Shown here: positions 1 through 64,000 of the stretch, piece by piece
Numbering within the stretch: position 1 is the first letter of the stretch
Layout: the number at the start of each line of letters is the position of its first letter
Assembly: GCA_016182785.1 (NCBI GenBank)
Contig: JACPFU010000034.1
Coordinates: 62,001-126,000 of the forward strand
Source of the DNA: Lysobacterales bacterium
GTDB lineage: Bacteria; Pseudomonadota; Gammaproteobacteria; Xanthomonadales; Ahniellaceae
Length of the DNA: 64,000 nt
Direction of reading: 5' to 3'
Made by a program: the position numbers and the translations under genes
Notes under the pieces: model-generated
Told to the model about the DNA's origin: nothing
Database searches by the model: none
The model's input: only the letters and a program-made list of their open reading frames with translations

Positions 1-40
1 GATGATCCGCTTCATGGCCTGCCTCGTTGCGCGCGCCTAA

Positions 41-60
41 ACATTAGGCGTTGCTAATGT
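41..60. promoter_or_regulatory. Operator-like palindrome upstream of the ArsR-family regulator
   Basis: A perfect inverted repeat, ACATTAG-N6-CTAATGT, occupies these 20 bases. A further CTAAT half-site follows at about 69-73, still upstream of the regulator start at 124. ArsR-family repressors bind AT-rich palindromes of this sort over their own promoter, so autoregulation of the regulator-rhodanese pair is the likely role. The -10/-35 elements are not clear. Confidence 0.6.
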
Positions 61-123
61 AGTGATCGCTAATCTAGAATGCAAGCGCCGGATCGCCGGC
101 AGCCGCGACGAGGACCCCGACCG

Positions 124-480
124 ATGAGCGCAGCGCGCAAGCGCACCACCCAGCCGCCGGCACTGGCCGCGGCCATGGCCGCCCAGGCCGAGCGCGCGAC
201 CGAGTTGCTCAAGGCGATGGCGCACCCGCAGCGCTTGCGCGTGCTGTGCCTGCTGGTCGAGGGTGAGCGCTCGGTCGGCGAGATCAATCGCGAGATCGAG
301 CTGAGCCAGTCGGCACTGTCACAACACCTGGCGCGGCTGCGCGACGAGGGCCTGGTGGCGACACGCAAGGAAGCGCAAACCGTGTTCTATCGTCTGGCTC
401 CGGGCCCGGCGCTGGAGGTGATTCGCACCCTGCACGACGTCTATTGCCCGGGCGGCGCGCGCGCCCGCATTTGCAGCTGA
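124..480 (+). CDS. bigR: ArsR-family repressor of the BigR/SqrR (persulfide-sensing) type
   Basis: A winged-helix ArsR-family repressor of 118 aa, with the DNA-recognition helix around residues 61-73 (SQSALSQHLARLR). From the ATG at 124 the two cysteines fall at Cys42 (VLCLL) and Cys108 (VYCPG). These are the redox pair positions known in BigR/SqrR regulators, which form an intramolecular sulfur bridge with reactive sulfur species and release DNA. That match is the main reason for choosing 124 over the upstream in-frame ATG at 79. A third cysteine lies in the C-terminal tail. The gene is followed after 13 nt by a rhodanese and preceded by a 20-bp palindrome, so sulfide-dependent autoregulation is inferred. 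Confidence 0.85.
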   Translation: MSAARKRTTQPPALAAAMAAQAERATELLKAMAHPQRLRVLCLLVEGERSVGEINREIELSQSALSQHLARLRDEGLVATRKEAQTVFYRLAPGPALEVIRTLHDVYCPGGARARICS

Positions 481-493
481 GGAAACCGCCACG

Positions 494-862
494 ATGCTCT
501 CGCAGTTCAAGTCCCTGTTCGGAATCGGCAGCACGGCGGTGTCGCCGCAGGAAGCGGTACGCCGCATCAACGCCGGTGCGCGCGTGATCGACGTGCGCGA
601 GGCCGACGAGTTCGCGCAAGGCAGCATCGCCAGCGCCTTGAACGTGCCGCTGTCGCGCATCGAGCGCGAAGGGCTCGGCGCACTGCACAGCGCCGGCGTC
701 GCTGCCGACCAAGGTGAGCTGTTGATCATCTGTCGCAGTGGTGCGCGCTCGGGCAGCGCCTGCGCGCGCCTTGGCCGCGAACTCGGCGAGCGCGCGATGA
801 ACTTGCAGGGCGGCTTGATCGCCTGGGTCGGCGCCGGCCTGCCGCTCGAACGCCGCGGCTGA
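494..862 (+). CDS. Single-domain rhodanese (sulfurtransferase)
   Basis: A 122-aa rhodanese-homology domain with no signal peptide or membrane segment. The active-site loop is CRSGARS with catalytic Cys80, preceded by VIDVREADEF (substrate-binding side) and followed by the NLQGG..AW closing segment typical of GlpE-like proteins. Such enzymes carry a persulfide on the cysteine and move sulfane sulfur to cyanide, thiols or protein acceptors. It lies 13 nt downstream of the BigR-type repressor, a pairing that elsewhere detoxifies sulfide. Here the oxidising partners (sulfide:quinone reductase, persulfide dioxygenase, transporter) are not in the window. Confidence 0.9.
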   Translation: MLSQFKSLFGIGSTAVSPQEAVRRINAGARVIDVREADEFAQGSIASALNVPLSRIEREGLGALHSAGVAADQGELLIICRSGARSGSACARLGRELGERAMNLQGGLIAWVGAGLPLERRG

Positions 863-880
863 ATCGCGACACATAGCTTG

Positions 881-902
881 ACCCGCGCCACTCGCCGCGG
901 GT
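881..902 (+). terminator. Possible stem-loop after the rhodanese gene
   Basis: ACCCGCG-N8-CGCGGGT forms a perfect 7-bp stem 18 nt after the rhodanese stop. No T-run follows, so termination is only a possibility. Confidence 0.3.
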
Positions 903-954
903 GCGTCTTGGGCACAGCGCTTGCATCGTCCTGCACAGGTCCGAGGAGGGTGTC

Positions 955-1467
955 ATGAGCGCCATCATCACCGACAAGCCACGTGTCGAACTGTTTCGCG
1001 ATCTGGTGCGCGAAGGCGAACAACGCGCGCAGCAACCGCTCGATGAAACCGTCGAGAGCTACCTCGTGTTCACGCTGATCGAGCATCTGCGCGATCCGGC
1101 GATCGACACGCAGCCGATGGCGCTGGCCCTGCTCGACGGGCTCGACCAGGTCGGTTCCGTGCGTGGCCAGCATCTGCGCGCAGTCGGCGACCGCTGCCTG
1201 CTGATCGCGGGTTTCTATCCGGCGCTGGCCGAGCGGCGGCTGGTGACGCCGCAGTATTACGCCGCGCTCGGTCGTCATGCCTACGAGGAGCTGGCGGCGG
1301 CGATGCGCGCCTCACTCGCCGATCTGTACCAGTCGCTGTCCGGCGCCTTCGACGCGCTGGTGCGGGTCCTGGCCGAATGCCGCATGCAGCCGGCGCGCGC
1401 GTATCGACCGGTGCTGGTGCCGGTGCCTGCGCAGCGGTTGTGGGCGGCGCGCACGCGTTGCCATTGA
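955..1467 (+). CDS. Conserved-looking hypothetical protein, mostly helical
   Basis: A 170-aa protein whose family I do not recognise. The ATG at 955 is chosen because GAGGAGGG sits just upstream as a strong ribosome binding site; the in-frame start at 901 has none. The sequence is rich in Leu, Ala, Arg and Glu and predicts long amphipathic helices: ELFRDLVREGEQRAQQPLDETVESYLVFTL near the N-terminus and an ELAAAMRASLADLYQSLSGAFDALVRVL-like helix around residues 110-140. There is no signal peptide and there are no metal-binding motifs. It stands alone between the rhodanese and the LOG gene. Confidence 0.75.
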   Translation: MSAIITDKPRVELFRDLVREGEQRAQQPLDETVESYLVFTLIEHLRDPAIDTQPMALALLDGLDQVGSVRGQHLRAVGDRCLLIAGFYPALAERRLVTPQYYAALGRHAYEELAAAMRASLADLYQSLSGAFDALVRVLAECRMQPARAYRPVLVPVPAQRLWAARTRCH

Positions 1468-1518
1468 AGGCGGGCGCGCAGCTGCGTATGGTGCGCGCTC
1501 CCCGCGCCGGAGCCCTGC

Positions 1519-2103
1519 ATGCGTATCTGCGTCTACTGCGCTTCCAGCGCACAATGCGACCCTGTCTATCACGAGCAGGCGCACCGGCTCGGCGTGCTGC
1601 TCGCTGATGCCGGCTGCACTACGGTCTATGGCGGTGGCGGCATGGGTTCGATGGGTGCGCTCGCCGACGGCGCGCTGTCGCGCGGTGGCCGCATCGTCGG
1701 CATCATCCCGCGCTTCATGACCGAGATCGAATGGCAGCACCCCGGCGTGGCTTCGCTGGAAGTGGTCGAGGACATGCGCGAGCGCAAGCACAAGCTGCTC
1801 ACCGGGTCGGACGCGGTGGTCGCGCTTCCCGGTGGCTGCGGCACGCTGGAAGAAGTGTTCGAGGCGATTACGCTCAAGCGCCTCGGCCTCTACCGCAATC
1901 CGATCCTGTTCGTGAACACGCGCGGCTTCTACGACGGCCTGCGCGCGTTCCTCGACCACACCATCCGCGAGCGCATGATGGGCGAGGCGCACGCCGCGAT
2001 GTGGCAGTTCGTCGACGACGTCGATGACGTGCTGCCGGCGATCCGCAACACCGAAACCTGGCCCGAAGACGCGCGCTCGTTCGCGGCCCTGAAGCCGGGT
2101 TGA
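1519..2103 (+). CDS. LOG-family protein (cytokinin riboside 5'-monophosphate phosphoribohydrolase type)
   Basis: A 194-aa Rossmann-fold protein of the LOG/TIGR00730 family. Diagnostic motifs are the nucleotide-binding glycine stretch YGGGGMGSMGALAD (about 37-50) and PGGCGTLEE (104-112), the phosphate-binding and catalytic Glu motif. MRERKHKL at 87-94 supplies the usual Arg. LOG enzymes release ribose 5-phosphate from nucleoside 5'-monophosphates; in bacteria without plant contact they probably act in nucleotide housekeeping. Length and motifs are complete. The gene converges on the minus-strand SGNH gene with 1 nt between the stops. Confidence 0.9.
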   Translation: MRICVYCASSAQCDPVYHEQAHRLGVLLADAGCTTVYGGGGMGSMGALADGALSRGGRIVGIIPRFMTEIEWQHPGVASLEVVEDMRERKHKLLTGSDAVVALPGGCGTLEEVFEAITLKRLGLYRNPILFVNTRGFYDGLRAFLDHTIRERMMGEAHAAMWQFVDDVDDVLPAIRNTETWPEDARSFAALKPG

Positions 2104-2104
2104 G

Positions 2105-3223
2105 TCAGTCGGCCCGCGGCGACGTGTAGAGCGCGCGTTCGATCTGCGGCAACAGCTGCCGCGTCAGTTCCTTCGCGCCGGCCTCGTTCTGGTGGTAGAG
2201 GTCCCAGAACATTTCGCAGCGCGTGGCGTCGCCCGCGTCCAGCGCCGTGCTCAGATCAATCAGCACGATCTCGCCGGAGGCGGCGAGCGGGTCGAGCACC
2301 CGGTGCGACCATTGGATCGAGCCCTGGGCCATCAGCTCCTTGCGCCAAACATGCGTGATCGGCATCAACACGATCACCGGCGGCCGCGGCCAGCCCATGG
2401 CGCGGATCTGCGCCTGGCGAAGTTCCAGCAGTGCGCGTCGTTCCTCGGTCAGCGGGGCGTTGTCGGGGAAGCGGAAGTCCGGCGTCGCACCGACGCTTGG
2501 CAGCAGCGACTTGCACTGGTCGATCGGCGTCTGCAGCTCCGGTCGCGCCGCGGTGGCCGCGGCGCAACTCGCGACCGTATCCATCGGCAGCCCGCACAGA
2601 TCGTGCGGGATGCGCGGGCCGTCGAACAGCGGCTGGGCGCCCTGCTCGCGGAACCAGCGCAGCGTGCGCGTGAGTTCGACCGGCGAGTGCAGCGCGAACT
2701 GCACCGACTGGCGATGGCCGAACAGTGCCGAGTAGACGCCATAGGTGGACAGGTCCCCCGGCACGAAATGCGAGCGCACCTCGTCGTCGATCGACCACGG
2801 CGAGCGCAGCGGCTGCACGATCGCGAGCTCGTAGCTGCCATTGCTGCGCCAGACCATGTCCGCCGCCGACAGCGCGATGACCACGCCTTGCACTTCCGGA
2901 CGTTCGCGCCGCAGCCAGCGCGACTGCTCGAAGATCGTCATCCAGTGCGAGCCGGGCATGCTCAGGTTGGCATGGCTGCGCCCGTGCGCGCGTGCCGCCG
3001 CGGCGATGGCGGAATGATCCAGGCCATATTGCGCGCGCGAACTGCCGAGCGTGACGAAGTCGATGCGCTCGGGAAATCCAACGACCGCGTCGCGCATGCG
3101 CACGCTGGTGCCGGCATGGCTCTGCGGCGGCAGCAGCTGATCCCAGGCGCCATGACGGAACGCAAGCTCGCACAGCAGCAGGCCGAGCAGGGGCAACAAC
3201 AGTCGGGGCAGCAGCGCGCGCAT
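2105..3223 (-). CDS. SGNH-like membrane-anchored partner of an MBOAT acyltransferase
   Basis: A 372-aa protein with an N-terminal hydrophobic anchor (residues 1-22, LLPRLLLPLLGLLLCELAF) and an extracytoplasmic domain. TLGSSRAQYGLD at about 58-69 resembles block I of SGNH/GDSL hydrolases, and IDLSTALDAG...FWDLYHQNEAG near the C-terminus fits the D-x-x-H block V. It starts 1 nt after the MBOAT gene, so the two are co-transcribed. In alginate (AlgI with AlgJ/X), teichoic acid (DltB/D) and peptidoglycan (PatA/B) systems such pairs move an acyl group across the membrane and onto a polymer. The target here is unknown, since no polysaccharide genes adjoin. Confidence 0.75.
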   Translation of the reverse strand: MRALLPRLLLPLLGLLLCELAFRHGAWDQLLPPQSHAGTSVRMRDAVVGFPERIDFVTLGSSRAQYGLDHSAIAAAARAHGRSHANLSMPGSHWMTIFEQSRWLRRERPEVQGVVIALSAADMVWRSNGSYELAIVQPLRSPWSIDDEVRSHFVPGDLSTYGVYSALFGHRQSVQFALHSPVELTRTLRWFREQGAQPLFDGPRIPHDLCGLPMDTVASCAAATAARPELQTPIDQCKSLLPSVGATPDFRFPDNAPLTEERRALLELRQAQIRAMGWPRPPVIVLMPITHVWRKELMAQGSIQWSHRVLDPLAASGEIVLIDLSTALDAGDATRCEMFWDLYHQNEAGAKELTRQLLPQIERALYTSPRAD

Positions 3224-3224
3224 G

Positions 3225-4628
3225 TCAGAACTGGAAATAGATGAACGGGGCGGAGTACTGCGGCGTGAACAGCACCAGCAGCAGCAGGCAGGCGAGCGTG
3301 GCCGCGCCGTGCACGAGCAGCGGCGCCTCGCCCAAGCGCTGCTTCAAGGAGATGCGTGCGCCGATCCAGTGCATGAGCGTGAACAGCAGCAGGGCCGACG
3401 CCAGCGCGGCCAGCGGCCCGGGCACGCTGCCGGCTAGAGCCAGTGACCCGAGCTTTTCGAGAACCACCAGACTCGAGGCCAGGTCCGGCGCGCGGAAGAA
3501 GATCCAAGCGAAGCAGACCAGATGGAAGGTGACCGCCCAGCGCAACAGGCGCATGCCGACGAACTCCGACTGCCAGCCCGGGATGCGTGCCAGCAGCGAG
3601 CGTTCGAGCGCCAGCCACAGGCCGTGGATGCCACCCCAGATCACGAAGTTCCAGCTCGCGCCGTGCCAGAGGCCACCGAGCAGCATGGTCAGCATCAGGT
3701 TCACCTGGGTGCGGGTCGGCCCGAGCCGGTTGCCGCCGAGCGAGATGTAGAGGTAGTCGCGCAGCCAGCGCGACAGCGTCATGTGCCAGCGCCGCCAGAA
3801 TTCCTGCAGGCTGGTCGCAACGTAGGGGTAGTTGAAGTTCGGCGGGAAGCGGAAACCGAGCAGTAGCGCGATGCCGATGGCGATGTCGGTGTAGCCGGAG
3901 AAGTCGAAGTAGATCTGGAAGGCGAAGGCGTAGATCGCCAGCAGCACCGCGCCCGGCTGTGCCGCAGCAAGATCATCCCAGACCGGGTCGGCAGCGGCGG
4001 CGAGCGAATCCGCGAACACCACCTTCTTGACGAAGCCGAACGCGATCAGGATCAGCGCGTAGGCGAGTTCCTTGTGCGGCAGGTGCTTGGGATGGTCGAG
4101 CTCCTCGAAGAATTCGCTGGCGCGCACGATCGGTCCGGCCACCAGTTGCGGGAAGAAGGCGATGAACAGCGCGTAGTCGAGCAGGCTGCGCCGCGGCAGA
4201 AGGGTGCCGCGGTACACGTCGATGGTGTAGCTCATGCTCTGGAAGGTGTAGAACGAAATGCCCACCGGCAGCAGGATGTCGAGCGGCGTCAGCGACCAGC
4301 CGGCACCGCTGGCGGCGGCAACGCCGTTCGCGCTCGCGATCAGGAAGTTGGTGTACTTGAAGAACGCGAGCACGCCGAGGTTGGCGATGACGCTGAACAC
4401 GATCAGCCGGCGTCGGTGCGTGGTGCGCGCGAAGTGCAGGCCGATCCACCAGTCGAACACGGTCGAGAACAGGATCAATCCCAGGAACTGCCAGTTCCAC
4501 GAGGCGTAGAAGTACCAACTCGCGAGCAGCAGCAGCCACTTGTGCAGGGTGGAATAGCGGCGCAGCGGCGCGGTCGCGGCATAGACCACGACGAAGAACA
4601 GCACGAACGCCCAGGAATTGAAGTTCAT
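3225..4628 (-). CDS. MBOAT-family membrane-bound O-acyltransferase
   Basis: A 467-aa polytopic membrane protein with about ten hydrophobic segments. It carries the MBOAT signature around residues 310-330 (LGGLWHGASWNFVIWGGIHG), including the invariant histidines of the catalytic funnel, and the usual YNPVFLR-like region is replaced by PPNFNYPYVATSLQEFWRRWHMTLSRWLRDYLY. This is the AlgI/DltB/PatA branch, which transfers an acyl (usually acetyl) group from a cytoplasmic donor to a periplasmic acceptor. It is first in a two-gene unit with the SGNH-like gene downstream. The substrate polymer cannot be told from the sequence. Confidence 0.9.
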   Translation of the reverse strand: MNFNSWAFVLFFVVVYAATAPLRRYSTLHKWLLLLASWYFYASWNWQFLGLILFSTVFDWWIGLHFARTTHRRRLIVFSVIANLGVLAFFKYTNFLIASANGVAAASGAGWSLTPLDILLPVGISFYTFQSMSYTIDVYRGTLLPRRSLLDYALFIAFFPQLVAGPIVRASEFFEELDHPKHLPHKELAYALILIAFGFVKKVVFADSLAAAADPVWDDLAAAQPGAVLLAIYAFAFQIYFDFSGYTDIAIGIALLLGFRFPPNFNYPYVATSLQEFWRRWHMTLSRWLRDYLYISLGGNRLGPTRTQVNLMLTMLLGGLWHGASWNFVIWGGIHGLWLALERSLLARIPGWQSEFVGMRLLRWAVTFHLVCFAWIFFRAPDLASSLVVLEKLGSLALAGSVPGPLAALASALLLFTLMHWIGARISLKQRLGEAPLLVHGAATLACLLLLVLFTPQYSAPFIYFQF

Positions 4629-4692
4629 TGCAGCCGGTCGGACAAAGCGCGCATTCTCGCAGCCAAGCGGCGCCAGGCGCCAGTTCCGCGCC

Positions 4693-5343
4693 TCAGTGCG
4701 GCGCCGGGCGCAGCACCAGCGACATCACCGCGATGTAGTGGCTGAGGCTGCCGAGCAGCACGAAGATGTGCCAGATCGCGTGTGCGTAGCGCAGGCGCTG
4801 GTGCATGTAGAACCAGGTGCCGCCGGTGTAGAACAGTCCGCCGGCGAACAGCCAGCCGAGCGTCCAGTTGTCGAGGTTCTGGAAGATCGGCTTGATCGCG
4901 ACGATCACCAGCCAGCCCATGCCGACGTAGATCAGCGTCGACGCCAGCTTGAAGCGGCCGGTGAAAAACAGCTTGAAGATCACGCCGAGCATGGCCAGCG
5001 TCCAGATCGTGCCGAACATCCACCAGCCCCAGCTCGCGCGCAGGCTGATCAGCACGATCGGGGTGTAGGTGCCGGCGATCAGCAGGTAGATCGCGCAGTG
5101 GTCGAAGACCTTGAGCCGCGCCTTCGCCTTCGGGTGCGGGATGGCGTGGTACAGCGTCGATGCGGCGTAGAGCAGGGTCAGGGTGATGCCATAGACGATG
5201 GCGCTGCCGAGCTGCCAGCCATCGCCATGCACCGCGGCCAGCGTGATCAGCACCGACGAGCCGCACAGTGCCGCGACCACGCCGAGCCCGTGTGTCAGCG
5301 CATTCGCGAACTCCTCGCGCAGCGAATGCGCGTGCGCCGTCAC
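4693..5343 (-). CDS. Hemolysin III / TrhA-family (PAQR) seven-helix membrane protein
   Basis: A 216-aa integral membrane protein with seven predicted helices. Family hallmarks are STLYHAIPH (helix 2 end), KVFDHCAIYLLIAGTYTPI (helix 3) and the C-terminal HAIWHIFVLLGSLSHYI. Together they supply the Asp/His metal site shared with PAQR and ceramidase-like proteins. Bacterial members (YqfA/TrhA) have been linked to membrane-lipid homeostasis; the old hemolysin name does not prove cytolysis. It is transcribed in the same direction as the MBOAT gene but about 65 nt upstream of it, so it may be a separate unit. Confidence 0.88.
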   Translation of the reverse strand: MTAHAHSLREEFANALTHGLGVVAALCGSSVLITLAAVHGDGWQLGSAIVYGITLTLLYAASTLYHAIPHPKAKARLKVFDHCAIYLLIAGTYTPIVLISLRASWGWWMFGTIWTLAMLGVIFKLFFTGRFKLASTLIYVGMGWLVIVAIKPIFQNLDNWTLGWLFAGGLFYTGGTWFYMHQRLRYAHAIWHIFVLLGSLSHYIAVMSLVLRPAPH

Positions 5344-5360
5344 GCCTTGCCTCCGGCCCT

Positions 5361-5384
5361 GTGGGAGCGGCCTCCGGCCGCGAT
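5361..5384. repeat. REP-like palindromic repeat, copy 1
   Basis: A 24-nt unit beginning GTGGGAGCGGCC and ending GGCCGCGAT, with GCGGCC-TCC-GGCCGC as its core hairpin. It lies in the 54-nt gap between the hemolysin-III and TfoX-C genes. An identical 24-nt copy lies inside aceF at 62275-62298. Elements of this type are dispersed, mostly intergenic, in many Pseudomonas and Xanthomonas relatives. Confidence 0.7.
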
Positions 5385-5397
5385 TCCAGCCCCCTGC

Positions 5398-5823
5398 TCA
5401 GTCATGGGATTCAACTCCCCCGTCGCCGCCAAACCCCGGCGCGCCGAGTTCCTGCACGCCGTGATCGTCTTCGCTCTCCTCGCGCGCCGGGCGATCGCCG
5501 GTGTCGTTCTCGGACACCGGGCCGGCGCCGGCGTGGGCCTGTCGCCACCAGGTGTAGTTCTTCTTCGGCAGGCCGTCCTCGCGCGCGTTCACTTCGAGCA
5601 CGAGCTCGCTCTTGCGTTCGGCGCTGAGCGCGGTCCAGTGGCAGTCGAGCACCGCGCCTTCGAGCGCGTAGAGCAGGTTCAGGCTGGGCTTGAAGCCGGC
5701 GCGCTTGACCTTGAGGAAGGCTTCCAGCGCGCCGATCGCGCGCACCTCGGCGTCGGTCTTGATGCCGACCTGGCGCAGCCAGGCCGCCGACTTCGGGCCG
5801 ACGTTGCGGATCTTGCTGCTCAT
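5398..5823 (-). CDS. TfoX C-terminal-domain protein with disordered acidic tail
   Basis: A 141-aa protein. Residues 1-80 match the stand-alone TfoX C-terminal (helix-hairpin-helix-like) domain: IRNVGPKSAAWLRQVGIKTDAEVRAIG, then YALEGAVLDCHWTALS. Residues 85-141 form a charged, low-complexity tail (ENDTGDRPAREESEDD). The start at 5823 overlaps the stop of the upstream GAF-domain gene as ATGA, so the two are translationally coupled. TfoX/Sxy proteins promote competence gene expression, but single C-domain proteins are common and of unknown role, so a competence function is not claimed. Confidence 0.8.
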   Translation of the reverse strand: MSSKIRNVGPKSAAWLRQVGIKTDAEVRAIGALEAFLKVKRAGFKPSLNLLYALEGAVLDCHWTALSAERKSELVLEVNAREDGLPKKNYTWWRQAHAGAGPVSENDTGDRPAREESEDDHGVQELGAPGFGGDGGVESHD

Positions 5824-6335
5824 GCGGCGGCCTCGAAGCGGGTGGGGTCGTTCATCTCGATCCAGGCCTCGACCAGCGCTTCCATGCCGTGCTGGTCGTC
5901 CTCGTCGAAACGGTTCGGCAGCGGGCTGTCGACGTCGAACACCCCGATCAGATGGCCGTGGCCGTCGAACATCGGCACCACGATCTCGGACGCCGAGGCG
6001 GTGTCGCAGGCGATGTGCCCGGGGAATGCATGCACGTCGGCGACGCGTTGCGTGAGGCGGGTGGCGGCGGCGGTGCCGCACACGCCCTTGCCGAGCGCGA
6101 TGCGCACGCAGGCGGGCTTGCCCTGGAAGGGTCCGACCACGAGTTCGCGGCCATCAAAGAAGTAGAAGCCGCACCAGTTCAGTTGCGGCAGCGCATGGAA
6201 CAGCAGCGCGGCGAAATTCGCGGCATTGGCGATGCGGTCCGGCTCGCCGGCCATCATCGCGCGTGCCTGCGCCAGCAGTTCCCGGTAGGTGGTCGGCTTG
6301 TCGCTGCCGGTGACGGCGGAAACCTCGAACATCAC
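5820..6335 (-). CDS. msrC: Free methionine-(R)-sulfoxide reductase-like GAF-domain protein
   Basis: A 171-aa single GAF-domain protein of the fRMsr (YebR/MsrC) family, which reduces free Met-R-sulfoxide with thioredoxin. Conserved features are WCGFYFF (about 54-60), GPFQGKPACVRI (68-79), GKGVCGTAA (82-90), FPGHIACDTASASEIVVP (103-120) and GVFDVDSP. The three family cysteines are ACVRI, GVCGT and HIACD. All substrate-pocket and catalytic segments are present, so activity is likely. It is the first gene of a two-gene unit, overlapping the TfoX-C gene by 4 nt, and is divergent from bioD across 59 nt. Confidence 0.88.
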   Translation of the reverse strand: MMFEVSAVTGSDKPTTYRELLAQARAMMAGEPDRIANAANFAALLFHALPQLNWCGFYFFDGRELVVGPFQGKPACVRIALGKGVCGTAAATRLTQRVADVHAFPGHIACDTASASEIVVPMFDGHGHLIGVFDVDSPLPNRFDEDDQHGMEALVEAWIEMNDPTRFEAAA

Positions 6336-6394
6336 GATCGTCCGGTCGGTGGGCGGGCGCGAAGTCTATCAGCCGCGCGCGTTAAGCTTTCCGC

Positions 6395-7093
6395 ATGGAC
6401 CCCGTCTCCGTCTTCATCACCGGCACCGACACCGGCGTCGGCAAGACCCACGTCAGCAGCGCGCTGCTGCTCGCGGTGCGTCGCCGCGCGCTCAAGGCCT
6501 TCGGCTACAAGCCGGTGGCGAGCGGTTGCCTGCGTCGCGGCGAGGAGTGGGTGAGCGAGGATGCCGAGCGCCTGCGCGCGTACTCGACCACGCCGACGCC
6601 CGACCTCGCGCTGATGAATCCGTATGCGCTGCCGGAGCCGATCGCCCCGCATCTGGCCGCCGCGCACGCCGGGCGCACGATCGAGCTGCCGCCGCTGCTC
6701 GCCGCGCACCAGGCGCTGGCGCTCGGCGCACACGCGATCGTGGTCGAGGGCGCCGGCGGCTGGGCGATCCCGTATTCCGATCACCTGATGCAAGCCGACC
6801 TGGTACGCGCACTGAAGCTGCCGGTGATCCTGGTCGTCGGCATCCGGCTCGGCTGCATCAACCACGCCATCCTGAGCGAGATCGCGATCCGCGCCGACCG
6901 CTGCGAATTGCTCGGCTGGGTGGCGAACCGGGTCGATCCCGATTGCCGGTTTCCAGACGAAGTGGTCGCGACGCTGCGCGAGGAACTGGACGCGCCGCTG
7001 CTGGCCGACTGCGCATTCGGCGCCAACATCGACCTGGCGACGGCACCGTTTGCCCCGTTGCTGGATCGACTCGGCCTGAAGCGGGCGTTGTGA
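6395..7093 (+). CDS. bioD: Dethiobiotin synthase
   Basis: A 232-aa ATP-dependent enzyme that closes the ureido ring of dethiobiotin from 7,8-diaminopelargonic acid and CO2, the penultimate step of biotin synthesis. The P-loop GTDTGVGKT spans residues 10-18. The substrate Lys region is GYKPVASGC, and VEGAGGWAIPY at about 115-125 is the second nucleotide and Mg-binding motif. Length is normal for BioD. It is monocistronic here: no bioA, B, F or C is adjacent, so the biotin genes are scattered in this genome. Confidence 0.95.
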   Translation: MDPVSVFITGTDTGVGKTHVSSALLLAVRRRALKAFGYKPVASGCLRRGEEWVSEDAERLRAYSTTPTPDLALMNPYALPEPIAPHLAAAHAGRTIELPPLLAAHQALALGAHAIVVEGAGGWAIPYSDHLMQADLVRALKLPVILVVGIRLGCINHAILSEIAIRADRCELLGWVANRVDPDCRFPDEVVATLREELDAPLLADCAFGANIDLATAPFAPLLDRLGLKRAL

Positions 7094-7161
7094 CTTCCGC
7101 TACACGGGCGTTGCACGCCGCTGCTGCTAGGGTGCGGCCGTTGAATCTCCGGGGAATCCGC

Positions 7162-8226
7162 ATGCCCAATCCACGCCTGTCTTTCGTGCCCTGGCTGCTC
7201 GCGATGGCGGCGGCGGTGCATGCCCAGGGCCCGGGTGGGGCGATGCCGCCAACGCCGGTCGAGACCGCGCGCCCGCGCCTGGAGTCGGTGGTCGATCAGG
7301 CGACCGCGGTCGGCACCCTGCGCGCCAACGAGGCGGTGGTGCTGCGTCCGGAAGTCGCCGGCCGCATCGAGGCGATCCACTTCGAGGAAGGTGCACGCGT
7401 CGGTCGTGGCGACCTGCTGTTCGCGCTCGATGGCGCGATCGCGCGCGCCGAAGTGCAGGAGTGGGAGGCGACGGTGGCGCAGAGCCGGCGCGAGGCCGAG
7501 CGCGCCTCCGACCTGATCGCGCGCAAGCTGGCGGCGCAGAGCGATGCCGATGCCAAGCGCTCGACGCTGGCGATCGACGAGGCCAGGCTGGCCTCGGCGC
7601 AGACGCGACTCGCGAAGACCGAGATCCGCGCGCCGTTCGCGGGTCAGGTCGGGTTGCGCCAGGTCAGCGTCGGCGAATACGTGAACGTCGGCGACGCGCT
7701 GGTGTCGCTGGCGCAGACCGACACGCTCAAGCTCGACTTCCGCATCCCGGAGACGCAGGCGACGCGCGCCGCGGCCGGGCAGGCGGTGCGCATCGCGGTC
7801 GATGCGTTCCCCGGCGAGGAGTTCGCCGGCAAGGTCTACGCGGTCGATCCGCAGGTCGACGTCGCCACCCGCAGCGTGATGCTGCGCGCGACGCTGGCCA
7901 ACCCCGGCGGCAAGCTGCGCCCGGGCCAGTTCGCCAACGTGCGGCTCGCGCTCGCCGAACGCGCCAACGCACTGACCATTCCCGAGCAGGCGCTGTGGCC
8001 GCAGGGCGGCAAGCAGTTCGTCTACGTGGTGCGCGCCGGCAAGGCCGAGCTGGCCGAGATCCGCATCGGCAAGCGCAGCGCCGGTCGCGTCGAGGTGCTG
8101 ACCGGACTCGCGGCCGAGGACGAGTTCGTGGTCGCCGGCCAGATGAGGATCTTCCCGGGCGCAGCGGTGGCGCCGCTTGCGACCAAGCCGCCGGCCGCGC
8201 CCACACCCGCGCCGCGCAAGGGGTGA
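7162..8226 (+). CDS. RND efflux periplasmic adaptor (membrane fusion protein)
   Basis: A 354-aa MFP of the HlyD/AcrA type with an N-terminal signal sequence (MPNPRLSFVPWLLAMAAAVHA) and no lipobox cysteine. The biotinyl-lipoyl-like halves are recognisable around residues 55-85 (RPEVAGRIEAIHFEEGARVGRG) and 150-175 (TEIRAPFAGQVGLRQVSVGEYV), flanking a coiled-coil hairpin (VAQSRREAERASDLI...). A beta-barrel domain follows (PGQFANVRLAL). It links the inner-membrane pump encoded 4 nt downstream to an outer-membrane channel not encoded here. The start at 7162 is chosen because it opens the signal peptide. Confidence 0.92.
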   Translation: MPNPRLSFVPWLLAMAAAVHAQGPGGAMPPTPVETARPRLESVVDQATAVGTLRANEAVVLRPEVAGRIEAIHFEEGARVGRGDLLFALDGAIARAEVQEWEATVAQSRREAERASDLIARKLAAQSDADAKRSTLAIDEARLASAQTRLAKTEIRAPFAGQVGLRQVSVGEYVNVGDALVSLAQTDTLKLDFRIPETQATRAAAGQAVRIAVDAFPGEEFAGKVYAVDPQVDVATRSVMLRATLANPGGKLRPGQFANVRLALAERANALTIPEQALWPQGGKQFVYVVRAGKAELAEIRIGKRSAGRVEVLTGLAAEDEFVVAGQMRIFPGAAVAPLATKPPAAPTPAPRKG

Positions 8227-8230
8227 GCGC

Positions 8231-11200
8231 GTGCAACTTCCCGAGATCTGCATCCGCCGCCCGGTCTTCGCCACCGTCATCAACCTGGTGATCCTGCTGC
8301 TCGGGCTGGTCGCGTACCAGAGCCTGCCGGTGCGGCAGACGCCGAAGATCGACACGCCGGTGGTCAGCGTGTCCACCGCCTATCCCGGCGCGAATGCCTC
8401 GGTGATCGAGTCGCAGATCACCAAGCCGATCGAGGACGCGCTCGCCGGCATCGAGGGTGTCGACTTCATCACCTCGAACTCGCTCGCCGAGGCGAGCAAC
8501 ATCACCGTGGTGTTCAAGCTCGACCGCGACCCGGACAGCGCCGCCTCGGATGTGCGCGACCGCGTCAACCAGGCCAAGCAGTTCCTGCCGTTCGATGCGC
8601 GCGAGCCGATCGTGGCCAAGCAGGAGGCCGATTCGCAGCCGATCATCTGGCTCGCGTTCAATTCCGACCGTCACTCGCAGCTCGAAGTCGCCGACGTCGC
8701 GCGGCGCCAGGTCAAGGACCGGCTGCAGTCGATTCCCGGTGTCGCCGAGGCGCGGCTGTTCGCGTCGCTGTACGCGATGCGCATCTGGATCGACGGCGAC
8801 CGCCTGGCTGCGGTCGGGCTGACGCCGACCGATGTCGAGGACGCATTGCGCGCGCAGAACGTCGAGATCCCGGCCGGGCGCATCGAGAGCACGACGCGTG
8901 AATTCACCGTGCTCGCCGAGACCGACCTGTCGACGCCGCAGGAATTCGCCGCGGTCGTGTTGCGCGACGACCCCGGCTATCTGGTGCGCCTTGGCGATGT
9001 CGCGCGCATCGAGCTTGGACCGAGCGACGAGCGTTCGCTCGGGCGCTTCAACGGCAAGCCGGCGGTGCCCCTTGGCATCGTGCGCATGTCGACCGCGAAT
9101 CCGGTCGAGATCTCGGCGGCGCTGCAGGCCGAGCTGCCGCGCATCTCGGCGCAGTTGCCGGAAGGCATGCAGGTCGAGATCGCCTACGACTCGACCATCT
9201 TCATCAAGGCCTCGATCGAGGCCGTGTACACCTCGGTGATCGAGGCGGTGCTGCTGGTGGTGCTGGTGATCTTCCTGTTCCTGCGCAGCGCGCGCGCGAC
9301 GCTGATCCCGCTGGTCACGATCCCGGTGTCGCTGGTCGGCGCCTGCATCTTGATGGCCGCGCTCGGCTTCTCGATCAACACGCTGACGCTGCTGGCGATG
9401 GTGCTGGCGATCGGCCTCGTCGTCGATGACGCCATCGTCATGCTGGAGAACGTGCATCGCCACATCGAGATGGGCAAGCGTCCGTTCGAGGCCGCGATCG
9501 ACGGCGCGCGCGAGATCGGCTTCGCGATCGTGGCGATGACCATCACGCTCGCCGCGGTGTACGTGCCGGTGGCGTTCTCGGCCGGGGCCACCGGCAAGCT
9601 GTTCGTCGAGTTCGCGTTGACGCTGGCCGGCGCGGTGGTGGTCTCCGGCTTCGTCGCGCTGACGCTGTCGCCGATGATGTGCTCGAAGCTGCTCGACGCC
9701 CACGGCGGCGGCCACGGACGCTTCTACGAAACCGGCGAGCGCTGGCTCGGCGCGCTCACCGCGTTCTACCGGCGCGCGCTGGGCTGGGCGCTCGGCGCGC
9801 GTGGCCTGGTCATCGGCGGCGCGCTGGTGCTCGGCATCGCCGCGTTCGGCCTGTTCCTGGGGCTGCCGCTGACCCGGCTGCCCTCCGAACTGGCGCCGAA
9901 GGAAGACCCAGGCTTCGTCGTCACCTTCGGCATGGGCCCGGAAGGTTCGACGCTGGAGTACATGGACCGCTATGCGCGCATGATCGAGAACACCTACCGC
10001 GAGGTGCCCGAGGTCGATCGCTTCTTCCTGTTCGTCGGCTGGCCGGCGGCGAACAACGTGATCTCGTTCCCGGCGCTGAAGGACTGGAGCGAGCGCGATC
10101 GCTCGGCGATGGAGGTGGCCGACGAGTTGTTCGGGCGCTTCATGCAGATCCCGGGCGTGATGGCCTTCCCGCAGGTGCCGGCGGCACTCGGCGGGGGTTT
10201 TGACTCGCGCGATTTCGAGATGGTGGTGCAGACCACCGAGAGCTACGAGCGCCTGGGCGAGATCATGGCGGCGTTGACCGAGAAGCTGCGCGCCAACCCG
10301 AACTTCCTGCAGCCGCGCTCCGAGTTCGAGATGAACAAGCCCGAGCTGCGCGTGAATGTCGATCGCGACAAGGCGGCGGCCGTGGGTGCCGACGTGAGCG
10401 ATGTCGGGCGCACGCTGGAGACGCTGATGGGTGGGCGCCAGGTGACGCGCTTCAAGCGCGGTTCCGAGCAGTACGACGTGACCGTGCAACTCGAAAAGGA
10501 TCTGCGCCAGACGCCGGAAGCGCTGACCCAGGTGTACGTGCGCGGCCGCGACGGCCAGATGGTGCAGCTGTCGAACCTGCTCGATGTCACCGAGTCGGTA
10601 GCGCCACGCCAGCTCGATCATTTCAACAAACTGCGCTCGGCCTCGATCGGCGCCGGACTGGCCCCGGGCTACGCGCTGGGCGACGCGATCGACTTCGCGG
10701 CCAAGTCGCTGAAGCAGGTCGCGAAGGACAGCGCGACCTACGAGCTGTCCGGGCAATCGCGCGAGTTCGCGCGCGTGCAGGACTCGACCCTATTCCTGTT
10801 CTTGCTCGCGCTCGCGTTCATCTACCTGGTGCTGGCGGCGCAGTTCGAGAGCTTCGCCGACCCGGTCGTGATCCTGCTGTCGGTGCCGCTCGCGCTCGCC
10901 GGTGCACTGCTGACGCTGAAGCTGACCGGCGGTTCGATGAACGTCTACTCGAAGATCGGCTTGATCACGTTGGTCGGCTTGATCAGCAAGCACGGCATCC
11001 TGATCGTCGAGTTCGCCAACCAGCTGCGCGCGCGCGGCGAGCCCTTGCTGGATGCGGTGCGCGATGCCGCGGTGCTGCGCCTGCGCCCGATTCTGATGAC
11101 CACCGCAGCGATGGTGCTCGGTGCGCTGCCGCTCGCACTCGCCAGCGGCGCCGGCGCCGAGGCCCGCCAGGAGATCGGCTGGACCATCGTCGGCGGGCTG

Positions 11201-11302
11201 GCCATCGGCACCGTCTTCACCCTGTTCGTGGTGCCGGCGTTCTATGTGGTGCTGGCGCGGTTGCGCGCGGTGGCGGATACGCCGGCGTTCCATCGCTCGT
11301 AG
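8231..11302 (+). CDS. RND efflux pump, HAE1/AcrB type
   Basis: A 1023-aa proton-driven inner-membrane pump. The GTG start at 8231 gives the family-typical N-terminus (QLPEICIRRPVFATVINLVILLLG), 4 nt after the adaptor stop; the longer in-frame start adds an Arg/Pro-rich stretch that is clearly adaptor shadow. Twelve membrane helices are arranged as 1+5, porter domain, 1+5. Helix 4 carries GLVVDDAIVMLENVHRHIE, with the Asp-Asp proton relay. Substrates (drugs, dyes, solvents) are not predictable. The outer-membrane factor must come from elsewhere. Confidence 0.95.
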   Translation: MQLPEICIRRPVFATVINLVILLLGLVAYQSLPVRQTPKIDTPVVSVSTAYPGANASVIESQITKPIEDALAGIEGVDFITSNSLAEASNITVVFKLDRDPDSAASDVRDRVNQAKQFLPFDAREPIVAKQEADSQPIIWLAFNSDRHSQLEVADVARRQVKDRLQSIPGVAEARLFASLYAMRIWIDGDRLAAVGLTPTDVEDALRAQNVEIPAGRIESTTREFTVLAETDLSTPQEFAAVVLRDDPGYLVRLGDVARIELGPSDERSLGRFNGKPAVPLGIVRMSTANPVEISAALQAELPRISAQLPEGMQVEIAYDSTIFIKASIEAVYTSVIEAVLLVVLVIFLFLRSARATLIPLVTIPVSLVGACILMAALGFSINTLTLLAMVLAIGLVVDDAIVMLENVHRHIEMGKRPFEAAIDGAREIGFAIVAMTITLAAVYVPVAFSAGATGKLFVEFALTLAGAVVVSGFVALTLSPMMCSKLLDAHGGGHGRFYETGERWLGALTAFYRRALGWALGARGLVIGGALVLGIAAFGLFLGLPLTRLPSELAPKEDPGFVVTFGMGPEGSTLEYMDRYARMIENTYREVPEVDRFFLFVGWPAANNVISFPALKDWSERDRSAMEVADELFGRFMQIPGVMAFPQVPAALGGGFDSRDFEMVVQTTESYERLGEIMAALTEKLRANPNFLQPRSEFEMNKPELRVNVDRDKAAAVGADVSDVGRTLETLMGGRQVTRFKRGSEQYDVTVQLEKDLRQTPEALTQVYVRGRDGQMVQLSNLLDVTESVAPRQLDHFNKLRSASIGAGLAPGYALGDAIDFAAKSLKQVAKDSATYELSGQSREFARVQDSTLFLFLLALAFIYLVLAAQFESFADPVVILLSVPLALAGALLTLKLTGGSMNVYSKIGLITLVGLISKHGILIVEFANQLRARGEPLLDAVRDAAVLRLRPILMTTAAMVLGALPLALASGAGAEARQEIGWTIVGGLAIGTVFTLFVVPAFYVVLARLRAVADTPAFHRS

Positions 11303-11334
11303 CGCGCCGGTTCCACATCGGCGGCCGAGCCAGC

Positions 11335-11634
11335 TCAGCGACGCGCTCGCCAGTAGCCAGGGCGTCGATGTTGATGGGCGATGGCCACCACCGTCGCCAG
11401 CGAACCGCTCAGCTCGTAGTGCAGGGTGTAGGGAAATCGGTCAAGCACGCGGAAGTGCAGCTCGGTCACATCCTTCGGCCACAAGTCGGCGTTTTCGCCC
11501 AGGGCGTCGATGGCCGCGAACACCTCTTCGCGAAACGCCTGGGCAGCCATTGGGCTGCGCTTGAAGTACCAGTGGAATGCATCCTGAAACTCCTGTGCTG
11601 CTTCGTCGAGGATCTCGACCCGATAGCGCGTCAC
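11335..11634 (-). CDS. RelE/ParE-family toxin
   Basis: A 99-aa toxin of the RelE/ParE fold (YRVEILDEAAQEFQDAFHWYFKRSPMAAQAF..., then FPYTLHYEL and VVAIAHQHRRPGYW). The C-terminal H-RRPGYW segment is characteristic. ParE members poison DNA gyrase and RelE members cleave mRNA; the sequence does not settle which. It overlaps the upstream antitoxin gene by 4 nt (ATGA), the usual coupling of such modules. Confidence 0.88.
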   Translation of the reverse strand: MTRYRVEILDEAAQEFQDAFHWYFKRSPMAAQAFREEVFAAIDALGENADLWPKDVTELHFRVLDRFPYTLHYELSGSLATVVAIAHQHRRPGYWRARR

Positions 11635-11855
11635 AGCGATGCCAGGCGCTCACGCACTTCGGGCCATGGCACACCCCTGGTCTTGCCTGATCGCAGTTCG
11701 TCGCGGCGGCGGCAAAGTTCCTCGCGCCATGCTTCACTGATCGCGGGCTCGTCGTTGCCCTGGAGGCTGTCGATCAGCGCCGCGGCCACCGCGGAGCGTT
11801 CGTCGGACGAAAGACGCAGCGCACTTTGCAGGACATGGTCAACGCGCAAGTTCAT
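11631..11855 (-). CDS. Addiction-module antitoxin of the PF09720 type
   Basis: A 74-aa antitoxin. The N-terminal part (VDHVLQSALRLSSDERSAVAAALIDSL) matches the small 'addiction module component' family often paired with ParE-like toxins. The C-terminal part, ISEAWREELCRRRDELRSGKTRGVPWPEVRERL, is the toxin-neutralising segment ending in the typical W-x-EV. A likely -10 (TAGACT, minus strand) lies just upstream at 11863-11868. Confidence 0.88.
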   Translation of the reverse strand: MNLRVDHVLQSALRLSSDERSAVAAALIDSLQGNDEPAISEAWREELCRRRDELRSGKTRGVPWPEVRERLASL

Positions 11856-11950
11856 GGCGCGAGTCTAGCATCGGGCCGGCGCGAGCAAAGGCGGGTGGAG
11901 ATCCTCGCCGGCACGCCCGCGGAGGGTGGTTTGGCGAGGCCGTGGTGCGT

Positions 11951-12997
11951 CTACGGCGTGGCCGCTTCCTCGGGTTCAGTCGCCGCGCTTTCTTCCCCCG
12001 GCGCTTCCACGGTGTAGCCACGCTTGCCGAGTTCGGCGACGAGGCCGTCCGCGCGCAGCAACTGGCCCATCGGCAGCACGGCGAAGGTGGAGCGGTGCTT
12101 GCCGAGGGCGGCTTCGGCAGCGGTGAGCCAGGCGTCGCGCATGCGCTCGCGCAGGTTGGCGAGCCCGTACTTCGCCAGTTTCGGCGACTCGAACAGACTG
12201 CGCACGCAGGCGTCGTAGCTGTCGGTGACGACGGTCGCGCGCAGCGTGTCGATGTCGCCGACCGCCCAGGCGTCGGCGAGCTTGCGCATCACCGGAAGGT
12301 CTTGCTCGACGTGGGTGAGGGTCTTCTCGAAGCAGGCGATGTCGTCGAGCGAATCCTGGCTGAAATCCGCGATCAGGCCCTTGATGTCCTCGACCTTGAC
12401 CATGACGTTCGGCGACTCCAGCGCCACCTTTGCGCGCTTGGCGGCCTTCTCGACCAGCGGCAGCACGCCGCTGTTGTCCTTGAGTCCGCTGTCGTCCAGT
12501 GCCTCGTCGTACAGCGCCTGGGCGGCGAAGATCGGCCGGCGCTTGTCGAGCGATCGGGTCGAGCCGAGGTGGCGCTTGGCCACCCGCTGCCAGCGCGCAT
12601 AGGTCGCTGCGGGCAACAGCTGGTCGAGTGTCTGCTTGCCCGGGTTCTTGCGCGCCGCGAACAGTTTCGGGATCAGCGCCAGCTGCCCGAAGAAGCCGAT
12701 GTCGGCCTTGAAGCCCATCGTCGGCGGGCGCAGCACCAGCTGCGATTCGGCGATCACCGAGGCGACATCGCTGGCGTCCCACTTCATGCGCTTTGGCACC
12801 GGCGTCACCGTGCCGAGGATCCACATCTCGTGCTCGCCACGGGAGACACGCCAGAGGCTCGGGCCCGGCTGCACTCCGGCGACTTCGACCGCTTGCATTT
12901 GCGCTGTGGCCGGATCGGCGTCGGCCTCCGCGGCGGCGCGCGTGGCCCCAGCGATCGCGAACAGAAGCGTGGCGCCGAGAAGAATGCGTCGTTGCAT
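11951..12997 (-). CDS. TraB/GumN-family secreted protein
   Basis: A 348-aa protein with an N-terminal signal peptide (MQRRILLGATLLFAIAGATRAAA). The TraB/GumN family core begins at LWRVSRGEHEMWILGTVTPVPKRMKWD, the first conserved GT-x-P motif, and ends with FAVLPMGQLLRADGLVAELGKRGYTVE. GumN-like proteins are predicted metal-dependent periplasmic enzymes related to the Tiki protease fold. The usual GxxHxxP appears here as GTVTPVP, so the first catalytic His is absent and activity is doubtful. The start at 12997 is preferred over 13033 because it begins at the signal peptide. Confidence 0.8.
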   Translation of the reverse strand: MQRRILLGATLLFAIAGATRAAAEADADPATAQMQAVEVAGVQPGPSLWRVSRGEHEMWILGTVTPVPKRMKWDASDVASVIAESQLVLRPPTMGFKADIGFFGQLALIPKLFAARKNPGKQTLDQLLPAATYARWQRVAKRHLGSTRSLDKRRPIFAAQALYDEALDDSGLKDNSGVLPLVEKAAKRAKVALESPNVMVKVEDIKGLIADFSQDSLDDIACFEKTLTHVEQDLPVMRKLADAWAVGDIDTLRATVVTDSYDACVRSLFESPKLAKYGLANLRERMRDAWLTAAEAALGKHRSTFAVLPMGQLLRADGLVAELGKRGYTVEAPGEESAATEPEEAATP

Positions 12998-13129
12998 GGC
13001 AGGGTCCTTGAAGTCGGCGCGCACTGTAGGCATCCGGCCATGAACAGAAAGTTACGCGGCGGCTGCAAACCCCGCGCGCTCTCGCGCTGCGTTGGTCGCC
13101 CTGACCGCTTCGGTCGCGAGGAGTCCGCC

Positions 13130-13519
13130 ATGTCCAACCACGCCTCACCCATCGCCCAGATCAATGTCACCCCCTTGGTCGATGTCATGCTGGTGTTGCT
13201 GATCATCTTCATGATCACCGCCCCGACCCTGACCCAGCGCCTGCTGCTGTCGTTGCCGCAGCCGGTGAAGGATGCACCGCCGCCACCGGCTGCGCCCATG
13301 CGCCTCGGGATCGCGGCCGACGGTTCGTTGTGGTTCGAGGGCCAGGCGATTTCGTCCGAGCGCTTCGCGGCCGAGGCCGCCTTCCTGGGTGCGCGCGCGA
13401 AGCCGCCGGGCATCGAGATCGCCGCCGCGGACAGCGTCGCCTACCAGCATGTGGTCGACGTGCTCGGAACGCTGCGGTCGTCCGGCATCGAGCGCGTGGG
13501 CTTCGCCGACCCGCGTTGA
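13130..13519 (+). CDS. ExbD/TolR-family biopolymer transport protein
   Basis: A 129-aa protein with one N-terminal membrane helix: INVTPLVDVMLVLLIIFMITAPTL, residues about 10-33. The helix includes the Asp of the proton pathway shared with ExbD and TolR. A short proline linker (DAPPPPAAP) and a periplasmic domain ending in GIERVGFADPR follow. ExbD works with ExbB and TonB to energise outer-membrane uptake. No exbB or tonB lies next to it, so it is an orphan member and probably pairs with subunits encoded elsewhere. Confidence 0.88.
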   Translation: MSNHASPIAQINVTPLVDVMLVLLIIFMITAPTLTQRLLLSLPQPVKDAPPPPAAPMRLGIAADGSLWFEGQAISSERFAAEAAFLGARAKPPGIEIAAADSVAYQHVVDVLGTLRSSGIERVGFADPR

Positions 13520-13639
13520 GCAGCCGGGCGCGGTCGCGAGCTCGCTGCCGTTGGCGATTCCGGAGCGGTTCATCGTGTGCCCCGACAATCGCCCCAGCGC
13601 AGCGAGCCCGCCGCGCCCCATCCAGCAAAGGAGTCATGC

Positions 13640-14188
13640 ATGCGTCCGATTGCCATCGCGGTTCTGCTCGCCCTGTCCGCAAGCCTTCCCGCCCAAGCCA
13701 TGGAGTACTACGTCGGCGTCGGCATGCGCCAGGCGCCTTCGAGCGACGAACACCCCTACCTGGCTGGCGTGGCGATCGAGGAGGACAACGATGTCTACGC
13801 GCGTGCCTTCGGCGGCGTCTGGCTGAACCAGAACTTCGCGATCGAGGGTGCTTTCCACGATTTCGGCAGCTCCCGCCTCGGCCCGCTCACCGACTTCGGC
13901 TTCGATCTCGAATCCGAAGGCTGGTCGCTTGGCCTGCTCTACGAATACGGCGACGCGGCGTGGGCGCCGTACAGCAAGGTCGGCTGGTTCACGGCCGATA
14001 TCGACGGCGAGATCCTCAGCGTGGCCGGGCCGCAGCCCTACAGCGACTCCGACAGCGGGCTGATGCTTGAGGCCGGCGTGCGCTGGACTCCGAACGACAG
14101 CTTTTCGTTGCGCGGCGGCTACGAATGGTTCGACCGCGACGGCGGCGGCGATGGCGGCCTGGGCATCGCCGCGCAGTTCTCGTTCTGA
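13640..14188 (+). CDS. Small outer-membrane beta-barrel protein
   Basis: A 182-aa protein with a signal peptide (MRPIAIAVLLALSASLPAQA). Alternating amphipathic strands follow (YYVGVGMRQAP, VYARAFGGVWLNQNFAIEGAFHDFGSS, WSLGLLYEYGDAAWAPYSKVGWF), ending in the outer-membrane C-terminal signature GIAAQFSF with a terminal Phe. This fits an eight-stranded OmpA-like or OmpW-like barrel without a periplasmic domain. The start at 13640 follows AAAGGAG. It is monocistronic. Confidence 0.82.
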   Translation: MRPIAIAVLLALSASLPAQAMEYYVGVGMRQAPSSDEHPYLAGVAIEEDNDVYARAFGGVWLNQNFAIEGAFHDFGSSRLGPLTDFGFDLESEGWSLGLLYEYGDAAWAPYSKVGWFTADIDGEILSVAGPQPYSDSDSGLMLEAGVRWTPNDSFSLRGGYEWFDRDGGGDGGLGIAAQFSF

Positions 14189-14218
14189 TCTGCCTGCGGC
14201 TTCGGCAAGCTCAGGAAT

Positions 14219-14545
14219 TCAGGCGCCGTGCTTGGGCGGCGCCATCGGGAACGGAGTGATCTTGTCGCCGCTTGCGGCATCGCGGATCGCCGCGGTGCCG
14301 CGCTTCTCGACTTCCTCGATGCGCAGGATCGACTGGATCGGAAGGTGCAGCGCCCGGGTGTCGCGGAACTCGTCGCGCAGCTTTTCCTCGGACGGGTCGA
14401 CGATCACGCCGCCGGCATCGGCAAACACCAGTTCCGCGATCGTGGTGAAGCCCCACAGCTCCGAGGAGCGCACGTCGCGCGCGTAGAGCTCGTAGCTCTT
14501 GCCCTGGTTCAGAAAGGTGACCTTGTACAGCGGTTTCCTGCGCAT
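14219..14545 (-). CDS. DUF1820-family conserved protein
   Basis: A 108-aa protein of the DUF1820 family, found widely in gammaproteobacteria. Typical features are YKVTFLNQGKSYELYARDV near the N-terminus, then LWGFTTIAELVF and DPSEEKLRDEF. It is probably cytosolic, with no cysteine clusters, and its function is unknown. The start at 14545 opens the conserved region; a longer in-frame start would run into the divergent ycgL promoter. Confidence 0.85.
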   Translation of the reverse strand: MRRKPLYKVTFLNQGKSYELYARDVRSSELWGFTTIAELVFADAGGVIVDPSEEKLRDEFRDTRALHLPIQSILRIEEVEKRGTAAIRDAASGDKITPFPMAPPKHGA

Positions 14546-14609
14546 GCCGCTATTCTGCCGCGCCCCGATGCGGGGCGCCAACGCAATCCCCGGACCGCGG
14601 AGATCCTGC

Positions 14610-14861
14610 ATGCAGTGTTTTGTCTATCGCAGCGCCAAGAAGGACGACACCTACGTCTACCTGCGCGAGCGCGACGCCTTCGACCTGGTGCCGGCCAACC
14701 TCGCCGCCGCGCTCGGCGCGCTTGCATTCGTGCTGGAAGTCGAGCTGACGCCAACGCGGCGGCTGGCGCGCGAGGACGTCGCGGTGGTGCGCGCCAACCT
14801 CGCCGCGCGCGGCTTCCACATCCAGTTCCCGCCGCCAAGCCACGGCGAACGGGCGAACTGA
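14610..14861 (+). CDS. ycgL: YcgL-domain protein
   Basis: An 83-aa protein matching the YcgL family: MQCFVYRSAKKDDTYVYL, then VPANLAAALGALAFVLEVELTPTRRLAREDVAVVRANL, and FHIQFPPP at the end. It is a small alpha/beta protein of gammaproteobacteria without an assigned biochemical role. It is divergent from DUF1820 across 64 nt, so the two may share control sequences. Confidence 0.9.
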   Translation: MQCFVYRSAKKDDTYVYLRERDAFDLVPANLAAALGALAFVLEVELTPTRRLAREDVAVVRANLAARGFHIQFPPPSHGERAN

Positions 14862-14906
14862 GCTTCGAGGCATAATCGGCGCATCGAACGCGCAGGAGTC
14901 ACACGC

Positions 14907-15635
14907 ATGTTCCCATCGGCGAGGTCCGGCGCGCTGCTTCTGGTCGCCACCTGCTTCGCGGTGGCCGCCATCGACTGCGGCGCCGCCAACATCTACAAGT
15001 GCCGAAACAAGGACGGTGGCGTCACCGTGTCCAACACGCCGTGCGCGCGCGGGGCGGAGCCGGACGCCAAGCTGAGCAGCGGCGGCAGCGCGACCAAGCC
15101 GGTCTACGCCACGCCCTGCGAGCGCGTCGAGGCCACCGGTGCCGGACTGGTGCAGCTGCGTTCGCGCATGACCGTGCAGCAGGCGCGCGCGGTCGACGCC
15201 GAGGAGTTCGGGCGACTGAACTCGGCAGGCGCATCGCGCATCCTCGCCGAGATCGGCCGCAACGACGTGCTGCGCGTGTGTGCGTTCTTCCCGGGCGGCG
15301 ACCACTCCGAGACGGTGATCGAGACCAGCGGCCTGGTGCGGCGCGACGGCGTGGTCGATGCGGCGGATCCGGTGGTCGCCGCGACCAAGCCCATGCGCAG
15401 CGGCGTCGAAGTTTGCGGCGCCCAGATCGACGCCTGCCGTGGACGCAGTTCGGCACTCGATTTCTCGTTCGAGAAGTGCGTGCACGAGATCCCCACCTGC
15501 GGACCCTCGGTGCAGGACCAGTGCTGCCCGAAGTCCTGTTTCGATGCGTACTGGAAGCCGCCGTTCGACCACGCCGCCGGGCTCGCCGCAATGCAGTCCA
15601 ATGGCGAATGCCGCAAGGGCGTGGTCGCGAACTGA
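14907..15635 (+). CDS. Secreted cysteine-rich protein with DUF4124-like N-terminus
   Basis: A 242-aa exported protein with a signal peptide at 1-26. A DUF4124-like motif (ANIYKCRNKDGGVTVSNTPCARGAEPD) lies just after it. The C-terminal 75 residues hold at least eight cysteines (VCGAQIDACRG..., KCVHEIPTCGPSVQDQCCPKSC), pointing to several disulfide bonds in the periplasm or outside the cell. No enzyme signature is visible. A ribosome binding site (CAGGAG) precedes the ATG. Confidence 0.8.
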   Translation: MFPSARSGALLLVATCFAVAAIDCGAANIYKCRNKDGGVTVSNTPCARGAEPDAKLSSGGSATKPVYATPCERVEATGAGLVQLRSRMTVQQARAVDAEEFGRLNSAGASRILAEIGRNDVLRVCAFFPGGDHSETVIETSGLVRRDGVVDAADPVVAATKPMRSGVEVCGAQIDACRGRSSALDFSFEKCVHEIPTCGPSVQDQCCPKSCFDAYWKPPFDHAAGLAAMQSNGECRKGVVAN

Positions 15636-15648
15636 CGCAATCGAATTA

Positions 15649-15669
15649 AATGCACGTTCTTGGTGCATT
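15649..15669. promoter_or_regulatory. Palindrome AATGCAC-N7-GTGCATT upstream of aceE (NtrC-site-like)
   Basis: A perfect 7-7-7 inverted repeat sits 93 nt before the aceE start. The core TGCAC-N7-GTGCA has the spacing of known NtrC sites (TGCACC-N5-GGTGCA, one base different here). It might instead bind another dimeric regulator or be a stem-loop ending the upstream gene. No T-run follows, which favours an operator. Confidence 0.4.
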
Positions 15670-15761
15670 CAAACGCACGAGGATGGGGCGCGCCCGCCAA
15701 AGCGGCTAGCATCGCCGCCTGCAACCCAGACAGCGGCCCCCGCGGCCACGGAGCGAGCGCC

Positions 15762-18449
15762 ATGAGCCAGATCCACGACCTGTTGAACGACGACCTCGAC
15801 CCGAGCGAGACGCGCGAATGGATGGAGGCGATCAGCGCGGTCATCGGCCGCGACGGTGCCGAACGCGCGCACTTCCTGATGGAGCGCATGGTCGACGAAA
15901 CCCGGCGCGCCGGGGGCCACCTGCCGTTCCCGATGACGACCGACTACGTCAACACCATTCCGCCCTCGCGCGAGGCGAAGTCGGATGGGGACGCCGCACT
16001 GGAATGGCGCATCCGCTCGATCCTGCGCTGGAACGCGATGGCGATGGTGGTGCGCGCGAACCGCAAGCCGGGCGAACTCGGCGGCCACATCTCGTCATTC
16101 GCGTCGAGTGCGACGCTGTATGACGTCGGCTTCAATCATTTCTGGCGCGCGCCGAGCGAGGCGCACCCGGGCGACTTGATCTGTATCCAGGGCCATTCCT
16201 CGCCCGGCATCTATGCGCGTGCGTTCCTCGAAGGCCGCATCAGCGCCGAGCAGTTGGACCGCTATCGCATGGAAGTCGACGGCCACGGCCTGTCCAGCTA
16301 CCCGCACCCGTGGCTGATGCCGGATTTCTGGCAGGCGCCGACGGTGTCGATGGGCCTCGGCCCGATCAGCGCGATCTACCAGGCGCGCTTCTTCAAGTAC
16401 CTCGAACACCGCGGGCTGATGCCCGAGTCCGACCGCAAGGTCTGGTGTTTCATGGGCGACGGTGAATCGGATGAGCCGGAGTCGCTGGGTGCGATCGCGC
16501 TCGCCGGGCGCGAGAAGCTCGACAACCTGGTGTTTGTCGTCAACTGCAACCTGCAGCGCCTCGACGGTCCGGTGCGCGGCAACGGCAAGATCATCCAGGA
16601 ACTCGAAGGCGTGTTCCGCGGCGCCGGCTGGAACGTGCTCAAGGTGATCTGGGGCAGCCACTGGGACGCGCTGCTGCAGCGTGACCCGAACGGCGTGCTG
16701 CGCAAGCTGATGAACGAGACCGTCGACGGCGAATACCAGAACTACAAGGCCTTCGGTGGCGCCTACACGCGCGAGCATTTCTTCGGGAAATACCCGGAGA
16801 CCAAGGCGATGGTGGCCAACCTGTCGGACGACGACATCTGGCACCTCAATCGTGGCGGCCACGATCCGCACAAGCTCTACGCCGCCTATCACGTCGCGTC
16901 GACGCAGAAGGGCATGCCGACCGTGATCCTGGCCAAGACCGTCAAGGGGTACGGCATGGGCGAGGCCGGCGAGGCGCAGAACATCACCCACCAGCAGAAG
17001 AAGATGGACACCGACTCCATCCGCCACTTCCGCGATCGCTTCAAGCTGCCGATCAAGGACGAGGAACTGGAGCAGGTGCCGTTCTACCACCCGGGCGAAG
17101 ACTCGCCGGAAGTGCAGTACATGAAGTCGCGCCGCGCCGCGCTCGGTGGCTCGCTGCCGCAGCGTCGCCGCAAGGCCGACGAGTCGCTGCCGGTGCCGGA
17201 ACTCGCAACCTTCGACCGGCTGCTGAAGTCCTCGGGCGAGCGCGAGATCTCGACCACGATGGCCTTCGTCCAGGCGCTGAACCTGGTGTTGCGCGACAAG
17301 GCAGTGGGTCCGCGCGTGGTGCCGATCGTCGCCGACGAGGCGCGCACTTTCGGCATGGAAGGACTGTTCCGCCAGATCGGCATCTACGCGCCCTTCGGCC
17401 AGCTGTACAAGCCGGTCGATGCCGACCAGCTGATGTACTACCGCGAGGACGCCGCCGGCCAGGTGCTGCAGGAAGGCATCACCGAGGCCGGTGCGATGTG
17501 CTCGTGGCTCGCGGCCGCAACCAGCTACAGCACCAACAACCTGCCGATGCTGCCGTTCTTCATCTTCTACTCGATGTTCGGCATGCAGCGTGTCGGCGAC
17601 CTCGCCTGGCTCGCCGGCGACATGCGCGCGCGCGGCTTCCTGCTCGGCGCGACCAGCGGCCGCACCACGCTGAACGGCGAAGGCCTGCAGCACGAGGACG
17701 GGCATTCGCACCTGCTCGCTTCGGCCATTCCGAATTGCAGGAGCTACGACCCGACGTTCGCGTTCGAGGTGGCGGTGATCCTGCAGGACGGCATGCGTCG
17801 CATGCTGACCGAGCAGGAGGACGGCTACTACTACATCACGCTGATGAACGAGAACTACGCGCATCCGGAGATGCCGCAAGGCGCGGCCGAAGGCATCATC
17901 CGCGGCATGTACCTGCTGAAGGACGCGGGCAAGGCGAAGAAGAACGAGCTGCGCGTGCAGCTGATGGGTTCAGGCACGATCCTGCGCGAGGTGATCGCCG
18001 CGGCCGAGTTGCTGGAAAAGGACTTCGGAGTGAGGTCCGACATCCACAGTTGCCCGAGCTACAACGAGCTGCGCCGCGACGGCGCCGACGTCGAGCGCTG
18101 GAACCGCCTGCACCCGGAAGCCGAGCCGCGCAAGGCCTGGATCACGCGCCAGCTCGAAGGCCGCGACGGCCCCGCCATTGCCGCTACCGACTACGTGCGC
18201 CAGTACGCCGACCAGGTGCGTGCCTACCTGCCCAAGGGCACGAGCTACACCGTGCTCGGCACCGACGGCTTCGGCCGCTCCGACACCCGCGCCAACCTGC
18301 GCCGCTTCTTCGAGGTCGACCGCCACTGGATCGCCCACGCCGCCATCAGTGCACTCGCCGACGAAGGCAAGCTCAAGCGCAGCGACGTCGCCAAGGCGAT
18401 CAAGCTCTACGGCATCGACGTGGCCAAAGCGAATCCGATGACGGTGTGA
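15762..18449 (+). CDS. aceE: Pyruvate dehydrogenase E1 component, homodimeric type
   Basis: An 895-aa thiamine-diphosphate enzyme that decarboxylates pyruvate and acetylates the E2 lipoyl groups. The ThDP/Mg motif GDGESDEPESLGAIALAGREKLDNLVFVVNCN is at about 230-260. Other family regions are HSSPGIYARAF, KTVKGYGMG, the pyrimidine-domain PFFIFYSMFG and the C-terminal GTDGFGRSDTR. Length matches the E. coli enzyme. E2 and E3 genes are not adjacent but lie about 43 kb away (59.5-62.7 kb). The RelA/SpoT-domain gene begins 1 nt after its stop. Confidence 0.97.
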   Translation: MSQIHDLLNDDLDPSETREWMEAISAVIGRDGAERAHFLMERMVDETRRAGGHLPFPMTTDYVNTIPPSREAKSDGDAALEWRIRSILRWNAMAMVVRANRKPGELGGHISSFASSATLYDVGFNHFWRAPSEAHPGDLICIQGHSSPGIYARAFLEGRISAEQLDRYRMEVDGHGLSSYPHPWLMPDFWQAPTVSMGLGPISAIYQARFFKYLEHRGLMPESDRKVWCFMGDGESDEPESLGAIALAGREKLDNLVFVVNCNLQRLDGPVRGNGKIIQELEGVFRGAGWNVLKVIWGSHWDALLQRDPNGVLRKLMNETVDGEYQNYKAFGGAYTREHFFGKYPETKAMVANLSDDDIWHLNRGGHDPHKLYAAYHVASTQKGMPTVILAKTVKGYGMGEAGEAQNITHQQKKMDTDSIRHFRDRFKLPIKDEELEQVPFYHPGEDSPEVQYMKSRRAALGGSLPQRRRKADESLPVPELATFDRLLKSSGEREISTTMAFVQALNLVLRDKAVGPRVVPIVADEARTFGMEGLFRQIGIYAPFGQLYKPVDADQLMYYREDAAGQVLQEGITEAGAMCSWLAAATSYSTNNLPMLPFFIFYSMFGMQRVGDLAWLAGDMRARGFLLGATSGRTTLNGEGLQHEDGHSHLLASAIPNCRSYDPTFAFEVAVILQDGMRRMLTEQEDGYYYITLMNENYAHPEMPQGAAEGIIRGMYLLKDAGKAKKNELRVQLMGSGTILREVIAAAELLEKDFGVRSDIHSCPSYNELRRDGADVERWNRLHPEAEPRKAWITRQLEGRDGPAIAATDYVRQYADQVRAYLPKGTSYTVLGTDGFGRSDTRANLRRFFEVDRHWIAHAAISALADEGKLKRSDVAKAIKLYGIDVAKANPMTV

Positions 18450-18450
18450 C

Positions 18451-19209
18451 GTGCCCGATGCGCTGACTAGGTCGCAGTTGGAAAAGTTAGGGAGGCGGCT
18501 CCGGAAGGACGAGGCCACTCCTCAAGATATGCGATTGTTGGCGGAGTATCGCCGTAGTTTCCTCACGCCCTATCGCGAAGTGATTGCACGAATTGCGAGC
18601 GTTACGCCGTTGGTGCCCAGCGGACGTCCCGCGAAGTCGACCGCGTCTATCGTTAGCAAGCTCCAGCGACAAACCGGAACTTTGCCGCAGATGCAGGACA
18701 TCGCGGGCTGTCGGCTGGTGGTTGAAGGAGTTGCGGAACAGAACTCACTCATAGCGAGCCTGGCGGGAGAATTCTCGGACGCCGAGATTGTGGATCGTAG
18801 AGCCAAGCCTAGTTTTGGTTACCGCGCTGTACATCTGATTGTCGATTCCGCTGGGAGGCCAATAGAGATCCAAGTAAGAACGCGGCTCCAAGATCTTTGG
18901 GCACAGTGTTCGGAGGAGCTGGCATTCTCGGTCGACCCGGCAATCAAGTACGGCGGAGGCCCGGCTCAATTGGTGACGCTACTAGGAAGCTCCTCCAAGC
19001 TCGTTGGAGAAATTGAGGATGCGAACGAATCCATCTCAAACTTCGCTAACGCAGTAGCATTGGCGCGTCGCGTCGGAAAGCTCGACAGCAATCGAATTGA
19101 GGGTTGTGAACTCCAAATTGCAGCCATGAAATCAGAGTTGTCCGAGTACACCTTGACCTTGAGAGATGCACTCATGAAGCTCTCAAACTCGGCGAGCAAG
19201 CGTTCTTGA
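18451..19209 (+). CDS. RelA/SpoT-domain protein, stand-alone alarmone-synthetase-like or toxSAS candidate
   Basis: A 252-aa protein with one RelA/SpoT nucleotidyltransferase domain and no HD hydrolase, TGS or ACT domain. Synthetase motifs are intact: R59-PAK-STASIVSK-LQR (basic ATP-binding segment), QDIAGCRLV with Asp83, RRAKPSFGYRAVH (about 116-128) and IEIQVRTRLQDLW (138-150). A helical tail follows. Such proteins make (p)ppGpp or, as toxSAS toxins, pyrophosphorylate tRNA or adenosine nucleotides. The start is GTG, 1 nt after aceE, with a weak ribosome binding site. Base composition is clearly unlike its neighbours (33/60 G+C at 18841-18900 against 45/60 in aceE at 18121-18180), suggesting transfer. 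Confidence 0.8.
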   Translation: MPDALTRSQLEKLGRRLRKDEATPQDMRLLAEYRRSFLTPYREVIARIASVTPLVPSGRPAKSTASIVSKLQRQTGTLPQMQDIAGCRLVVEGVAEQNSLIASLAGEFSDAEIVDRRAKPSFGYRAVHLIVDSAGRPIEIQVRTRLQDLWAQCSEELAFSVDPAIKYGGGPAQLVTLLGSSSKLVGEIEDANESISNFANAVALARRVGKLDSNRIEGCELQIAAMKSELSEYTLTLRDALMKLSNSASKRS

Positions 19210-19224
19210 GAAGCGAGGGGCCAC

Positions 19225-19461
19225 ATGATCTTTCTAATCGACTATGACCAACGTATCGGCAAATTGGTCTCCTTGCAGGTTTTCTCAGAGGATCAGCGTG
19301 AGCTCGCTGAAGAGACGCGCTTGAACTTGGAGCTCGACTTGCAGGCGGCTGGATTCATGCGCGAAATCGTGACATTGGAAGCGCCGACCGAGGCACATAT
19401 CCGCAAGACCCACCGGCGCTACTTCGAGACGCTGGAAGAATTGGTCAAGTTGGCGAGCTGA
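19225..19461 (+). CDS. Small acidic protein paired with the RelA/SpoT-domain gene
   Basis: A 78-aa protein of no family I can name. It starts 15 nt after the RelA/SpoT gene with a good ribosome binding site (GAGGGG). The N-terminus IFLIDYDQRIGKLVSL looks like two beta strands. A long charged helix follows (EDQRELAEETRLNLELDLQA), then a second helix (THRRYFETLEELVKL). Size, acidity and position would suit an antitoxin or a regulatory partner of the synthetase. This is inference from context; there is no recognisable antitoxin motif. Confidence 0.65.
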   Translation: MIFLIDYDQRIGKLVSLQVFSEDQRELAEETRLNLELDLQAAGFMREIVTLEAPTEAHIRKTHRRYFETLEELVKLAS

Positions 19462-19485
19462 CCGGGACGGCCGGATCGCGGCGGA

Positions 19486-20031
19486 ATGCAAGCCATGCAG
19501 CGAGATGTTCTCGAATTCTGGTTTCGCGAGATCGATCCGAAGCAATGGTGGTCGGTCGATCCTGCGTTCGATACGACGATCCACGAACGGTTCTCTGCGC
19601 TGCATGTTCAGGCGGCGCGCGGCGAGTTGTTTGGCTGGCGCGGCAGTGCGCATGGGCGACTGGCCGAGATCATCGTGCTCGACCAGTTCTCGCGAAACAT
19701 GTTCCGCGGCACGCCGGCGGCATTCGCGCAGGACGGCATGGCGCTGGTGCTGGCGCAAGAAGCCGTCGCCGCAAACGCGCACGAGGCACTGACCGAGATC
19801 GAGCGCGGCTTCCTGCTGCTGCCGTACATGCACAGCGAATCGTGCGCGATCCATGTCGAGGCCGAGCGCCTCTACCGCAACCACGCGCTGCCGCAGAACC
19901 ACGAGTTCGAACTGAAGCACAAGGCGATCATCGACCGCTTCGGTCGCTATCCGCACCGCAATGCCATCCTCGGTCGCCAATCGAGCGCCGAAGAGATCGA
20001 ATTCCTGAAGCAGCCGGGCTCCGGATTCTGA
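19486..20031 (+). CDS. DUF924-family protein
   Basis: A 181-aa all-helical protein of the DUF924 family. Hallmarks are VLEFWFREIDPKQWW at the N-terminus, LAEIIVLDQFSRNMFRGTPAAFAQD, FLLLPYMHSES, and FGRYPHRNAILGRQSSAEEIEFL near the end. The fold resembles TPR-like helical repeats; the biochemical function is unknown. A second ATG two codons in (19495) could also serve as start. High-GC codon use returns here, marking the end of the low-GC insert. Confidence 0.88.
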   Translation: MQAMQRDVLEFWFREIDPKQWWSVDPAFDTTIHERFSALHVQAARGELFGWRGSAHGRLAEIIVLDQFSRNMFRGTPAAFAQDGMALVLAQEAVAANAHEALTEIERGFLLLPYMHSESCAIHVEAERLYRNHALPQNHEFELKHKAIIDRFGRYPHRNAILGRQSSAEEIEFLKQPGSGF

Positions 20032-20070
20032 GCTTCGTGTCACCGGTACCGGCAATCCAATCGGAGTGGA

Positions 20071-20469
20071 TCAAGCCCAATCCGCGATCTTCAGTCCGGA
20101 GATGCGCTGAAATTCCGCGGTGTCGTGGGTGACGAGGGTGAGTTTGCGGCGCAAGGCCTGCGCGGCGATCTGCAGGTCGTAAGGGCCGATCGGGCTGCCC
20201 TTGGCGTCCAGTTCGGCGCGGATCTTCGCGCAGGTTGCCGCGTCGTCGGAGTCGAACTCCAGTTGCCGAAGCGGTGCCAGGAACTCGACCAATGCCAGGC
20301 CGTTGCGCGCCACGGCACTGCTGCGCTGCACGCCGTACCAGAGTTCGTAGACGGTGACGCTGGAAATCGCCAGATCGCTGCTGCGCAGTCGCGCGAGCCG
20401 ATTGGCTACTGCCGGTGGCCGCGCCTTCATCGCGTAGATGCAGATGTTGGTGTCGAGCAGGAAACGCAT
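20071..20469 (-). CDS. vapC: VapC-type PIN-domain toxin
   Basis: A 132-aa PIN-domain ribonuclease. Acidic metal ligands are visible as LLDTNICIYAMK (Asp5), VYELWYG (Glu), IGPYDLQIAAQA (Asp) and LVTHDTAEFQRISGLKIADW at the end, which is the VapC/FitB order. VapC toxins cleave initiator tRNA or rRNA and are neutralised by VapB. Its start codon overlaps the vapB stop by 1 nt, so the pair is coupled. Confidence 0.93.
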   Translation of the reverse strand: MRFLLDTNICIYAMKARPPAVANRLARLRSSDLAISSVTVYELWYGVQRSSAVARNGLALVEFLAPLRQLEFDSDDAATCAKIRAELDAKGSPIGPYDLQIAAQALRRKLTLVTHDTAEFQRISGLKIADWA

Positions 20470-20699
20470 CAGAACTTCCGGCGCTTCTGCATCTTCGGCT
20501 GCTGCCGACCCCCGGCGAACATGTCGTCGGAGAACTTCGCAAGTGCTTCGACGAGCGCGCTGCCGGAAGGCGCGATCGCTTCGAGCACGACGCGGGACCC
20601 GTCCCGGGAAATGCGCACCTGGTCGCCCGGCATGCGGAACTCGCGCGGCAGGCGCACCGCCTGGGATCCACCCGAGCTGAACAGCTTGGCGGTCTTCAT
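20469..20699 (-). CDS. vapB: VapB-type antitoxin (SpoVT/AbrB-like DNA-binding)
   Basis: A 76-aa antitoxin with a swapped-hairpin AbrB-type N-terminus (KTAKLFSSGGSQAVRLPREFRMPGDQVRISRDG). The flexible C-terminal tail (LVEALAKFSDDMFAGGRQQP) is the part that threads into VapC. It is encoded first in the operon and should autorepress through the palindrome at 20714-20734. Confidence 0.92.
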   Translation of the reverse strand: MKTAKLFSSGGSQAVRLPREFRMPGDQVRISRDGSRVVLEAIAPSGSALVEALAKFSDDMFAGGRQQPKMQKRRKF

Positions 20700-20713
20700 G
20701 CGGGACCTCGATT

Positions 20714-20734
20714 GTAGCTATGGGATGTAGCTAC
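20714..20734. promoter_or_regulatory. vapBC operator palindrome
   Basis: GTAGCTA-N7-TAGCTAC is a perfect 21-bp inverted repeat, 15 nt upstream of the vapB start. It overlaps a TACAAT -10 element (minus strand, 20711-20716), the expected place for VapBC autorepression. Confidence 0.65.
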
Positions 20735-20919
20735 GTTAGCACGACGGCCCAGCGGGCGAGCCGCGGAAGCCGGCGCTGGCCTCTGCAGCGCGGCACTTGC
20801 CGAGTTTCCTGGGATGGATGGCGGGGGCGTGCGCGCGGACCGCGCTCGCCGCACTCGGTGCGTGGCCACCCGGCGTGGACGCGCGTCCGTTCGGGAGGAC
20901 GCACGCCAGGCCTGCGGGC

Positions 20920-22035
20920 TCAGAACTTCCAGGTGCCGCCGATGTAGATCGAGTCGTTGCTGGCGTCCTTGCTCGGGATGTTCGAGTTGCGGTCGCGGGT
21001 CTCGTAGCCGGCTTCGATCGTGAGCTGCTTGCCGAAGTCCTTGGCCAGGTTGATGGCGTAGGTGGTGTTGTCGTCCTGGCGGTTCGGCGTCAGGTTCTTG
21101 TGGTCGACCGAGTCGAACTTGAAGCCGAGGCCGAGCGCCATTTCCCACGGCAGCTTGCGCGTGTAGGTGGCTTCCCAGCCCCAGGCATCGGTGTCACGCG
21201 TGACCACGGTCGAGTCTTCCACCTTCGGCGCGTACTTCAGCTTGAAGATGTCGTTGTCACTGGCCTTGAAGTTCGCGCTCAACGCAAGCGTGTCGATGCG
21301 CGAGTCCGGCGAGTCCGGGTTGGTGATGTTCTTGTCCTGGTAGTTGTAGGTGGCGCCGAGCCCGACGCGCTTGGACACCTCGTACTCGTAGGCCAGCGAA
21401 ACCACGAAGGTGCTGACGAACTTGCTGTCGTCCTTCTGCAGCGTCACGTACGACAGCGACGGCTTGAACGAGTGCTTGCTCTTCTTCGGCGCGAACTCGA
21501 ACCCGCTGGTGACCGCCCAGTTGAGCTTGTTCAGGTCGCTGCGGCCGCTGTGCGTGTCGCTGGCCAGCTTGAAGCCGTTGTTCCACGAGGTCGAGCCGTT
21601 GCCGAAGCCGTACTTGTGGCCGAAGCCGAGCTTGGCGGTGACGCGGGTCTGCGAATCGACCACGCTGTCGGCATTCGGATCGATGATGTCGTCGATGCCG
21701 TCGCCGTCCTCGTCGATCGCGTCGCCTTCCTCGATCTCGTCTTCGTCGAGATCGGCATCGACGACGTCGTCGAAGGCATCGTCGAAGTCGTCGTCATCCT
21801 CGTCCTCGTCGCCGGTATCGGCTTCGTCCTCGTCGGCGCCGAATTCCGACAGGTCCGCGAAATCGAACCCATTGCCGGACGACGGTGCCACCGAGATGTT
21901 GTTGTTGGTGCGGTACTGCAGTTCGACATTGCCCTTGAACTTGTGTCCGCTCTTGGACTTGCCGGCGGCGAGCGAGTCGGTGGCAGTACCGAGTGCGGCA
22001 ACGGCCACGGCCAGGAACAACAGATTGCGACGCAT
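20920..22035 (-). CDS. Outer-membrane beta-barrel protein with an acidic, Ca-binding-like loop
   Basis: A 371-aa protein with a signal peptide (MRRNLLFLAVAVAALGTATDSLA). About twelve to fourteen amphipathic beta strands end in IYIGGTWKF with terminal Phe, as in barrel proteins. Between the first strand (GNVELQYRTNNNISVAP) and the second (DSQTRVTAKLGFGHKY), residues about 61-124 form an almost purely Asp/Glu insert. The insert contains DEDGDGIDDIIDPNAD, like thrombospondin type-3 or EF-hand calcium repeats. The loop between strands 1 and 2 should face outside. The start at 22035 is fixed by the signal peptide. Function is unknown. Confidence 0.75.
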   Translation of the reverse strand: MRRNLLFLAVAVAALGTATDSLAAGKSKSGHKFKGNVELQYRTNNNISVAPSSGNGFDFADLSEFGADEDEADTGDEDEDDDDFDDAFDDVVDADLDEDEIEEGDAIDEDGDGIDDIIDPNADSVVDSQTRVTAKLGFGHKYGFGNGSTSWNNGFKLASDTHSGRSDLNKLNWAVTSGFEFAPKKSKHSFKPSLSYVTLQKDDSKFVSTFVVSLAYEYEVSKRVGLGATYNYQDKNITNPDSPDSRIDTLALSANFKASDNDIFKLKYAPKVEDSTVVTRDTDAWGWEATYTRKLPWEMALGLGFKFDSVDHKNLTPNRQDDNTTYAINLAKDFGKQLTIEAGYETRDRNSNIPSKDASNDSIYIGGTWKF

Positions 22036-22308
22036 GGAACCCCCTGATGCAAGATGTGGCCGGCCAGCGCCGGAAATTTCAGCCACGCATCCGCCCACGC
22101 GGACCCGCTGCTGCGAATCGAACCCCTGCGGGCAGCACGCGAAGCTGCGCCCGGCCCATTTCCCGGCGACGATATCGGCCGGCGATTGGCCGGGCAACGA
22201 TGGAGTTGTGACGAAAGTGCATACACTTCGGAGCCGCCCCGCGTCAGCCAACGATTCGCGGTCTGCGAACATGGTTGTGCCATCGTGTGTCACTGGGAGT
22301 ACCCGTCC

Positions 22309-22680
22309 ATGCCCCACCGCAAGCCGATCAACGAAGCTCGGCTCGACCAGATCGTTGCCGATGCAGCGAAGGCGAAGCGCGAACGCGAGAGCGGGTATCG
22401 CGAGCAGGCGCTCGGCATGTATCCGTGGATCTGCGGGCGCTGCGCACGCGAGTTCACGCGCGCAAACGTGCACGAGCTGACCGTGCATCATCGCAACCAC
22501 AACCACGACGACAACCCGGCCGACGGCAGCAACTGGGAGCTGCTGTGCCTGTACTGCCACGACAACGAGCACCAGCGCTACCTCGACCACGATGCCGGCA
22601 GCCTCGGCTCCGGCAGCAAGGTTGCGCCGGCCACCTCGAACCCGTTTGCGGACCTGCGCGCGTTGCTCGGCAAGCGCTGA
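22309..22680 (+). CDS. yajD: HNH nuclease-family protein, YajD-like
   Basis: A 123-aa protein with a compact HNH/zinc core: WICGRCAREF (first CxxC), HELTVHHRNHNHDDNPADGSNWELLCLYCHDNEH. The latter supplies the His-His catalytic pair, Asn, the second CxxC and the closing His. It matches E. coli YajD, a small HNH protein of unknown substrate. The ATG at 22309 begins the conserved region; the upstream in-frame extension is unlikely. Confidence 0.88.
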   Translation: MPHRKPINEARLDQIVADAAKAKRERESGYREQALGMYPWICGRCAREFTRANVHELTVHHRNHNHDDNPADGSNWELLCLYCHDNEHQRYLDHDAGSLGSGSKVAPATSNPFADLRALLGKR

Positions 22681-22718
22681 AGCGTTCGCGCTATTTCATC
22701 GATCCGGGGAGAACATCC

Positions 22719-23321
22719 ATGTTGCGAACGCTTGCTCCTCTCTGTCTGCTGAGCGGCTTGACCGTGTCGGTCGCCGCCGTCGAGGTGGTGCGCTCGCCGG
22801 CGCGCAGCGAAACGATCGAGGTCGAACGTACCGCGCCAGCGCGGCGCGCCAGCGAAGCGGCCGCACCGGGCGACGTGCAGCGCGAGCGGCGGCCGCGGAT
22901 GATTGCGGTGAGCGAGCCGGTGTCCGACTGCGTGCTGTCGAGCGGGCCGTTCGCGCTGCCGGTGGGCACGCGCTCGGTCGATTGGAAGCTGGTCAACCGC
23001 GGCGATGCGACGGCCCGCGTCGAAGTCACCGTGTATCGACTGCGCATCGGTGCCAGCGCCGAGGTGCTGCCGCCCGGCACGCTGCGCCACGACCTGGCAC
23101 CGGCGCACGAAACGCACAACGCCAACAGCGTCGGCGGCAGCCATCCGTTCCAGGCCGGTTCCGATTACGAGGTGGTGGTGCGGCGCGGCGACGCGCGCGT
23201 GCTTCCGGCCGTCTCGTTCTGGTCGGACCACGGCAACACCGAAATCCCCGGGACCCGCATCGGACCGGAAGGCTTCGTTGCGGTCGGCGGCGACTGCCTC
23301 GGTCGCGGCACGCACGACTGA
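22719..23321 (+). CDS. Exported hypothetical protein
   Basis: A 200-aa protein with a signal peptide (MLRTLAPLCLLSGLTVSVAA). A short Arg/Glu-rich linker (EVERTAPARRASEAA) precedes an all-beta domain (DWKLVNRGDATARVEVTVYRL, then SDYEVVVRRGDARVLPAVSFWSD). I do not recognise the family. The motifs resemble an immunoglobulin-like or CARDB-type fold. It lies 38 nt after yajD. Confidence 0.7.
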   Translation: MLRTLAPLCLLSGLTVSVAAVEVVRSPARSETIEVERTAPARRASEAAAPGDVQRERRPRMIAVSEPVSDCVLSSGPFALPVGTRSVDWKLVNRGDATARVEVTVYRLRIGASAEVLPPGTLRHDLAPAHETHNANSVGGSHPFQAGSDYEVVVRRGDARVLPAVSFWSDHGNTEIPGTRIGPEGFVAVGGDCLGRGTHD

Positions 23322-23417
23322 CCCCGCCACGGCATCCGGTCGTTGCATCGATCGCTGCGCTCTGGCCGCAGCCGAGCATGATCGGCGTGGTACGGAAACG
23401 GCGGCGGGAGTTCGATC

Positions 23418-24401
23418 ATGCAGCAGCGAGTTCGGCGTGGTTGGGCGGTGCGGATCGCGGGTCTGGCGTTGGCGCTCGGCAATGTGGCAGCGATGGCGCA
23501 GAGCTTCGAGGTGATCGCGCCAGACCTGCACCTGCTGCGCGGCGCCTTCGTGCCCGGGCAGCAGCCCGACGGCAACAGCGTGATGCTGCGCGGACGCGAC
23601 GGCTGGATCGTGGTCGACAGCGGCCGCCATGCCGCGCACACGCAGGCTCTGCTCGACCACGCCACACAGTCGGGTGTGCCGATCAGCGACATCATCAACA
23701 CCCATTGGCACCTGGACCACGTCAGCGGCAACGTGATGGTGCGCGCCGCGTACCCACGCGCCGAGGTCCATGCGAGCCGCGCCATCATCGATGCCCAGCA
23801 CGGGTTCCTCGCCGACTACCGCAGGCAGCTGGTCGCGCTGGCGGCGGCGCAGCCGCAATCGCCGGAACTGCCGAACTGGGTGGCCGAGATCGAACGCATC
23901 GACCATGGCGCGAGGCTGCACCCGACGTTGCCCGTTCTCGAGAGTGGGCGGCGCAGACTGTCGCGTCGCGACCTCGACCTCCATCTGAGCACGGCTGCCG
24001 CTACCACCGGCGATGTCTGGGTGTACGACGCGGCGTCGCGCACGCTGATCGCCGGCGATCTGGTCACGCTGCCGGTGCCGTTCCTCGACACCGCTTGTCC
24101 GGCCGGTTGGCGCAAGGTGCTGGACGATCTGCGCGATCAGCCGTTCACGCGCCTGGTGCCGGGCCATGGTGCAGTGATGGATCGCAAGGACTTCCGCCGC
24201 TATCGCGTCGGCTTTGCGCACCTGCTCGATTGCGCCGCACGCGCGAGCGAGACCGCGGCCCAGTGCGCGGATCGCTGGATCGCTGATCTGGGCACGTTGC
24301 TGCCGGTCTCCGAGCATGCGCGCACGCGCGAACTGCTCGACTACTACCTGCCGCAGCGACTGCGCGGCGCGGCTGCGAGCGCGGATTGCCCGCGTCGCTG
24401 A
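23418..24401 (+). CDS. Exported MBL-fold metallo-hydrolase
   Basis: A 327-aa metallo-beta-lactamase-fold enzyme with a signal peptide ending near MAQS. The zinc site is complete: THWHLDH (about 95-101), AEVHAS (third-zinc His), LIAGDL (bridging Asp) and VPGHGA. This places it with periplasmic hydrolases of the B3-lactamase or quinohemoprotein-associated (SoxH-like) groups. Substrate is unknown and beta-lactamase activity is not implied. Cysteines near the C-terminus (LLDCAARASETAAQCADRW) may form a disulfide. Confidence 0.88.
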   Translation: MQQRVRRGWAVRIAGLALALGNVAAMAQSFEVIAPDLHLLRGAFVPGQQPDGNSVMLRGRDGWIVVDSGRHAAHTQALLDHATQSGVPISDIINTHWHLDHVSGNVMVRAAYPRAEVHASRAIIDAQHGFLADYRRQLVALAAAQPQSPELPNWVAEIERIDHGARLHPTLPVLESGRRRLSRRDLDLHLSTAAATTGDVWVYDAASRTLIAGDLVTLPVPFLDTACPAGWRKVLDDLRDQPFTRLVPGHGAVMDRKDFRRYRVGFAHLLDCAARASETAAQCADRWIADLGTLLPVSEHARTRELLDYYLPQRLRGAAASADCPRR

Positions 24402-24408
24402 GCGCGAC

Positions 24409-25848
24409 TCAGGGCGCGGCTTCGTAGCCGTTGCAGTAGATGTCTTCGGCGTAGTCCATGCAGCCGCCGATCACCGGCAGCGCGTGGTGTTCGCAATGCG
24501 CGGCTTCCGGCGTGGAGGCGCAGTCGAGCAGGATGTCCGGGTTGGCGCTGTCGGCGGCGGCAGTGGCGATCGACGCCACCGCCAGTGGGTCGCCGCCCGC
24601 GCGCGACGCCACGCCGCGCTCGATGTTGACGCGCACCACGCCCGAGCCGCTGCCGTTGACCGGCAGGCCCGCGCTGCGGTTGCACTTCAGCGTCTGGCCC
24701 AGCACGGCGCTGCCGGTGGCGGTGCACGCACTGAGCGCATACCCGGTGCCGGCCTGCAGCGACGCATAACCGAATCCCGGCGGCAATTGCAGCGACACGT
24801 AGAAATTGCCGGCCCCGAGATTGCCGACGTTGCGGTAGCTGACGGTGATGCTGCCGGCATCGGCCTGGATCGGCAGTACCGCCGCCAGATGTGATATGGC
24901 GGTGATCTCCAGGACGGGCGCGGGTGCCGCTTCTGTGGCGAACGACGCCGAGAAGCAGCCGAGTTGCGCCGGGTTCGCGAGGCAATCGGTCGGGATCGGC
25001 TGCGGTTCGCGGTTGCCGATCTCGGTGCGGATGGTCAGCGGGCCGGGGATCGGGATGGTGTCGTCGACATGGATGCTGAAGCGCGGCTCGTTGCCGTCGC
25101 TGATGGCGTTGTTGGTGGTGCAGGTGGTCGGGTTCGCGCCACTGCACGCCCAGTTCGTCGGGGCAATGTTGACGTGGCTGAGATAGCTCACGCCTGTCGG
25201 CCAATGCAGCTTGAGCGTGGCTGGCGCGTTGCCCTGGTCGTAGCCGGCGTTGCGGATGCGCACGCGCGCCTGCTCGTCGTCGCCGGCAGTCAGGATGTCG
25301 TCGTTGAAGATGGCGATGCGATCGACGTACACCTGCGATTGCACGATGCTGACAATGTCCTTCGCGCACTGCGTCGTGCCGCCGTTGGTGGTGACGCAGT
25401 TCAGCGGATCCGGCAGCGGGAACTGCGCGTTTTCCATGGTGCCGGTGAACTCGGTGGGTCCGAGCGGCGCGAAGTCGGCGGCGATATCGATGGAGAATCC
25501 GAGCGACGCCGAGAACAGCGCCGTGGTCCAGTTGCTGTTGCGGACGCAGACGACGTCACGCGGCGAGACCGGCGCCGAGCAGACGAAGGATCCGCTGTTG
25601 GTCGAGCCGTCGACGAAGGTGATGCCTTCCGGCAAGGTCATGCGGTAGGTGATCGGGGCGGTCAAGGTCGCGCCGGAGACGTTGACTGCGCTCAGCGTCA
25701 GGCCGCCGCTGCCGGCAGCGCCGAAGGTGCCGGTGCCGAGCGGATCGCGTACCGTCAGGTTCATGCCGACCATCGCCGCATGCGCGCCCGCGGAGGCCAC
25801 GAGCAGCGCGGCGAACAACGCGAGTCTCGGTCGATAGGCAGCTGGCAT
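24409..25848 (-). CDS. Secreted repeat protein with DUF11-like domains
   Basis: A 479-aa exported protein with a signal peptide (ALFAALLVASAGAHA). It has successive beta-sandwich domains of the DUF11/CARDB kind: TLSAVNVSGATLTAPITYRMTLPEGITFVDG, then RVRIRNAGYDQGNAPATLKLHWPTGVSYLS, then SITVSYRNVGNLGAGNFYVSLQLPPGFGYAS. Cysteines recur near each domain end. The C-terminus, EDIYCNGYEAAP, is a looser form of the F-x-DGFE ending of two other secreted proteins in this window. It probably acts at the cell surface or extracellularly. The start codon is buried in a hairpin (25847-25901). Confidence 0.72.
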   Translation of the reverse strand: MPAAYRPRLALFAALLVASAGAHAAMVGMNLTVRDPLGTGTFGAAGSGGLTLSAVNVSGATLTAPITYRMTLPEGITFVDGSTNSGSFVCSAPVSPRDVVCVRNSNWTTALFSASLGFSIDIAADFAPLGPTEFTGTMENAQFPLPDPLNCVTTNGGTTQCAKDIVSIVQSQVYVDRIAIFNDDILTAGDDEQARVRIRNAGYDQGNAPATLKLHWPTGVSYLSHVNIAPTNWACSGANPTTCTTNNAISDGNEPRFSIHVDDTIPIPGPLTIRTEIGNREPQPIPTDCLANPAQLGCFSASFATEAAPAPVLEITAISHLAAVLPIQADAGSITVSYRNVGNLGAGNFYVSLQLPPGFGYASLQAGTGYALSACTATGSAVLGQTLKCNRSAGLPVNGSGSGVVRVNIERGVASRAGGDPLAVASIATAAADSANPDILLDCASTPEAAHCEHHALPVIGGCMDYAEDIYCNGYEAAP

Positions 25849-25901
25849 GACGCACTCCCCTGGCTTTCCGCCATTGTTGGCGGACGCGGGAAGTGCGTCA
25901 T
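25847..25901 (-). promoter_or_regulatory. Hairpin over the start codon and ribosome binding site of the DUF11-like gene
   Basis: ATGACGCACT (25847-25856) and AGTGCGTCAT (25892-25901) form a perfect 10-bp stem. An inner CCGCC-N6-GGCGG stem lies at 25868-25883. In the minus-strand mRNA one arm contains part of the start codon, and the GGGGAG ribosome binding site lies just inside. Translation control is inferred. Confidence 0.45.
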
Positions 25902-25926
25902 CCCCGCGAATCGGGGGGCGGGTCGG

Positions 25927-27597
25927 CTAGCGGCGCCGGCCCGGCATCGGCAGGCGCTGCACGATCTGCTTGAGCTTGTGCTTGAGGCGCGCGAAGAACG
26001 CTGGCGGCTCGGTGACCAGCGGGATCTCGGCGGTGATCGGCTGCTCGACGGCGATATTGCCGCTGGCCTCGACACGTTCGCCGCGCGGCTTGCGCCGGCG
26101 CCGGTTGCGCCGACGCTCGGCTTCGGCCGGGGTCTCGCCGGGTACCGCGGCCGCGTTCGCGACCTCTGCCGGACGCGGTGCTGCGGCGGCGCCTTCGGTG
26201 CGCGGCTTGTGGCCATCGCGCCGCTCGCCGCCGGGCTTGCGCTCGCGTGAACCGGCGCCCGCAGCGCCGGTGCCGGAACCCTGGCGACGCCCGCCGCCGC
26301 TGCTGCCGCGCTTGCCGTCGCGGTTCTGGCGGTCGCGGTCTTCGCGGCGCTTGGCCGCGGCGGCGTCGAGCACTTCCATCAGTTCGCTGCGACCCTCGCC
26401 CGCGGCACGTTCGCGCTTCGGCGGCGCCACCAGCATTTCCGGGGTGATCGACTCGAACGGAATCTTCTGCTCGATGTACTTCTCGATGTCCGGCAGCGAC
26501 ACCGCGTAATCCTCGCAGGCGAAGCTGACCGCATCGCCCTCGGCGCCGAGGCGCGCAGTGCGCCCGATGCGGTGCACGTAGTCTTCGGGATCATGCGGCA
26601 GGTCGTAGTTGAAGACGTGGGTCACGCCGTGGATATGCAGGCCGCGCGCAGCGACATCGGTGCCGACCAGCAGTTCCAGTTCACCCTTCTGGAAGCGGTT
26701 CAGCAGCGACTCGCGCTTCTTCTGCGGCACATCGCCGGAGAGCAGCCCGACCTTCCAGCCATGCGCCTCGAGCTTGCGCGCGACGCGCTCGGCGGCGATC
26801 TTCATGTTCACGAATACCATGCCGCGCGGACTGCCGATCTTGTGCAGCAGGTGCAGCAGCAGCGGGATCTTCTCGTCCGCCGCCGGGTAGTAGCCGACCT
26901 GGCGCACGCGCGACACGGTCACCGATTCCGACTCGATGACGACCTTCTCGGGTTCGTTCATGTGCTCGTAGGCGAGCTCGAGCACGCGGTGGCTGAGCGT
27001 GGCCGAGAACAGCAGGTTCTGGCGCTGGTGCGGGTCCGGCATGCGCCGCAGCAGGAAGCGGATGTCCTTGATGAAGCCGAGGTCGAACATGCGGTCGGCC
27101 TCGTCGAGGATGACCACATCGACCGCGCGCAGCGATACCGCGTGCTGGCGCACGAAGTCGATCAGGCGGCCGGGCGTGGCGATGATCACATCGACGCCGT
27201 CGCTGAGCTGGGTGCGCTGCTTGTCATAGTCGACGCCGCCGTAGATCAGCGCCATGCGCAACCCGAGGTTGCGGCCGATCTGCTGTGCGTCCTTCTCGAT
27301 CTGGATCGCAAGTTCGCGCGTCGGCGCCAGGATCACCGCGCGCGGCTCGTTGTCCTTGCGGTCGGCGTGCGCGGGCTTGGTCAGCAGGCGATTGAACATC
27401 GAGACCAGGAATGCGGCGGTCTTGCCGGTGCCGGTCTGCGCCTGGCCGGCGACGTCGCGGCCCTGCAGCGTGATCGGCAGCGACATCGCCTGGATGGGCG
27501 TGCAGCGAATGAAGCCTGCGTCTTCGAGGCCTTTGAGCAGCGCCGGGTCCAGGCTGAAGTTCTCGAAGCAGACATCGGTCAGTGGTTTGTCGGACAT
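25927..27597 (-). CDS. rhlB: ATP-dependent RNA helicase RhlB
   Basis: A 556-aa DEAD-box helicase. The order is Q motif (FENFSLDP...CTPIQ), [39 protein letters not shown], then the second RecA domain ([20 protein letters not shown]). The C-terminal 170 residues are a basic Arg/Gly/Lys-rich tail ([23 protein letters not shown]) that likely binds RNA and RNase E. It is divergent from trxA, as in other gammaproteobacteria where rhlB, trxA and rho cluster. Confidence 0.95.
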
Positions 27598-27817
27598 TCT
27601 TTTTCTGTTGCCTTTCGGGTGCGGCCTTGTGCGGCGCGGATTCGCCCGCATCAACCGCGGGCAGGTCGGGGGCGTGCTTGATCCGCTCCCGGGTGGGGGC
27701 GACAATCCGACGCCCCCGGCAAGCGTGCCGGGCCGATCCAGGGGATCCAGGCCGCAGCACGACCCGCGGAGTGTACCGCAAGACTGGCGCAAACCCGCGC
27801 CCATCAAGGAGATTTCA

Positions 27818-28144
27818 GTGAGCGACCGCATTGCCCATGCCGACGACAACACCTTCGACGCCACCGTCTTGCAGTCCACGGAGCCGGTGCTGGTGGATTT
27901 CTGGGCCGAATGGTGCGGGCCATGCAAGATGATCGCCCCGATCCTCGATGATGTCGCCGAGAGCTATGCCGGGCGCCTGAAGATCGTCAAGGTCAACACC
28001 GACGTCGCCCAGAAGACGCCGCGCAACTACGGCGTGCGCGGCATCCCGATGCTGCTGCTGTTCAAGGGCGGCAAGGTCCAGGCCACGCATGTCGGCGCGC
28101 TGACCAAGTCGCAGCTCACCAGTCTGATCGACAAGAACCTCTGA
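27818..28144 (+). CDS. trxA: Thioredoxin 1
   Basis: A 108-aa thioredoxin with [10 protein letters not shown] (active-site CGPC), the buried Asp in LVDFWAEW and the cis-Pro in RGIPMLLLF. It supplies reducing power to ribonucleotide reductase, methionine sulfoxide reductases (including the fRMsr-like protein at 5.8 kb) and other enzymes. The GTG start at 27818 follows CAAGGAGA by six bases; an ATG alternative lies inside the fold. It stands immediately upstream of rho. Confidence 0.95.
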
Positions 28145-28161
28145 ATCGCATCTCGATGCAC

Positions 28162-28268
28162 TGTAGGGGCGGCCCCCCGTGGCCGCCCGCTCGTGTTGCA
28201 TCGAAACAGCGCGGCCACCGTTGTTCCCGCGGTGCAAGCCAGGGCGGCCACGGGGGGCCGCCCCTACA
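28162..28268. repeat. Long perfect inverted repeat between trxA and rho
   Basis: Two 27-base arms (28162-28188 and 28242-28268), starting TGTAGGGGCGGCC and ending GGCCGCCCCTACA, are exact reverse complements around a 53-base loop. The loop has its own TTGCA/TGCAA pairing. This resembles dispersed, probably RAYT-mobilised palindromes. The rest of the 314-nt trxA-rho gap holds a weak promoter-like pair (28307-28336), a 15-codon ORF (28356-28403) and a small GGGAC-N5-GTCCC stem at about 28406. I see nothing else there. In transcripts the structure may separate trxA from rho expression. Confidence 0.75.
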
Positions 28269-28306
28269 TGGCCTCGCCATCATGAACGCGGGTGGCAGCG
28301 CAGCGC

Positions 28307-28336
28307 TTGTGCCCGCCGCAACGGCGGTGCTAGTGT
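28307..28336 (+). promoter_or_regulatory. Possible rho promoter
   Basis: TTGTGC (28307-28312) and TAGTGT (28331-28336) are separated by 18 nt. Matches to consensus are only partial, but the 18-nt spacing is that of the strong amino-acid operon promoters in this window. The rho start lies about 120 nt downstream. Confidence 0.3.
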
Positions 28337-28458
28337 CCGCTCCCGTCAGAACGCGATGAACCCGTCGCGCGACATGCGCAGCCGCAGAGGGTGGCTGCGT
28401 TGACCGGGACGAGATGTCCCGCTGTCCCCCAACTTCCCCACCGCAACATTCAGCGCTT

Positions 28459-30075
28459 ATGCGCGAGACTCCCGTGTCCGAAGCCACTCCGGCGCCTGCC
28501 GCCGATACGCCCGTTTCCGAGCCGCGCAACACGGCTCCCGATGCTGCCCAGGGCGGCAGCGAATCCAATGGCAACAACCAGCGCCAGGAGGGCGAGGGCA
28601 GCCCCGCCGAAGGCGGCGAGGGCGGTGGCCAGCGCGTGTCGCGCCGCGAGCGCTTCCGCAAGCGCTTCAAGGACCGTGACCGTGAGCGCGGGCCGCGCAA
28701 CAACAACGACGGCATTCCCGCCGACCAGGGCGATGGCGAGTCGGGTGGCAACGGCGACCGCGAGTTCCAGCCGCCGCAGCGGCAGAACTACACGATCCCG
28801 CCGGACGCGCCGACCAGCCTGACCGCGCTCAAGCGCCTGTCGCCGGCGGCACTGCTCGATCTTGCCGAGCGCATCGGCATCCAGGAAGGCGTGGCGCGCG
28901 CGCGGCGCCAGGACGTCAACTTCTCGGTGCTGAAGGTGCTGACGCGCACGCCCGAGGGCATCGATGCCGAAGGCGTGCTCGAAATCCTGCAGGACGGCTT
29001 CGGCTTCCTGCGCGCATTCGAGGCCTCGTACCTGGCCGGTCCCGACGACGTCTACGTGTCGCCCTCGCAGATCCGCCGCTTCAACCTGCGCACCGGCGAC
29101 TACATCACCGGCAAGATCCGCTCGCCGAAGGACGGCGAACGCTACGTCGCGCTGCTCAAGGTCGACACCATCAACGGCGAACCGCCGGAAGCCAGCAAGA
29201 ACAAGGTGCTGTTCGAGAACCTGACGCCGCTGTTCCCGCGCCAGGCGTTCCATCTCGAGCGCGGCAACGGTTCGTCGGAAGACATCACCGGCCGCATCCT
29301 CGACCTGATGGCACCGATCGGCAAGGGCCAGCGCGGCCTGATCGTGTCGCCGCCGAAGGCCGGCAAGACCATGCTGCTGCAGAACGTCGCGCAGGCGATC
29401 GTGCACAACCATCCGGAAGCGCACCTGATCATCCTGCTGATCGACGAGCGTCCGGAAGAAGTGACCGAGATGCAGCGTTCGGTGCGTGCCGAGGTGATCA
29501 GTTCCACCTTCGACGAGCCCGCCTCGCGCCACGTGCAGGTCGCCGAAATGGTGATCGAGCGCGCCAAGCGCCTGGTCGAGCACAAGAAGGACGTGATCAT
29601 CCTGCTCGACTCGATCACCCGCCTGGCACGCGCCTACAACACCGTGGTGCCGAGTTCGGGCAAGGTGCTGACCGGTGGTGTCGACGCGAACGCGCTGCAG
29701 CGCCCGAAGCGCTTCTTCGGTGCCGCACGCAATGTCGAGGAAGGCGGTTCGCTGACGATCGTCGCGACCACGCTGGTCGACACCGGCTCGAAGATGGACG
29801 AGGTGATCTACGAGGAGTTCAAGGGCACCGGCAACATGGAAGTGCACCTCGACCGCCGCATCACCGAGAAGCGCGTCTATCCGGCGTTCAACATCAATCG
29901 TTCCGGTACGCGTCGCGAGGAGCTGCTGATCGACCCGGACCTGCTGCAGAAGATCTGGATCCTGCGCAAGCTGCTGCATCCGATGGACGAGCTGGCCGCG
30001 ATCGAGTTCCTGCTCGACAAGATGAAGGACACCAAGACCAACGAGGAGTTCTTCAAGTTCATGAAACGCGGCTGA
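28459..30075 (+). CDS. rho: Transcription termination factor Rho with extended N-terminus
   Basis: A 538-aa Rho, longer than the 419-aa E. coli protein by an N-terminal low-complexity segment (residues 1-115, rich in Gly, Asn, Glu and Arg: [25 protein letters not shown], then [17 protein letters not shown]). The canonical protein follows: N-terminal helix bundle, the RNA-binding fold ([35 protein letters not shown]), Walker A ([10 protein letters not shown]), Walker B ([16 protein letters not shown]) and the R-loop [11 protein letters not shown]. The start at 28459 is preferred over 28414. Such extensions are known in other phyla to modulate RNA binding. Confidence 0.95.
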
Positions 30076-30154
30076 GACCTGCGCGTCATCGCGCCGTCAC
30101 CCGGCGCGGTCAAGCTGATTGCACCCGCCGGCACGCGGGATTGCTCGTGCCACG

Positions 30155-30180
30155 CAAAGCCCGCTTCGCAGCGGGCTTTG
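30155..30180 (+). terminator. Terminator after rho
   Basis: CAAAGCCCGC-TTCGCA-GCGGGCTTTG is a perfect 10-bp stem with a six-base loop, 80 nt after the rho stop. The T-rich TTTG/TGCTTT on its 3' side fits an intrinsic terminator. Confidence 0.8.
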
Positions 30181-30290
30181 TGCTTTCCGCGGGGTGCTGA
30201 TTTCATGCGATCATCACGCGTCGCCGGGGGGTGGCGTCCGCGTTTGCAGGCGCGGACAGTGGGAGCTTCGCTGTTCGTGGGGATATCGAC

Positions 30291-31337
30291 ATGGCGCAGG
30301 TGGATCCGAGCTCGTTTTCGCTCCCCGACAACTGCCCGGGGCTCACCGGCTGCCCGGCCACGTTGAGCCTGAGCGAGCGCATCGCCGCGCTCGAAAAGCG
30401 CGTCGTCACCGATGCGCTGACCGGTTTGTGGAACCGGATGCATTTCGACAGCTCGCTCGATCCCGAGATCCGTCGCAGCCTGCGCCACAAGCAGCCGCTG
30501 TCGCTGATCCTGTTCGATGTCGATCACTTCAAGGACGTCAACGACGGCTTCGGCCATCAGGTCGGCGATCAGGTGCTGTGCGAGTTGGCGCGCATCGCCA
30601 GCCTGACCGTGCGCACGTCGGACCGGCTGTTTCGCTGGGGTGGCGAGGAGTTCGCGGTGCTGGCCACTGCCTCCGGGCACCGCGGTGCCGCGCGCGTCGC
30701 CGAGAACCTGCGCGAGGCCGTCGCCGCGCACGGATTCCCCGGCGTCGGCCGCCTGACGGTCAGCATCGGCGTTGCCGAACACCTGGCCTCGGAGTCTGCC
30801 GACGAGTGGTTCCACCGCGCCGACGTCATGCTCTACGCCGCCAAGTGCGGTGGTCGCAACGCGGTGCGCGTCGATGCGCGCGGCAATTCCGACCTGTGGG
30901 CGGCAGCGCACGGCACCTCTGCGCTGCATCTGGTCTGGCAGGAGGCCTACGAGTGCGGCAACGCGGTGATCGACCGCGAGCACCGCGAACTGTTCGACCT
31001 CGCCAACGAACTGATCGACGGCTTCCTCACCCATGGCAGCAGCCAGACCCTGGTGACGCCGATCTACGACCGCTTGCTGCGCCACGTCGCCACGCACTTC
31101 GCCGACGAAGAGTCGGAGCTGGAAGCGCGCGGCTACGTCCGCCTCGAAGCGCACCGCCGCATCCACGCCACCCTGCTCGAACGCGCCCACGAACTGCGCG
31201 CCGCGCTCGACAGCGGCGACGCCAACCTCGGCGGCGTCGTCGAGTTCCTCGCTTCCGAAGTCGTTTCCCGCCACCTGCTCCGCGCCGACCGCGACTTCTT
31301 CCCGTTGTTCGCAACCGCGCCGACCGCGCCGGTCTAG
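30291..31337 (+). CDS. Diguanylate cyclase with C-terminal bacteriohemerythrin domain
   Basis: A 348-aa soluble protein. The GGDEF domain spans about 40-195: DALTGLWNR, FDVDHFKDVNDGFGH, active site RWGGEEF (117-121), and the inhibitory site R-T-S-D (108-111) exactly five residues before it. It should therefore make c-di-GMP and be feedback-inhibited. Residues about 207-340 form a hemerythrin-like four-helix bundle with the di-iron ligand pattern DREHRELF, HVATHFADEE, HRRIHATLL and HLLRADRD. Such a domain binds O2 or NO. The likely role is oxygen- or redox-gated c-di-GMP synthesis. The start at 30291 has GTGGGGA upstream. Confidence 0.9.
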   Translation: MAQVDPSSFSLPDNCPGLTGCPATLSLSERIAALEKRVVTDALTGLWNRMHFDSSLDPEIRRSLRHKQPLSLILFDVDHFKDVNDGFGHQVGDQVLCELARIASLTVRTSDRLFRWGGEEFAVLATASGHRGAARVAENLREAVAAHGFPGVGRLTVSIGVAEHLASESADEWFHRADVMLYAAKCGGRNAVRVDARGNSDLWAAAHGTSALHLVWQEAYECGNAVIDREHRELFDLANELIDGFLTHGSSQTLVTPIYDRLLRHVATHFADEESELEARGYVRLEAHRRIHATLLERAHELRAALDSGDANLGGVVEFLASEVVSRHLLRADRDFFPLFATAPTAPV

Positions 31338-31385
31338 TTTCGACCCGGCCTGTCGTCACCTGCGGACGCAGCAGTTCGGGGCCGC

Positions 31386-31436
31386 TTGACGGATCTGTTT
31401 ACACGTGTAGACTGCGCGCAAGTCTACGGATGTAAA
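31386..31436 (+). promoter_or_regulatory. Promoter and BlaI-type operator of the blaI-M56 operon
   Basis: TTGACG (31386-31391), 16 nt, then TAGACT (31408-31413) forms a promoter. It is overlaid by a 39-bp imperfect palindrome at 31398-31436, TTTACACGTGTAGACT-N7-AGTCTACGGATGTAAA, with 13 of 16 arm positions matching. TACA/TGTA cores are typical of BlaI/MecI operators. The operator ends 3 nt before the blaI ATG, so autorepression is very likely. Confidence 0.75.
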
Positions 31437-31439
31437 CCA

Positions 31440-31808
31440 ATGCAGATCAGCACCGCCGAGTCCACCATCATGCAAGCCCTGTGGCAGCGTTCCCCACAGA
31501 CGGCGGAGGAACTGATCCGCAGCGTCGCGCCTGCGCAGGGCTGGCACGAGTCGACGGTCAAGACCCTGATCACGCGGCTGCTGCACAAGCAGGCGATCGT
31601 TGCCGAGAAGGACGGTCGGCGATCGTTGTACTCGCCGCGATTGACGCGCGACGCGTGGGTTGCAGTGCAATCCGAATCGCTGCTCGATCGCGCCTTTGGT
31701 GGCCGAATCGCGCCGCTGGTCGCGCACTTCGCCGAACACCGCAAGCTGACGCGCAAGGATCTTGCCGACCTGAAGAAGCTGATCGCGGAGATCGACGATG
31801 CAACTTGA
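31440..31808 (+). CDS. blaI: BlaI/MecI/CopY-family transcriptional repressor
   Basis: A 122-aa winged-helix repressor: ISTAESTIMQALWQRSPQTAEELIRSV, the recognition helix in HESTVKTLITRLLHKQAIVAEKDGRRSLYSP, and a dimerisation helix at the C-terminus. BlaI family members are released from DNA when a BlaR1/MecR1 membrane protease cleaves them. The downstream M56 gene overlaps by 11 nt, as in classical sensor-repressor pairs. No beta-lactamase gene adjoins, so the regulon is not evident. Confidence 0.92.
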   Translation: MQISTAESTIMQALWQRSPQTAEELIRSVAPAQGWHESTVKTLITRLLHKQAIVAEKDGRRSLYSPRLTRDAWVAVQSESLLDRAFGGRIAPLVAHFAEHRKLTRKDLADLKKLIAEIDDAT

Positions 31809-33567
31809 TCTGCTATGGGCACCACTGGTTGCTGCCACGCTCGCGGTGAGCGCCGCATTGCTGACCGTGCTGACGCTGCGCCTGCCGGTGCAGACCGTGT
31901 TCGGTGCTCGTGCGGCCTATGTTCTGTGGCTGCTGTTGCCGCTCGCGCTGGCAGCGTTGCTGCTGCCGGCGCCGACCTTGCCCCGGGCGTTCCCGGCCAC
32001 GGGTGCGTGGCATGCAACGGCGACGACGAACCTTCCCGTTGTGTCGGCCCCGCCTGCGGAGCGACTCGATGCTCGCGCGCTGCTGGTCTGCGCCTGGTTC
32101 GCCGGCCTGCTGCTGACGCTGGTGGTTTTTTCCAGGTTGCAGCTGCGCTTTGCGCGCACGCTGCTCCTGCGCGATGAGGGCGGTGTCGTATTGCGTTCGC
32201 AGCGCGCCGACATCTCTCCGCTGGTGCTCGGCCTTTGGCGCACCCGCGTGGTGTTGCCGGCGGACTTCGAACAGCGCTTTGACGCCGACGAGCAGCAGTT
32301 GGTACTGCGCCACGAGCAAGTTCATCTGCGCCGCCACGATGTGCGCGTGAATGCGCTGGCAACGTTGCTGCTGGCACTGTTCTGGTTCCACCCGCTGGCG
32401 TGGCTCGGCTGGCGTCGCTTCCGTTTCGACCAGGAACTGGCCTGCGATGCGCTGGTTGTCGAACAACACCCGAATCAACGCCGCGCCTATGCCAGCGCGA
32501 TGCTGAAAGCCCAACTCGATCCCGGCCTGTTGCCGCTCGGCTGCCACTGGTCGGCGACCCATCCACTGCACAGGAGAATCTCCATGCTCGCAAGGAAGAT
32601 CCCCACCACAGGAACCCGCAAGCTCGGGCGCACCCTCGTGGCCGTACTTGGCCTCGCACTCAGCTACTCGATCTGGGCGCAGAAGCCGGCGACTTTGCCG
32701 CCATTGCCCAGAATTCCGAGCAAGGGAGACCTGGTGGTGATGTACGAGATCAGCGTCGGCAGCGGCACGATCCGGGGCGATGCGGTTGCCGACACCGAAG
32801 GAAACGGCAGCATTCGCAAGCTCGTGGACGGCGCCGCTTGGGAAGTCGAATTCCAGATCAAGCCGAAGGCACCCGATCGATTCCTCGGCGCGTTCCAGGT
32901 GAAGCGCGATGGCAAGTTGCAGGGGCACCCGACCATGGAGTGGCTGCGCGACAGCACTTCGTCACTGCGCATCGCCAATGATCGCGACCAGACCCAGTTT
33001 GCGATCGCGGTCCGCGCGGAATATCTGGACGAGTATCCCGAAGTCGTCGAGATCACGCTTCCTGACGCGACCGCGCGCAAGCCAGTTCCGGTTGAGCTCC
33101 AGCGGGCGGTGGACGCCGTCGACATCATTCGTCAGCCCGACGGCAGCTATCGACTGGACAACTTTCCACCGGGCTTGAGCCCTGAGGACCGCAAGACGCT
33201 GATGGACGCGGTGATGCCGGTGCTGCACGAGACCGTGCTGCGGAATCGCGGTGCGCTGCCGCAAGACACCTTCGAGTATGGCGACCGCGAGCAAATCCGG
33301 TCGGGCATCACCAAGCTTCTGAGGTCTTCCGAAACCGGGCGCATCAGCCTGGGCGCCAAACAGTTGTCGGTGCGCAATGCGTTCCTGGCGGCGGCGGCGC
33401 TGGCGCAGCTGCGGGTCGTCGACACGACCCTGCTCAGCACCACCCAGCGCGTGGACTTCGAGCTCAACGACGTTCCGCCCGAAGTCGCATTGTCCCTGAT
33501 TGCCGACGCCAGCGACCCGCCGTTTCAGTACGCCGTGCAGGACGGCGCCATCACACTCAGTCGTTGA
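31798..33567 (+). CDS. M56-family membrane metalloprotease with unusual C-terminal domain ending in an STN-like segment
   Basis: A 589-aa protein. The N-terminal half is a BlaR1/MecR1-type M56 protease with membrane helices near 10-28, 40-57 and 93-112, and zinc motif HEQVH at 172-176 with E213 (DQELACDALV) as third ligand. One more membrane helix lies at about 277-294. The extracytoplasmic part is not a penicillin-binding sensor domain: no S-x-x-K / SxN / KTG set is seen. It is about 290 residues of beta-rich sequence, whose last 70 residues (RNAFLAAAALAQLRVVDTTLL...FELNDVPPEVALSLIADASDPPFQYAVQDGAITL) resemble the STN fold of secretins and TonB receptors. The ligand is unknown. Confidence 0.82.
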   Translation: MQLDLLWAPLVAATLAVSAALLTVLTLRLPVQTVFGARAAYVLWLLLPLALAALLLPAPTLPRAFPATGAWHATATTNLPVVSAPPAERLDARALLVCAWFAGLLLTLVVFSRLQLRFARTLLLRDEGGVVLRSQRADISPLVLGLWRTRVVLPADFEQRFDADEQQLVLRHEQVHLRRHDVRVNALATLLLALFWFHPLAWLGWRRFRFDQELACDALVVEQHPNQRRAYASAMLKAQLDPGLLPLGCHWSATHPLHRRISMLARKIPTTGTRKLGRTLVAVLGLALSYSIWAQKPATLPPLPRIPSKGDLVVMYEISVGSGTIRGDAVADTEGNGSIRKLVDGAAWEVEFQIKPKAPDRFLGAFQVKRDGKLQGHPTMEWLRDSTSSLRIANDRDQTQFAIAVRAEYLDEYPEVVEITLPDATARKPVPVELQRAVDAVDIIRQPDGSYRLDNFPPGLSPEDRKTLMDAVMPVLHETVLRNRGALPQDTFEYGDREQIRSGITKLLRSSETGRISLGAKQLSVRNAFLAAAALAQLRVVDTTLLSTTQRVDFELNDVPPEVALSLIADASDPPFQYAVQDGAITLSR

Positions 33568-33633
33568 TTGACGCAGGCGTGCGCGATGGCGCGCGCTTTG
33601 CCACACTGCGCGCCTTCTGCCGTGGAGGCACGC

Positions 33634-34314
33634 ATGACCGAAGCACTGGATGAAGCCTTGAGTCTCAGTCCGACCGAGGCACGTATCGTTGGCTGCCTGA
33701 TCGAGAAGGCGGCGACGACGCCGGAGTCGTATCCGCTGACGGTGAACTCGCTGGTGCTGGCGGCGAACCAGAAGACCAGTCGCGAGCCGCTGATGAATGT
33801 CGAGGAGGGCGAGGTCGGGCATGCGTTGCGCGAGCTGGAGGACCGCGGCTGGGTGCGCGTGGTGCATGGTTCGCGTGCGCATCGCTATGAGCATCGCATC
33901 GAGGAGAAGCTGAGCGTGACCAAGCCGCAGCGCGCGTTGCTGTGCCTGTTGTTGCTGCGCGGGCCGCAGTCGGCGCCGGAGTTGTTGACGCGCGGCGATC
34001 GACTGGCCGAGGTCGGTTCGCTCGATGACGTCAAGCTGGTGCTGGAGCGGCTGCAGCAGCGCGGCTTCGTTGCCAATGTCGGACGCGCGGCCGGCCAGCG
34101 CGAGGATCGCTACGCGCAGCTGTTCTGCGGTCCGGTCGAGGTGCATGCGCGGCGCGAGGAGGACGAGCCCACGACCGCGAGCGGTGCGTCGCCGCTGGCG
34201 CAGCGGGTGTCCGAGCTGGAAGTGCAGTTGCTGGCGTTGCAGGCGCGCGTTGCGGCGTTGGAGGGCGGTCGTGACGGCCGCATCACGGACCCGGGTGCTA
34301 GCCTCGACGCATGA
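33634..34314 (+). CDS. yceH: YceH/DUF480-family protein
   Basis: A 226-aa protein with two winged-helix units. The first begins LSPTEARIVGCLIEKAATTPESYPLTVNSLVLAANQKTSREP, the signature of the DUF480 family. The second contains LSVTKPQRALLCLLLLRGPQSAPELLTR. A coiled-coil tail follows (LAQRVSELEVQLLALQARVAAL). Function is unknown; it may bind DNA. The start at 33634 opens the conserved region. It overlaps the next gene by 4 nt (ATGA). Confidence 0.9.
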   Translation: MTEALDEALSLSPTEARIVGCLIEKAATTPESYPLTVNSLVLAANQKTSREPLMNVEEGEVGHALRELEDRGWVRVVHGSRAHRYEHRIEEKLSVTKPQRALLCLLLLRGPQSAPELLTRGDRLAEVGSLDDVKLVLERLQQRGFVANVGRAAGQREDRYAQLFCGPVEVHARREEDEPTTASGASPLAQRVSELEVQLLALQARVAALEGGRDGRITDPGASLDA

Positions 34315-35069
34315 GCACGAGCCTGCCCAATCGAGCGCCGCTGCGACTTGCCGCGCTGTGCGCCGCGATGCTGGCGACGGGCGTGGCGGGAGCTGCGGAA
34401 GCACCGCTGCCGATCGTCGCTTCGAGCTGTCCGGCCATCCCCGCGAGCCGCAGCGTGAGCGTGACGACGACGCAGCCGCTGGTGGCGGGCCAGAGCATCG
34501 TGCTCGCGGTCGGCGTGGATTCGGCCGACGCGCCGGACTTGCAGGTGTCGGGACCGGCCGGGGTCAGCTGGAGCACGCTCGGCGGGCACAAGTCGGAGGC
34601 CGCGGATCGCAGCGTGCTGCTGTTGCGCGGCGCGGCGAACCAGAGCATTGCGTCCGGCGCCAGCATCGACCTCGGCTTCAGCCAGGTCGAGGCGGCCCGC
34701 GCGGTGTGCGTGCGCGGCATGCGCTACGGCAGTTTCATCAGCGGCGGCGGCGCCATCAACACCGACGGCCAGGCGCAAGGCTTGGCGGCGGTGGCGCCGG
34801 TGGTGAGCGGCAAGCAGGCGGTGCCGGGTTCGATGGCGATCGCGGCGTTCCTGTTCTCGGCGCTGCCGAACGCGCTGACGTTGAGCGGCACTGCAGTCTC
34901 GGACGGTGGCGCCTGCAACGCCGCGCTCGATCTGTGCCTGCGCGTCGCGCATCAGGGCGATGTCGTCGGCACGGCGTCGATCGGCATGACGCCGGCATCG
35001 GCCAGCGACTGGCAGGCGACCCTGGCCGTGCTGTCGACGCCGCGCCTGTTTGCCGACGGCTTCGAGTAA
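34311..35069 (+). CDS. Secreted hypothetical protein ending in LFADGFE
   Basis: A 252-aa exported protein with a signal peptide (LRLAALCAAMLATGVAGA). It is otherwise a Ser/Ala/Gly-rich, beta-rich sequence with few charged residues (SVSVTTTQPLVAGQSIVLAVGVDS, then MAIAAFLFSALPNALTLSGTAVS) and paired cysteines. I recognise no family. The last residues, PRLFADGFE, match the end of the FG-GAP protein at 53.7 kb (LFVDGFE). It is translationally coupled to yceH, which is unexpected for an exported protein. Confidence 0.7.
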   Translation: MSTSLPNRAPLRLAALCAAMLATGVAGAAEAPLPIVASSCPAIPASRSVSVTTTQPLVAGQSIVLAVGVDSADAPDLQVSGPAGVSWSTLGGHKSEAADRSVLLLRGAANQSIASGASIDLGFSQVEAARAVCVRGMRYGSFISGGGAINTDGQAQGLAAVAPVVSGKQAVPGSMAIAAFLFSALPNALTLSGTAVSDGGACNAALDLCLRVAHQGDVVGTASIGMTPASASDWQATLAVLSTPRLFADGFE

Positions 35070-35077
35070 TCGCCCGC

Positions 35078-36010
35078 CTACTGCGCTGGCGTGAGCGGCA
35101 TGGTGCCGTTGACGGCGTTGCCGATCAGGCGGTTGTTGCCGTAGGAAAGTACCAACGCATTGTTCATCGTGGTGACCCCGGTGGCATTGCCGCTGATGGT
35201 GCTGTTGCCGATGCGCACCACGGTGTTGCCGCCCGATGCGTTGACGCCGGCGGCGCTGAAGTCGGTGATGCGGCTGTTCTCGACCAGCACGCTGATCACC
35301 GGGCCGGGCGTGGGTGCCGTCGGCAACAGGGCGATGCCATCGCCGCCGCCGCCGCTGATGGTCACGTCGCGCAGGAACAGCTCGGCGGCGCCGGTCACCA
35401 GGATGCCCTGCTGCAGCGAGTCGATCTGGCTCTCGTTCGCGGTGAAGACCACGCTGCTGGCGCTTGGAGCGATGCGGACCGCGGCGTCACCGGCGGTACT
35501 GGCAACGTTGCGGAAGGCGGTGCGCAGCAGCGAGACCGTGGTCGCTGCCGCGGTAGTGATGTCGAGCGCGTGGCTCGACGTGGTCTCGATCACCACGTCC
35601 TCCAGTGTCACCTTGCTCGCGGCCAGCACGCGGATCCCCGATGTGCCGAGCGTCGTGCCCGTACCGTTCAAGCGGATGTTCCGCAGCCCGACCGTGCAGG
35701 TGCCGCAGTTGATGATGATCCCGCTGATGCCGCCACTGTGCATGATGCTGGCCAGTTGGCCATCGGTCTGCAGCGTGATCGACTTGGTGATGGTGACGGT
35801 GCCGTAGCCGCCCGGGTCGAGCACGCTGATCTCGCCACCGGCTGCGGTCTTGCTGATCGCGCCGGCGAAGGTCTTGCACGGCGCGGTGCGCGAGCACGGA
35901 TTGACGTCGTCGCCGACGCCGGACACCCAGGTGCGTGTCGCCTGCGCGGCGGCGCCGCCCGCAAGGCAGAGCAACAGGAGTGCGGACAGGAATTGCAGCG
36001 ACCGGTTCAT
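35078..36010 (-). CDS. Secreted right-handed beta-helix (pectate-lyase-like fold) protein
   Basis: A 310-aa protein with a signal peptide (MNRSLQFLSALLLLCLAGGAAA). It opens with TRTWVSGVGDDVNPCSRTAPCKTFAGAISKTAAGGEISVLDPGGYGTVTITKSITL, the usual cap of parallel beta-helix proteins. Short coils rich in Ile, Val, Gly and Asn follow (GIIINCGTCTVGLRNIRLNGTG, VRIGNSTISGNATGV). No catalytic triad typical of lyases is evident, so it may be structural or carbohydrate-binding. It faces the plus-strand gene with 8 nt between stops. Confidence 0.8.
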   Translation of the reverse strand: MNRSLQFLSALLLLCLAGGAAAQATRTWVSGVGDDVNPCSRTAPCKTFAGAISKTAAGGEISVLDPGGYGTVTITKSITLQTDGQLASIMHSGGISGIIINCGTCTVGLRNIRLNGTGTTLGTSGIRVLAASKVTLEDVVIETTSSHALDITTAAATTVSLLRTAFRNVASTAGDAAVRIAPSASSVVFTANESQIDSLQQGILVTGAAELFLRDVTISGGGGDGIALLPTAPTPGPVISVLVENSRITDFSAAGVNASGGNTVVRIGNSTISGNATGVTTMNNALVLSYGNNRLIGNAVNGTMPLTPAQ

Positions 36011-36064
36011 GGGGTGTCTCCCGACGATGTGCGTGATGCGGACTGCGGTGAACGGAGCAGGAGT

Positions 36065-36856
36065 CTATCGACCCTGCGGAAACTCGATCAGATAGGCGCC
36101 GACGCCCTGCGCGTCATTGACGCGACCGATGCGGCCGACACCGGGTGCGTCGAAGCTCGGGAAGCACTGCGTGCCGCCGAGCGCCTTCGCCTTCGCGACG
36201 GCGGCATCCACGTTCGCAACACGCCAGTAGATCGACCAGTGCGCAGGCATCTCGCCCCACTCCTCGGTCATGCCGAGCAGGCCGCCCCATTGCGTGCCGC
36301 CGGCCGCGAACAGCCGGTACAGCCCGTGCGGCATTTCCATCTCGCTGACGTCCCACCCGAGCACGGCACGATAGAACTCGCCGGCGCGCGCGGTGTCGCG
36401 GGCCGCAAGCTCGACCCAGCCGACCGCGCCGTCTTCATGGATGCGCCCGGCGCCCTGGTGCTCGTATGGTTGCCAGAGACCGAACGCGGCGCCTTCCGGA
36501 TCGGCGAGATAGCTCATGCGGCCGTGCGTGCCGACATCGAACGGCCCGGCCAGAACGTGCGCGCCAGCGGCCAACGCCTTGGCGGTCGCGCCGTCGCAGT
36601 CGAGCACGCGGAAGTAGACGTTCCAGTGCGGCACGGAACCCTGCGCCGCGATCGCCGGATCGAGCGCGTACACCGCCGCGACATGCGCGTCGCCGCCGAG
36701 TGCGAACATCGTGTACACCCCGTCCGAGCCCGGCATTGGGAAGTCCTCGCAGGCCCAACCGAACAACTGCGACCAGAACGCCTGTCCACCGCGGTGGTCG
36801 CTGGTCTCCAGTTCAAACCAGCACGGAGCACCGTGCGGATACCCGCTCATCTGCAT
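36065..36856 (-). CDS. VOC-family protein with two glyoxalase-like domains
   Basis: A 263-aa protein made of two vicinal-oxygen-chelate modules. The first is GAPCWFELETSDHRGGQAFWSQLFGWACEDFPM and the second GAVGWVELAARDTARAGEFYRAVLGWDVSEMEM; each is followed by YTMF/YRLF and HWNVYFRV/HWSIYWRV. Members of this branch are annotated as glyoxalase or dioxygenase-like, but the metal ligands vary and the reaction cannot be assigned. The start at 36856 follows a GGAGG; an ATG two codons on (36850) is also possible. Confidence 0.82.
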   Translation of the reverse strand: MQMSGYPHGAPCWFELETSDHRGGQAFWSQLFGWACEDFPMPGSDGVYTMFALGGDAHVAAVYALDPAIAAQGSVPHWNVYFRVLDCDGATAKALAAGAHVLAGPFDVGTHGRMSYLADPEGAAFGLWQPYEHQGAGRIHEDGAVGWVELAARDTARAGEFYRAVLGWDVSEMEMPHGLYRLFAAGGTQWGGLLGMTEEWGEMPAHWSIYWRVANVDAAVAKAKALGGTQCFPSFDAPGVGRIGRVNDAQGVGAYLIEFPQGR

Positions 36857-36919
36857 GGCCCACCCCGCCTCCGCAAAACCCGTGACGATGATGACGCTGC
36901 GGATGCCTGCGGCGGGTGA

Positions 36920-36952
36920 AAGCCTGACTTGCTTCCGGCGGAGGCTTACAAT
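36920..36952 (+). promoter_or_regulatory. Promoter and operator of hicBA
   Basis: CTGACT (36924-36929), 17 nt, TACAAT (36947-36952) forms a good promoter 19 nt before hicB. AAGCCT (36920-36925) and AGGCTT (36942-36947) form an inverted repeat flanking the spacer, a plausible site for autorepression by the HicB protein. Confidence 0.55.
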
Positions 36953-36971
36953 CGGTCTTGAGGTGACCCCC

Positions 36972-37169
36972 ATGCGCTATCGAATCGCCCTGCATCCATC
37001 CGACGAGGGATTCGCCGTCTCCGTGCCCGGGCTGCCCGGCTGCTGGTCGCAAGGCGCCACCGAGACGGAGGCGATCACCAACATCAGCGATGCGATCCGC
37101 GAATATCTGGACGTGATCGATGCTCAGCTCGAAGGCGAGACCGTCCGCGAGATTGAAGTCGCGCGCTAG
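36972..37169 (+). CDS. hicB: HicB-type antitoxin
   Basis: A 65-aa protein with the partial RNase-H-like HicB fold: MRYRIALHPSDEGFAVSVPGLPGCWSQGATETEAITNISDAIREYLD, then a short acidic tail. It is shorter than classical HicB and lacks a C-terminal ribbon-helix-helix or Xre DNA-binding domain, so autoregulation may be weak or need the complex. It precedes hicA, the reverse of the common hicA-hicB order, with 2 nt between them. Confidence 0.88.
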   Translation: MRYRIALHPSDEGFAVSVPGLPGCWSQGATETEAITNISDAIREYLDVIDAQLEGETVREIEVAR

Positions 37170-37171
37170 CC

Positions 37172-37384
37172 ATGCCGAAGATTCCCGGCGTCAATCATCT
37201 GGACGCCGTGCGTGCGCTGGAGAAATGTGGCTTCCGGATCGTGCGTCAGGGGAAACACATCATCCTGAGCGATGGTCGGCGCATCCTGACGGTGCCGCGC
37301 AACAACCCGATCAATGCCTTCACACTGGGTGGAATCGTGCGTGATGCTGGTCTGACGCCCGAGCAGTTTCGGGCGATGCTCTGA
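37172..37384 (+). CDS. hicA: HicA-type mRNA interferase toxin
   Basis: A 70-aa double-stranded-RNA-binding-like toxin. GVNHLDAVRALEKCGFRIVRQGKHIILSDG contains the catalytic His (GKHIIL), and LTVPRNNPINAFTLGGIVRDAGLTPEQF completes the fold. HicA cleaves mRNA and tmRNA when freed from HicB. All usual residues are present, so it should be active. It converges on ilvA with 28 nt between the stops. Confidence 0.9.
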   Translation: MPKIPGVNHLDAVRALEKCGFRIVRQGKHIILSDGRRILTVPRNNPINAFTLGGIVRDAGLTPEQFRAML

Positions 37385-37412
37385 CCCTCCTGGTGCCGTC
37401 ACCCGCGTGCGT

Positions 37413-38981
37413 TCAAAGAAACGCCCGATACGCCGGGTTGGTGGTTTCTTCGGCGTGGGGATAGCCGAGGTCGGCGAGGTGTTGGGCGAAGGCGCTCGCG
37501 GTGTCGGTCGGAACCTGGATGCCGGCGAGGACGCGGCCGTGGTCGGAGCCGTGGTTGCGGTAGTGGAACAGGCTGATGTTCCAGTCGGTGCCGATGGCGT
37601 CGAGGAACTTGAGCAGGGCGCCGCGGCGTTCCGGGAACTCGAAGCGGAACAGGCGCTCGTCGCTGATCTGCGCGGCCTTGCCGCCGACCATGTAGCGCAC
37701 GTGCAGCTTGGCCATCTCGTTGCGGCTCAGGTCCTCGACCTTGAGCCCGGCGGCACGGATCGCGTGCACGACTTCGGCGCGGTCGTCGCTGCCGGGGTCG
37801 ATGGCGAGGCCCACGAAGATGTGCGCGGCACCGGCATCGCAATAGCGGTAGTTGAACTCGGTGACCGCGCGCGTGCCGATCAGCTGGCAGAAGCGCCGGA
37901 AGCTGCCCTGCTGCTCGGGGATGGTCACCGCCAGCAGCATCTCGCGATCGGCGCCGAGGTCGGCGCGCTCGGCGACGTGGCGCAGGCGATCGAAGTTCAT
38001 GTTGGCGCCGCTGACCACGGCCACGCAGGCGCGCTCGCCGCAGTCGTTGTTCTGCAGCCAGCGCTTGAGCCCGGCCACTGCGAGCGCGCCCGAGGGCTCG
38101 GCGACCACGCGCGTGTCCTCGAAGATGTCCTGGATCGCGGCGCAGATCTCGTCGGTCGAGACCAGCACCACTTCATCGACCAGCGCCTGCGCGACGCGGA
38201 AGGTCTCGTTGCCGACCTGGCGCACCGCGGTGCCGTCGGCGAACACGCCGACGCGCGGCAGCCGCAGCGGGCGTCCGGCGGCGAGTGCATGGTGCAGCGT
38301 CGGTGCGTCTTCGGATTCCACGCCGATGATGCGGATATGCGGATACAGCGCCTTCGCGTACGCAGCGACACCGGCGATCAGGCCGCCGCCGCCGACCGGC
38401 ACCACGATGCAGCCGATCTCCTCGCCATGGTGCTGGCGCAGGATCTCCATCGCGATCGTGCCCTGGCCGGCGATCACCTCGGGGTCGTCGAACGGATGCA
38501 CGAAGCTCAGGCCCTGCGCGCATTCGAGGTCGCGGGCATGGGCATGGGCGGCATCGAAGTCATCGCCGTGCAGCACGATCTCGGCGCCTAGATCGGCGAC
38601 TGCCTGGGTCTTGATGCGCGGAGTCGTGGTCGGCATCACGATCACCGCGCGCAGGCCGAGTCGCCGCGCCGCCAGCGCCACGCCCTGGGCATGGTTGCCG
38701 GCCGAGGCGCAGATCACGCCGCGCGCGCGCGCCTCGGCATCGAGCGACGCGATCTTGTTGAAGGCGCCGCGCAGCTTGAACGAGAACACCGGCTGCTGGT
38801 CCTCGCGCTTGAGCAGCACCAGCGCACCGAGCCGTTTCGACAGGCGCGGCGCGCGCTCCAACGGCGACTCGACGGCAACGTCGTAGACGCGCGCCTTGAG
38901 CACGCGACCGAGGTAGTCGGCGGCCACCGTCGCGGGGGAGGGCGTTTCGGCGCGTGCGACGGTGGCCGCCGGATTGCTCAT
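37413..38981 (-). CDS. ilvA: Threonine ammonia-lyase, biosynthetic
   Basis: A 522-aa PLP enzyme that converts threonine to 2-oxobutanoate, the first committed step to isoleucine. The PLP Lys lies in PVFSFKLRGAFNK (about residue 66), with the phosphate loop GGGGLIAG and SAGNHAQGVALAA. The C-terminal 190 residues hold two ACT-like regulatory modules (EMLLAVTIPEQQGSFRRFCQLIG and RLFRFEFPERRGALLKFLDAIG), so feedback inhibition by isoleucine is expected. The start overlaps the ilvE stop as ATGA. It is the last gene of the ilv cluster and is controlled by the internal attenuator. Confidence 0.96.
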   Translation of the reverse strand: MSNPAATVARAETPSPATVAADYLGRVLKARVYDVAVESPLERAPRLSKRLGALVLLKREDQQPVFSFKLRGAFNKIASLDAEARARGVICASAGNHAQGVALAARRLGLRAVIVMPTTTPRIKTQAVADLGAEIVLHGDDFDAAHAHARDLECAQGLSFVHPFDDPEVIAGQGTIAMEILRQHHGEEIGCIVVPVGGGGLIAGVAAYAKALYPHIRIIGVESEDAPTLHHALAAGRPLRLPRVGVFADGTAVRQVGNETFRVAQALVDEVVLVSTDEICAAIQDIFEDTRVVAEPSGALAVAGLKRWLQNNDCGERACVAVVSGANMNFDRLRHVAERADLGADREMLLAVTIPEQQGSFRRFCQLIGTRAVTEFNYRYCDAGAAHIFVGLAIDPGSDDRAEVVHAIRAAGLKVEDLSRNEMAKLHVRYMVGGKAAQISDERLFRFEFPERRGALLKFLDAIGTDWNISLFHYRNHGSDHGRVLAGIQVPTDTASAFAQHLADLGYPHAEETTNPAYRAFL

Positions 38982-39952
38982 GCCAGCGCCGCCGCGAGGT
39001 CGTGTGCGACCTCGATCTCGCCGCCGCCGACCTGGTCCAGCCAGCCCCATGCGTCGTGGGTGCTGCCGTTGAACAGGCCGAAGAACGCATCCTGCAATTC
39101 GGCGGTGATCGGGCCACGGCCGCCGGCCCCGATCGCGAGCCCGTCGATCGAGCGGATCGGCGTGATCTCGCAGGCGGTGCCGGTGAAGAACGCCTCGTCG
39201 CAGACGTACAGCGCCTCGCGCGGCATCGCCTGCTCGCGCACTTCGTAGCCGAGCTGGCGTGCGAGTTGCAGGATCGAGTCGCGGGTGATGCCGGCCAGGA
39301 TCGCGGCGCTGGTCGGTGGCGTGTACAGCACGCCGCGCTTGACCAGGAACACGTTCTCGCCGCCGCCCTCGGCGAGCATGCCATCGACATTGAGCGCGAT
39401 GCCCTCGTGGTAGCCGTGGCGCGCGGCTTCCATGCTGATCTGCTGGCTGTTGAGGTAATTGCCGCCGGCCTTGGCCGACACCGGCAGGGTGTTCGCGGCC
39501 GGGCGTTGCCACGAGGAAACGCAGGCGTCGACGCCTTTCTCGATCGCTTCGTTGCCGAGGAACGCGGCCATCTCGGTCGCCGCGATCGCGACTTCGACCG
39601 GCGCATTCGGGTCCGGCGCCAGCGAGTAGCCGACCATGCCGCGGTACGCGATCGGGCGCAGGTAGGCGCCGCGCGTCAGGCGGTTGTTGCGCACGATCTG
39701 GCGGCAGGCCTCGTGCAGTTCGGCGAGTCGATAGGGGATGCGCATGCGGTGGATGCGCGCCGACTCGTACAGCCGCTCCAGGTGGTCGCCGAGCCGGAAG
39801 ATCGCCGTGCCCTTCGGCGTGGCATAGGCGCGGATGCCCTCGAACACCGAGGAGCCGTAGTGCAAACCGTGTGCGAGCACGTGCACCTTGGCGTCCTGCC
39901 AGGGCACGAAGTGGCCGTTGTGCCAGATGTATTGGGTGGCTTTGAAGGACAT
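38978..39952 (-). CDS. ilvE: Branched-chain amino acid aminotransferase
   Basis: A 324-aa fold-type IV PLP aminotransferase that catalyses the last step of Val, Leu and Ile synthesis. Landmarks are LHYGSSVFEGIRAY, RMRIPY, the PLP Lys in SAKAGGNYLNSQ, then EGGGENVFLV and GITRDSILQLA. Length is slightly above the E. coli enzyme because of a C-terminal extension. It follows ilvM by 23 nt and overlaps ilvA by 4 nt. Confidence 0.95.
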   Translation of the reverse strand: MSFKATQYIWHNGHFVPWQDAKVHVLAHGLHYGSSVFEGIRAYATPKGTAIFRLGDHLERLYESARIHRMRIPYRLAELHEACRQIVRNNRLTRGAYLRPIAYRGMVGYSLAPDPNAPVEVAIAATEMAAFLGNEAIEKGVDACVSSWQRPAANTLPVSAKAGGNYLNSQQISMEAARHGYHEGIALNVDGMLAEGGGENVFLVKRGVLYTPPTSAAILAGITRDSILQLARQLGYEVREQAMPREALYVCDEAFFTGTACEITPIRSIDGLAIGAGGRGPITAELQDAFFGLFNGSTHDAWGWLDQVGGGEIEVAHDLAAALA

Positions 39953-39975
39953 GGCGGCGGATCTCCGGGGCGGGT

Positions 39976-40248
39976 TCAGGCGACGGCCGCGAATTGCGGC
40001 ATGCGGCGCGGCGCGGATTCGGTGTCGAGGAAACCGATGACGTCGTACAGGCGCTCGACCTGGCGCTTGAGAATCTGCACGTCGCGCGACGAGTTCAGTT
40101 GCATCAGCACGATCCAGGTGTCGGCGTCGCGCGGTTGCGTGGTCAGCCCGGCGATCTCGAAGCCGCGCCGCTGCACGGTGCCGAGCAGGCGCAGCAGGGC
40201 GCCTTCGCTGCGCGAGAGGACCAGTCCCAGGGCATGGTTGTCGTTCAT
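39976..40248 (-). CDS. ilvM: Acetolactate synthase small subunit, IlvM-like ACT protein
   Basis: A 90-aa single ACT-domain protein: ALGLVLSRSEGALLRLLGTVQRRGFEIAGLTTQP, then DTWIVLMQLNSSRDVQILKRQVERLYDVIGF. This is the length and pattern of the IlvM regulatory subunit, which activates the IlvG large subunit and tunes its valine sensitivity. The start at 40248 follows AGGAGA; an earlier in-frame ATG at 40266 has none. It is separated from its catalytic partner gene by a 331-nt leader-attenuator region, so subunit ratio may be regulated. Confidence 0.88.
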   Translation of the reverse strand: MNDNHALGLVLSRSEGALLRLLGTVQRRGFEIAGLTTQPRDADTWIVLMQLNSSRDVQILKRQVERLYDVIGFLDTESAPRRMPQFAAVA

Positions 40249-40283
40249 TGGCACTTCTCCTGTCATCGAAATTTCCGGGACCC

Positions 40284-40321
40284 CAAAACGCGAAACCCCC
40301 GCTGCCTTTCGGAGCGGGGGT
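40284..40321 (-). terminator. Attenuator terminator upstream of ilvM
   Basis: On the minus strand, ACCCCCGCT-N9-AGCGGGGGT is a perfect 9-bp stem (40295-40303 with 40313-40321), followed by a TTTCGCGTTTT tail. Its 5' arm includes CCCGCTCCG (40310-40318), fully complementary to CGGAGCGGG inside the leader ORF (40373-40381). This allows a competing antiterminator. Confidence 0.85.
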
Positions 40322-40355
40322 CTTGGTGTGGGTCCTGATTCTTGGTGTTATCGCA

Positions 40356-40511
40356 TCAGGTCACGCACGCATCCCGCTCCGGTGAGGGCGTAATGAGTAC
40401 GAGTACGAGTACGAGCGCAACGAGCCGGCGCGCCGACGCGATGCAGGCACGCGCCAGCGAAGCCGGGGCGGTGTGCGTGCGAGTCGCGTGGATGGCGGAA
40501 CGATTGATCAT
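40356..40511 (-). CDS. Internal ilv leader peptide (attenuation control, ilvM-ilvE-ilvA)
   Basis: A 51-codon ORF with control run LVALVLVLVLI (residues 30-40) followed by [11 protein letters not shown] and stop. Scarcity of charged Leu, Val or Ile tRNA should stall the ribosome there and leave CGGAGCGGG free to pair with the terminator arm. Plentiful supply lets the ribosome cover that segment and termination follows. The start codon is 7 nt after a -10 box, so the mRNA is probably leaderless. The C-terminal [10 protein letters not shown] tail is shared with the ilvD leader, showing duplication of the cassette. (GAGTAC)3 repeats at 40395-40412 encode the Leu-Val pairs. Confidence 0.85.
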   Translation of the reverse strand: MINRSAIHATRTHTAPASLARACIASARRLVALVLVLVLITPSPERDACVT

Positions 40512-40518
40512 GGGCTCG

Positions 40519-40548
40519 AAGCTAATGGTGGTCTCTGGGAGGTGTCAA
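40519..40548 (-). promoter_or_regulatory. Internal promoter for ilvM-ilvE-ilvA
   Basis: On the minus strand, TTGACA (40543-40548), 18 nt, TAGCTT (40519-40524), then 7 nt to the leader ATG at 40511. A perfect -35 box and the same geometry as the ilvD promoter support it. It lies between the ilvG stop and the leader, so the cluster's last three genes have their own start. Confidence 0.8.
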
Positions 40549-40579
40549 GCGCTTTTCGCGCGGCGTTGATGACGGTTTG

Positions 40580-42277
40580 TCATGGTGCGGGGGCGGCGGT
40601 GGCCGGTTCCTGCAGCATCATCTGCGCATTCGACTTGCCCGGCGGCACCAGCGGCCAGACGTTCGCCCGGGCGTCGATCTTCACGTGCAGCAGGAACGCG
40701 CCGGGGGCCGCGAGCAACGTGCGCAGCGCCGGCTCGACCTCGTCGCGACGCGTGATCGTCGCCGCCGGGATGCGGAACGCGCGCGCCAGTTCGGCGAAGT
40801 CGGGGTTGTCGGACAGGTCGACTTCGCTGTGGCGCTGGTCGAAGAACAGCGTTTGCCACTGCCGCACCATGCCGAGCCCGGAATTGTCGAGCAGCACGAT
40901 CTTGATCGGGATGCCGTAGCGATGCAGCGTCGCCAGCTCCTGGATGTTCATCATGATCGAGCCATCGCCGCTGACGCAGACCACGGTCGCCTGCGGGTGT
41001 GCGAGCTGGGCGCCGATCGCCGCCGGCAGGCCGAAGCCCATGGTGCCGAGTCCGGCGCTCGACAGGTGATGGCTGATGCGGGCGAAGCGGCAGTGTTGCG
41101 CCACCCACATCTGGTGCTGGCCGACATCGCAACTGACGACCATGTCCGGGCCGCCGAGTTCGCTGAGCTGCTTCAGCAGCAGTGGCGCGTAGATGTCCTC
41201 GCCCGGTGCGTCGTAGCGCCAGCCGTGGCGCACGCGCAGCGCCTGGCATTGCGCACGCCATGGGTCGATGCGCAGCGGCATCGCAATCGCGTCCAGGCTG
41301 CGCGCCAGGTCACCGTGCAGCGCGACATCGGCGCGGCGCAGCTTGCCGATCTCGGCGGCATCGGCGTCGAGATGGATCACCTGCGCGTTCGGCGCGAAGG
41401 TGTCGAGCTTGCCGGTGGCGCGATCGTCGAGGCGCGCCCCGACCACGATCAGCAGGTCGGCCTGGTCGATCGCGAGGTTCGCCGCCGGGTTGCCGTGCAT
41501 GCCGAGCATGCCGAGGTACAGCGGATCGGTTGCGTCGATGCCGCCGAGGCCCTTCAGCGTGCACACGGCCGGCGCGCGCGTGACCTGGTGGAACCGCTGC
41601 AGCGCCGCTTCGGCGTGGGCGATGCCGACGCCACCGCCGGCGTAGATCACCGGTCGCTGCGCGGCAGCGAGCAGCGCGCGCGCCTGGGCGATGTCCTTGC
41701 CATGCGCGGCGGTCGGGTGCTGCTCGATGCGCGTGCTCGGACGGGCGCTGGCCCTGGCCACGGTGATGTCCTTGGGCAGGTCGATCAGCACCGGGCCGGG
41801 CCGGCCTTCGGCGGCGATCGCAAACGCCTCGCGCACGGTCGCGGCGATGTCCTCGGTGCGGCGCACGATGAAGCTGTGCTTGACCACCGGCAGCGACATG
41901 CCGAACACGTCGACTTCCTGGAATGCATCGGTGCCCATCAGGTGCGTCGGCACCTGGCCGGTGATCGCGACGATCGGCACCGAGTCCAGGTACGCGTCGG
42001 CGATGCCGGTCAGCAGGTTGGTCGCACCGGGACCACTGGTCGCCATGCACACGCCGACGCGGCCGCTGGCGCGCGCATAGCCGACCGCGGCCAGCGCCGC
42101 ACCCTGTTCATGGCGGACCAGGATATGCCGCAGCTTCGAGCCGACGAGCGCATCGTAGACCGGCATGATGGCGCCGCCCGGATAACCGAATACGGTGTCC
42201 ACGCCCTCGGCTTCGAGGGCGTGGATCAGCCATTGCGCTCCGGTCTTCATCGCATCGTGGTCGTCGCGGCGGGTCAT
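40580..42277 (-). CDS. ilvG: Acetolactate synthase large subunit
   Basis: A 565-aa ThDP/FAD enzyme forming acetolactate or acetohydroxybutyrate from pyruvate and 2-oxobutanoate. The N-terminus [32 protein letters not shown] carries the catalytic Glu region ([14 protein letters not shown]). [29 protein letters not shown] follows, and the ThDP/Mg motif is [15 protein letters not shown]. It is named ilvG because its partner is an IlvM-like small subunit. An ATG nine codons in (42250) is an alternative start. Its stop is followed by the internal promoter and attenuator. Confidence 0.95.
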
Positions 42278-42286
42278 GGTCTGCGC

Positions 42287-43324
42287 TCAGGCGGTGGCGG
42301 GTTCTTTTGCCGGCGCGGCCGCCGGTGCGGGCGCCGCGTGCGCGGCACGCTTGCCCGGATCGAGCCACGGCATGCGCGCGCGCAGGCGGGCGCCGACGGT
42401 TTCGATCGGGTGGTCGAGGTCGGCCTGCTTCAGCGCCTTGTAGTTGGCGTTGCCGCTGCGGTACTCGGCGACCCATTCGCGCGCGAAGCGGCCGTCCTGG
42501 ATCTCGTGCAGGATGTCGCGCATGTGCTGGCGCGTGCTCGAGTCGACGATGCGCGGGCCGCGCGTGAGGTCGCCGTATTGCGCGGTCTCGCTGATGTAGC
42601 GGTGCATCTTGGCCATGCCGCCCTCGTGCAGCAGGTCGACGATCAGCTTCAGCTCATGCATGCACTCGAAGTAGGCGACCTCCGGCTGATAGCCGGCCTC
42701 GACCAGGGTCTCGAAACCCTGCACCACCAACTCGGTGACGCCGCCGCAGAGCACGGCTTGTTCGCCGAACAGATCGGTCTCGGTTTCCTCGGCGAAGCTC
42801 GTCGTGATCAGGCCGCCGCGGGCGCCGCCGATGCCGTGCGCATAGGCCTGCGCGCGCGTCAGCGCCTGTCCCGACACGTCCTTGTGCACCGCGACCAGGC
42901 ACGGCACCCCGTGCCCGGTCTCGTATTCGCGCCGCACCAGCGCGCCCGGGCCCTTGGGTGCGACCAGGATGATGTCCCACTTGTCGTCGGTCTGGATCTG
43001 CTTGAAATGGATGTTGAACCCATGCGCGAACAGCAGCGCGCCGCCGGGCTTGAAGTTCGGCGCGATCGACTCCTCGAACACCTTCGGCTGCTGCATGTCC
43101 GGCGTCAGCAGCGCGATCAGCTCGGCCTTGGCCGCGGCTTCGCCGGGCTCGAACACCTGCAGGCCATCGGCCTGGGCCTGGTGCCAGCTCGGGCCGTTGC
43201 GGCGCGCGCCGACGATGACCTTGAAGCCGGAATCGCGCAGGTTCAGCGCATGCGCGCGACCCTGGCTGCCGTAACCGATGACGGCGATGGTCTGTTCCTT
43301 GAGTGGGGCGGTGATCGGGCTCAT
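42287..43324 (-). CDS. ilvC: Ketol-acid reductoisomerase, class I
   Basis: A 345-aa NADPH-dependent isomeroreductase, second common step of Val and Ile synthesis. The nucleotide loop [25 protein letters not shown] is at 17-41, with Arg/Ser residues marking NADPH preference. The Mg-binding knotted domain includes [17 protein letters not shown] and [16 protein letters not shown]. Residues after about 325 form an Ala/Pro tail ([19 protein letters not shown]) not needed for the class I core. It lies 9 nt before ilvG. Confidence 0.96.
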
Positions 43325-43367
43325 TGCGGGTTGCTCCTGGCGTGTGTTCGTGGGGGTGGGTGCTTGG

Positions 43368-43412
43368 CTCCCTCCCTTGCGCGCAGCGCAGGGGAGGGTT
43401 GGGGAGGGGTTG
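43368..43412. repeat. Intergenic palindromic repeat between ilvD and ilvC
   Basis: CCCTCCCTTGCGC-GCA-GCGCAGGGGAGGG forms a 13-bp stem with one mismatch. It is followed by a GGTTGGGGAGGGGTT tail, a form of the widely dispersed C/G-rich bacterial repeat. It fills most of the 90-nt gap and could modulate the ilvD:ilvC mRNA ratio. Confidence 0.6.
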
Positions 43413-43414
43413 CT

Positions 43415-45058
43415 CTAGGGACTGGTGATCGCCCCCTTCGATGCCGATCCGACCATGCGCGCGTACTTCGCGAGCACGCCGCGGGTCGCGCGTGGCGGCA
43501 GCGGTTCGGGGCGACGCGCGGACAGATCGGCGAGGCAGTCGAGACGGCGCGCGTCGACGTCGATGACGATGGTGTCGCCATCGGCAATCGCCGCGATCGG
43601 CCCGCCGCGTGCCGCTTCCGGCGCGACATGGCCGACCATCAGGCCGTGCGTGGCGCCGCTGAAGCGGCCGTCGGTGATCAGCGCGACCTCGGCGCCGAGG
43701 CCGCGGCCCATCAGCGCCGCGGTGACCGCCAGCATCTCGGGCATGCCTGGCGCACCGGCGGGACCTTCGTGGCGGATCACCACGACATCACCAGCGCGGA
43801 TTGCGCCCGCCTGCACCGCCGCGAACGCCGCCGGCTCGCCGTCGAAGACGCGTGCCGGTCCCTCGAAGCGCATGCGGCCGTGGCCGGCGAGCTTCACCAC
43901 GCAACCTTCCGGGGCCAGCGAGCCGTGCAGGATCGCGAAGCCGCCGCGCGGCTTCAGCGGCTGGCTCAGCGGATACACCACCGGTTCCGGCTGTGCGCCG
44001 AGTTCGATGTCGGCGAGCAAGGCCAGCATCGAGTCGCCCTCGATGGTCGGGTGGTCCTCGATCACGCCACCCTGCATCAGCATCTGCGCGACGCGCGTGG
44101 TGCCTCCGGCCGCGGTCAGTTCGATCGCGGTGTAGCGGCCACCGGGTTTCAGGTCGGCGATCACCGGAGTGACCGCGGCGATCGCGTCGAAGTCGTCGAT
44201 CGCGAGCGGCACCTCGGCCTCGTGCGCGATCGCGAGCAGGTGCAGCACGGCGTTGGTCGAGCCGGCGGTCGCGGCGACCATGCGTGCGGCATTGCGAAAC
44301 GCGGCCGGCGTCAGCGCCTGGCGCGGATGGAAGCCGCGACGCAGGCATTCCATCACCAGGCGGCCGCAGTCCTCACCGGCGCGGGCGCGATCGACATGGA
44401 TCGCCGGCAAGTCATTCGCGCCGAGCGGCGACAGCCCGAGCATGGTCATCACCATCGCCATCGTGTTCGCGGTGAACTGGCCGCCGCAGGCGCCGGCACC
44501 GGGGCAGGCATCCTTCTCGACCGCGAGCAGTTCGGCGTCGTCGATGCGCCCGGCCGAATGTGCGCCGACCGCCTCGAACACTTCCTGGATGGTGATGTGC
44601 TGGCCGTGGTGCACGCCATGCGCGATCGAGCCGCCGTACAGCACCACCGTCGGGATGTTCATGCGTGCTGCGGCCATCGCCGCCGCCGGAATGGTCTTGT
44701 CGCAGCCGCACAGGATCACCATCGCATCGAGGCTGTGACCGTTGACGGCGAGTTCGATCGAGTCGGCGATCCAGTCGCGCGACACCAGCGAGGCGCGCAT
44801 GCCGGCGGTGCCCATCGCGATGCCGTCGGTGACGACGATGGTGTTGAACTCGATCGCGGTGCCGCCATTCGCCTCGATGCCGCGGCGCACGTGCTGGGCA
44901 GCAGCGCGCAGGGTGAAGTTGCACGGCGACACGTCCGACCAGGAATGCACGACGGCGACGAAGGGCTTGGCGATGGCCGCATCGTCGCGCCCGGTGGCGC
45001 GCAACATGGCGCGGGCGGGGGCGTGGTCGGGTCCGTGCTTGATGGCATTGCTACGCAT
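43415..45058 (-). CDS. ilvD: Dihydroxy-acid dehydratase
   Basis: A 547-aa iron-sulfur dehydratase, third common step of branched-chain synthesis. Cluster-binding cysteines are in [14 protein letters not shown] (about 113-121) and [16 protein letters not shown] (about 184-199). The C-terminal barrel shows [14 protein letters not shown] and [11 protein letters not shown] with the catalytic Ser. This is the shorter form of the family (E. coli IlvD is 616 aa). It is the first gene of the ilv cluster, 100 nt downstream of the first leader peptide. Confidence 0.96.
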
Positions 45059-45091
45059 TCGGTCTGTCTCGGTTCGGGAATTCGGGACCCC

Positions 45092-45133
45092 GAAAACACG
45101 AAACCCCCGCGTCCTTTCGGAGCGGGGGTTTCG
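45092..45133 (-). terminator. Attenuator terminator upstream of ilvD
   Basis: On the minus strand, CGAAACCCCCGC-N11-GCGGGGGTTTCG is a perfect 12-bp stem (45099-45110 with 45122-45133), with TGTTTTC just after. CCCGCTCCG within it (45118-45126) is complementary to CGGAGCGGG in the leader ORF (45176-45184), which allows an exclusive antiterminator. Confidence 0.88.
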
Positions 45134-45158
45134 GTGGAGTCCTGATTCTTGGTCTAGG

Positions 45159-45305
45159 TCAGGTCAAGCACGCATCCCGCTCCGGTGAGGGCGTAATGAG
45201 TACTACGAGGGCAAGCTTGGCAATCGACCCGTGCATCGGCCAGCGCAGCGCGATCGGCAGCGAGCCGATGGTGCATGCAATCTGGTGGGCGGCGTGGTTG
45301 ATCAT
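45159..45305 (-). CDS. ilvD leader peptide (attenuation control)
   Basis: A 48-codon ORF with control run LALVVLI (residues 31-37), then [11 protein letters not shown] and stop 25 nt before the terminator stem. Further isleucines and leucines lie upstream ([12 protein letters not shown]). The start is 7 nt after the -10 box, so no 5' untranslated region is expected. The design matches the internal leader at 40356-40511: same start context MIN, same C-terminal tail, same antiterminator pairing. It should make ilvDCG expression rise when charged branched-chain tRNAs are scarce. Confidence 0.85.
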
Positions 45306-45312
45306 GGCCCCG

Positions 45313-45342
45313 ACGCTAAGGGCGAAGTTCTGGGCTTGTCAA
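45313..45342 (-). promoter_or_regulatory. ilvDCG promoter
   Basis: On the minus strand, TTGACA (45337-45342), 18 nt, TAGCGT (45313-45318), then 7 nt to the leader ATG. The 134-nt stretch to the divergent leuA promoter holds a 14-bp palindrome ATGGCA-CA-TGCCAT (45444-45457), a possible site for a shared regulator. Confidence 0.82.
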
Positions 45343-45476
45343 GCGCAATTTTCCGCGATGCACCAAATGCCAGAGCGCAGTCTGTGGGCCTGTTCGCGCT
45401 CGCGCGATCATTAGATGCGAATCGAATTGCGCGCGCGAAGTGCATGGCACATGCCATTTCGTCACAAGCGGCGAAC

Positions 45477-45506
45477 TTGACAGCTCGCGAGAGCGCATGC
45501 GAGCTT
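45477..45506 (+). promoter_or_regulatory. leuACDB promoter
   Basis: TTGACA (45477-45482), 18 nt, GAGCTT (45501-45506), then 6 nt to the leader ATG at 45513. The -35 is perfect. The -10 is poor by consensus but aligns with TAGCTT and TAGCGT of the two ilv promoters. Confidence 0.72.
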
Positions 45507-45512
45507 CGGCCC

Positions 45513-45638
45513 ATGTTCACCGCACTGCACCATGCTCGGAAACCGACGCGCTGCCCGGCGCGAGTGGTGCTGCGCGTGGTACTTCCCGGCCTGCTTCTTA
45601 TTCCGCCGACAGCGCGGGTAGGTGCAGCGTCGAGCTAG
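45513..45638 (+). CDS. leuL: leuA leader peptide (attenuation control)
   Basis: A 41-codon ORF whose middle is the control run RVVLRVVLPGLLLI (about residues 17-30), rich in Leu and Val. The tail PPTARVGAASS ends 27 nt before the terminator. GCGCGGG (45612-45618) in the tail codons can pair with CCCGCGC (45669-45675) in the terminator arm. Stalling at the Leu codons would therefore leave it free to prevent termination. The start lies 6 nt after the -10 box, implying a leaderless mRNA. The peptide is unrelated in sequence to the ilv leaders beyond this logic. Confidence 0.82.
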   Translation: MFTALHHARKPTRCPARVVLRVVLPGLLLIPPTARVGAASS

Positions 45639-45665
45639 AACAACAGCCACGATACGAATCACCAG

Positions 45666-45699
45666 AACCCCGCGCCGGCAACGACGCGGGGTTTTTTTT
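45666..45699 (+). terminator. Attenuator terminator upstream of leuA
   Basis: AACCCCGCG-N10-CGCGGGGTT is a perfect 9-bp stem (45666-45674 with 45685-45693) followed by eight T residues (45692-45699). It is the clearest intrinsic terminator in the window, yet it stands 135 nt upstream of leuA, as expected for attenuation. Confidence 0.92.
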
Positions 45700-45738
45700 C
45701 GCCCTGACCCACGCACCACAGCACCCGAGGACACCGCC

Positions 45739-45837
45739 ATGAACTTCCTGCGCATCCTGCTCGACTCGCTGTTCGCCCTGTTTCCCGAACCGCGCGCACG
45801 CCTGCAGCCGATCCCGGTACGGAGCCGACGTCGATGA
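45739..45837 (+). CDS. Small ORF translationally coupled to leuA
   Basis: A 32-codon ORF, MNFLRILLDSLFALFPEPRARLQ..., between the leuA attenuator and leuA. It has a CGAGGA ribosome binding site and overlaps the leuA start as ATGA. The first half is a Leu/Phe-rich amphipathic helix and the second half is Arg/Pro-rich. It may be a real small protein or a coupling ORF that loads ribosomes onto leuA, which has no good ribosome binding site of its own. Its Leu content (five in the first 14 codons) may also make it leucine-sensitive. Confidence 0.5.
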   Translation: MNFLRILLDSLFALFPEPRARLQPIPVRSRRR

Positions 45838-47393
45838 GCGCGCGGCTGCTGATCTTCGACACCACGCTGCGCGACGGCGAACAGAGCCCGGGCTGCACGC
45901 TGAACCGCATCCAGAAGCTGCGCATCGCCGAAACCCTGCAAGCGCTTGGTGTCGACATCATCGAGGCCGGCTATCCCAACGCCTCCGACGATGATTTTCA
46001 GGCGGTCCAAGCCATTGCCCGCACCGTGCGCGAGGCGCGCATCTGTGGTCTGGCGCGCTGCAACGACGCCGACATCAAGGCCACCGCCGCGGCCCTGAAG
46101 GACGCCGCGAACCCGCGCATCCACGTGTTCATCGCATCGAGCCCGATCCATCGCGAGATGAAGCTGCGCATGAGCGCCGCCGAGGTGATCGAACGCGCCA
46201 TCGCCGGCGTGCGCCAGGCGCGCGCGTTGTGCGCCGATGTCGAGTTCTCCGCCGAGGACGCGACCCGCTCCGAGCCCGAGTTCCTGGTGCGCCTGTTCAG
46301 CGCCGCGATCGCAGCCGGCGCGAGCACGATCAACGTGCCGGATACGGTCGGCTTCACCACGCCGGGCGAATACGGCGAGCTGATCCGCCTGCTCAAGCGC
46401 GATGTCGTCGGCATCGACGGCGTCACCATCAGCACGCACTGCCATGACGACCTCGGGCTCGCGGTGGCGAATTCGCTGGCCGCGGTCGAGGCCGGTGCGC
46501 GCCAGGTCGAATGCACGCTGACCGGTATCGGCGAACGCGCCGGCAATGCCGCGCTGGAGGAGATCGTGATGGCGGTGCGCACGCGCCCGGACCGCTACCC
46601 GGTGCAGACCGGCATCCGCACCCAGCGCCTGTACGGCGCGGCGCGGCTGCTGTCGTCGTTCATCGGCCAGTCGATCGCGCGCAACAAGGCGATCGTCGGC
46701 GAGAACGCGTTCGCGCACGAATCCGGCATCCACCAGCACGGCATGATCGCCGACCGCAGCACCTACGAGATCATGAAGCCCGAGGATGTCGGCGTGCTCG
46801 GCTCCTCGCTGGTGCTCGGCAAGCACAGCGGGCGCGCCGCGGTGCGCGACCGCCTGGCGACGCTCGGCTACGCCATCGACGACAGCCACCTCGACGTGCT
46901 GATGGTCGCCTACAAGCGCCTGGCCGATCGCAAGAAGGAGGTGTTCGACGCCGACCTGGAAGCGCTGTGGCTCGGCGTCGAGGATGAGGGCGAACAGCCG
47001 TGGACGCTGGACGCGCTGCATGTGGCGACTGCGGTCGGCACCCGCAACGAACCGACCGCGAGCATCGCGCTGTGCGATGCCGCCGGGCGCACGGTGCGCG
47101 AGGCTGCGGTCGGCGATGGTCCGGTCGATGCGATCGCGAATGCGCTGACGCGCGCGACCGGGTTGCCGATCAGCGTGCAGGACTTCGCCTTGCAGAGCGT
47201 GACCGGCGGCGGCGATGCCCAGGGTCGCGCCAGCGTGCGCGTGCTGCACGAGGGTCGCGAATACCGCGGCCAGGCGGTCAGCACCGACGTCATCGAAGCC
47301 TCGGCGCGGGCCCTGCTCGAAGCCATCAACCGCATCGCCAGCGTCAATGCCGCGCGGGCGCGGCAGAATGCGCCGCTTGCGACCGGAGCCTGA
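45834..47393 (+). CDS. leuA: 2-isopropylmalate synthase
   Basis: A 519-aa aldolase-type enzyme condensing 2-oxoisovalerate and acetyl-CoA, first step of leucine synthesis. Catalytic-domain motifs are [15 protein letters not shown] (about 7-21), [23 protein letters not shown] with the metal His pair, and [10 protein letters not shown]. The C-terminal 130 residues are the LeuA allosteric domain (leucine feedback), ending in the regulatory fold [34 protein letters not shown]. It is first in leuACDB and follows an attenuator. Confidence 0.97.
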
Positions 47394-47397
47394 GCCC

Positions 47398-48807
47398 ATG
47401 ACCGCGACCACCCTGTTCGAGAAGCTGTGGCAGAGCCATTGCGTCGAAGCCGACCGCGACGGCCTGCCGGCGGTGATCTACATCGACCTGCACCTGGTGC
47501 ACGAGGTCACCTCGCCGCAGGCGTTCTCGCTGCTGCGCGAGCGCGGTCTGCGCATGCGTCAGCCGAAGCGCACGCTGGCCACGCTCGACCATTCGACGCC
47601 GACCACGCCGCCGCGTGCGGATGGCGGCCGCGACTATGCCGACGCCGCGACCGAGGCACAGGTCGAGGCGCTGGTCGGCAACTGCGCCGAGTTCGGCGTG
47701 ACCCTGCACGGCTACGACTCGCCCGAACGCGGCATCGTGCATGTGATGGCGCCGGAACTCGGAGCCACGCAACCGGGCATGACCATCGTCTGCGGCGACA
47801 GCCACACCAGTACCCACGGTGCTTTCGGCGCGCTCGCGTTTGGCATCGGCAGCACCGAGGTCGGCCATGTGCTGGCGACGCAATGCCTGCTGCAGCACAA
47901 GCCGAAGACGATGGCGGTGAACGTGCGCGGTCGCCTGGCGCACGGCGTCAGTGCCAAGGACCTGGCCTTGCATGTCGCCGGACAGGTCGGCGTCGCCGGC
48001 GGCACCGGCCACGTCATCGAGTTCCGCGGCGACGCGATTCGCGCGCTGACCATGGAGGAGCGCATGACCCTGTGCAACATGTCGATCGAGATGGGCGCGC
48101 GCGCCGGCCTGATCGCGCCCGACGCCACGACCGTGGAATGGCTGCGCGGTCGCGCGCGGGTGCCGAGCGGTGCCGCGTTCGAGGCCTCGGCGCAACGCTG
48201 GCTCGGGTTGCGCAGCGATGACGCGGCGCGCTTCGATCGCGAGGTCGAGATCGACGCCGGCAGCGTGCGCCCGACCGTGACCTGGGGCACCGACCCCGGC
48301 AAGGTGGTCGCGATCGATGCGCGCCTGCCGGCGGCGACCGCGGCCAATGCGCGCGCCTTCGAGTACATGCGCCTGCGACCGGAAGCGCCGATCGCCGGCG
48401 AGCGCGTCGACGTGGTCTTCGTCGGCAGTTGCACCAACTCGCGCATCAATGACCTGCGCGATGCCGCCGACCTGCTGCGCGGCCGCCGCATCGCCACGCA
48501 TGTGCGCATGCTGGTGGTGCCCGGCTCGGAGCGCATCAAGCGCGAGGCCGAGGCGGAAGGGCTGGACGGCGTGTTCCGCGCCGCCGGCGCCGAGTGGCGC
48601 GAACCCGGGTGCTCGATGTGCCTCGGCATGAATGGCGACATCGCCAGACCTGGAGAACTCGTGGTCAGCACCAGCAACCGCAACTTCGAGGGACGCCAGG
48701 GTCCGGGCGTGCGCACCCTGCTGGCCAGCCCGGCCACGGCCGCTGCCTCGGCAGTCGCCGGCGTCGTGGCCGATCCGCGCGTGCTGGCGGCGGAGGTGGC
48801 GGCATGA
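47398..48807 (+). CDS. leuC: 3-isopropylmalate dehydratase large subunit
   Basis: A 469-aa aconitase-family subunit. The [4Fe-4S] cysteines are FVGSCTNSR (about 343-351) and CSMCLGMN (about 403-410). The substrate region is [31 protein letters not shown]. It isomerises 2- to 3-isopropylmalate with LeuD. The ATG at 47398 lies 4 nt after the leuA stop; the in-frame extension upstream is leuA shadow. It overlaps leuD by 4 nt. Confidence 0.97.
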
Positions 48808-49379
48808 GCGGCATCGCACGCATCGAATCGCGCAGCGTCGCGCTGCCGGTCGCCAACATCGACACCGACCAGATCATCCCGGCGCGCTTCCTGACCACGA
48901 CCACGCGGGCCGGTCTCGGTCGCCACGCGTTCCAGGACTGGCGCTGGCTGGCCGATGGTTCGCCGAACCCGGGGTTCGTGTTGAATCGCGCCGAGCATCA
49001 GGGCGCCGAGGTGCTGATCGCCGGCGACAACTTCGGCTGCGGGTCGTCGCGCGAACATGCGCCCTGGGCCCTGCTGGATGCCGGCATCCGCGCGGTGATC
49101 AGCACCGGCATCGCCGACATCTTCCGCAACAACGCGCTCAAGAACGGGTTGCTCGCGATCGTGGTCACGCCCGCCGAACACGCCAGCCTGCTTGCCGGCG
49201 CGGGCGAGCCGATCGCGATCGACCTGCGCACGCAGCGCATCGAACGCGCCGGCACCGCGCCGATTGCATTCAGCGTCGATGCGTTCGCGCGCCAATGCCT
49301 GCTCGATGGCGTCGACCAGCTCGGCTACCTGCTGGCACGCGCGGACGCGATCACGCGCTTCGAGGAGGCTCGGGCATGA
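48804..49379 (+). CDS. leuD: 3-isopropylmalate dehydratase small subunit
   Basis: A 191-aa swivel domain of the isomerase: [20 protein letters not shown] at the N-terminus and the conserved loop [27 protein letters not shown] (about 72-98), which closes the active site shared with LeuC. Length is close to the usual 200. It overlaps both leuC and leuB as ATGA, giving tight coupling and near-equal subunit synthesis. Confidence 0.96.
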
Positions 49380-50446
49380 CTCGCAACATCGTGGTGTTGG
49401 GCGGCGACGGCATCGGGCCCGAGGTTACGGCCGCGGCCGTCACCGTCCTGCGTGCGCTCGACGCGCGCATCGGCCTCGACCTGCATTTCGACGCGCAGCC
49501 ATTCGGCGGCGCCGCGATCGATGCCTGCGGCGACCCGCTTCCGCCGGCGGTGCTCGATGCCTGTCGTGCCGCCGACGCGATCCTGCTCGGCGCGGTCGGC
49601 GGGCCGAAATGGGCGAACGTGCCGAGCGCGATCCGGCCGGAGGCGGGCCTGTTGCGGCTGCGCAGCGAGCTTGGCTTGTACGCGAACCTGCGCCCATTGC
49701 AATTGCACCCGGCGCTGGTCGATGCCTCGCCGCTGAAGCCCGAGCGCATCAGCGGTGTCGACCTGCTGGTGGTGCGCGAGCTGACCGGGGGCATCTACTT
49801 CGGCCAGCGCACGCGCAGCGAAACGCGCGCGACCGACGAGTGCGCCTACAGCGTCGGCGAAGTCGAGCGCGTCACGCGCAGCGCCGCCAGGCTGGCGCGC
49901 GCGCGCCGCGGCAAGCTCACTTCGGTCGACAAGGCCAACGTGCTGGAGACTTCGAGGCTGTGGCGCGAAGTGGTCACGCGCGTGGTGCGCGAGGAGTTCC
50001 CGGAGCTGCAGCTCGAACACCTGCTGGTCGATGCGATGGCGATGTACCTGGTCAGCCGGCCGCGCGACTTCGACGTGATTGTCACCGAGAACCTGTTCGG
50101 CGACGTGCTCACCGACGAATGCGCGGCGGTGTCGGGTTCGCTCGGCATGATGCCGAGCGCCTCGGTCGGCGACTCCGGGCCCGGCGTCTACGAACCGATC
50201 CACGGTTCGGCGCCGGACATCGCCGGCCTGGGTGTCGCGAACCCGTATGGCACCGTGCTCAGCGCGGCGATGATGCTGCGCCAGTCGCTCGCCGCGCCCG
50301 CGGCCGCGGCGATGCTCGAGGCCGCCGTGCATGGCGCGATCAGCGCCGGCGTGCGCACCCGCGATCTCGGCGGCGGCGCCAGCACCGCGGATGCCACCGC
50401 CGCCATCCTGAGCCACCTCGCCAGCGCTCCCGCGATCGCGGCCTGA
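49376..50446 (+). CDS. leuB: 3-isopropylmalate dehydrogenase
   Basis: A 356-aa NAD-dependent decarboxylating dehydrogenase, third leucine step. The order is VLGGDGIGPEVTAAAV, LLGAVGGPKW, RELTGGIYFGQ, SVDKANVLETSRLWREVV, MLVDAMAMYLV-type metal Asp region, and GSAPDIAGLGVANPYGTVLSAAMMLR, which sets NAD specificity. It overlaps leuD by 4 nt and is followed by a strong terminator. Confidence 0.97.
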   Translation: MTRNIVVLGGDGIGPEVTAAAVTVLRALDARIGLDLHFDAQPFGGAAIDACGDPLPPAVLDACRAADAILLGAVGGPKWANVPSAIRPEAGLLRLRSELGLYANLRPLQLHPALVDASPLKPERISGVDLLVVRELTGGIYFGQRTRSETRATDECAYSVGEVERVTRSAARLARARRGKLTSVDKANVLETSRLWREVVTRVVREEFPELQLEHLLVDAMAMYLVSRPRDFDVIVTENLFGDVLTDECAAVSGSLGMMPSASVGDSGPGVYEPIHGSAPDIAGLGVANPYGTVLSAAMMLRQSLAAPAAAAMLEAAVHGAISAGVRTRDLGGGASTADATAAILSHLASAPAIAA

Positions 50447-50490
50447 GCGGTGTCGGTGCGGGTTGCCGGCAGCGCTGCAAGCGCCCGCGC

Positions 50491-50529
50491 CAACGAAGAA
50501 CGCCAGCGCGAGGCTGGCGTTCTTCGTTG
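50491..50529. terminator. Bidirectional terminator between leuB and the TonB receptor gene
   Basis: A perfect 17-bp stem (CAACGAAGAACGCCAGC-GCGAG-GCTGGCGTTCTTCGTTG) lies between two converging genes. T-rich and A-rich sides make it usable from either direction. Confidence 0.88.
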
Positions 50530-50550
50530 CGGGTTGCGGGTGGATGGAGG

Positions 50551-53415
50551 TCAGAACTTCATTTCGGCGCGCAGGTAGACGAAGCGGCCGGCGGGCAGGT
50601 CGTAGCTGGAGGCGTCGTAGCCGTTCAGCGAGCACGACAGGCAGATCGGCGGATCCTTGTCGAAGGCGTTGTTGATGCCGAGGGTCAGCTGCGTGCCCTC
50701 GAACCACGGCGTCTTCCAGCCGAACTGCAGGTCGGAGTAGCTGGTCGCGCCGAGGTGGTTGGTGCCGGCCGTCGGGTTGCTGCAGACGTCGAAGTCGACG
50801 GCGTCGCCGCACTGCTCTTCGAGGTCGCTCATGTGGCGAAGCGTGTAGGACGCCGAGAAGTCGCCATGCGCCCAGGCCAGGCTGAGGTTGGAGGTCCATT
50901 CCGGGATCGCGCTGTCGTTGACTTCGATGCCGACCGCGCGCGGCTGCAGCACGCCCAGCCCGTCGACCGCGGTGTAGTCATTGACGAACGAGTTCTGCCA
51001 GGACACGCGGAAGCTGCCGACGCTCATTTCCGGCAAGGTCCAGAACACGTCGAAGTCGTAGCCGTCGGTGTCGACCGAGCCGAAGTTCTGCAGGCGGTTG
51101 TTGAAGCCGTTGATGCCGCCGGTGCTGGCGCGGGTGATGCCGTCGCAGAACGGCGAATCCGGCCCGCCGGCGACGCACAGGTCGAGCTGGGTCTGCGCAT
51201 CGATCGCCTGCACCGCGCCGTCGATCTCGTGGTTGTAGTAGCTGAACTCGATGTCGAAGCGTTCCGACCAGCCGGTGTTGGCACCGAAGCCCGGGCTCCA
51301 GACGAAACCGAGCGAGTACGAGTCCGAGGTCTCGGGTTCGAGTTCGGGGTTGCCGCCGGTGGTCACCGAGATCTGCGAGTTCGCCTGCGCCGCGCCGGCC
51401 GGCACGCCGAAGGCCGCGCAGTTCGCTTCCGGCGGCGAGCCGTCCAGGCCGATCAGGCAGGGATCGTCGATCTGCGCGTCAAAGCGCGCCGCGGAACCGA
51501 ACAGTTCGCCGATCGACGGCGCGCGGAAGCCCTGCGCGTAGCTGCCACGCAGCAGGAACTCCTCGCTCAGCTGCCAGCGCAGCCCGAACTTGCCGGTGGT
51601 CTCGCCACCGAAGGTCGAGTAGTCGGAATAGCGACCGGCGAGGCTCAGATCGAGCCGCGACGCTCCCGATTCGTACACCGGCACGTTGAACTCGGCGTAG
51701 AACTCGTCGACGTCATATTCGCCCGCGGTGGGCATCGAGGGGACGCCGTTGTATTCGCCGGCGACGGTGAGCGCATCCGGCAGGTAGGTGCCGTCGAGGC
51801 GACGATGCTCGTAGCCGGCCGCGACCGCGACTGCGCCTGCGGGCAGGTCGAACAGGTCGCCGGAAATGTTTGCCGACAGCAGTTGCAGGTTGTTCTCGCT
51901 GTAGTCGCGCACGATCGGCTGGATGTAGCCGAGCATCGCCGGCGTGATCGCGCCCGGGCCGCTGAAGATGTCGAGCGGCACGCATTGCGGGTCGGCCTGG
52001 CAGGCGGCGAGCGGGCCGAGCGCGAGGTTGATGCGGCGGATGTTGTAGCTGCCGTAGTTGGTCTGGTTGGCCTCGTTGCCGCTGCGCACGTAGTTCACGT
52101 CCCAGAACCAGGAACCATCGCCGATCTCGAGCACGCCTTCGAGCCCGGTCGCGAAGTACCAGGTGTCGACGTCCTGGTAGAAGCGACGCGGTCCGCCTTC
52201 GATCGGGCGACGGCCGATGAAGATCAGGTTCGCGTTCGGGCCGCTGGAGGCCAGGTCGAAGCCGAACGGGTTGTACGGGTTGGTCGCCGAGATCAGGATG
52301 TTGTCGGCGTACGGGTTGCCGGTGCCGGCGTCGGGGCCGACGAAGATCGGTTCGGGCGCGGCCTGGTTCAGCGACTCGCGCTGGTTGTACAGCGCGCGCA
52401 TGTACCAGGTCGTGTTCTCGCCCAGCTCATAGCGGCTCTGCCCGAACAGGCCCTTGCGCTCGCTCGGGGTCTGCAGCAGGTTGAACTGCGCGTAGTTGAA
52501 GCGGTTGGCGGTGGTGAACGGAATGAAGTCGGACGGGTAGTTCGGGCCGTTCGGATAGAACTGGCCGTTTGGCGTGGTGATGCTGCGGGTCAGGCCGGTG
52601 TTCGGGTCGACGAACACGAAGCGCCCGTTCGGCGTGGCCGAGGAACCGAAGGTCAGGCCGGTGCCGGGCTTCGGCACGCCGGCGTGTTCGTACTCGGTCG
52701 AGCTGATCTCTTCCTGGTCGGTGACGCTGGCGCCGAGGAAGAACGAGAAGTCGTCGCCGCCGCCGCCGAAGGAGAGGTCGGCGCTCTTGTTCGGGCCGCC
52801 GGCGCCGAACTCGCCGTAGTACATGGAGACGGCGGCGCCTTCCATGTCGCGACGGGTGATGATGTTGACCACGCCGGCGATCGCGTCCGAGCCGTAGATC
52901 GACGAAGCGCCGTCTTCCAGCACCTCGATGCGCTCGATGATCGCCACCGGGATCGTGTTCAGGTCGGTCGAACTGGAGACGCCGGAGGCCGAGGCCTCGT
53001 TGATCCAGCGCACGCCGTCGACCAGCACCAGCACGCGCTTGGAGCCGAGGTGGCGCAGGTCGACCGTCGCCGAGCCGGCGCCGACGCCGGAACCATCCGG
53101 CGGAAAACCGAAGTTGCCGCTGGAGTTGAACTTGGTGTTCAGCGCCGAACCGGAACCGGTGAGCTGCTGCACGATGTCCGCGACCGACGTCAGGCCGGAC
53201 TTCGCCAGGTCCTCGCGGGTGATCACGTTGACCGGGGTCTGGCCTTCGATCGAGGCCTTCTTGATGCGCGAGCCGGTGACTTCGACGCGTTCCAAGGTTT
53301 GGGAGTCTTCTTCGTTCGACTGGGCGAACGCCGGCGCGGTGAGCGGCAGCGCCGCCAAACCAAGCCAGAGCGAACGGCGCACGGCAACCGCGAGCGCATG
53401 GCGATGCAAGTTCAT
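50551..53415 (-). CDS. TonB-dependent outer-membrane receptor
   Basis: A 954-aa receptor with signal peptide ([17 protein letters not shown]). A TonB-box-like start of the mature protein ([11 protein letters not shown]) leads into the plug domain at about 50-170 ([68 protein letters not shown]). A 22-strand barrel closes with [11 protein letters not shown], terminal Phe. It resembles the large receptors with extended loops that import glycans or peptides in this order of bacteria. No substrate genes adjoin. The 251-nt gap to the FG-GAP gene holds only a short GTTGGTC/GACCAAC inverted repeat (53550-53580). Confidence 0.93.
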
Positions 53416-53666
53416 AGGAGTCTCCCTCAGGATCTTGTCGTGTGTGGATCAAATCGGAGTCGCAGCACCGCCGCCGGACCACCGTCTGCTCCGGCGATGA
53501 GCGCGCGGGTATGTAGCGCTTTGCGGACGCGCTGTATACCGTGCCAAAGGTTGGTCGCCGCTCCCCTCGCGATGACCAACGCACGACTCGGGGACACTCA
53601 TGGATCGCTACTCCTTTGGTGTTAGGGACTTGCGCCCTTCACGCGTCGCCGGTTTCGCCGGCGCGC

Positions 53667-56204
53667 CTATTCAAAGCCGTCGACGAACAACGCCTGCCGG
53701 GCGAAGTATGCCGCGCCCACATTTGGATTCTGCGAGACCGAATTGCTGAAGTTCGGCGCACCGATCAGCTGGGTATCGCCGGAAGTCGCAACGGATGCTC
53801 CGAACGCATCGGTCGTTTCGTCTCCCGCGATCCGGCCATCCTGACTCCAGACGGCCCCTTGGCGTACGAAGAGATAGGCAGCCCCGGTTCCGCTGAATGT
53901 GTATGCGGGGGCTCCGATCAAGGCGACATCCCCCGCCAGACTGACAGAATGGCCGAAACTCTCGCCGCTGATCGGTGCATTCGACACCAAGCGGGACGGC
54001 GCGCTCCAGTTCGATCCGCTGCGCAGGAAGACGTAAACCGCGCCCGACGCGTCCGCCATTGGATTGCGGGCGGAAGGTGCCCCGACCATCGCGATATCGC
54101 CCGACACAGACACCGAGCGTCCGAATCCGTCCTGTACCTCGACATCGTCGGCGGTGAGTTCTGCTTGCCAAGCCCACATCATCCCGGAGCGCGTGAACAC
54201 ATAGGCCGAGCCGGTGCCCGGATTTGTTGGCGAGCCCCCCGTTCTCGCACTGACCAGTGCAGTGTTGTCGGACAGTGCCACCGCCCATCCCAGAGCGTCC
54301 CCGGCCTCGGCGTCAGGGGCCACAAGCTTGGCTTGCTGGCTCCAAGTCGCGCCGTTGCGAACGAAAACGTATGCGGAGCCTTCGCGCGTCGTAATCGTCG
54401 ATCCCTCGCGCCACGCACCGACGAGAATCGTTCCATCACTGATGGCGACCGAGTTGCCGAATTCGTCATCTGTTTCGCCGTCACTGGCGGTCAGTTTGGC
54501 CTGTTGCACCCAATTGCTGCCGTTGCGTTCGTACACATAGACTGCACCAACATCTGGTCGGAAGTACTCCGGAAGCGAGCCATCCTTGAGCGGAGAGCCG
54601 ACAATCGCGGTGTCCGCTTCCAGCGCGACCGATGCCCCGAACTCGGCGAACTCTTCGGCGTCGCCGGCTGTCAGTTGAGCTTGTTGGGTCCATGCATCTC
54701 CGTTGCGAACGAAGACATAGACCACGCCCGCATGAGCCGCGCCGGGCGCATCGGCATTGGGCGCTGCGACCAGGGCGGTGGATCCGCTGAGTGCCACCGA
54801 CCAACCGAAACGATGTTCGGCTGCACCATTTCCGGCGCTGAGCTGCGCTTGTTGCGTCCAGATGCCGGCGTCGCGGACGAATACTCCGGCAGTTCCGGCG
54901 TTTCCTCCCGCGACAGTGTCGTCAAACGGCGCGCCAGCCAAGAACGATTCGCCGGAAATGGCGACAGATGCGCCGAATTGATCCCCAGATTCGAATCCTG
55001 CAGGCTGCAGCTTGCCCTGGAGGGCCCAGGTCGAACCATCCCATGCGTAGATGTAGGCCGCTCCGCTGCGGTGGGTCTGCGGCGCACCGAACCAATGCGA
55101 TCCCACCACGACAGTAGTGCCCGATAGCGCAATGTCATGGCCGAACTCATGGTAGTTGTCGCCATCGCCGGGCTCCAACTTCGCCTGCCACGTCCACGTG
55201 CTGCCATTTCGGACGTAGATTGAGACCGATCCAACATCGGCCTGCATCGCCGTGTCGTCGAGCTTTGCACCGACGGCTGCGGTGTTTCCGGAAATGGCGA
55301 CGGAATAGCCGAACGCATCGCCCGCTTCTCCGTCCGGCATCGGCAAGGTGCTCTGCCAGTTCCAGTCAGCACCCGCTTGCGCGTAAACGTAGGCGAAACC
55401 AATGTGGCCACCGCTCGGCGCGCCGACGATCAATGATCCGCCAGACACTGCCACCGATTGTCCAAAGCGCGACAACTCCACGGCAGTCGGTGCGAACAGC
55501 TGATCTTTCTGCGTCCACAGCGTTCCGGTGCGCGCGAAGACATATGTCGTTCCGACTTCAACCAAGCTGCCGTCGTATCGCCCGGGCGCACCGACCGCGG
55601 CAATATCACCGTCCAGAGCCACATCCGAGCCAAACCGATGACCCCAGGACGTATCCGTACCAACCAACTTCGCCTGCATACTCCAGGTCTGCCCGCTTCG
55701 CACGAACACGTAAGCGGCGCCCCCATGCGACGTTCCCGGGGCCGAGACCAGCGCAGTATCTCCAGACAAGGCAACTGCAAACCCGAATTGATCACTGAAA
55801 GCGCCGTCCGGCGCGACCAACTTCGCCTGCAGTGCCCACTGGCTCCCTGAGCGGACGAAAACGTAGGCCGAGCCCTCAGCGTTGCTCGTGGCGTGCGCAT
55901 CCAGATAGGCGCCGACTACAGCGGTCTCGCCCGAGATCGCTACTGTGCAGCCGAAGAGGTCACCGCCTTCGCCGTCGCCATTGGCCGGATGGTCCGCAGG
56001 ATTGATCAGTTGCACCTTTCCGGACAGTGCCTTGCTCACCGACTTTTCGAATGCGGACTGATCCTCAAGCGATACGAACTGGCCCTGCGAGACCCTCAAT
56101 GGACGATCCGTCTGCGCTGTCGCGACATTCGCCACCAGCACGCCGAACATGACCGTGATGACACTGATTGGCGCCGCCATGCGACGGCCTTTGCTGTACA
56201 GCAT
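53667..56204 (-). CDS. Secreted FG-GAP repeat protein, 14 repeats, ending in LFVDGFE
   Basis: An 845-aa protein with a signal peptide (AAPISVITVMFGVLVANVATAQ). It is almost entirely built of 14 repeats of about 55 residues on the pattern FG-x-SVA-(I/L)-SG-x-TA-x-VGAP...G-x-AYVFVRSG-x-W-x-QQAKL. Fourteen repeats would suit two seven-bladed beta-propellers, as in integrin-like FG-GAP proteins. The final residues are AAYFARQALFVDGFE. Placement outside the cell or on the surface is inferred; the binding partner is unknown. The start at 56204 has GGAG upstream; 56180 is an alternative. Confidence 0.82.
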   Translation of the reverse strand: MLYSKGRRMAAPISVITVMFGVLVANVATAQTDRPLRVSQGQFVSLEDQSAFEKSVSKALSGKVQLINPADHPANGDGEGGDLFGCTVAISGETAVVGAYLDAHATSNAEGSAYVFVRSGSQWALQAKLVAPDGAFSDQFGFAVALSGDTALVSAPGTSHGGAAYVFVRSGQTWSMQAKLVGTDTSWGHRFGSDVALDGDIAAVGAPGRYDGSLVEVGTTYVFARTGTLWTQKDQLFAPTAVELSRFGQSVAVSGGSLIVGAPSGGHIGFAYVYAQAGADWNWQSTLPMPDGEAGDAFGYSVAISGNTAAVGAKLDDTAMQADVGSVSIYVRNGSTWTWQAKLEPGDGDNYHEFGHDIALSGTTVVVGSHWFGAPQTHRSGAAYIYAWDGSTWALQGKLQPAGFESGDQFGASVAISGESFLAGAPFDDTVAGGNAGTAGVFVRDAGIWTQQAQLSAGNGAAEHRFGWSVALSGSTALVAAPNADAPGAAHAGVVYVFVRNGDAWTQQAQLTAGDAEEFAEFGASVALEADTAIVGSPLKDGSLPEYFRPDVGAVYVYERNGSNWVQQAKLTASDGETDDEFGNSVAISDGTILVGAWREGSTITTREGSAYVFVRNGATWSQQAKLVAPDAEAGDALGWAVALSDNTALVSARTGGSPTNPGTGSAYVFTRSGMMWAWQAELTADDVEVQDGFGRSVSVSGDIAMVGAPSARNPMADASGAVYVFLRSGSNWSAPSRLVSNAPISGESFGHSVSLAGDVALIGAPAYTFSGTGAAYLFVRQGAVWSQDGRIAGDETTDAFGASVATSGDTQLIGAPNFSNSVSQNPNVGAAYFARQALFVDGFE

Positions 56205-56335
56205 AAGAGACTCCGAAGGCCGACTGGCCGGACATGCGACTCCGAGGTTCGTCGCAGTTCTCCCCCGAGACCACGATGACGAAGCGCGTACTGTAGTAGT
56301 CGTCACACGGTGTCACAACCCTAGAAGCGGGGCGG

Positions 56336-57313
56336 TCAGGCGGCCCTGGGTGACAACGCCACTGCCATCCCCACCCACAGCGCCGCGCCGGCCCAGTGGC
56401 TGAGCTTGAACGCGCGGAAGCAGTCGTCGCGGGCGCGGGTGCGGATGATCCAGTGCTGCACGGCGATGATCGCGAGTGCGGCGCACCAGCCCGCGGTGTA
56501 GGCGGGACCGAGTTCGAGGCGGCTGCCCGCGAGCCACATCGCGTAGAGGAAACCGGCGTGCAGGATGCCGATGGCGACGGTGTCGAGATCGTCGAACAGG
56601 ATCGCGGTGGACTTGGCGCCGGCCTTCAAATCATCGTCGCGATCGACCATCGCGTAGATGGTGTCGTAGGCGGTGCTCCACAGCACGTTGCCGAGGAACA
56701 GCAGCCACGCGATCTGGTCGACTTCGCCCTTCTGCGCGGCATAGGCCATCGGCACCGACCAGCCGAACGCGGCGCCGAGCCACAGTTGCGGCAGGTGCGT
56801 GTGCCGCTTCAGGTACGGATAGGCGATCGCGAGCGCGGCACCGACCACGGCGAGCTGCATCGTCAGCGCGTTGGTCAACGCCACCAGCAGCAGCGCCAGC
56901 AACATCAACGCGCCGAATACCGCCAGTGCCTCGCGCGGCGCGACCTTGCCGTTCACCAGCGGTCGCTGCGCGGTACGTTTCACCTGCGCGTCGAGCCAGC
57001 GGTCGGCGTAGTCGTTGATCACGCAGCCGGCCGAGCGCATCACGATCACGCCGAGCGTGAAGATCACCAGCAGCGACCAGTCCGGCCGGCCCTTCGCCGC
57101 CGCCCACAGGCCCCAGTAGGTCGGCCACAGCAGCAGCAGCCAGCCCACGGGTTTGTCGAGGCGCATCAGCAGCGCGTAGTTGCGCGCGCGCTCACGCCAG
57201 TCGCGCGCGGGCGAATGCAGCGCCGCCGCGCCGGCTGCGTGCGTCGCCGGAGCAGCGGTGCGCGCCTGCGGATGCGCCACCCTGCGCGCCTGCGATTTCG
57301 GTGCCTTGTCCAT
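56336..57313 (-). CDS. ubiA: 4-hydroxybenzoate octaprenyltransferase
   Basis: A 325-aa membrane prenyltransferase of ubiquinone synthesis. The first prenyl-diphosphate site is VINDYADRWLDAQVKRTAQRPL (NDxxDxxxD, about 100-120) and the second is YDTIYAMVDRDDDLKAGAKSTA. Eight or nine helices are visible. An N-terminal Arg/Ala-rich extension of about 45 residues precedes the usual start (ARNYALLMRLDKPVGWLLLLWPTYWGLW), so an internal start is possible. It stands alone; no ubiC is adjacent. Confidence 0.93.
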   Translation of the reverse strand: MDKAPKSQARRVAHPQARTAAPATHAAGAAALHSPARDWRERARNYALLMRLDKPVGWLLLLWPTYWGLWAAAKGRPDWSLLVIFTLGVIVMRSAGCVINDYADRWLDAQVKRTAQRPLVNGKVAPREALAVFGALMLLALLLVALTNALTMQLAVVGAALAIAYPYLKRHTHLPQLWLGAAFGWSVPMAYAAQKGEVDQIAWLLFLGNVLWSTAYDTIYAMVDRDDDLKAGAKSTAILFDDLDTVAIGILHAGFLYAMWLAGSRLELGPAYTAGWCAALAIIAVQHWIIRTRARDDCFRAFKLSHWAGAALWVGMAVALSPRAA

Positions 57314-57340
57314 GCCGCGATTGTGCGGCGAAACCGCCGC

Positions 57341-58117
57341 TCAGCGCGAGCAGGCGGCGAGAAACGATTGCATCAGCGGGGCGCGGTCCATCAGTTCCGG
57401 GTCGCGGCCGTCATGGAACTCCGGGTGCCACTGGGTGCCGACGATGAAGCGGCCGCGGTCCATGCACGAAAGCGCCTCGATCACACCGTCATCCGCCTGG
57501 GCCTCGACCAGGAAACCGGGCGCGACCACCTTGGCCGCCTGGTGGTGGATCGAGTTGATGCGAAAACGCGTGCCGGCGCCATACCACTCGGCGAAGCGAC
57601 CGCCGTCGCGGATGGTCAATGCATGGCCGTGCTCGTCGTAACGCTCGCTGATCACGTGCGATTCACTGGTCACCCCGTCGAGCAGCAGGTCCTGGTGCAA
57701 GGTGCCACCGAAGGCGACATTGATCAGCTGCATGCCGCGGCAGATGCCGAGCACCGGCTTGCCGGCACGGTCGAACGCGCGCAGCAGGTCGAGTTCGAAG
57801 CGGTCGCGCACCGGGTCGACGCCGCGCGTGCATTCGCGCGGCGCCTCGCCGTAAAGCAGCGGGTCAAGGTCGGCGCCGCCTTGCAGGAACAGGCCGTCGA
57901 AGCGTTCGGCGATGCCGTCGACGTCGAGATCGGCGCGGCGCAGCTCACCGCCGCGCTCGATGGTCGGCACCATCGCGACGATGGCGCCGGCGTGCGACAG
58001 CCAGTGCGACACCGACTGTTCGAGGAACTGCAATTTCTTGCCGCGAAAACCGAGCTCGCTCGGCACCTGGTGCAGCAGTCGGGGAGAAACGGCGATCAGC
58101 GGAATGTGCGCGCTCAT
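57341..58117 (-). CDS. Class-I glutamine-amidotransferase-like gamma-glutamyl hydrolase (peptidase C26, PuuD-like)
   Basis: A 258-aa member of the C26 family: GLFLQGGADLDPLLYGE, nucleophile in LGICRGMQLINVAFGG (about Cys127), and QWHPEF for the His-Glu pair. All triad residues are present. PuuD-type enzymes split gamma-glutamyl bonds, for example in gamma-glutamyl-GABA. It overlaps the GCS2-type ligase gene by 4 nt (ATGA), so an enzyme that makes and one that breaks gamma-glutamyl-type amides may be made together. It is not next to polyamine genes. The start at 58117 is set by the overlap. Confidence 0.85.
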   Translation of the reverse strand: MSAHIPLIAVSPRLLHQVPSELGFRGKKLQFLEQSVSHWLSHAGAIVAMVPTIERGGELRRADLDVDGIAERFDGLFLQGGADLDPLLYGEAPRECTRGVDPVRDRFELDLLRAFDRAGKPVLGICRGMQLINVAFGGTLHQDLLLDGVTSESHVISERYDEHGHALTIRDGGRFAEWYGAGTRFRINSIHHQAAKVVAPGFLVEAQADDGVIEALSCMDRGRFIVGTQWHPEFHDGRDPELMDRAPLMQSFLAACSR

Positions 58118-59292
58118 GCACTCGGTCGGGGTGACAGGTCCGGATGGACTGGCCCCGAAGTATGCGCGGGAGCCGAGTGCGCCGCCAGCCAACGCGCAAC
58201 TTCCCGGCACGCCTCCGGGCGCGTCGCGCCAGTGTCGCGCGCGCGTTTGAACTCGGCGATCTGCAGGTCGGCGCTGGTGCCGCGCACCAGGATGTGACGG
58301 GCTTGCGCCACCGCCGACTCGCAGCCGAAGTGGGCGACGTCGTCGGCGATCAGCGCGAACAGCTGTTCAAGGCGCTCGGCCAGGGGCATGCGTTCGCCAC
58401 TGCCGAATTCGTCGATGAACTGCGCGGCGATGCCGTGGCGCTTGGCCTGCCAGCGGTTCTCCTCGATCAGCAGGCGCGTGGTCGACATGCGCGCACGGCC
58501 CAGGCTGGGGTTGCGCACTGCGGCGCGCACCAGGCAGCGGAACAGGTCGGCGATGCAGAGCGTGTCGCGGACATCGGTGCAGGCATCGGCGATGCGCAGT
58601 TCGATGGTCGGATAGTTGGCCGATACCCGCACTGCCCACCACAGGAAGCTGGCGTTCTCGATCACCCCGGCCTGGACCAGCATGTGCACGAAGGCGTTGT
58701 AGTCGGCCTCGCCATTGAAAAACTCGGGAATGCCGGTGCGTGGCCACTCGTCGTACGCGGCCTGGCGATAACTCATCAGGCCGGTGCCCTGGCGGTTCCA
58801 GAACGGCGACGAACACGACAGCGCCAGGAAAATCGGCGCATAGGCGAGGATGCGGTTCATCACATCGACGCGGTCCTGGTCCGGCGGCGGCGCGACATGC
58901 ACGTGCAAGCCGCACAGCAGGTTGCGGCGGCCGACGATCTGGAAGTCCGAGACCAGTTGGCGATAACGCGGCTTCTGGGTCAGGTTCTGTTCGCGCCATT
59001 CGGCCAGCGGATGGGTGCCGGCGGAGACCAGGGCGATGTCGAAACGCTTGGCGATTTCGCCGACGACACGACGGTTGCCGACCACGGCGCGTTCCAGTTC
59101 CGCGACGGTGCCGCACACCGGCGTGACCAGTTCGATCTGCGACTGCAGCAGCTCGTTGCTGGCGCGCTCGCCGAGACGGCGCCGCACCTCGTGCAGAAAT
59201 GCCTGCGGCATACGCGTCGCGATGCTGCCGGTGTCGCCCTGCGAGAGGAAGAACTCCTCTTCAACGCCATAGGTATAGGTGTGTTCGTTCAT
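58114..59292 (-). CDS. Carboxylate-amine ligase, GCS2/YbdK family
   Basis: A 392-aa ATP-dependent ligase of the glutamate-cysteine ligase type 2 family. Signature segments are YTYGVEEEFFL (3-13), SQIELVTPVCGTVAEL (about 51-66), LCGLHVHV (about 126-133), and IELRIADACTDVRDTLCIADL. YbdK has weak glutamate-cysteine ligase activity in E. coli, and the true substrate of most members is unknown. It is the first gene of a two-gene unit with the C26 hydrolase. The 168-nt gap to lpd shows no strong structure. Confidence 0.87.
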   Translation of the reverse strand: MNEHTYTYGVEEEFFLSQGDTGSIATRMPQAFLHEVRRRLGERASNELLQSQIELVTPVCGTVAELERAVVGNRRVVGEIAKRFDIALVSAGTHPLAEWREQNLTQKPRYRQLVSDFQIVGRRNLLCGLHVHVAPPPDQDRVDVMNRILAYAPIFLALSCSSPFWNRQGTGLMSYRQAAYDEWPRTGIPEFFNGEADYNAFVHMLVQAGVIENASFLWWAVRVSANYPTIELRIADACTDVRDTLCIADLFRCLVRAAVRNPSLGRARMSTTRLLIEENRWQAKRHGIAAQFIDEFGSGERMPLAERLEQLFALIADDVAHFGCESAVAQARHILVRGTSADLQIAEFKRARDTGATRPEACREVARWLAAHSAPAHTSGPVHPDLSPRPSA

Positions 59293-59460
59293 GATGCGAT
59301 CTCCGTGCCCACCATCACGCCGGAGTCAGCGTCATGGGGAGACAGGGAAGCATGCGCGAAGTTAAGTGCGCGTTATCTCACCCGGGGCAACACCCCAGGA
59401 TCAAGGTGAGACCGAATGGGCGCCCGGCGCAACGCCGCGGGACGACGTCCCCGGATCGCG

Positions 59461-61296
59461 CTATTTCTTCTTCGGAATGTACAGATCCGTCACCGTGCCC
59501 TCACACACTTCCGCGGCGAGGCCGACGGTTTCGCCAAGCGTCGGGTGCGGGTGGATGGTGAGGCCGACATCGGCGATCTCGGCCTGCATCTCGATCGCGA
59601 GTGCGGCTTCGGAGATCAGGTCGCCGGCATGCGGGCCGACGATGCCGACGCCGATCACGCGATGCGTGGTTTCGTCGTACAGCATCTTGGTGAAGCCCTC
59701 GGTGCGGCCGATGCCGATCGCACGACCGGACGCGGCCCACGGGAACACGCCCTTGCCGTAGGCGATGCCGCGGGCCTTGGCTTCGGTTTCGGTGAGCCCG
59801 ACCCAGGCAATTTCCGGATCGGTGTAGGCGACGCTCGGGATCACGCGCGCCACGAATTCGCTCCTGTGTCCGCTGGCGTTCTCCGCGGCGACCTTGGCTT
59901 CGTGCGTCGCCTTGTGCGCGAGCATGGGCTGGCCGACGACGTCGCCGATCGCGAAGATGTGCGGCACGTTCGTGCGCATCTGCTTGTCGACGGCGATGAA
60001 GCCGCGCGCGTCGACCGCGACGCCCGCGGCCTCCGCGTTGAGCTTCTTGCCATTCGGCGTGCGCCCGACCGCGCACAACACGCGATCGAACACGGTGTTC
60101 TTCGGAATCGACTCGCCTTCGAAGGTCGCGTGCAATCCGTCCGGCTTGGCGTCGAGTGCGGCGACCTTGGTCTTCAGGTGGATGCCGGCGTAACGCTTGG
60201 CGAGCCGCGTCTGCAACGGCTTCACCAGGTCGAGGTCGGCACCCGGCATCAGCTGGTCGGCCAGTTCGACCACGGTCACTTCCGAGCCGAGCGCATCGAA
60301 CACGCAGGCCATCTCGAGCCCGATGATGCCGCCGCCGATCACCAGCAGGCGCTTCGGGATCTCGGCGAGCATCAGGGCATCGGTCGAGTCCATCACGCGC
60401 GGATCGTCCCAGCGCAGGCCCGGAAGCTTCACCGGCTGCGAACCGGCGGCGATGATCGCCTTCTCGAAACGCACGAGCTTGGCGCCGTCCGCGGTCGCGA
60501 CCTCGACCTCGTTGGCCGAGACGAACTTGGCGACACCGGTCACGCGCGCGACCTTGCGCTGCTTGGCCATGCCGGACAGGCCGGTGTTCAGGGTCTTCAC
60601 GACCTTGCTCTTGTACGCGCGCAGCTTGTCGAGGTCGATCGTCGGCGCGCCGAAACTCACGCCGTAGTCGCTCGCATGCGCGGCCTCATCGATCACCTTC
60701 GCCGCATGCAGCAGCGCTTTCGACGGAATGCAGCCGACATTGAGGCAGACGCCACCGAGTTCGGCATAGCGCTCGATCAGGACCACGTTCTGGTCGAGAT
60801 CGGCGGCACGAAACGCCGCGCTGTACCCGCCCGGCCCGGCGCCGATCACGACGATCTGGCATTCGATATCAGGTTGGCGGCCACTCGCTGGCGACGCCGC
60901 CACGGATACGCCCGTAGGAGCGCCGCGTGCCGGCGCGACCGGCGACGCCGCTGGATTGGATGCAGGCGATGCAGCTGCGGGCGCTGTAGGTGTCTTGGTG
61001 GCGTCTGTGGTCGCGCCGGCACGCGGCGCTCCTACGGGCGCCTTTGATGCTGTGTCGGCAGATTCCACCACCGCCACCACCATGCCTTCGGACAATTTGT
61101 CGCCGACCTTCACCCGCAACTCGCGCACGACACCGGCCGCACTCGACGGCACTTCCATCGTCGCCTTGTCCGACTCAAGCGTGACCAGACCCTGGTCCTT
61201 CTTGATCGTGTCACCGACCTTGACCAGCAACTCGATCACCGGCACCTCGCTGCTACCGCCGAGGTCGGGGACTTTGACTTCCATCGTGTTCGCCAT
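59461..61296 (-). CDS. lpdA: Dihydrolipoyl dehydrogenase (E3) with N-terminal lipoyl domain
   Basis: A 611-aa protein. Residues 1-80 are a lipoyl domain with ESDKATMEVPS carrying the lipoyl Lys. Residues about 85-145 are an Ala/Pro linker encoded by a captured inverted repeat. The flavoprotein follows: GAGPGGYSAAF, redox disulfide GGVCLNVGCIPSK, NAD site GGGIIGLEMA, and the His-Glu dyad in HPHPTLGE. E3 reoxidises dihydrolipoyl groups of E2. E3s with a lipoyl domain are known in several proteobacteria. The start at 61296 follows GGAGA; the GTG at 61314 is less likely. It lies 14 nt after aceF. Confidence 0.94.
   Translation of the reverse strand: MANTMEVKVPDLGGSSEVPVIELLVKVGDTIKKDQGLVTLESDKATMEVPSSAAGVVRELRVKVGDKLSEGMVVAVVESADTASKAPVGAPRAGATTDATKTPTAPAAASPASNPAASPVAPARGAPTGVSVAASPASGRQPDIECQIVVIGAGPGGYSAAFRAADLDQNVVLIERYAELGGVCLNVGCIPSKALLHAAKVIDEAAHASDYGVSFGAPTIDLDKLRAYKSKVVKTLNTGLSGMAKQRKVARVTGVAKFVSANEVEVATADGAKLVRFEKAIIAAGSQPVKLPGLRWDDPRVMDSTDALMLAEIPKRLLVIGGGIIGLEMACVFDALGSEVTVVELADQLMPGADLDLVKPLQTRLAKRYAGIHLKTKVAALDAKPDGLHATFEGESIPKNTVFDRVLCAVGRTPNGKKLNAEAAGVAVDARGFIAVDKQMRTNVPHIFAIGDVVGQPMLAHKATHEAKVAAENASGHRSEFVARVIPSVAYTDPEIAWVGLTETEAKARGIAYGKGVFPWAASGRAIGIGRTEGFTKMLYDETTHRVIGVGIVGPHAGDLISEAALAIEMQAEIADVGLTIHPHPTLGETVGLAAEVCEGTVTDLYIPKKK
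60911..61038. repeat. Inverted repeat embedded in the lpd linker
   Basis: Two 30-base arms (60911-60940 and 61009-61038), beginning CCCGTAGGAGCGCCGCG and ending CGCGGCGCTCCTACGGG, are exact reverse complements, 68 bases apart. They encode APVGAPRAGAT and VAPARGAPTG in the linker between lipoyl and E3 domains. The unit resembles the GTAGGAGCGGC-type dispersed palindromes normally found between genes. Confidence 0.8.
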
Positions 61297-61310
61297 GGCC
61301 TGGTCTCCGC

Positions 61311-62693
61311 TCACAACATCGCCCGCCGGAAATCGGCGAGCAGTTGCGCGAGGTAGCTGGTGAAGCGGGCAGCGGCGGCGCCGTCGATGACGCGGTGGTC
61401 ATACGAGAGCGAGAGCGGCAGTGTCAGGCGCGGCTCGAAGCTGCTGCCGTTCCAGACCGGTTTCATCATCGACTTGGATACGCCGAGGATGGCCACTTCG
61501 GGGGCGTTGATGATCGGCGTGAAGGCGGTGCCGCCGATGCCGCCGAGCGAGCTGATCGAGAAGCAGCCGCCCTGTATGTCGGTGGGGCCGAGCTTGCCCT
61601 CGCGCGCCTTCGCGGCGAGTTCGGAGGTTTCCTTGGCGAGTGCGAACACGCCCTTCTGGTCGACGTCGCGGATCACCGGCACCACCAGGCCATTCGGCGT
61701 GTCGGCGGCGAAGCCGATGTGGAAATAACGCTTGAGCGTCAGGTTCTCGCCGGACGCATCGAGCGAGGCATTGAAGTCAGGGAATTTCTTCAGCGCCGCG
61801 ACCGCGGCCTTCATCAGGAAGGCGAGCATGGTCAGCTTGAGGCCGGCCTTCTCGTTCTCCTTGTTGAGCTGCACGCGGAACGCTTCCAGCTCGGTGATGT
61901 CGGCATCGTCGAACTGGGTAACGTGCGGGATCATCGCCCAGTTGCGCGCGAGGTTTGCGCCTGAGATCTTCTTGATGCGCGACAGTGGTTTCGATTCGAC
62001 CGCGCCGAACTTGCTGAAATCGACATTCGGCCACGGCAGCAGATTCAAGCCACCGCCACCACCCGCTGCAGCGGCAACCGCCGGCTTCGCGAGCGCGGCC
62101 TTGACGAAGTTCTGCACGTCGTCCTTGCTGATGCGTCCACCACGCGCGGTGCCGCTCACCTTGGCAAGATCAACGCCCAGTTCGCGTGCGAACAGGCGCA
62201 CCGCCGGCGAGGCATAGGGCAACGCGTTGCCGGCCAATTGCGCTGCGTCGTGGGTGTGCGGTGCGACCTCGATCGTGGGAGCGGCCTCCGGCCGCGATGG
62301 TGGAACCGGTGCAGCCAGCGAAGCCGCTGGGTTGTTCCCTTCTCCCACCGGGAGAAGGTGGCCCGAAGGGACGGATGAGGGTGCTTGTGGCCGTGCCGCA
62401 AGATTGCCCTCACCCCGGCCCTCTCCCACAGGGGGAGAGGGAGAAGTGCCGGCCACTGCGTCCACCACCGCCACCACCATGCCTTCCGACAACTTGTCGC
62501 CGAGCTTGACCTTGATCTCGCGCACGACGCCGGCGTAGCTCGATGGCACTTCCATGGTCGCCTTGTCGGATTCGAGCGTGACCAGGCCCTGGTCCTTCTT
62601 CACGGTGTCGCCGACCTTGACCAGCAACTCGATGACAGGCACGTCGCTGTTGCCCCCGAGATCGGGGACGCGGGCTTCCTTCAGATCGGCCAT
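61311..62693 (-). CDS. aceF: Dihydrolipoyllysine acetyltransferase (E2 of pyruvate dehydrogenase)
   Basis: A 460-aa protein with one lipoyl domain (1-80, ESDKATMEVPS), a long linker (about 83-150), an E1/E3-binding domain (ASPAVRLFARELGVDLAKVSGTARGGRISKDDV), and the catalytic domain with SYDHRVIDGAAAA (HxxxD). E. coli E2 has three lipoyl domains; here one is on E2 and a nearly identical one on E3. The linker is translated from repeat DNA (see 62275-62446). The start at 62693 has AGGTGG upstream; the longer ORF adds implausible sequence. Confidence 0.94.
   Translation of the reverse strand: MADLKEARVPDLGGNSDVPVIELLVKVGDTVKKDQGLVTLESDKATMEVPSSYAGVVREIKVKLGDKLSEGMVVAVVDAVAGTSPSPPVGEGRGEGNLAARPQAPSSVPSGHLLPVGEGNNPAASLAAPVPPSRPEAAPTIEVAPHTHDAAQLAGNALPYASPAVRLFARELGVDLAKVSGTARGGRISKDDVQNFVKAALAKPAVAAAAGGGGGLNLLPWPNVDFSKFGAVESKPLSRIKKISGANLARNWAMIPHVTQFDDADITELEAFRVQLNKENEKAGLKLTMLAFLMKAAVAALKKFPDFNASLDASGENLTLKRYFHIGFAADTPNGLVVPVIRDVDQKGVFALAKETSELAAKAREGKLGPTDIQGGCFSISSLGGIGGTAFTPIINAPEVAILGVSKSMMKPVWNGSSFEPRLTLPLSLSYDHRVIDGAAAARFTSYLAQLLADFRRAML
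62275..62446. repeat. Dispersed repeats captured in the aceF linker
   Basis: 62275-62298 is identical over 24 bases to the intergenic repeat at 5361-5384. 62336-62382 and 62407-62446 are two C/T-rich units with hairpins CTTCTCCC-ACC-GGGAGAAG and CCCTCTCCC-N5-GGGAGAGGG, typical of a repeat found between genes in many proteobacteria. Read on the minus strand they encode SPSPPVGEGRGEGN...PVGEGN and PSRPEAAPT in the E2 linker. Confidence 0.78.
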
Positions 62694-62800
62694 GATTCCA
62701 CCTCGGCGGCGTTTGCCCCAACATGGGGCATGCATGGCGAACATTGTTGCGGCTTTCCGGTGCAACGGGAAGCCACAGGCGTTTGATTACGTTTGCAGCT

Positions 62801-63223
62801 TCAGTCGATCACGCGGAGCTGGACTTCGATGTTGTTGCGGGTCGCCTTCGAGTACGGGCAGACGCCGTGCGCCTCGTTCACCAGCAGCTCCGCCGTGGCC
62901 CGATCGAGCCCCGGCAGGCACACGTCGAGCTGCGCACCGAGTCCGAGTCCGCCGGCTTCGAGCAGTCCAATATCGACATGCGCGGTGACGAACACGCCTT
63001 GCAGCGCGATCTTCTTCTGCCCCGCGACGAACGCCACCGCACCGGCGAAGCAGGCGGAGTAGCCGCTCGCGAACAACTGCTCGGGATTGGTGGTGCCGGG
63101 AGCCTCGTTGCCACCCAGTGCCTTCGGCTTGTTGAGCTTGATGTCGATCATGCCGTCGGAGGACTTGACCGAGCCGTCGCGGCCACCATCGGCGGTGGCG
63201 TGGGCGGTGTAGAGGACTTTCAT
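62801..63223 (-). CDS. ohr: Organic hydroperoxide resistance protein (Ohr/OsmC family)
   Basis: A 140-aa thiol peroxidase: LYTAHATADGGRDGSVKSSDG at the N-terminus, the peroxidatic Cys in LFASGYSACFAGA (about Cys58) and the resolving Cys in AHGVCPYSKATRNN (about Cys122). Ohr reduces organic and fatty-acid hydroperoxides using lipoyl groups of E2 proteins as reductant, in families studied elsewhere. Its position 107 nt upstream of aceF-lpd may reflect that link. No OhrR gene is visible. Confidence 0.93.
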   Translation of the reverse strand: MKVLYTAHATADGGRDGSVKSSDGMIDIKLNKPKALGGNEAPGTTNPEQLFASGYSACFAGAVAFVAGQKKIALQGVFVTAHVDIGLLEAGGLGLGAQLDVCLPGLDRATAELLVNEAHGVCPYSKATRNNIEVQLRVID

Positions 63224-63319
63224 CGCGCGATCTCCTGGAGGGGAGGTCGGATGCTAGCCACAATCCGTGACGAAGGCGCCAAGGCCGCTACACTGGCGGG
63301 TCAGACCCTTGGAACTGCC

Positions 63320-63901
63320 ATGCCGAACGAACCCACGCCACGCCTGCTCGCCGACCTCGCGACCCTGCCGACGCTCGAATCCGAACGCCTGCGACTGCGC
63401 CCGCTGCGCGAGGGCGACCTGCCCGACCTGTTCGCGGTGTTCGCGGATCCGGACGTGATGCGCTACTGGACGCGCCCGCCGATGCGCGATCCGGACGAAG
63501 CGCGCGCCTACCTGGCCGAGATCGCGCAGAACTTCGAGGCCCGCACCGGATTCAAGTGGGGCATCACGCGCAAGGACAACGACCGCGTGATCGGCACGAC
63601 GTCGCTGTTCCGTCTCGACAACGCGCACCAGACCGCCGAGATCGGCTACGCGCTCGGTTCGGCGCACTGGGGCAATGGCTACGCCGCCGAAGCGGTGCGT
63701 CGCGTCTGCCAGTTCGGCTTCGAGGACCTCGCCCTGCGCCGCATCGAAGCCGACATCGACCCACGCCACCACGCCTCGATCCACGTCGTCGAGAAAGCCG
63801 GCTTCCAGCGCGAAGGCGTGCTGCGCGAACGCTACATCTATAACGGCGAGATTCAGGACGTCGTCTACTACGGCCTGCTGGCGCGCGAGTTTCACCCATG
63901 A
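63320..63901 (+). CDS. GNAT-family N-acetyltransferase (RimJ/RimL type)
   Basis: A 193-aa acetyltransferase: SERLRLRPLREGDLPDLFAVFADPDVMRYW, then the acetyl-CoA loop in GYALGSAHWGNGYAAEAVRRVCQFGFEDLALRRIEADIDPRHHASIHVVEKAGFQREGVLRERYIYNGEIQDVVYYGLL. This is the branch that modifies protein N-termini or small amines; the substrate cannot be set. The ATG at 63320 opens the conserved region. It is divergent from ohr. Confidence 0.88.
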   Translation: MPNEPTPRLLADLATLPTLESERLRLRPLREGDLPDLFAVFADPDVMRYWTRPPMRDPDEARAYLAEIAQNFEARTGFKWGITRKDNDRVIGTTSLFRLDNAHQTAEIGYALGSAHWGNGYAAEAVRRVCQFGFEDLALRRIEADIDPRHHASIHVVEKAGFQREGVLRERYIYNGEIQDVVYYGLLAREFHP

Positions 63902-63908
63902 AGAGCGC

Positions 63909-64000
63909 TCAACCCAACTGCTTTCCGAGTTCCACACAGAGTGTGTGCTGACGATAGAGCTCGGTCTTCAATGACTCGAGTTGGTTCATGCGCGCAGTCA
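63909..64000 (-). CDS. Partial ORF at the window edge
   Basis: An open frame running in from the right edge and ending at 63909: ...MNQLESLKTELYRQHTLCVELGKQLG. The helical, charged character suits a coiled-coil C-terminus. It may equally be a short ORF from the ATG at 63989. Too little is visible to name it. Confidence 0.35.
   Translation of the reverse strand, partial: TARMNQLESLKTELYRQHTLCVELGKQLG

Follow-up and report, generated by a model that had tools for sequence, protein, structure and literature searches.

Within the window (the whole stretch of 64 000 nucleotides analysed here), the ilv operon carries a second leader cassette between ilvG and ilvM, called cassette 2 below. Very probably, judging from its sequence and that of its relatives, cassette 2 is a functional leaderless attenuator of the ribosome-mediated transcription type, which arose in this genus when an ilv leader found across the order was duplicated into the junction between ilvG and ilvM. 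The genes of the operon and the leader unit that precedes ilvD were located as follows.

45337-45342, minus strand: −35 element TTGACA of the ilvD unit
45159-45305, minus strand: leader of the ilvD unit, 48 codons, ATG at 45305
45090-45136, minus strand: terminator of the ilvD unit
43415-45058, minus strand: ilvD
42287-43324, minus strand: ilvC
40580-42277, minus strand: ilvG, acetolactate synthase catalytic subunit
39976-40248, minus strand: ilvM (ATG at 40248), acetolactate synthase regulatory subunit; it has a GGAG ribosome site of its own
38978-39952, minus strand: ilvE
37413-38981, minus strand: ilvA, a 522-aa frame

Cassette 2 lies on the minus strand and comprises a promoter (TTGACA), a leader of 51 codons (Leu/Val/Ile) and a terminator. 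A first-pass annotation of this DNA had described these three parts between ilvG and ilvM, and its coordinates and letters were right. The elements are listed below.

40543-40548, minus strand: −35 element TTGACA of promoter 2, identical in congener G001
40519-40525, minus strand: −10 element of promoter 2, where TTAGCTTCG is the same in G001 despite a drifted spacer
40356-40511, minus strand: leader ORF 2, 51 codons, ATG predicted to lie no more than 1 nt from the transcription start, without a Shine-Dalgarno-like motif
40392-40421, minus strand: control codons V-A-L-V-L-V-L-V-L-I, including the rare GTA and ATT
40365-40400, minus strand: pause hairpin of segments 1:2, GUACUCAUUACGCCC...GCGUGC, about −17 kcal/mol
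40373-40381, minus strand: segment 2, CGGAGCGGG, 5′ arm of the antiterminator
40310-40318, minus strand: segment 3, CCCGCTCCG
40285-40321, minus strand: terminator hairpin (segments 3:4), with an interrupted U tract, UUUCGCGUUUU

The −10 element can be read as TTAGCT (17-nt spacer) or as TAGCTT (18-nt spacer), and TCGAGCCC stands between TTAGCT and the leader ATG at 40511. The nine-base complementarity of segments 2 and 3, which had been noticed before, was confirmed (40381-40373 with 40318-40310). No Rfam family matched cassette 2. A mechanical scanner called no sigma-70 consensus at promoter 1 or promoter 2, because the −10 elements of both are poor; the assignment of these putative promoters is supported by comparison between genomes.

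The ilvD unit and cassette 2 have an identical anatomy of promoter, leader and terminator. They were aligned over ~277 nt at 74% identity (E=3e-33), which bears out the homology proposed for them. A 45-nt block of cassette 2 (40356-40400) shares 98% identity with 45159-45203 in the ilvD unit. One base of the 45 differs, and each copy is less close to its own orthologue there; local gene conversion within the source genome is a possible origin of this near-identity. Genome-wide (3.8 Mb), just these two copies were found, the next-best match having E=9e-4. They are separated by 4.8 kb with three genes, and each has a separate promoter; the control run is longer in cassette 2 than in the ilvD unit. 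Both leaders had been said to start with MIN and to share a peptide tail. Both statements hold in the source genome; as conserved signatures they fail, congeners having MMN, MTN or MTT at the start and the tail not being conserved as a peptide. On sequence evidence, the conserved part of cassette 2 is the control run together with the antiterminator RNA, not the peptide.

The ilvG-ilvM gap was compared in related genomes, a check that the first-pass annotation had proposed. Congener G001 has the same cassette at the same junction, in a gap of 440 nt. It is on one contig with ilvC, ilvG, ilvM and ilvE, and therefore is not an assembly artefact. A REP-like inverted repeat (GAGCCTGTCGAAG...CTTCGACAGGCTC) stands between the ilvG stop and the cassette in G001 (L149, G001:C153) and is absent from the source genome. 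Junctions were read in three other family members and in the order members where both genes were readable; among these, the gaps of the source genome (331 nt) and G001 (440 nt) were the sole exceptions, the two genes otherwise overlapping or lying at most about 41 nt apart. In G007 and G009, the ilvG stop overlaps the ilvM start. Where ilvG and ilvM are present, the family pattern is ilvD-C-G-M-E-A with a single leader before ilvD. Close packing of the junction in relatives and this one-leader pattern indicate that cassette 2 is a derived trait, a duplication particular to this genus that breaks the ilvG-ilvM junction. It is known from two species, the contig of a third congener stopping inside ilvG. 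No second copy within one ilv operon was found in the other order genomes searched, in agreement with the earlier remark that such a duplicated attenuator is unusual. In 27 order genomes the covariance model described below matched a second time; these second matches were considered as in-operon duplicates and rejected, as none lay near the first match.

The two copies of cassette 2 were then compared position by position. In the alignment of the source genome with G001, the −35 element, the TTAGCTTCG block and the CCC before the ATG are identical at 18/18 bases, whereas the remaining 19 promoter positions (spacer) match at 6/19 only. The leaders differ by indels in multiples of three, and the control run and segments 2, 3 and 4 are kept. 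These data bear on the idea that cassette 2 is a decaying, non-functional duplicate. Its presence in one genus only and the divergence of much of the leader would fit decay, but this is very improbable for a cassette that has retained every promoter element base beside a near-random spacer, has kept its terminator and antiterminator, and has a control run exceeding that of the ilvD unit.

The geometry of the switch was examined in the five leaders of the genus. With ATT, the last control codon, in the A site, the ribosome edge is 1 nt before segment 2 in 5/5 leaders and the 2:3 pairing is complete (7-9 bp). This pairing falls to 4 bp or fewer two codons past ATT and to none after three. At ATT, as at every control codon before it, the ribosome leaves the whole antiterminator segment exposed. 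In equilibrium folding the terminator won in every ribosome state, and therefore the switch has to act kinetically, like known attenuators. In an untranslated leader 2, before segment 4 emerges, pairing of 2:3 is favoured over 1:2 alone by 2-6 kcal/mol, but 1:2 forms first. The control run uses GTA, which is 1/254 Val codons in the neighbouring genes, and ATT, which is 5/180 Ile codons there; CTC, the third control codon type, is not rare (28% of Leu codons in the same genes). Cassette 2 combines a run of end-product codons (VALVLVLVLI), mutually exclusive 2:3 and 3:4 pairings with one arm in common, a stall position that leaves segment 2 free, a ribosome position at the stop codon that covers it, and an intrinsic terminator with an interrupted U tract.

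The following course of events is proposed. RNA from promoter 2 would begin at or beside the leader AUG. Under a shortage of charged tRNA for Leu, Val or Ile, the ribosome would stall on the GTA/CTC/ATT run. Segment 2 would then be free to pair with segment 3, the terminator would be prevented and ilvM-ilvE-ilvA would be transcribed. With an ample supply of these amino acids, the ribosome would proceed and cover segment 2, so that the terminator would form and transcription would stop before ilvM. The ilvM-E-A genes would have their own gate on top of the ilvD gate, and the second half of the operon is probably gated by cassette 2 itself. Alternatively, cassette 2 could be mainly a terminator of the ilvDCG transcript combined with an internal promoter that drives ilvMEA constitutively, and leader 2 would be a relic of the duplication. 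Such a role would suit the strength of the terminator hairpin (−24 to −29 kcal/mol) and a leader which, having no Shine-Dalgarno sequence, would hardly be translated in promoter-1 transcripts. However, the control run, the rare codons, an antiterminator of 8-9 bp and the in-frame spacing of indels are kept in both species; a relic would lose such features, just as identity has fallen to 62% elsewhere in the leader. This alternative is considered unlikely.

Under the attenuator reading, the division of the pathway into two units has to be qualified. The first-pass annotation had proposed ilvDCG and ilvMEA as separately attenuated units. Full separation is plausible but unproven, since no terminator was found between ilvG and promoter 2, and ilvD-promoter transcripts would enter cassette 2 and may to some extent pass gate 2. 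In these transcripts leader 2 is internal and without a Shine-Dalgarno sequence, and their termination would depend on its default fold. With leader 2 leaderless, gate 2 could be start-selective: leader 2 would be translated only on RNA begun at promoter 2 and would stay unread in ilvD-C-G transcripts, terminator 2 would discriminate between the two, and two independently tuned units would set the IlvG:IlvM ratio. This refinement is offered tentatively and may well be wrong.

A covariance model (R1) was seeded with the five genus copies, including cassette 2. It matched 10/10 genomes of the family (one at E=0.87 only) and 252/399 genomes of the order; outside the order, at a stricter cut-off, it matched 5 of about 365. 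Cassette 2 itself gave a full-length match of 131.6 bits, a score that proves nothing alone since cassette 2 is in the seed; in the loci searched, R1 matched a further 56 places that are not in the seed. The match was directly before ilvD, ilvC or leuA in 48 of the 54 relative loci tested. Extra matches in g18 (L181, L189, L206) were discarded as false positives, being GC-rich terminators after an unrelated gene. In an alignment of 61 members, both sides had changed in 26/36 pairs (20.1 expected by shuffling), with a covariation score of 0.351 vs 0.124; this alignment was fitted to R1 and is hence biased towards the pairs of the model. Covariation of the terminator with the antiterminator is also seen independently of R1 (GGAGC/GCTCC, GGTGC/GCACC, GGCGC/GCGCC). 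The terminator finder parsed 32/55 leaders, and in all 32 the antiterminator arm begins 9-16 nt past the last control codon. By these matches, the leader of cassette 2 is a member of an order-wide family that precedes ilvD, ilvC or leuA. Its earlier description as a second complete promoter-leader-attenuator cassette is upheld by the copy at the same place in G001, the kept promoter elements, the ribosome geometry and the order-wide covariation. A role in trans for the terminated leader RNA or for leader peptide 2, with attenuation secondary, has a precedent in leaderless attenuator RNAs such as Sinorhizobium meliloti rnTrpL/peTrpL (PMC7298713). It is an extremely improbable main function here: the peptide is poorly conserved beyond the control run, and what is conserved is the RNA pairing.

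The position of the leader ATG was examined at 55 loci. In 49/55 loci, and in 0/275 control regions, TTGACA precedes the leader ATG by 36-37 nt (TTGACA-N30/31-ATG); exactly one TTGACA occurs within 320 nt upstream of the structure in 52/55. A C directly precedes the ATG in 51/55 loci, and in 30/55 a TANNNT ends 6-7 nt upstream of the ATG. No SD-like motif was found before the leader ATG in the 55 loci. Thermomonas beijingensis has the same TTGACA-to-ATG geometry. With a normal spacer of 17-18 nt, transcription would therefore start on or beside the A of the ATG, and the leaders of the family are probably leaderless, with the ATG at +1. Cassette 2 has the sequence features expected of a leaderless mRNA, lacking a Shine-Dalgarno sequence and having a spacing that puts +1 on or beside the ATG. 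This geometry was absent from the first-pass annotation, as were the broken ilvG-ilvM junction, the order-wide family and the leuA attenuator described next.

By sequence, a third family member in the window precedes leuA. Its unit (45477-45701, plus strand) is divergent from the ilvD unit, and its terminator carries a run of T.

45477-45482, plus strand: −35 element TTGACA of the divergent leuA unit, with the ATG 36 nt after its first base
45513-45638, plus strand: leuA leader, predicted leaderless, 41 codons (MFTALHHARKPTRCPARVVLRVVLPGLLLIPPTARVGAASS, containing VVLRVVLPGLLLI)
45582-45701, plus strand: leuA attenuator, which matches the ilv model over its full length but weakly (window E=2.8e-4)
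40569-40583, no strand assigned: perfect dyad ATGAC-N5-GTCAT, overlapping the ilvG stop codon and 20 nt upstream of the promoter 2 −35 element; candidate operator

The dyad occurs once in the source genome (at cassette 2) and once in G002 (at the leuA promoter), chance giving ~1 per genome. Two congeners have it upstream of leuA (L209, L210). It starts 26 nt before the −35 element of leuA and 35-36 nt before that of the ilvM cassette (with one mismatch in G001), distances that differ by about one helical turn. G001 has two more such sites, inside coding genes, as chance sites would be. The dyad is a possible operator and is given as a lead only. In another family of the order, TCTGGACGTCCAGA-like palindromes were seen ~60 nt upstream of the −35 element of the leuA leader (L177, L183, L185) and are possibly a regulator site.

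In enterobacteria, the ilvGMEDA operon (leader ilvL) has Leu/Val/Ile leader codons, alternative hairpins and a terminator before the ilv genes, all of which it has in common with cassette 2. ilvGMEDA has one attenuator ahead of the operon and abutting ilvG and ilvM, whereas the source genome has a second attenuator inside the operon. ilvL has a 5′ untranslated region; its peptide is present in L033-L035, and TTGACA 36-37 nt before the ATG is absent from these three loci. Vitreschak et al. 2004 (FEMS Microbiol Lett 234:357) reportedly predicted proteobacterial attenuators, likely including some ilv/leu leaders of this order. Among the open papers searched, none was found on the ilv leader of this order or on an in-operon duplicate; an earlier description of the single leader is possible. 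Open papers document leaderless attenuators for Actinobacteria and for S. meliloti trpL. The ilvBNC attenuator of Corynebacterium glutamicum has a leader peptide on a leaderless mRNA before a branched-chain operon (PMC11857589), and leaderless leader peptides are known in Streptomyces lividans (PMC8079986). These actinobacterial leaders occur once per operon; their likeness to cassette 2 is one of leaderless architecture. The S. meliloti trpL attenuator is proteobacterial and its RNA 5′ end is the leader ATG (PMC7298713), but it responds to Trp and is a single copy before trpE(G). Tandem attenuators in one operon are known from Salmonella mgtCBR (PMC3641672). There, both are in one leader before the first gene, on one transcript, and sense different signals (ATP, proline); in the source genome, two branched-chain cassettes that are homologous to each other have a promoter each and are separated by genes. 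The latter do not belong to the mgtCBR type of tandem attenuators in one leader, given the 4.8 kb and three genes that separate them.

An order-wide family whose leader ATG coincides with the predicted start suggests that leaderless attenuation may be the rule for branched-chain amino acid genes across this gammaproteobacterial order, including Thermomonas. In this genus, the attenuator would have moved as a whole cassette into the operon, and the regulatory subunit of acetolactate synthase would thereby have gained an amino acid sensor for itself.

Follow-up and report, generated by a model that had tools for sequence, protein, structure and literature searches.

The window, which is the whole stretch of 64,000 nucleotides that was analysed, carries an ilv cluster on its minus strand. 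Three of its genes are presumably ilvD, ilvC and ilvG, as judged from familiar protein families together with homology searches. The order along the minus strand is a predicted promoter, a leader ORF, a terminator, ilvD (from 45058), ilvC and ilvG. The features of the ilvD leader locus are as follows.

45337..45342, minus strand: -35 box TTGACA of the predicted ilvD promoter, 37 nt upstream of the leader ATG, an offset shared with relatives.
45313..45318, minus strand: -10-like hexamer TAGCGT, with an 18-nt spacer, 7 nt upstream of the leader ATG.
45159..45305, minus strand: ilvD leader peptide ORF of 48 amino acids plus stop (ATG at 45305, stop at 45161-45159).
45195..45215, minus strand: control codons L31 to I37 (CTT GCC CTC GTA GTA CTC ATT).
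45189..45204, minus strand: segment 1 (AGTACTCAT plus CGCCC), control codons predicted to pair with segment 2.
45176..45184, minus strand: segment 2, the putative antiterminator CGGAGCGGG, in codons P41 to D44; the predicted 1:2 pairing reaches 45167.
45118..45126, minus strand: segment 3, CCCGCTCCG, within the 5' arm of the terminator.
45100..45132, minus strand: predicted intrinsic terminator hairpin (3:4), followed by TGTTTT at 45098-45093.
43415..45058, minus strand: ilvD, named by homology, the first gene of ilvD-ilvC-ilvG.

The U-run of the ilvD terminator (45098-45093) is broken. A small stem, CCTGA...TCAGG at 45163-45139 on the minus strand, lies around and after the leader stop. It occurs in both ilv leaders of the window and looks partly kept in three relatives (G001, G002 and G004). 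No Rfam family reached its gathering score within the window, and the leaders gave sub-threshold matches only. The three leader peptides of the window matched no Pfam family at E values up to 10, PF08046 (IlvGEDA_leader) included.

The other two leaders in the window lie before ilvM and, on the opposite strand, before leuA.

40356..40511, minus strand: paralogous second leader ORF, upstream of ilvM; its own TTGACA is at 40548-40543.
40373..40381, minus strand: antiterminator CGGAGCGGG of the ilvM leader.
40294..40322, minus strand: terminator of the ilvM leader, with the paired arm bases at 40318-40310.
45513..45638, plus strand: divergent leuA leader ORF (MFTALHHARKPTRCPARVVLRVVLPGLLLIPPTARVGAASS), with TTGACA at 45477-45482.
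45612..45618, plus strand: antiterminator GCGCGGG in the codons of the leuA leader, complementary to CCCGCGC at 45669-45675.
45665..45694, plus strand: terminator before leuA.

The ilvD and ilvM leaders are paralogous DNA, with 75% identity over 287 bp, promoter region included. The stretch from CTCATTACG to GATGCGTG is identical in both.

The original prediction was that nine bases of the ilvD leader's PERD codons are complementary to the terminator. The complementarity of CGGAGCGGG (45184-45176) and CCCGCTCCG (45126-45118) is as claimed in bases and places, base for base. CGGAGCGGG runs from the end of the Pro41 codon through Glu42 and Arg43 to the first base of Asp44. When the ORF was dinucleotide-shuffled, 3 of 2000 sequences could form an unbroken run of nine or more Watson-Crick pairs with the 5' arm and loop of the terminator; among synonymous recodings, by the same criterion, it was 10 of 2000. 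The nine-base complementarity is beyond chance.

Covariance model R1 was built from 19 leaders and contained no E. coli sequence. Of 299 genomes sampled from the order Xanthomonadales it matched 239, and it also picked up ilvD leaders in records with the titles Lysobacter and Luteimonas. The 122 leaders examined comprised 121 from the order and E. coli ilvL. They came from 29 R1-search loci and 90 fetched stretches, to which E. coli ilvL and two leaders of the window (ilvM and leuA) were added. They are the best-scoring matches, with weak or diverged leaders under-represented, and some of them helped to build R1. The downstream gene was leuA in 56, ilvD in 32, ilvC in 28, ilvG in 4 and ilvM in 2.

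No attenuator terminator was found at about a dozen of 30 ilvD loci. At some of these ilvD seems to follow another gene directly. One ilvD locus (L008) is without upstream sequence. Leader-like ORFs were seen upstream of ilvD at L025 (G055), L026 (G036), L029 (G043) and L031. The ORFs of L025, L026 and L029 have Val/Leu runs and complementary stretches, and their hairpins are without a clear U-run. These three are possibly diverged attenuators.

Leader tail and terminator arm share an unbroken run of 7-10 Watson-Crick pairs in 107 of the 122 leaders. The remaining 15 had five or six, with a few picks off the expected place. A first automatic alignment (A1) misplaced the antiterminator in distant leaders, so the counts were taken from anchored sequences and from a family alignment (A2). 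Anchoring on CGGG/CCCG alone left 120 of the 122 leaders usable, two being without the core. The four pairs next to the anchor were Watson-Crick in 105, 95, 101 and 94 of these 120, with a mean of 3.29 out of 4 formed compared to 0.88-1.75 with the partner slid. Pair 2 was T-A in 79 leaders and A-T in 15, and pair 3 was G-C in 91 and T-A in 10. Across 39 distinct sets of family, gene and pair, 96 of 156 positions were paired compared to 82.8 ± 3.4 after shuffling, a value reached in 2 of 10,000 shuffles, in a statistic that ignores relatedness among leaders. Pair 4 had no covariation (5299 of 10,000 shuffles), and leaders of family f7 had little pairing past the CGGG core. The anchor rule is post hoc, having replaced an earlier one after the rows were inspected. 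The earlier rule, which took the last CCCG of the arm and the first CGGG of the tail, anchored at wrong sites, and its figures were weaker: among 62 distinct cases, 91 of 186 positions were paired compared to 78.2 ± 5.5 after shuffling, a value reached in 132 of 10,000 shuffles.

The window's own family comprises 11 leaders (alignment A2). Here 92.9% of the 2:3 cells were paired compared to at most 61.6% when slid, and for 3:4 the values were 92.2% and at most 58.4%. A variable 2:3 pair was AU in five leaders and UA in five, with one break. Pair 39-104 is broken in G003, a member of this family, with A opposite A. Looked at in relatives, as had been suggested from the start, the nine-base helix is kept by two-sided base changes.

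Folding was carried out with and without a ribosome footprint. The ribosome was taken to cover 15 nt beyond the first P-site base. With the A site stalled at L31, L33, V35, L36 or I37 the full 9-bp antiterminator formed (-25.0 to -27.5 kcal/mol). A stall at T38 shortened it (-16.9 kcal/mol), and with the ribosome at codon 40 or later it was gone. At a stall on Ile37 the first free base is 45184, the first base of segment 2. The claim that a ribosome stalled on the control codons leaves this segment free thus agreed with the folding for Leu31 to Ile37, and the effect was lost three codons past Ile37. The companion claim, that a ribosome at the stop covers the segment, held in part. The stop codon starts 14 nt downstream of the segment, and with a footprint of about 15 nt either side such a ribosome would cover about the last half of segment 2. 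Free-energy folding with the complete hairpin always prefers the terminator, so the switch must be kinetic. With no ribosome and the 3' arm not yet made, the minimum-energy fold was 2:3, not 1:2.

Counted from the first base of the last Ile codon, the antiterminator begins 13 nt on in the window and 12 to 14 nt on in 16 of 32 ilvD leaders. The distance was 12 nt in 46 of 55 leuA leaders and 15 nt in 16 of 27 ilvC leaders. The stop lies one nucleotide after CGGG in 51 of the 55 anchored leuA leaders. An antiterminator made of the leader's own codons, the core of the original prediction, is well supported by covariation, footprint folding and geometry.

AGTACTCAT and CGCCC (45204-45189) are able to pair with the antiterminator plus the following bases, to 45167. 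In A2, 85.1% of the 1:2 cells were paired compared to at most 55.2% when slid, and none of 500 shuffles matched this paired share. Three pairs had two-sided changes, one of them being AU in four leaders and CG in four. Consensus 1:2-like helices were also obtained for leuA leaders of family f12, ilvC leaders of f2 and ilvD leaders of f9. Their paired share was 73.9 to 81.6% of cells, in structures derived from the same sequences and biased towards themselves. The helix covaried in f2 (5 of 500 shuffles) and was without clear covariation in f12 (306 of 500) and f9 (233 of 500). For the window's family only, the classic 1:2/2:3/3:4 scheme is supported by the leader sequences. The I to IV segment scheme is given in PMC1183508, and PMC1262725 describes patterns in multiple interactions as conserved in proteobacterial attenuators.

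The ilvD leader of the window is very probably a ribosome-mediated transcription attenuator like that of E. coli ilvGMEDA. The features of the trp/ilv type found here are a Leu/Val/Ile codon cluster in the leader ORF and an intrinsic terminator before the first gene. By sequence and folding, 2:3 is exclusive with 3:4 and is freed by a ribosome on the control codons. In the window's family a 1:2 helix would hold segment 2. The parts, their pairings and their conservation are apparent at the level of sequence and covariation. We infer stalling, termination, the response to amino acids and the transcription start. The leader RNA would have three competing helices, namely 1:2 (control codons with the codons after them), the 2:3 antiterminator and the 3:4 terminator. 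Under a shortage of Leu-, Val- or Ile-tRNA, a ribosome would stall between Leu31 and Ile37 and mask segment 1. Segment 2 would then be free, 2:3 would form and RNA polymerase would enter ilvD-ilvC-ilvG. When the tRNAs are charged, the ribosome would move over segment 2 and 3:4 would terminate transcription. Without translation, segment 2 could be held by 1:2. The window would hold two more modules of this kind, namely the duplicate in front of ilvM, which has a promoter of its own, and the leuA leader on the opposite strand.

Three other explanations were weighed against this attenuator. The original prediction was of a reduced design with only two alternative helices and no 1:2 helix. Duplex tests at first seemed to favour such a purely two-helix scheme, the order-wide test giving a mean z of 0.01 for 1:2 over 120 leaders compared to -1.92 for 2:3. 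This test is insensitive because GC-rich leaders hold many competing sites. Over the whole order the general duplex tests gave no signal for 1:2 or a weak one. In one of them a leader's own parts had an energy of -23.4; exchanging the downstream part changed it to -22.3 (Wilcoxon p 0.0009), and exchanging the upstream part to -22.7 (p 0.05). The two-helix scheme was dropped for the window's family on the 1:2 covariation, the hairpin with two-sided changes in the window's family being conserved. The energies of the similar helix in f2, f9 and f12 are large, which also counts against it, and we consider the reduced design improbable. The ORF would be incidental in the case of a simple intrinsic terminator or of an RNA switch that works without ribosomes, such as a riboswitch or a protein-bound leader. 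That no known attenuator family is recorded by Rfam in the window would fit such a reading, but the Leu/Val/Ile codon run is present throughout the leaders, all 122 examined leaders precede Leu/Ile/Val genes and there was no riboswitch match. It is very hard to reconcile with these leaders.

The tail of the peptide could also be conserved for the peptide itself, through nascent-chain arrest or a trans-acting peptide, with the complementarity as a by-product. The tail is nearly alike in both ilv leaders of the window, and its conservation between them had been part of the original argument. The similarity is real but stems from duplication, so the shared tail is not independent evidence. The same stretch of RNA encodes PERD in the window, PCG or RCG in G006 to G009, GAG in leuA and ilvC leaders and GSGY in family f9. 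As the frames differ among relatives, and the tails with them, it is the RNA that is conserved and not the tail peptide. The RNA pairing covaries, which also argues against a peptide function. Peptide-level selection on the tail was rejected on the frame differences, and this explanation has almost no likelihood.

The attenuator proposed here resembles that of E. coli ilvGMEDA. E. coli ilvL reads ATT ATT ATC CCA CCG TGC GGG GCT before GACCCCCGCACCGAAAGGTCCGGGGG. It also has a Leu/Val/Ile codon run, and its antiterminator GTGCGGGG lies in leader codons and pairs with CCCCGCAC in the CCCCCGCACCGAAAGG terminator. R1 detected E. coli ilvL at an E value of 5.5e-9. The original prediction had set the window's leader apart from classic operons. 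E. coli ilvL shares the layout, so for ilv the contrast was mistaken. The antiterminator inside the leader codons is real, and the design is the classic ilv one rather than a simpler alternative. In contrast to the window's leaders, E. coli ilvL has no TTGACA box 35-38 nt from its ATG. It matches PF08046 at 4.2e-17 whereas the window peptides do not, and its antiterminator begins 8 nt from the first base of the last Ile codon compared to 13 in the window.

Earlier work on branched-chain amino acid (BCAA) attenuators is reportedly that of Vitreschak and others from 2004, and may include Xanthomonas. In the account of PMC6123439 the E. coli BCAA operon is controlled by attenuation. The same paper cites earlier work in which BCAA genes of various Gram-negative species were found to be preceded by leader peptides and terminators. 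These putative attenuators are alike to those of the window in having a leader peptide and a terminator before BCAA genes.

In 119 leaders codon use was counted over the twelve codons that end with the last control codon. Leu was CTC or CTT in 554 of 609 cases, Val was GTA in 194 of 284 and Ile was ATT in 183 of 202. In six genes of the window Val is GTA at 1 of 228 codons and Ile is ATT at 8 of 192. GTA and ATT thus dominate the control codons though they are rare in the window's genes. Isoacceptor starvation and the 1:2 pairing are possible causes of this bias.

A TTGACA-like box was found 35-38 nt before an in-frame leader ATG in 118 of the 122 leaders, 110 of them matching at six of six positions. 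Among 1633 control ATGs none had such a box at six of six and 32 had one at five or six. Picking the best in-frame ATG favours this offset somewhat, not to the degree seen. The spans from the -35 box to the leader ATG are 45342-45305 (ilvD) and 40548-40509 (ilvM) on the minus strand and 45477-45515 (leuA) on the plus strand. With the -10-like hexamer chosen at a spacer of 16 to 18, the ATG lay 6 to 8 nt beyond it in 115 of 120 leaders. A Shine-Dalgarno-like core preceded 2 of 118 leader ATGs compared to 23 of 36 first structural genes. From the promoter position and the missing Shine-Dalgarno sites, leaderless leader mRNAs are predicted across the order. The ilvD leader ATG of the window has no Shine-Dalgarno site before it. 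Judged by the promoter position, it probably lies at or beside the predicted transcription start and is translated without such a site.

Textbook attenuation models assume ordinary initiation. Leaderless attenuators are already known elsewhere (PMC11857589, PMC7298713). The ilvBNC attenuator of Corynebacterium glutamicum is described in PMC11857589 as having a leaderless mRNA, terminator, antiterminator and antiantiterminator hairpins, and the codons CUU and GUA. It is likened here by description, not sequence, and differs in coming from an actinobacterium. The trpL attenuator RNA of Sinorhizobium meliloti begins at the ATG of the leader ORF according to PMC7298713, and differs in controlling trpE(G) through Trp codons. 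No description of leaderless BCAA attenuators in Xanthomonadales was found in the literature, a weak absence as subscription papers lay mostly outside the search.

It seems likely that the ilvD, ilvC, ilvG, ilvM and leuA attenuators of the order combine a leaderless peptide start with shared tuning of codons, segment 1 and antiterminator. The promoter would be locked 35-38 nt before the ATG, with no ribosome-binding site. One short RNA would serve as rare control codons and as segment 1, with the antiterminator about 12-15 nt on. Codon choice, ribosome footprint and RNA pairing would be tuned together, and leaderless initiation would set when the first ribosome meets RNA polymerase. The predicted leaderless leader peptides, occurring order-wide, are the part worth the time of specialists. 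The many natural variants within the order would allow leaderless translation, rare control codons and RNA pairing to be studied jointly.

A third DNA match in the window's own genome (L003, C30) had no Leu/Val/Ile-run leader and no terminator, and was taken as chance. Among the operons searched with R1 and located by tblastn, the ilvM copy of the leader was found only in G000 and G001, which belong to one genus. In G004, G007 and G009 ilvM is present without a leader copy, and the G002 sequence stops before ilvM. The duplicated promoter-attenuator module lies at about 40548-40285 on the minus strand of the window, between ilvG and ilvM inside the ilv cluster. Transcripts from ilvD would pass two attenuators in series.
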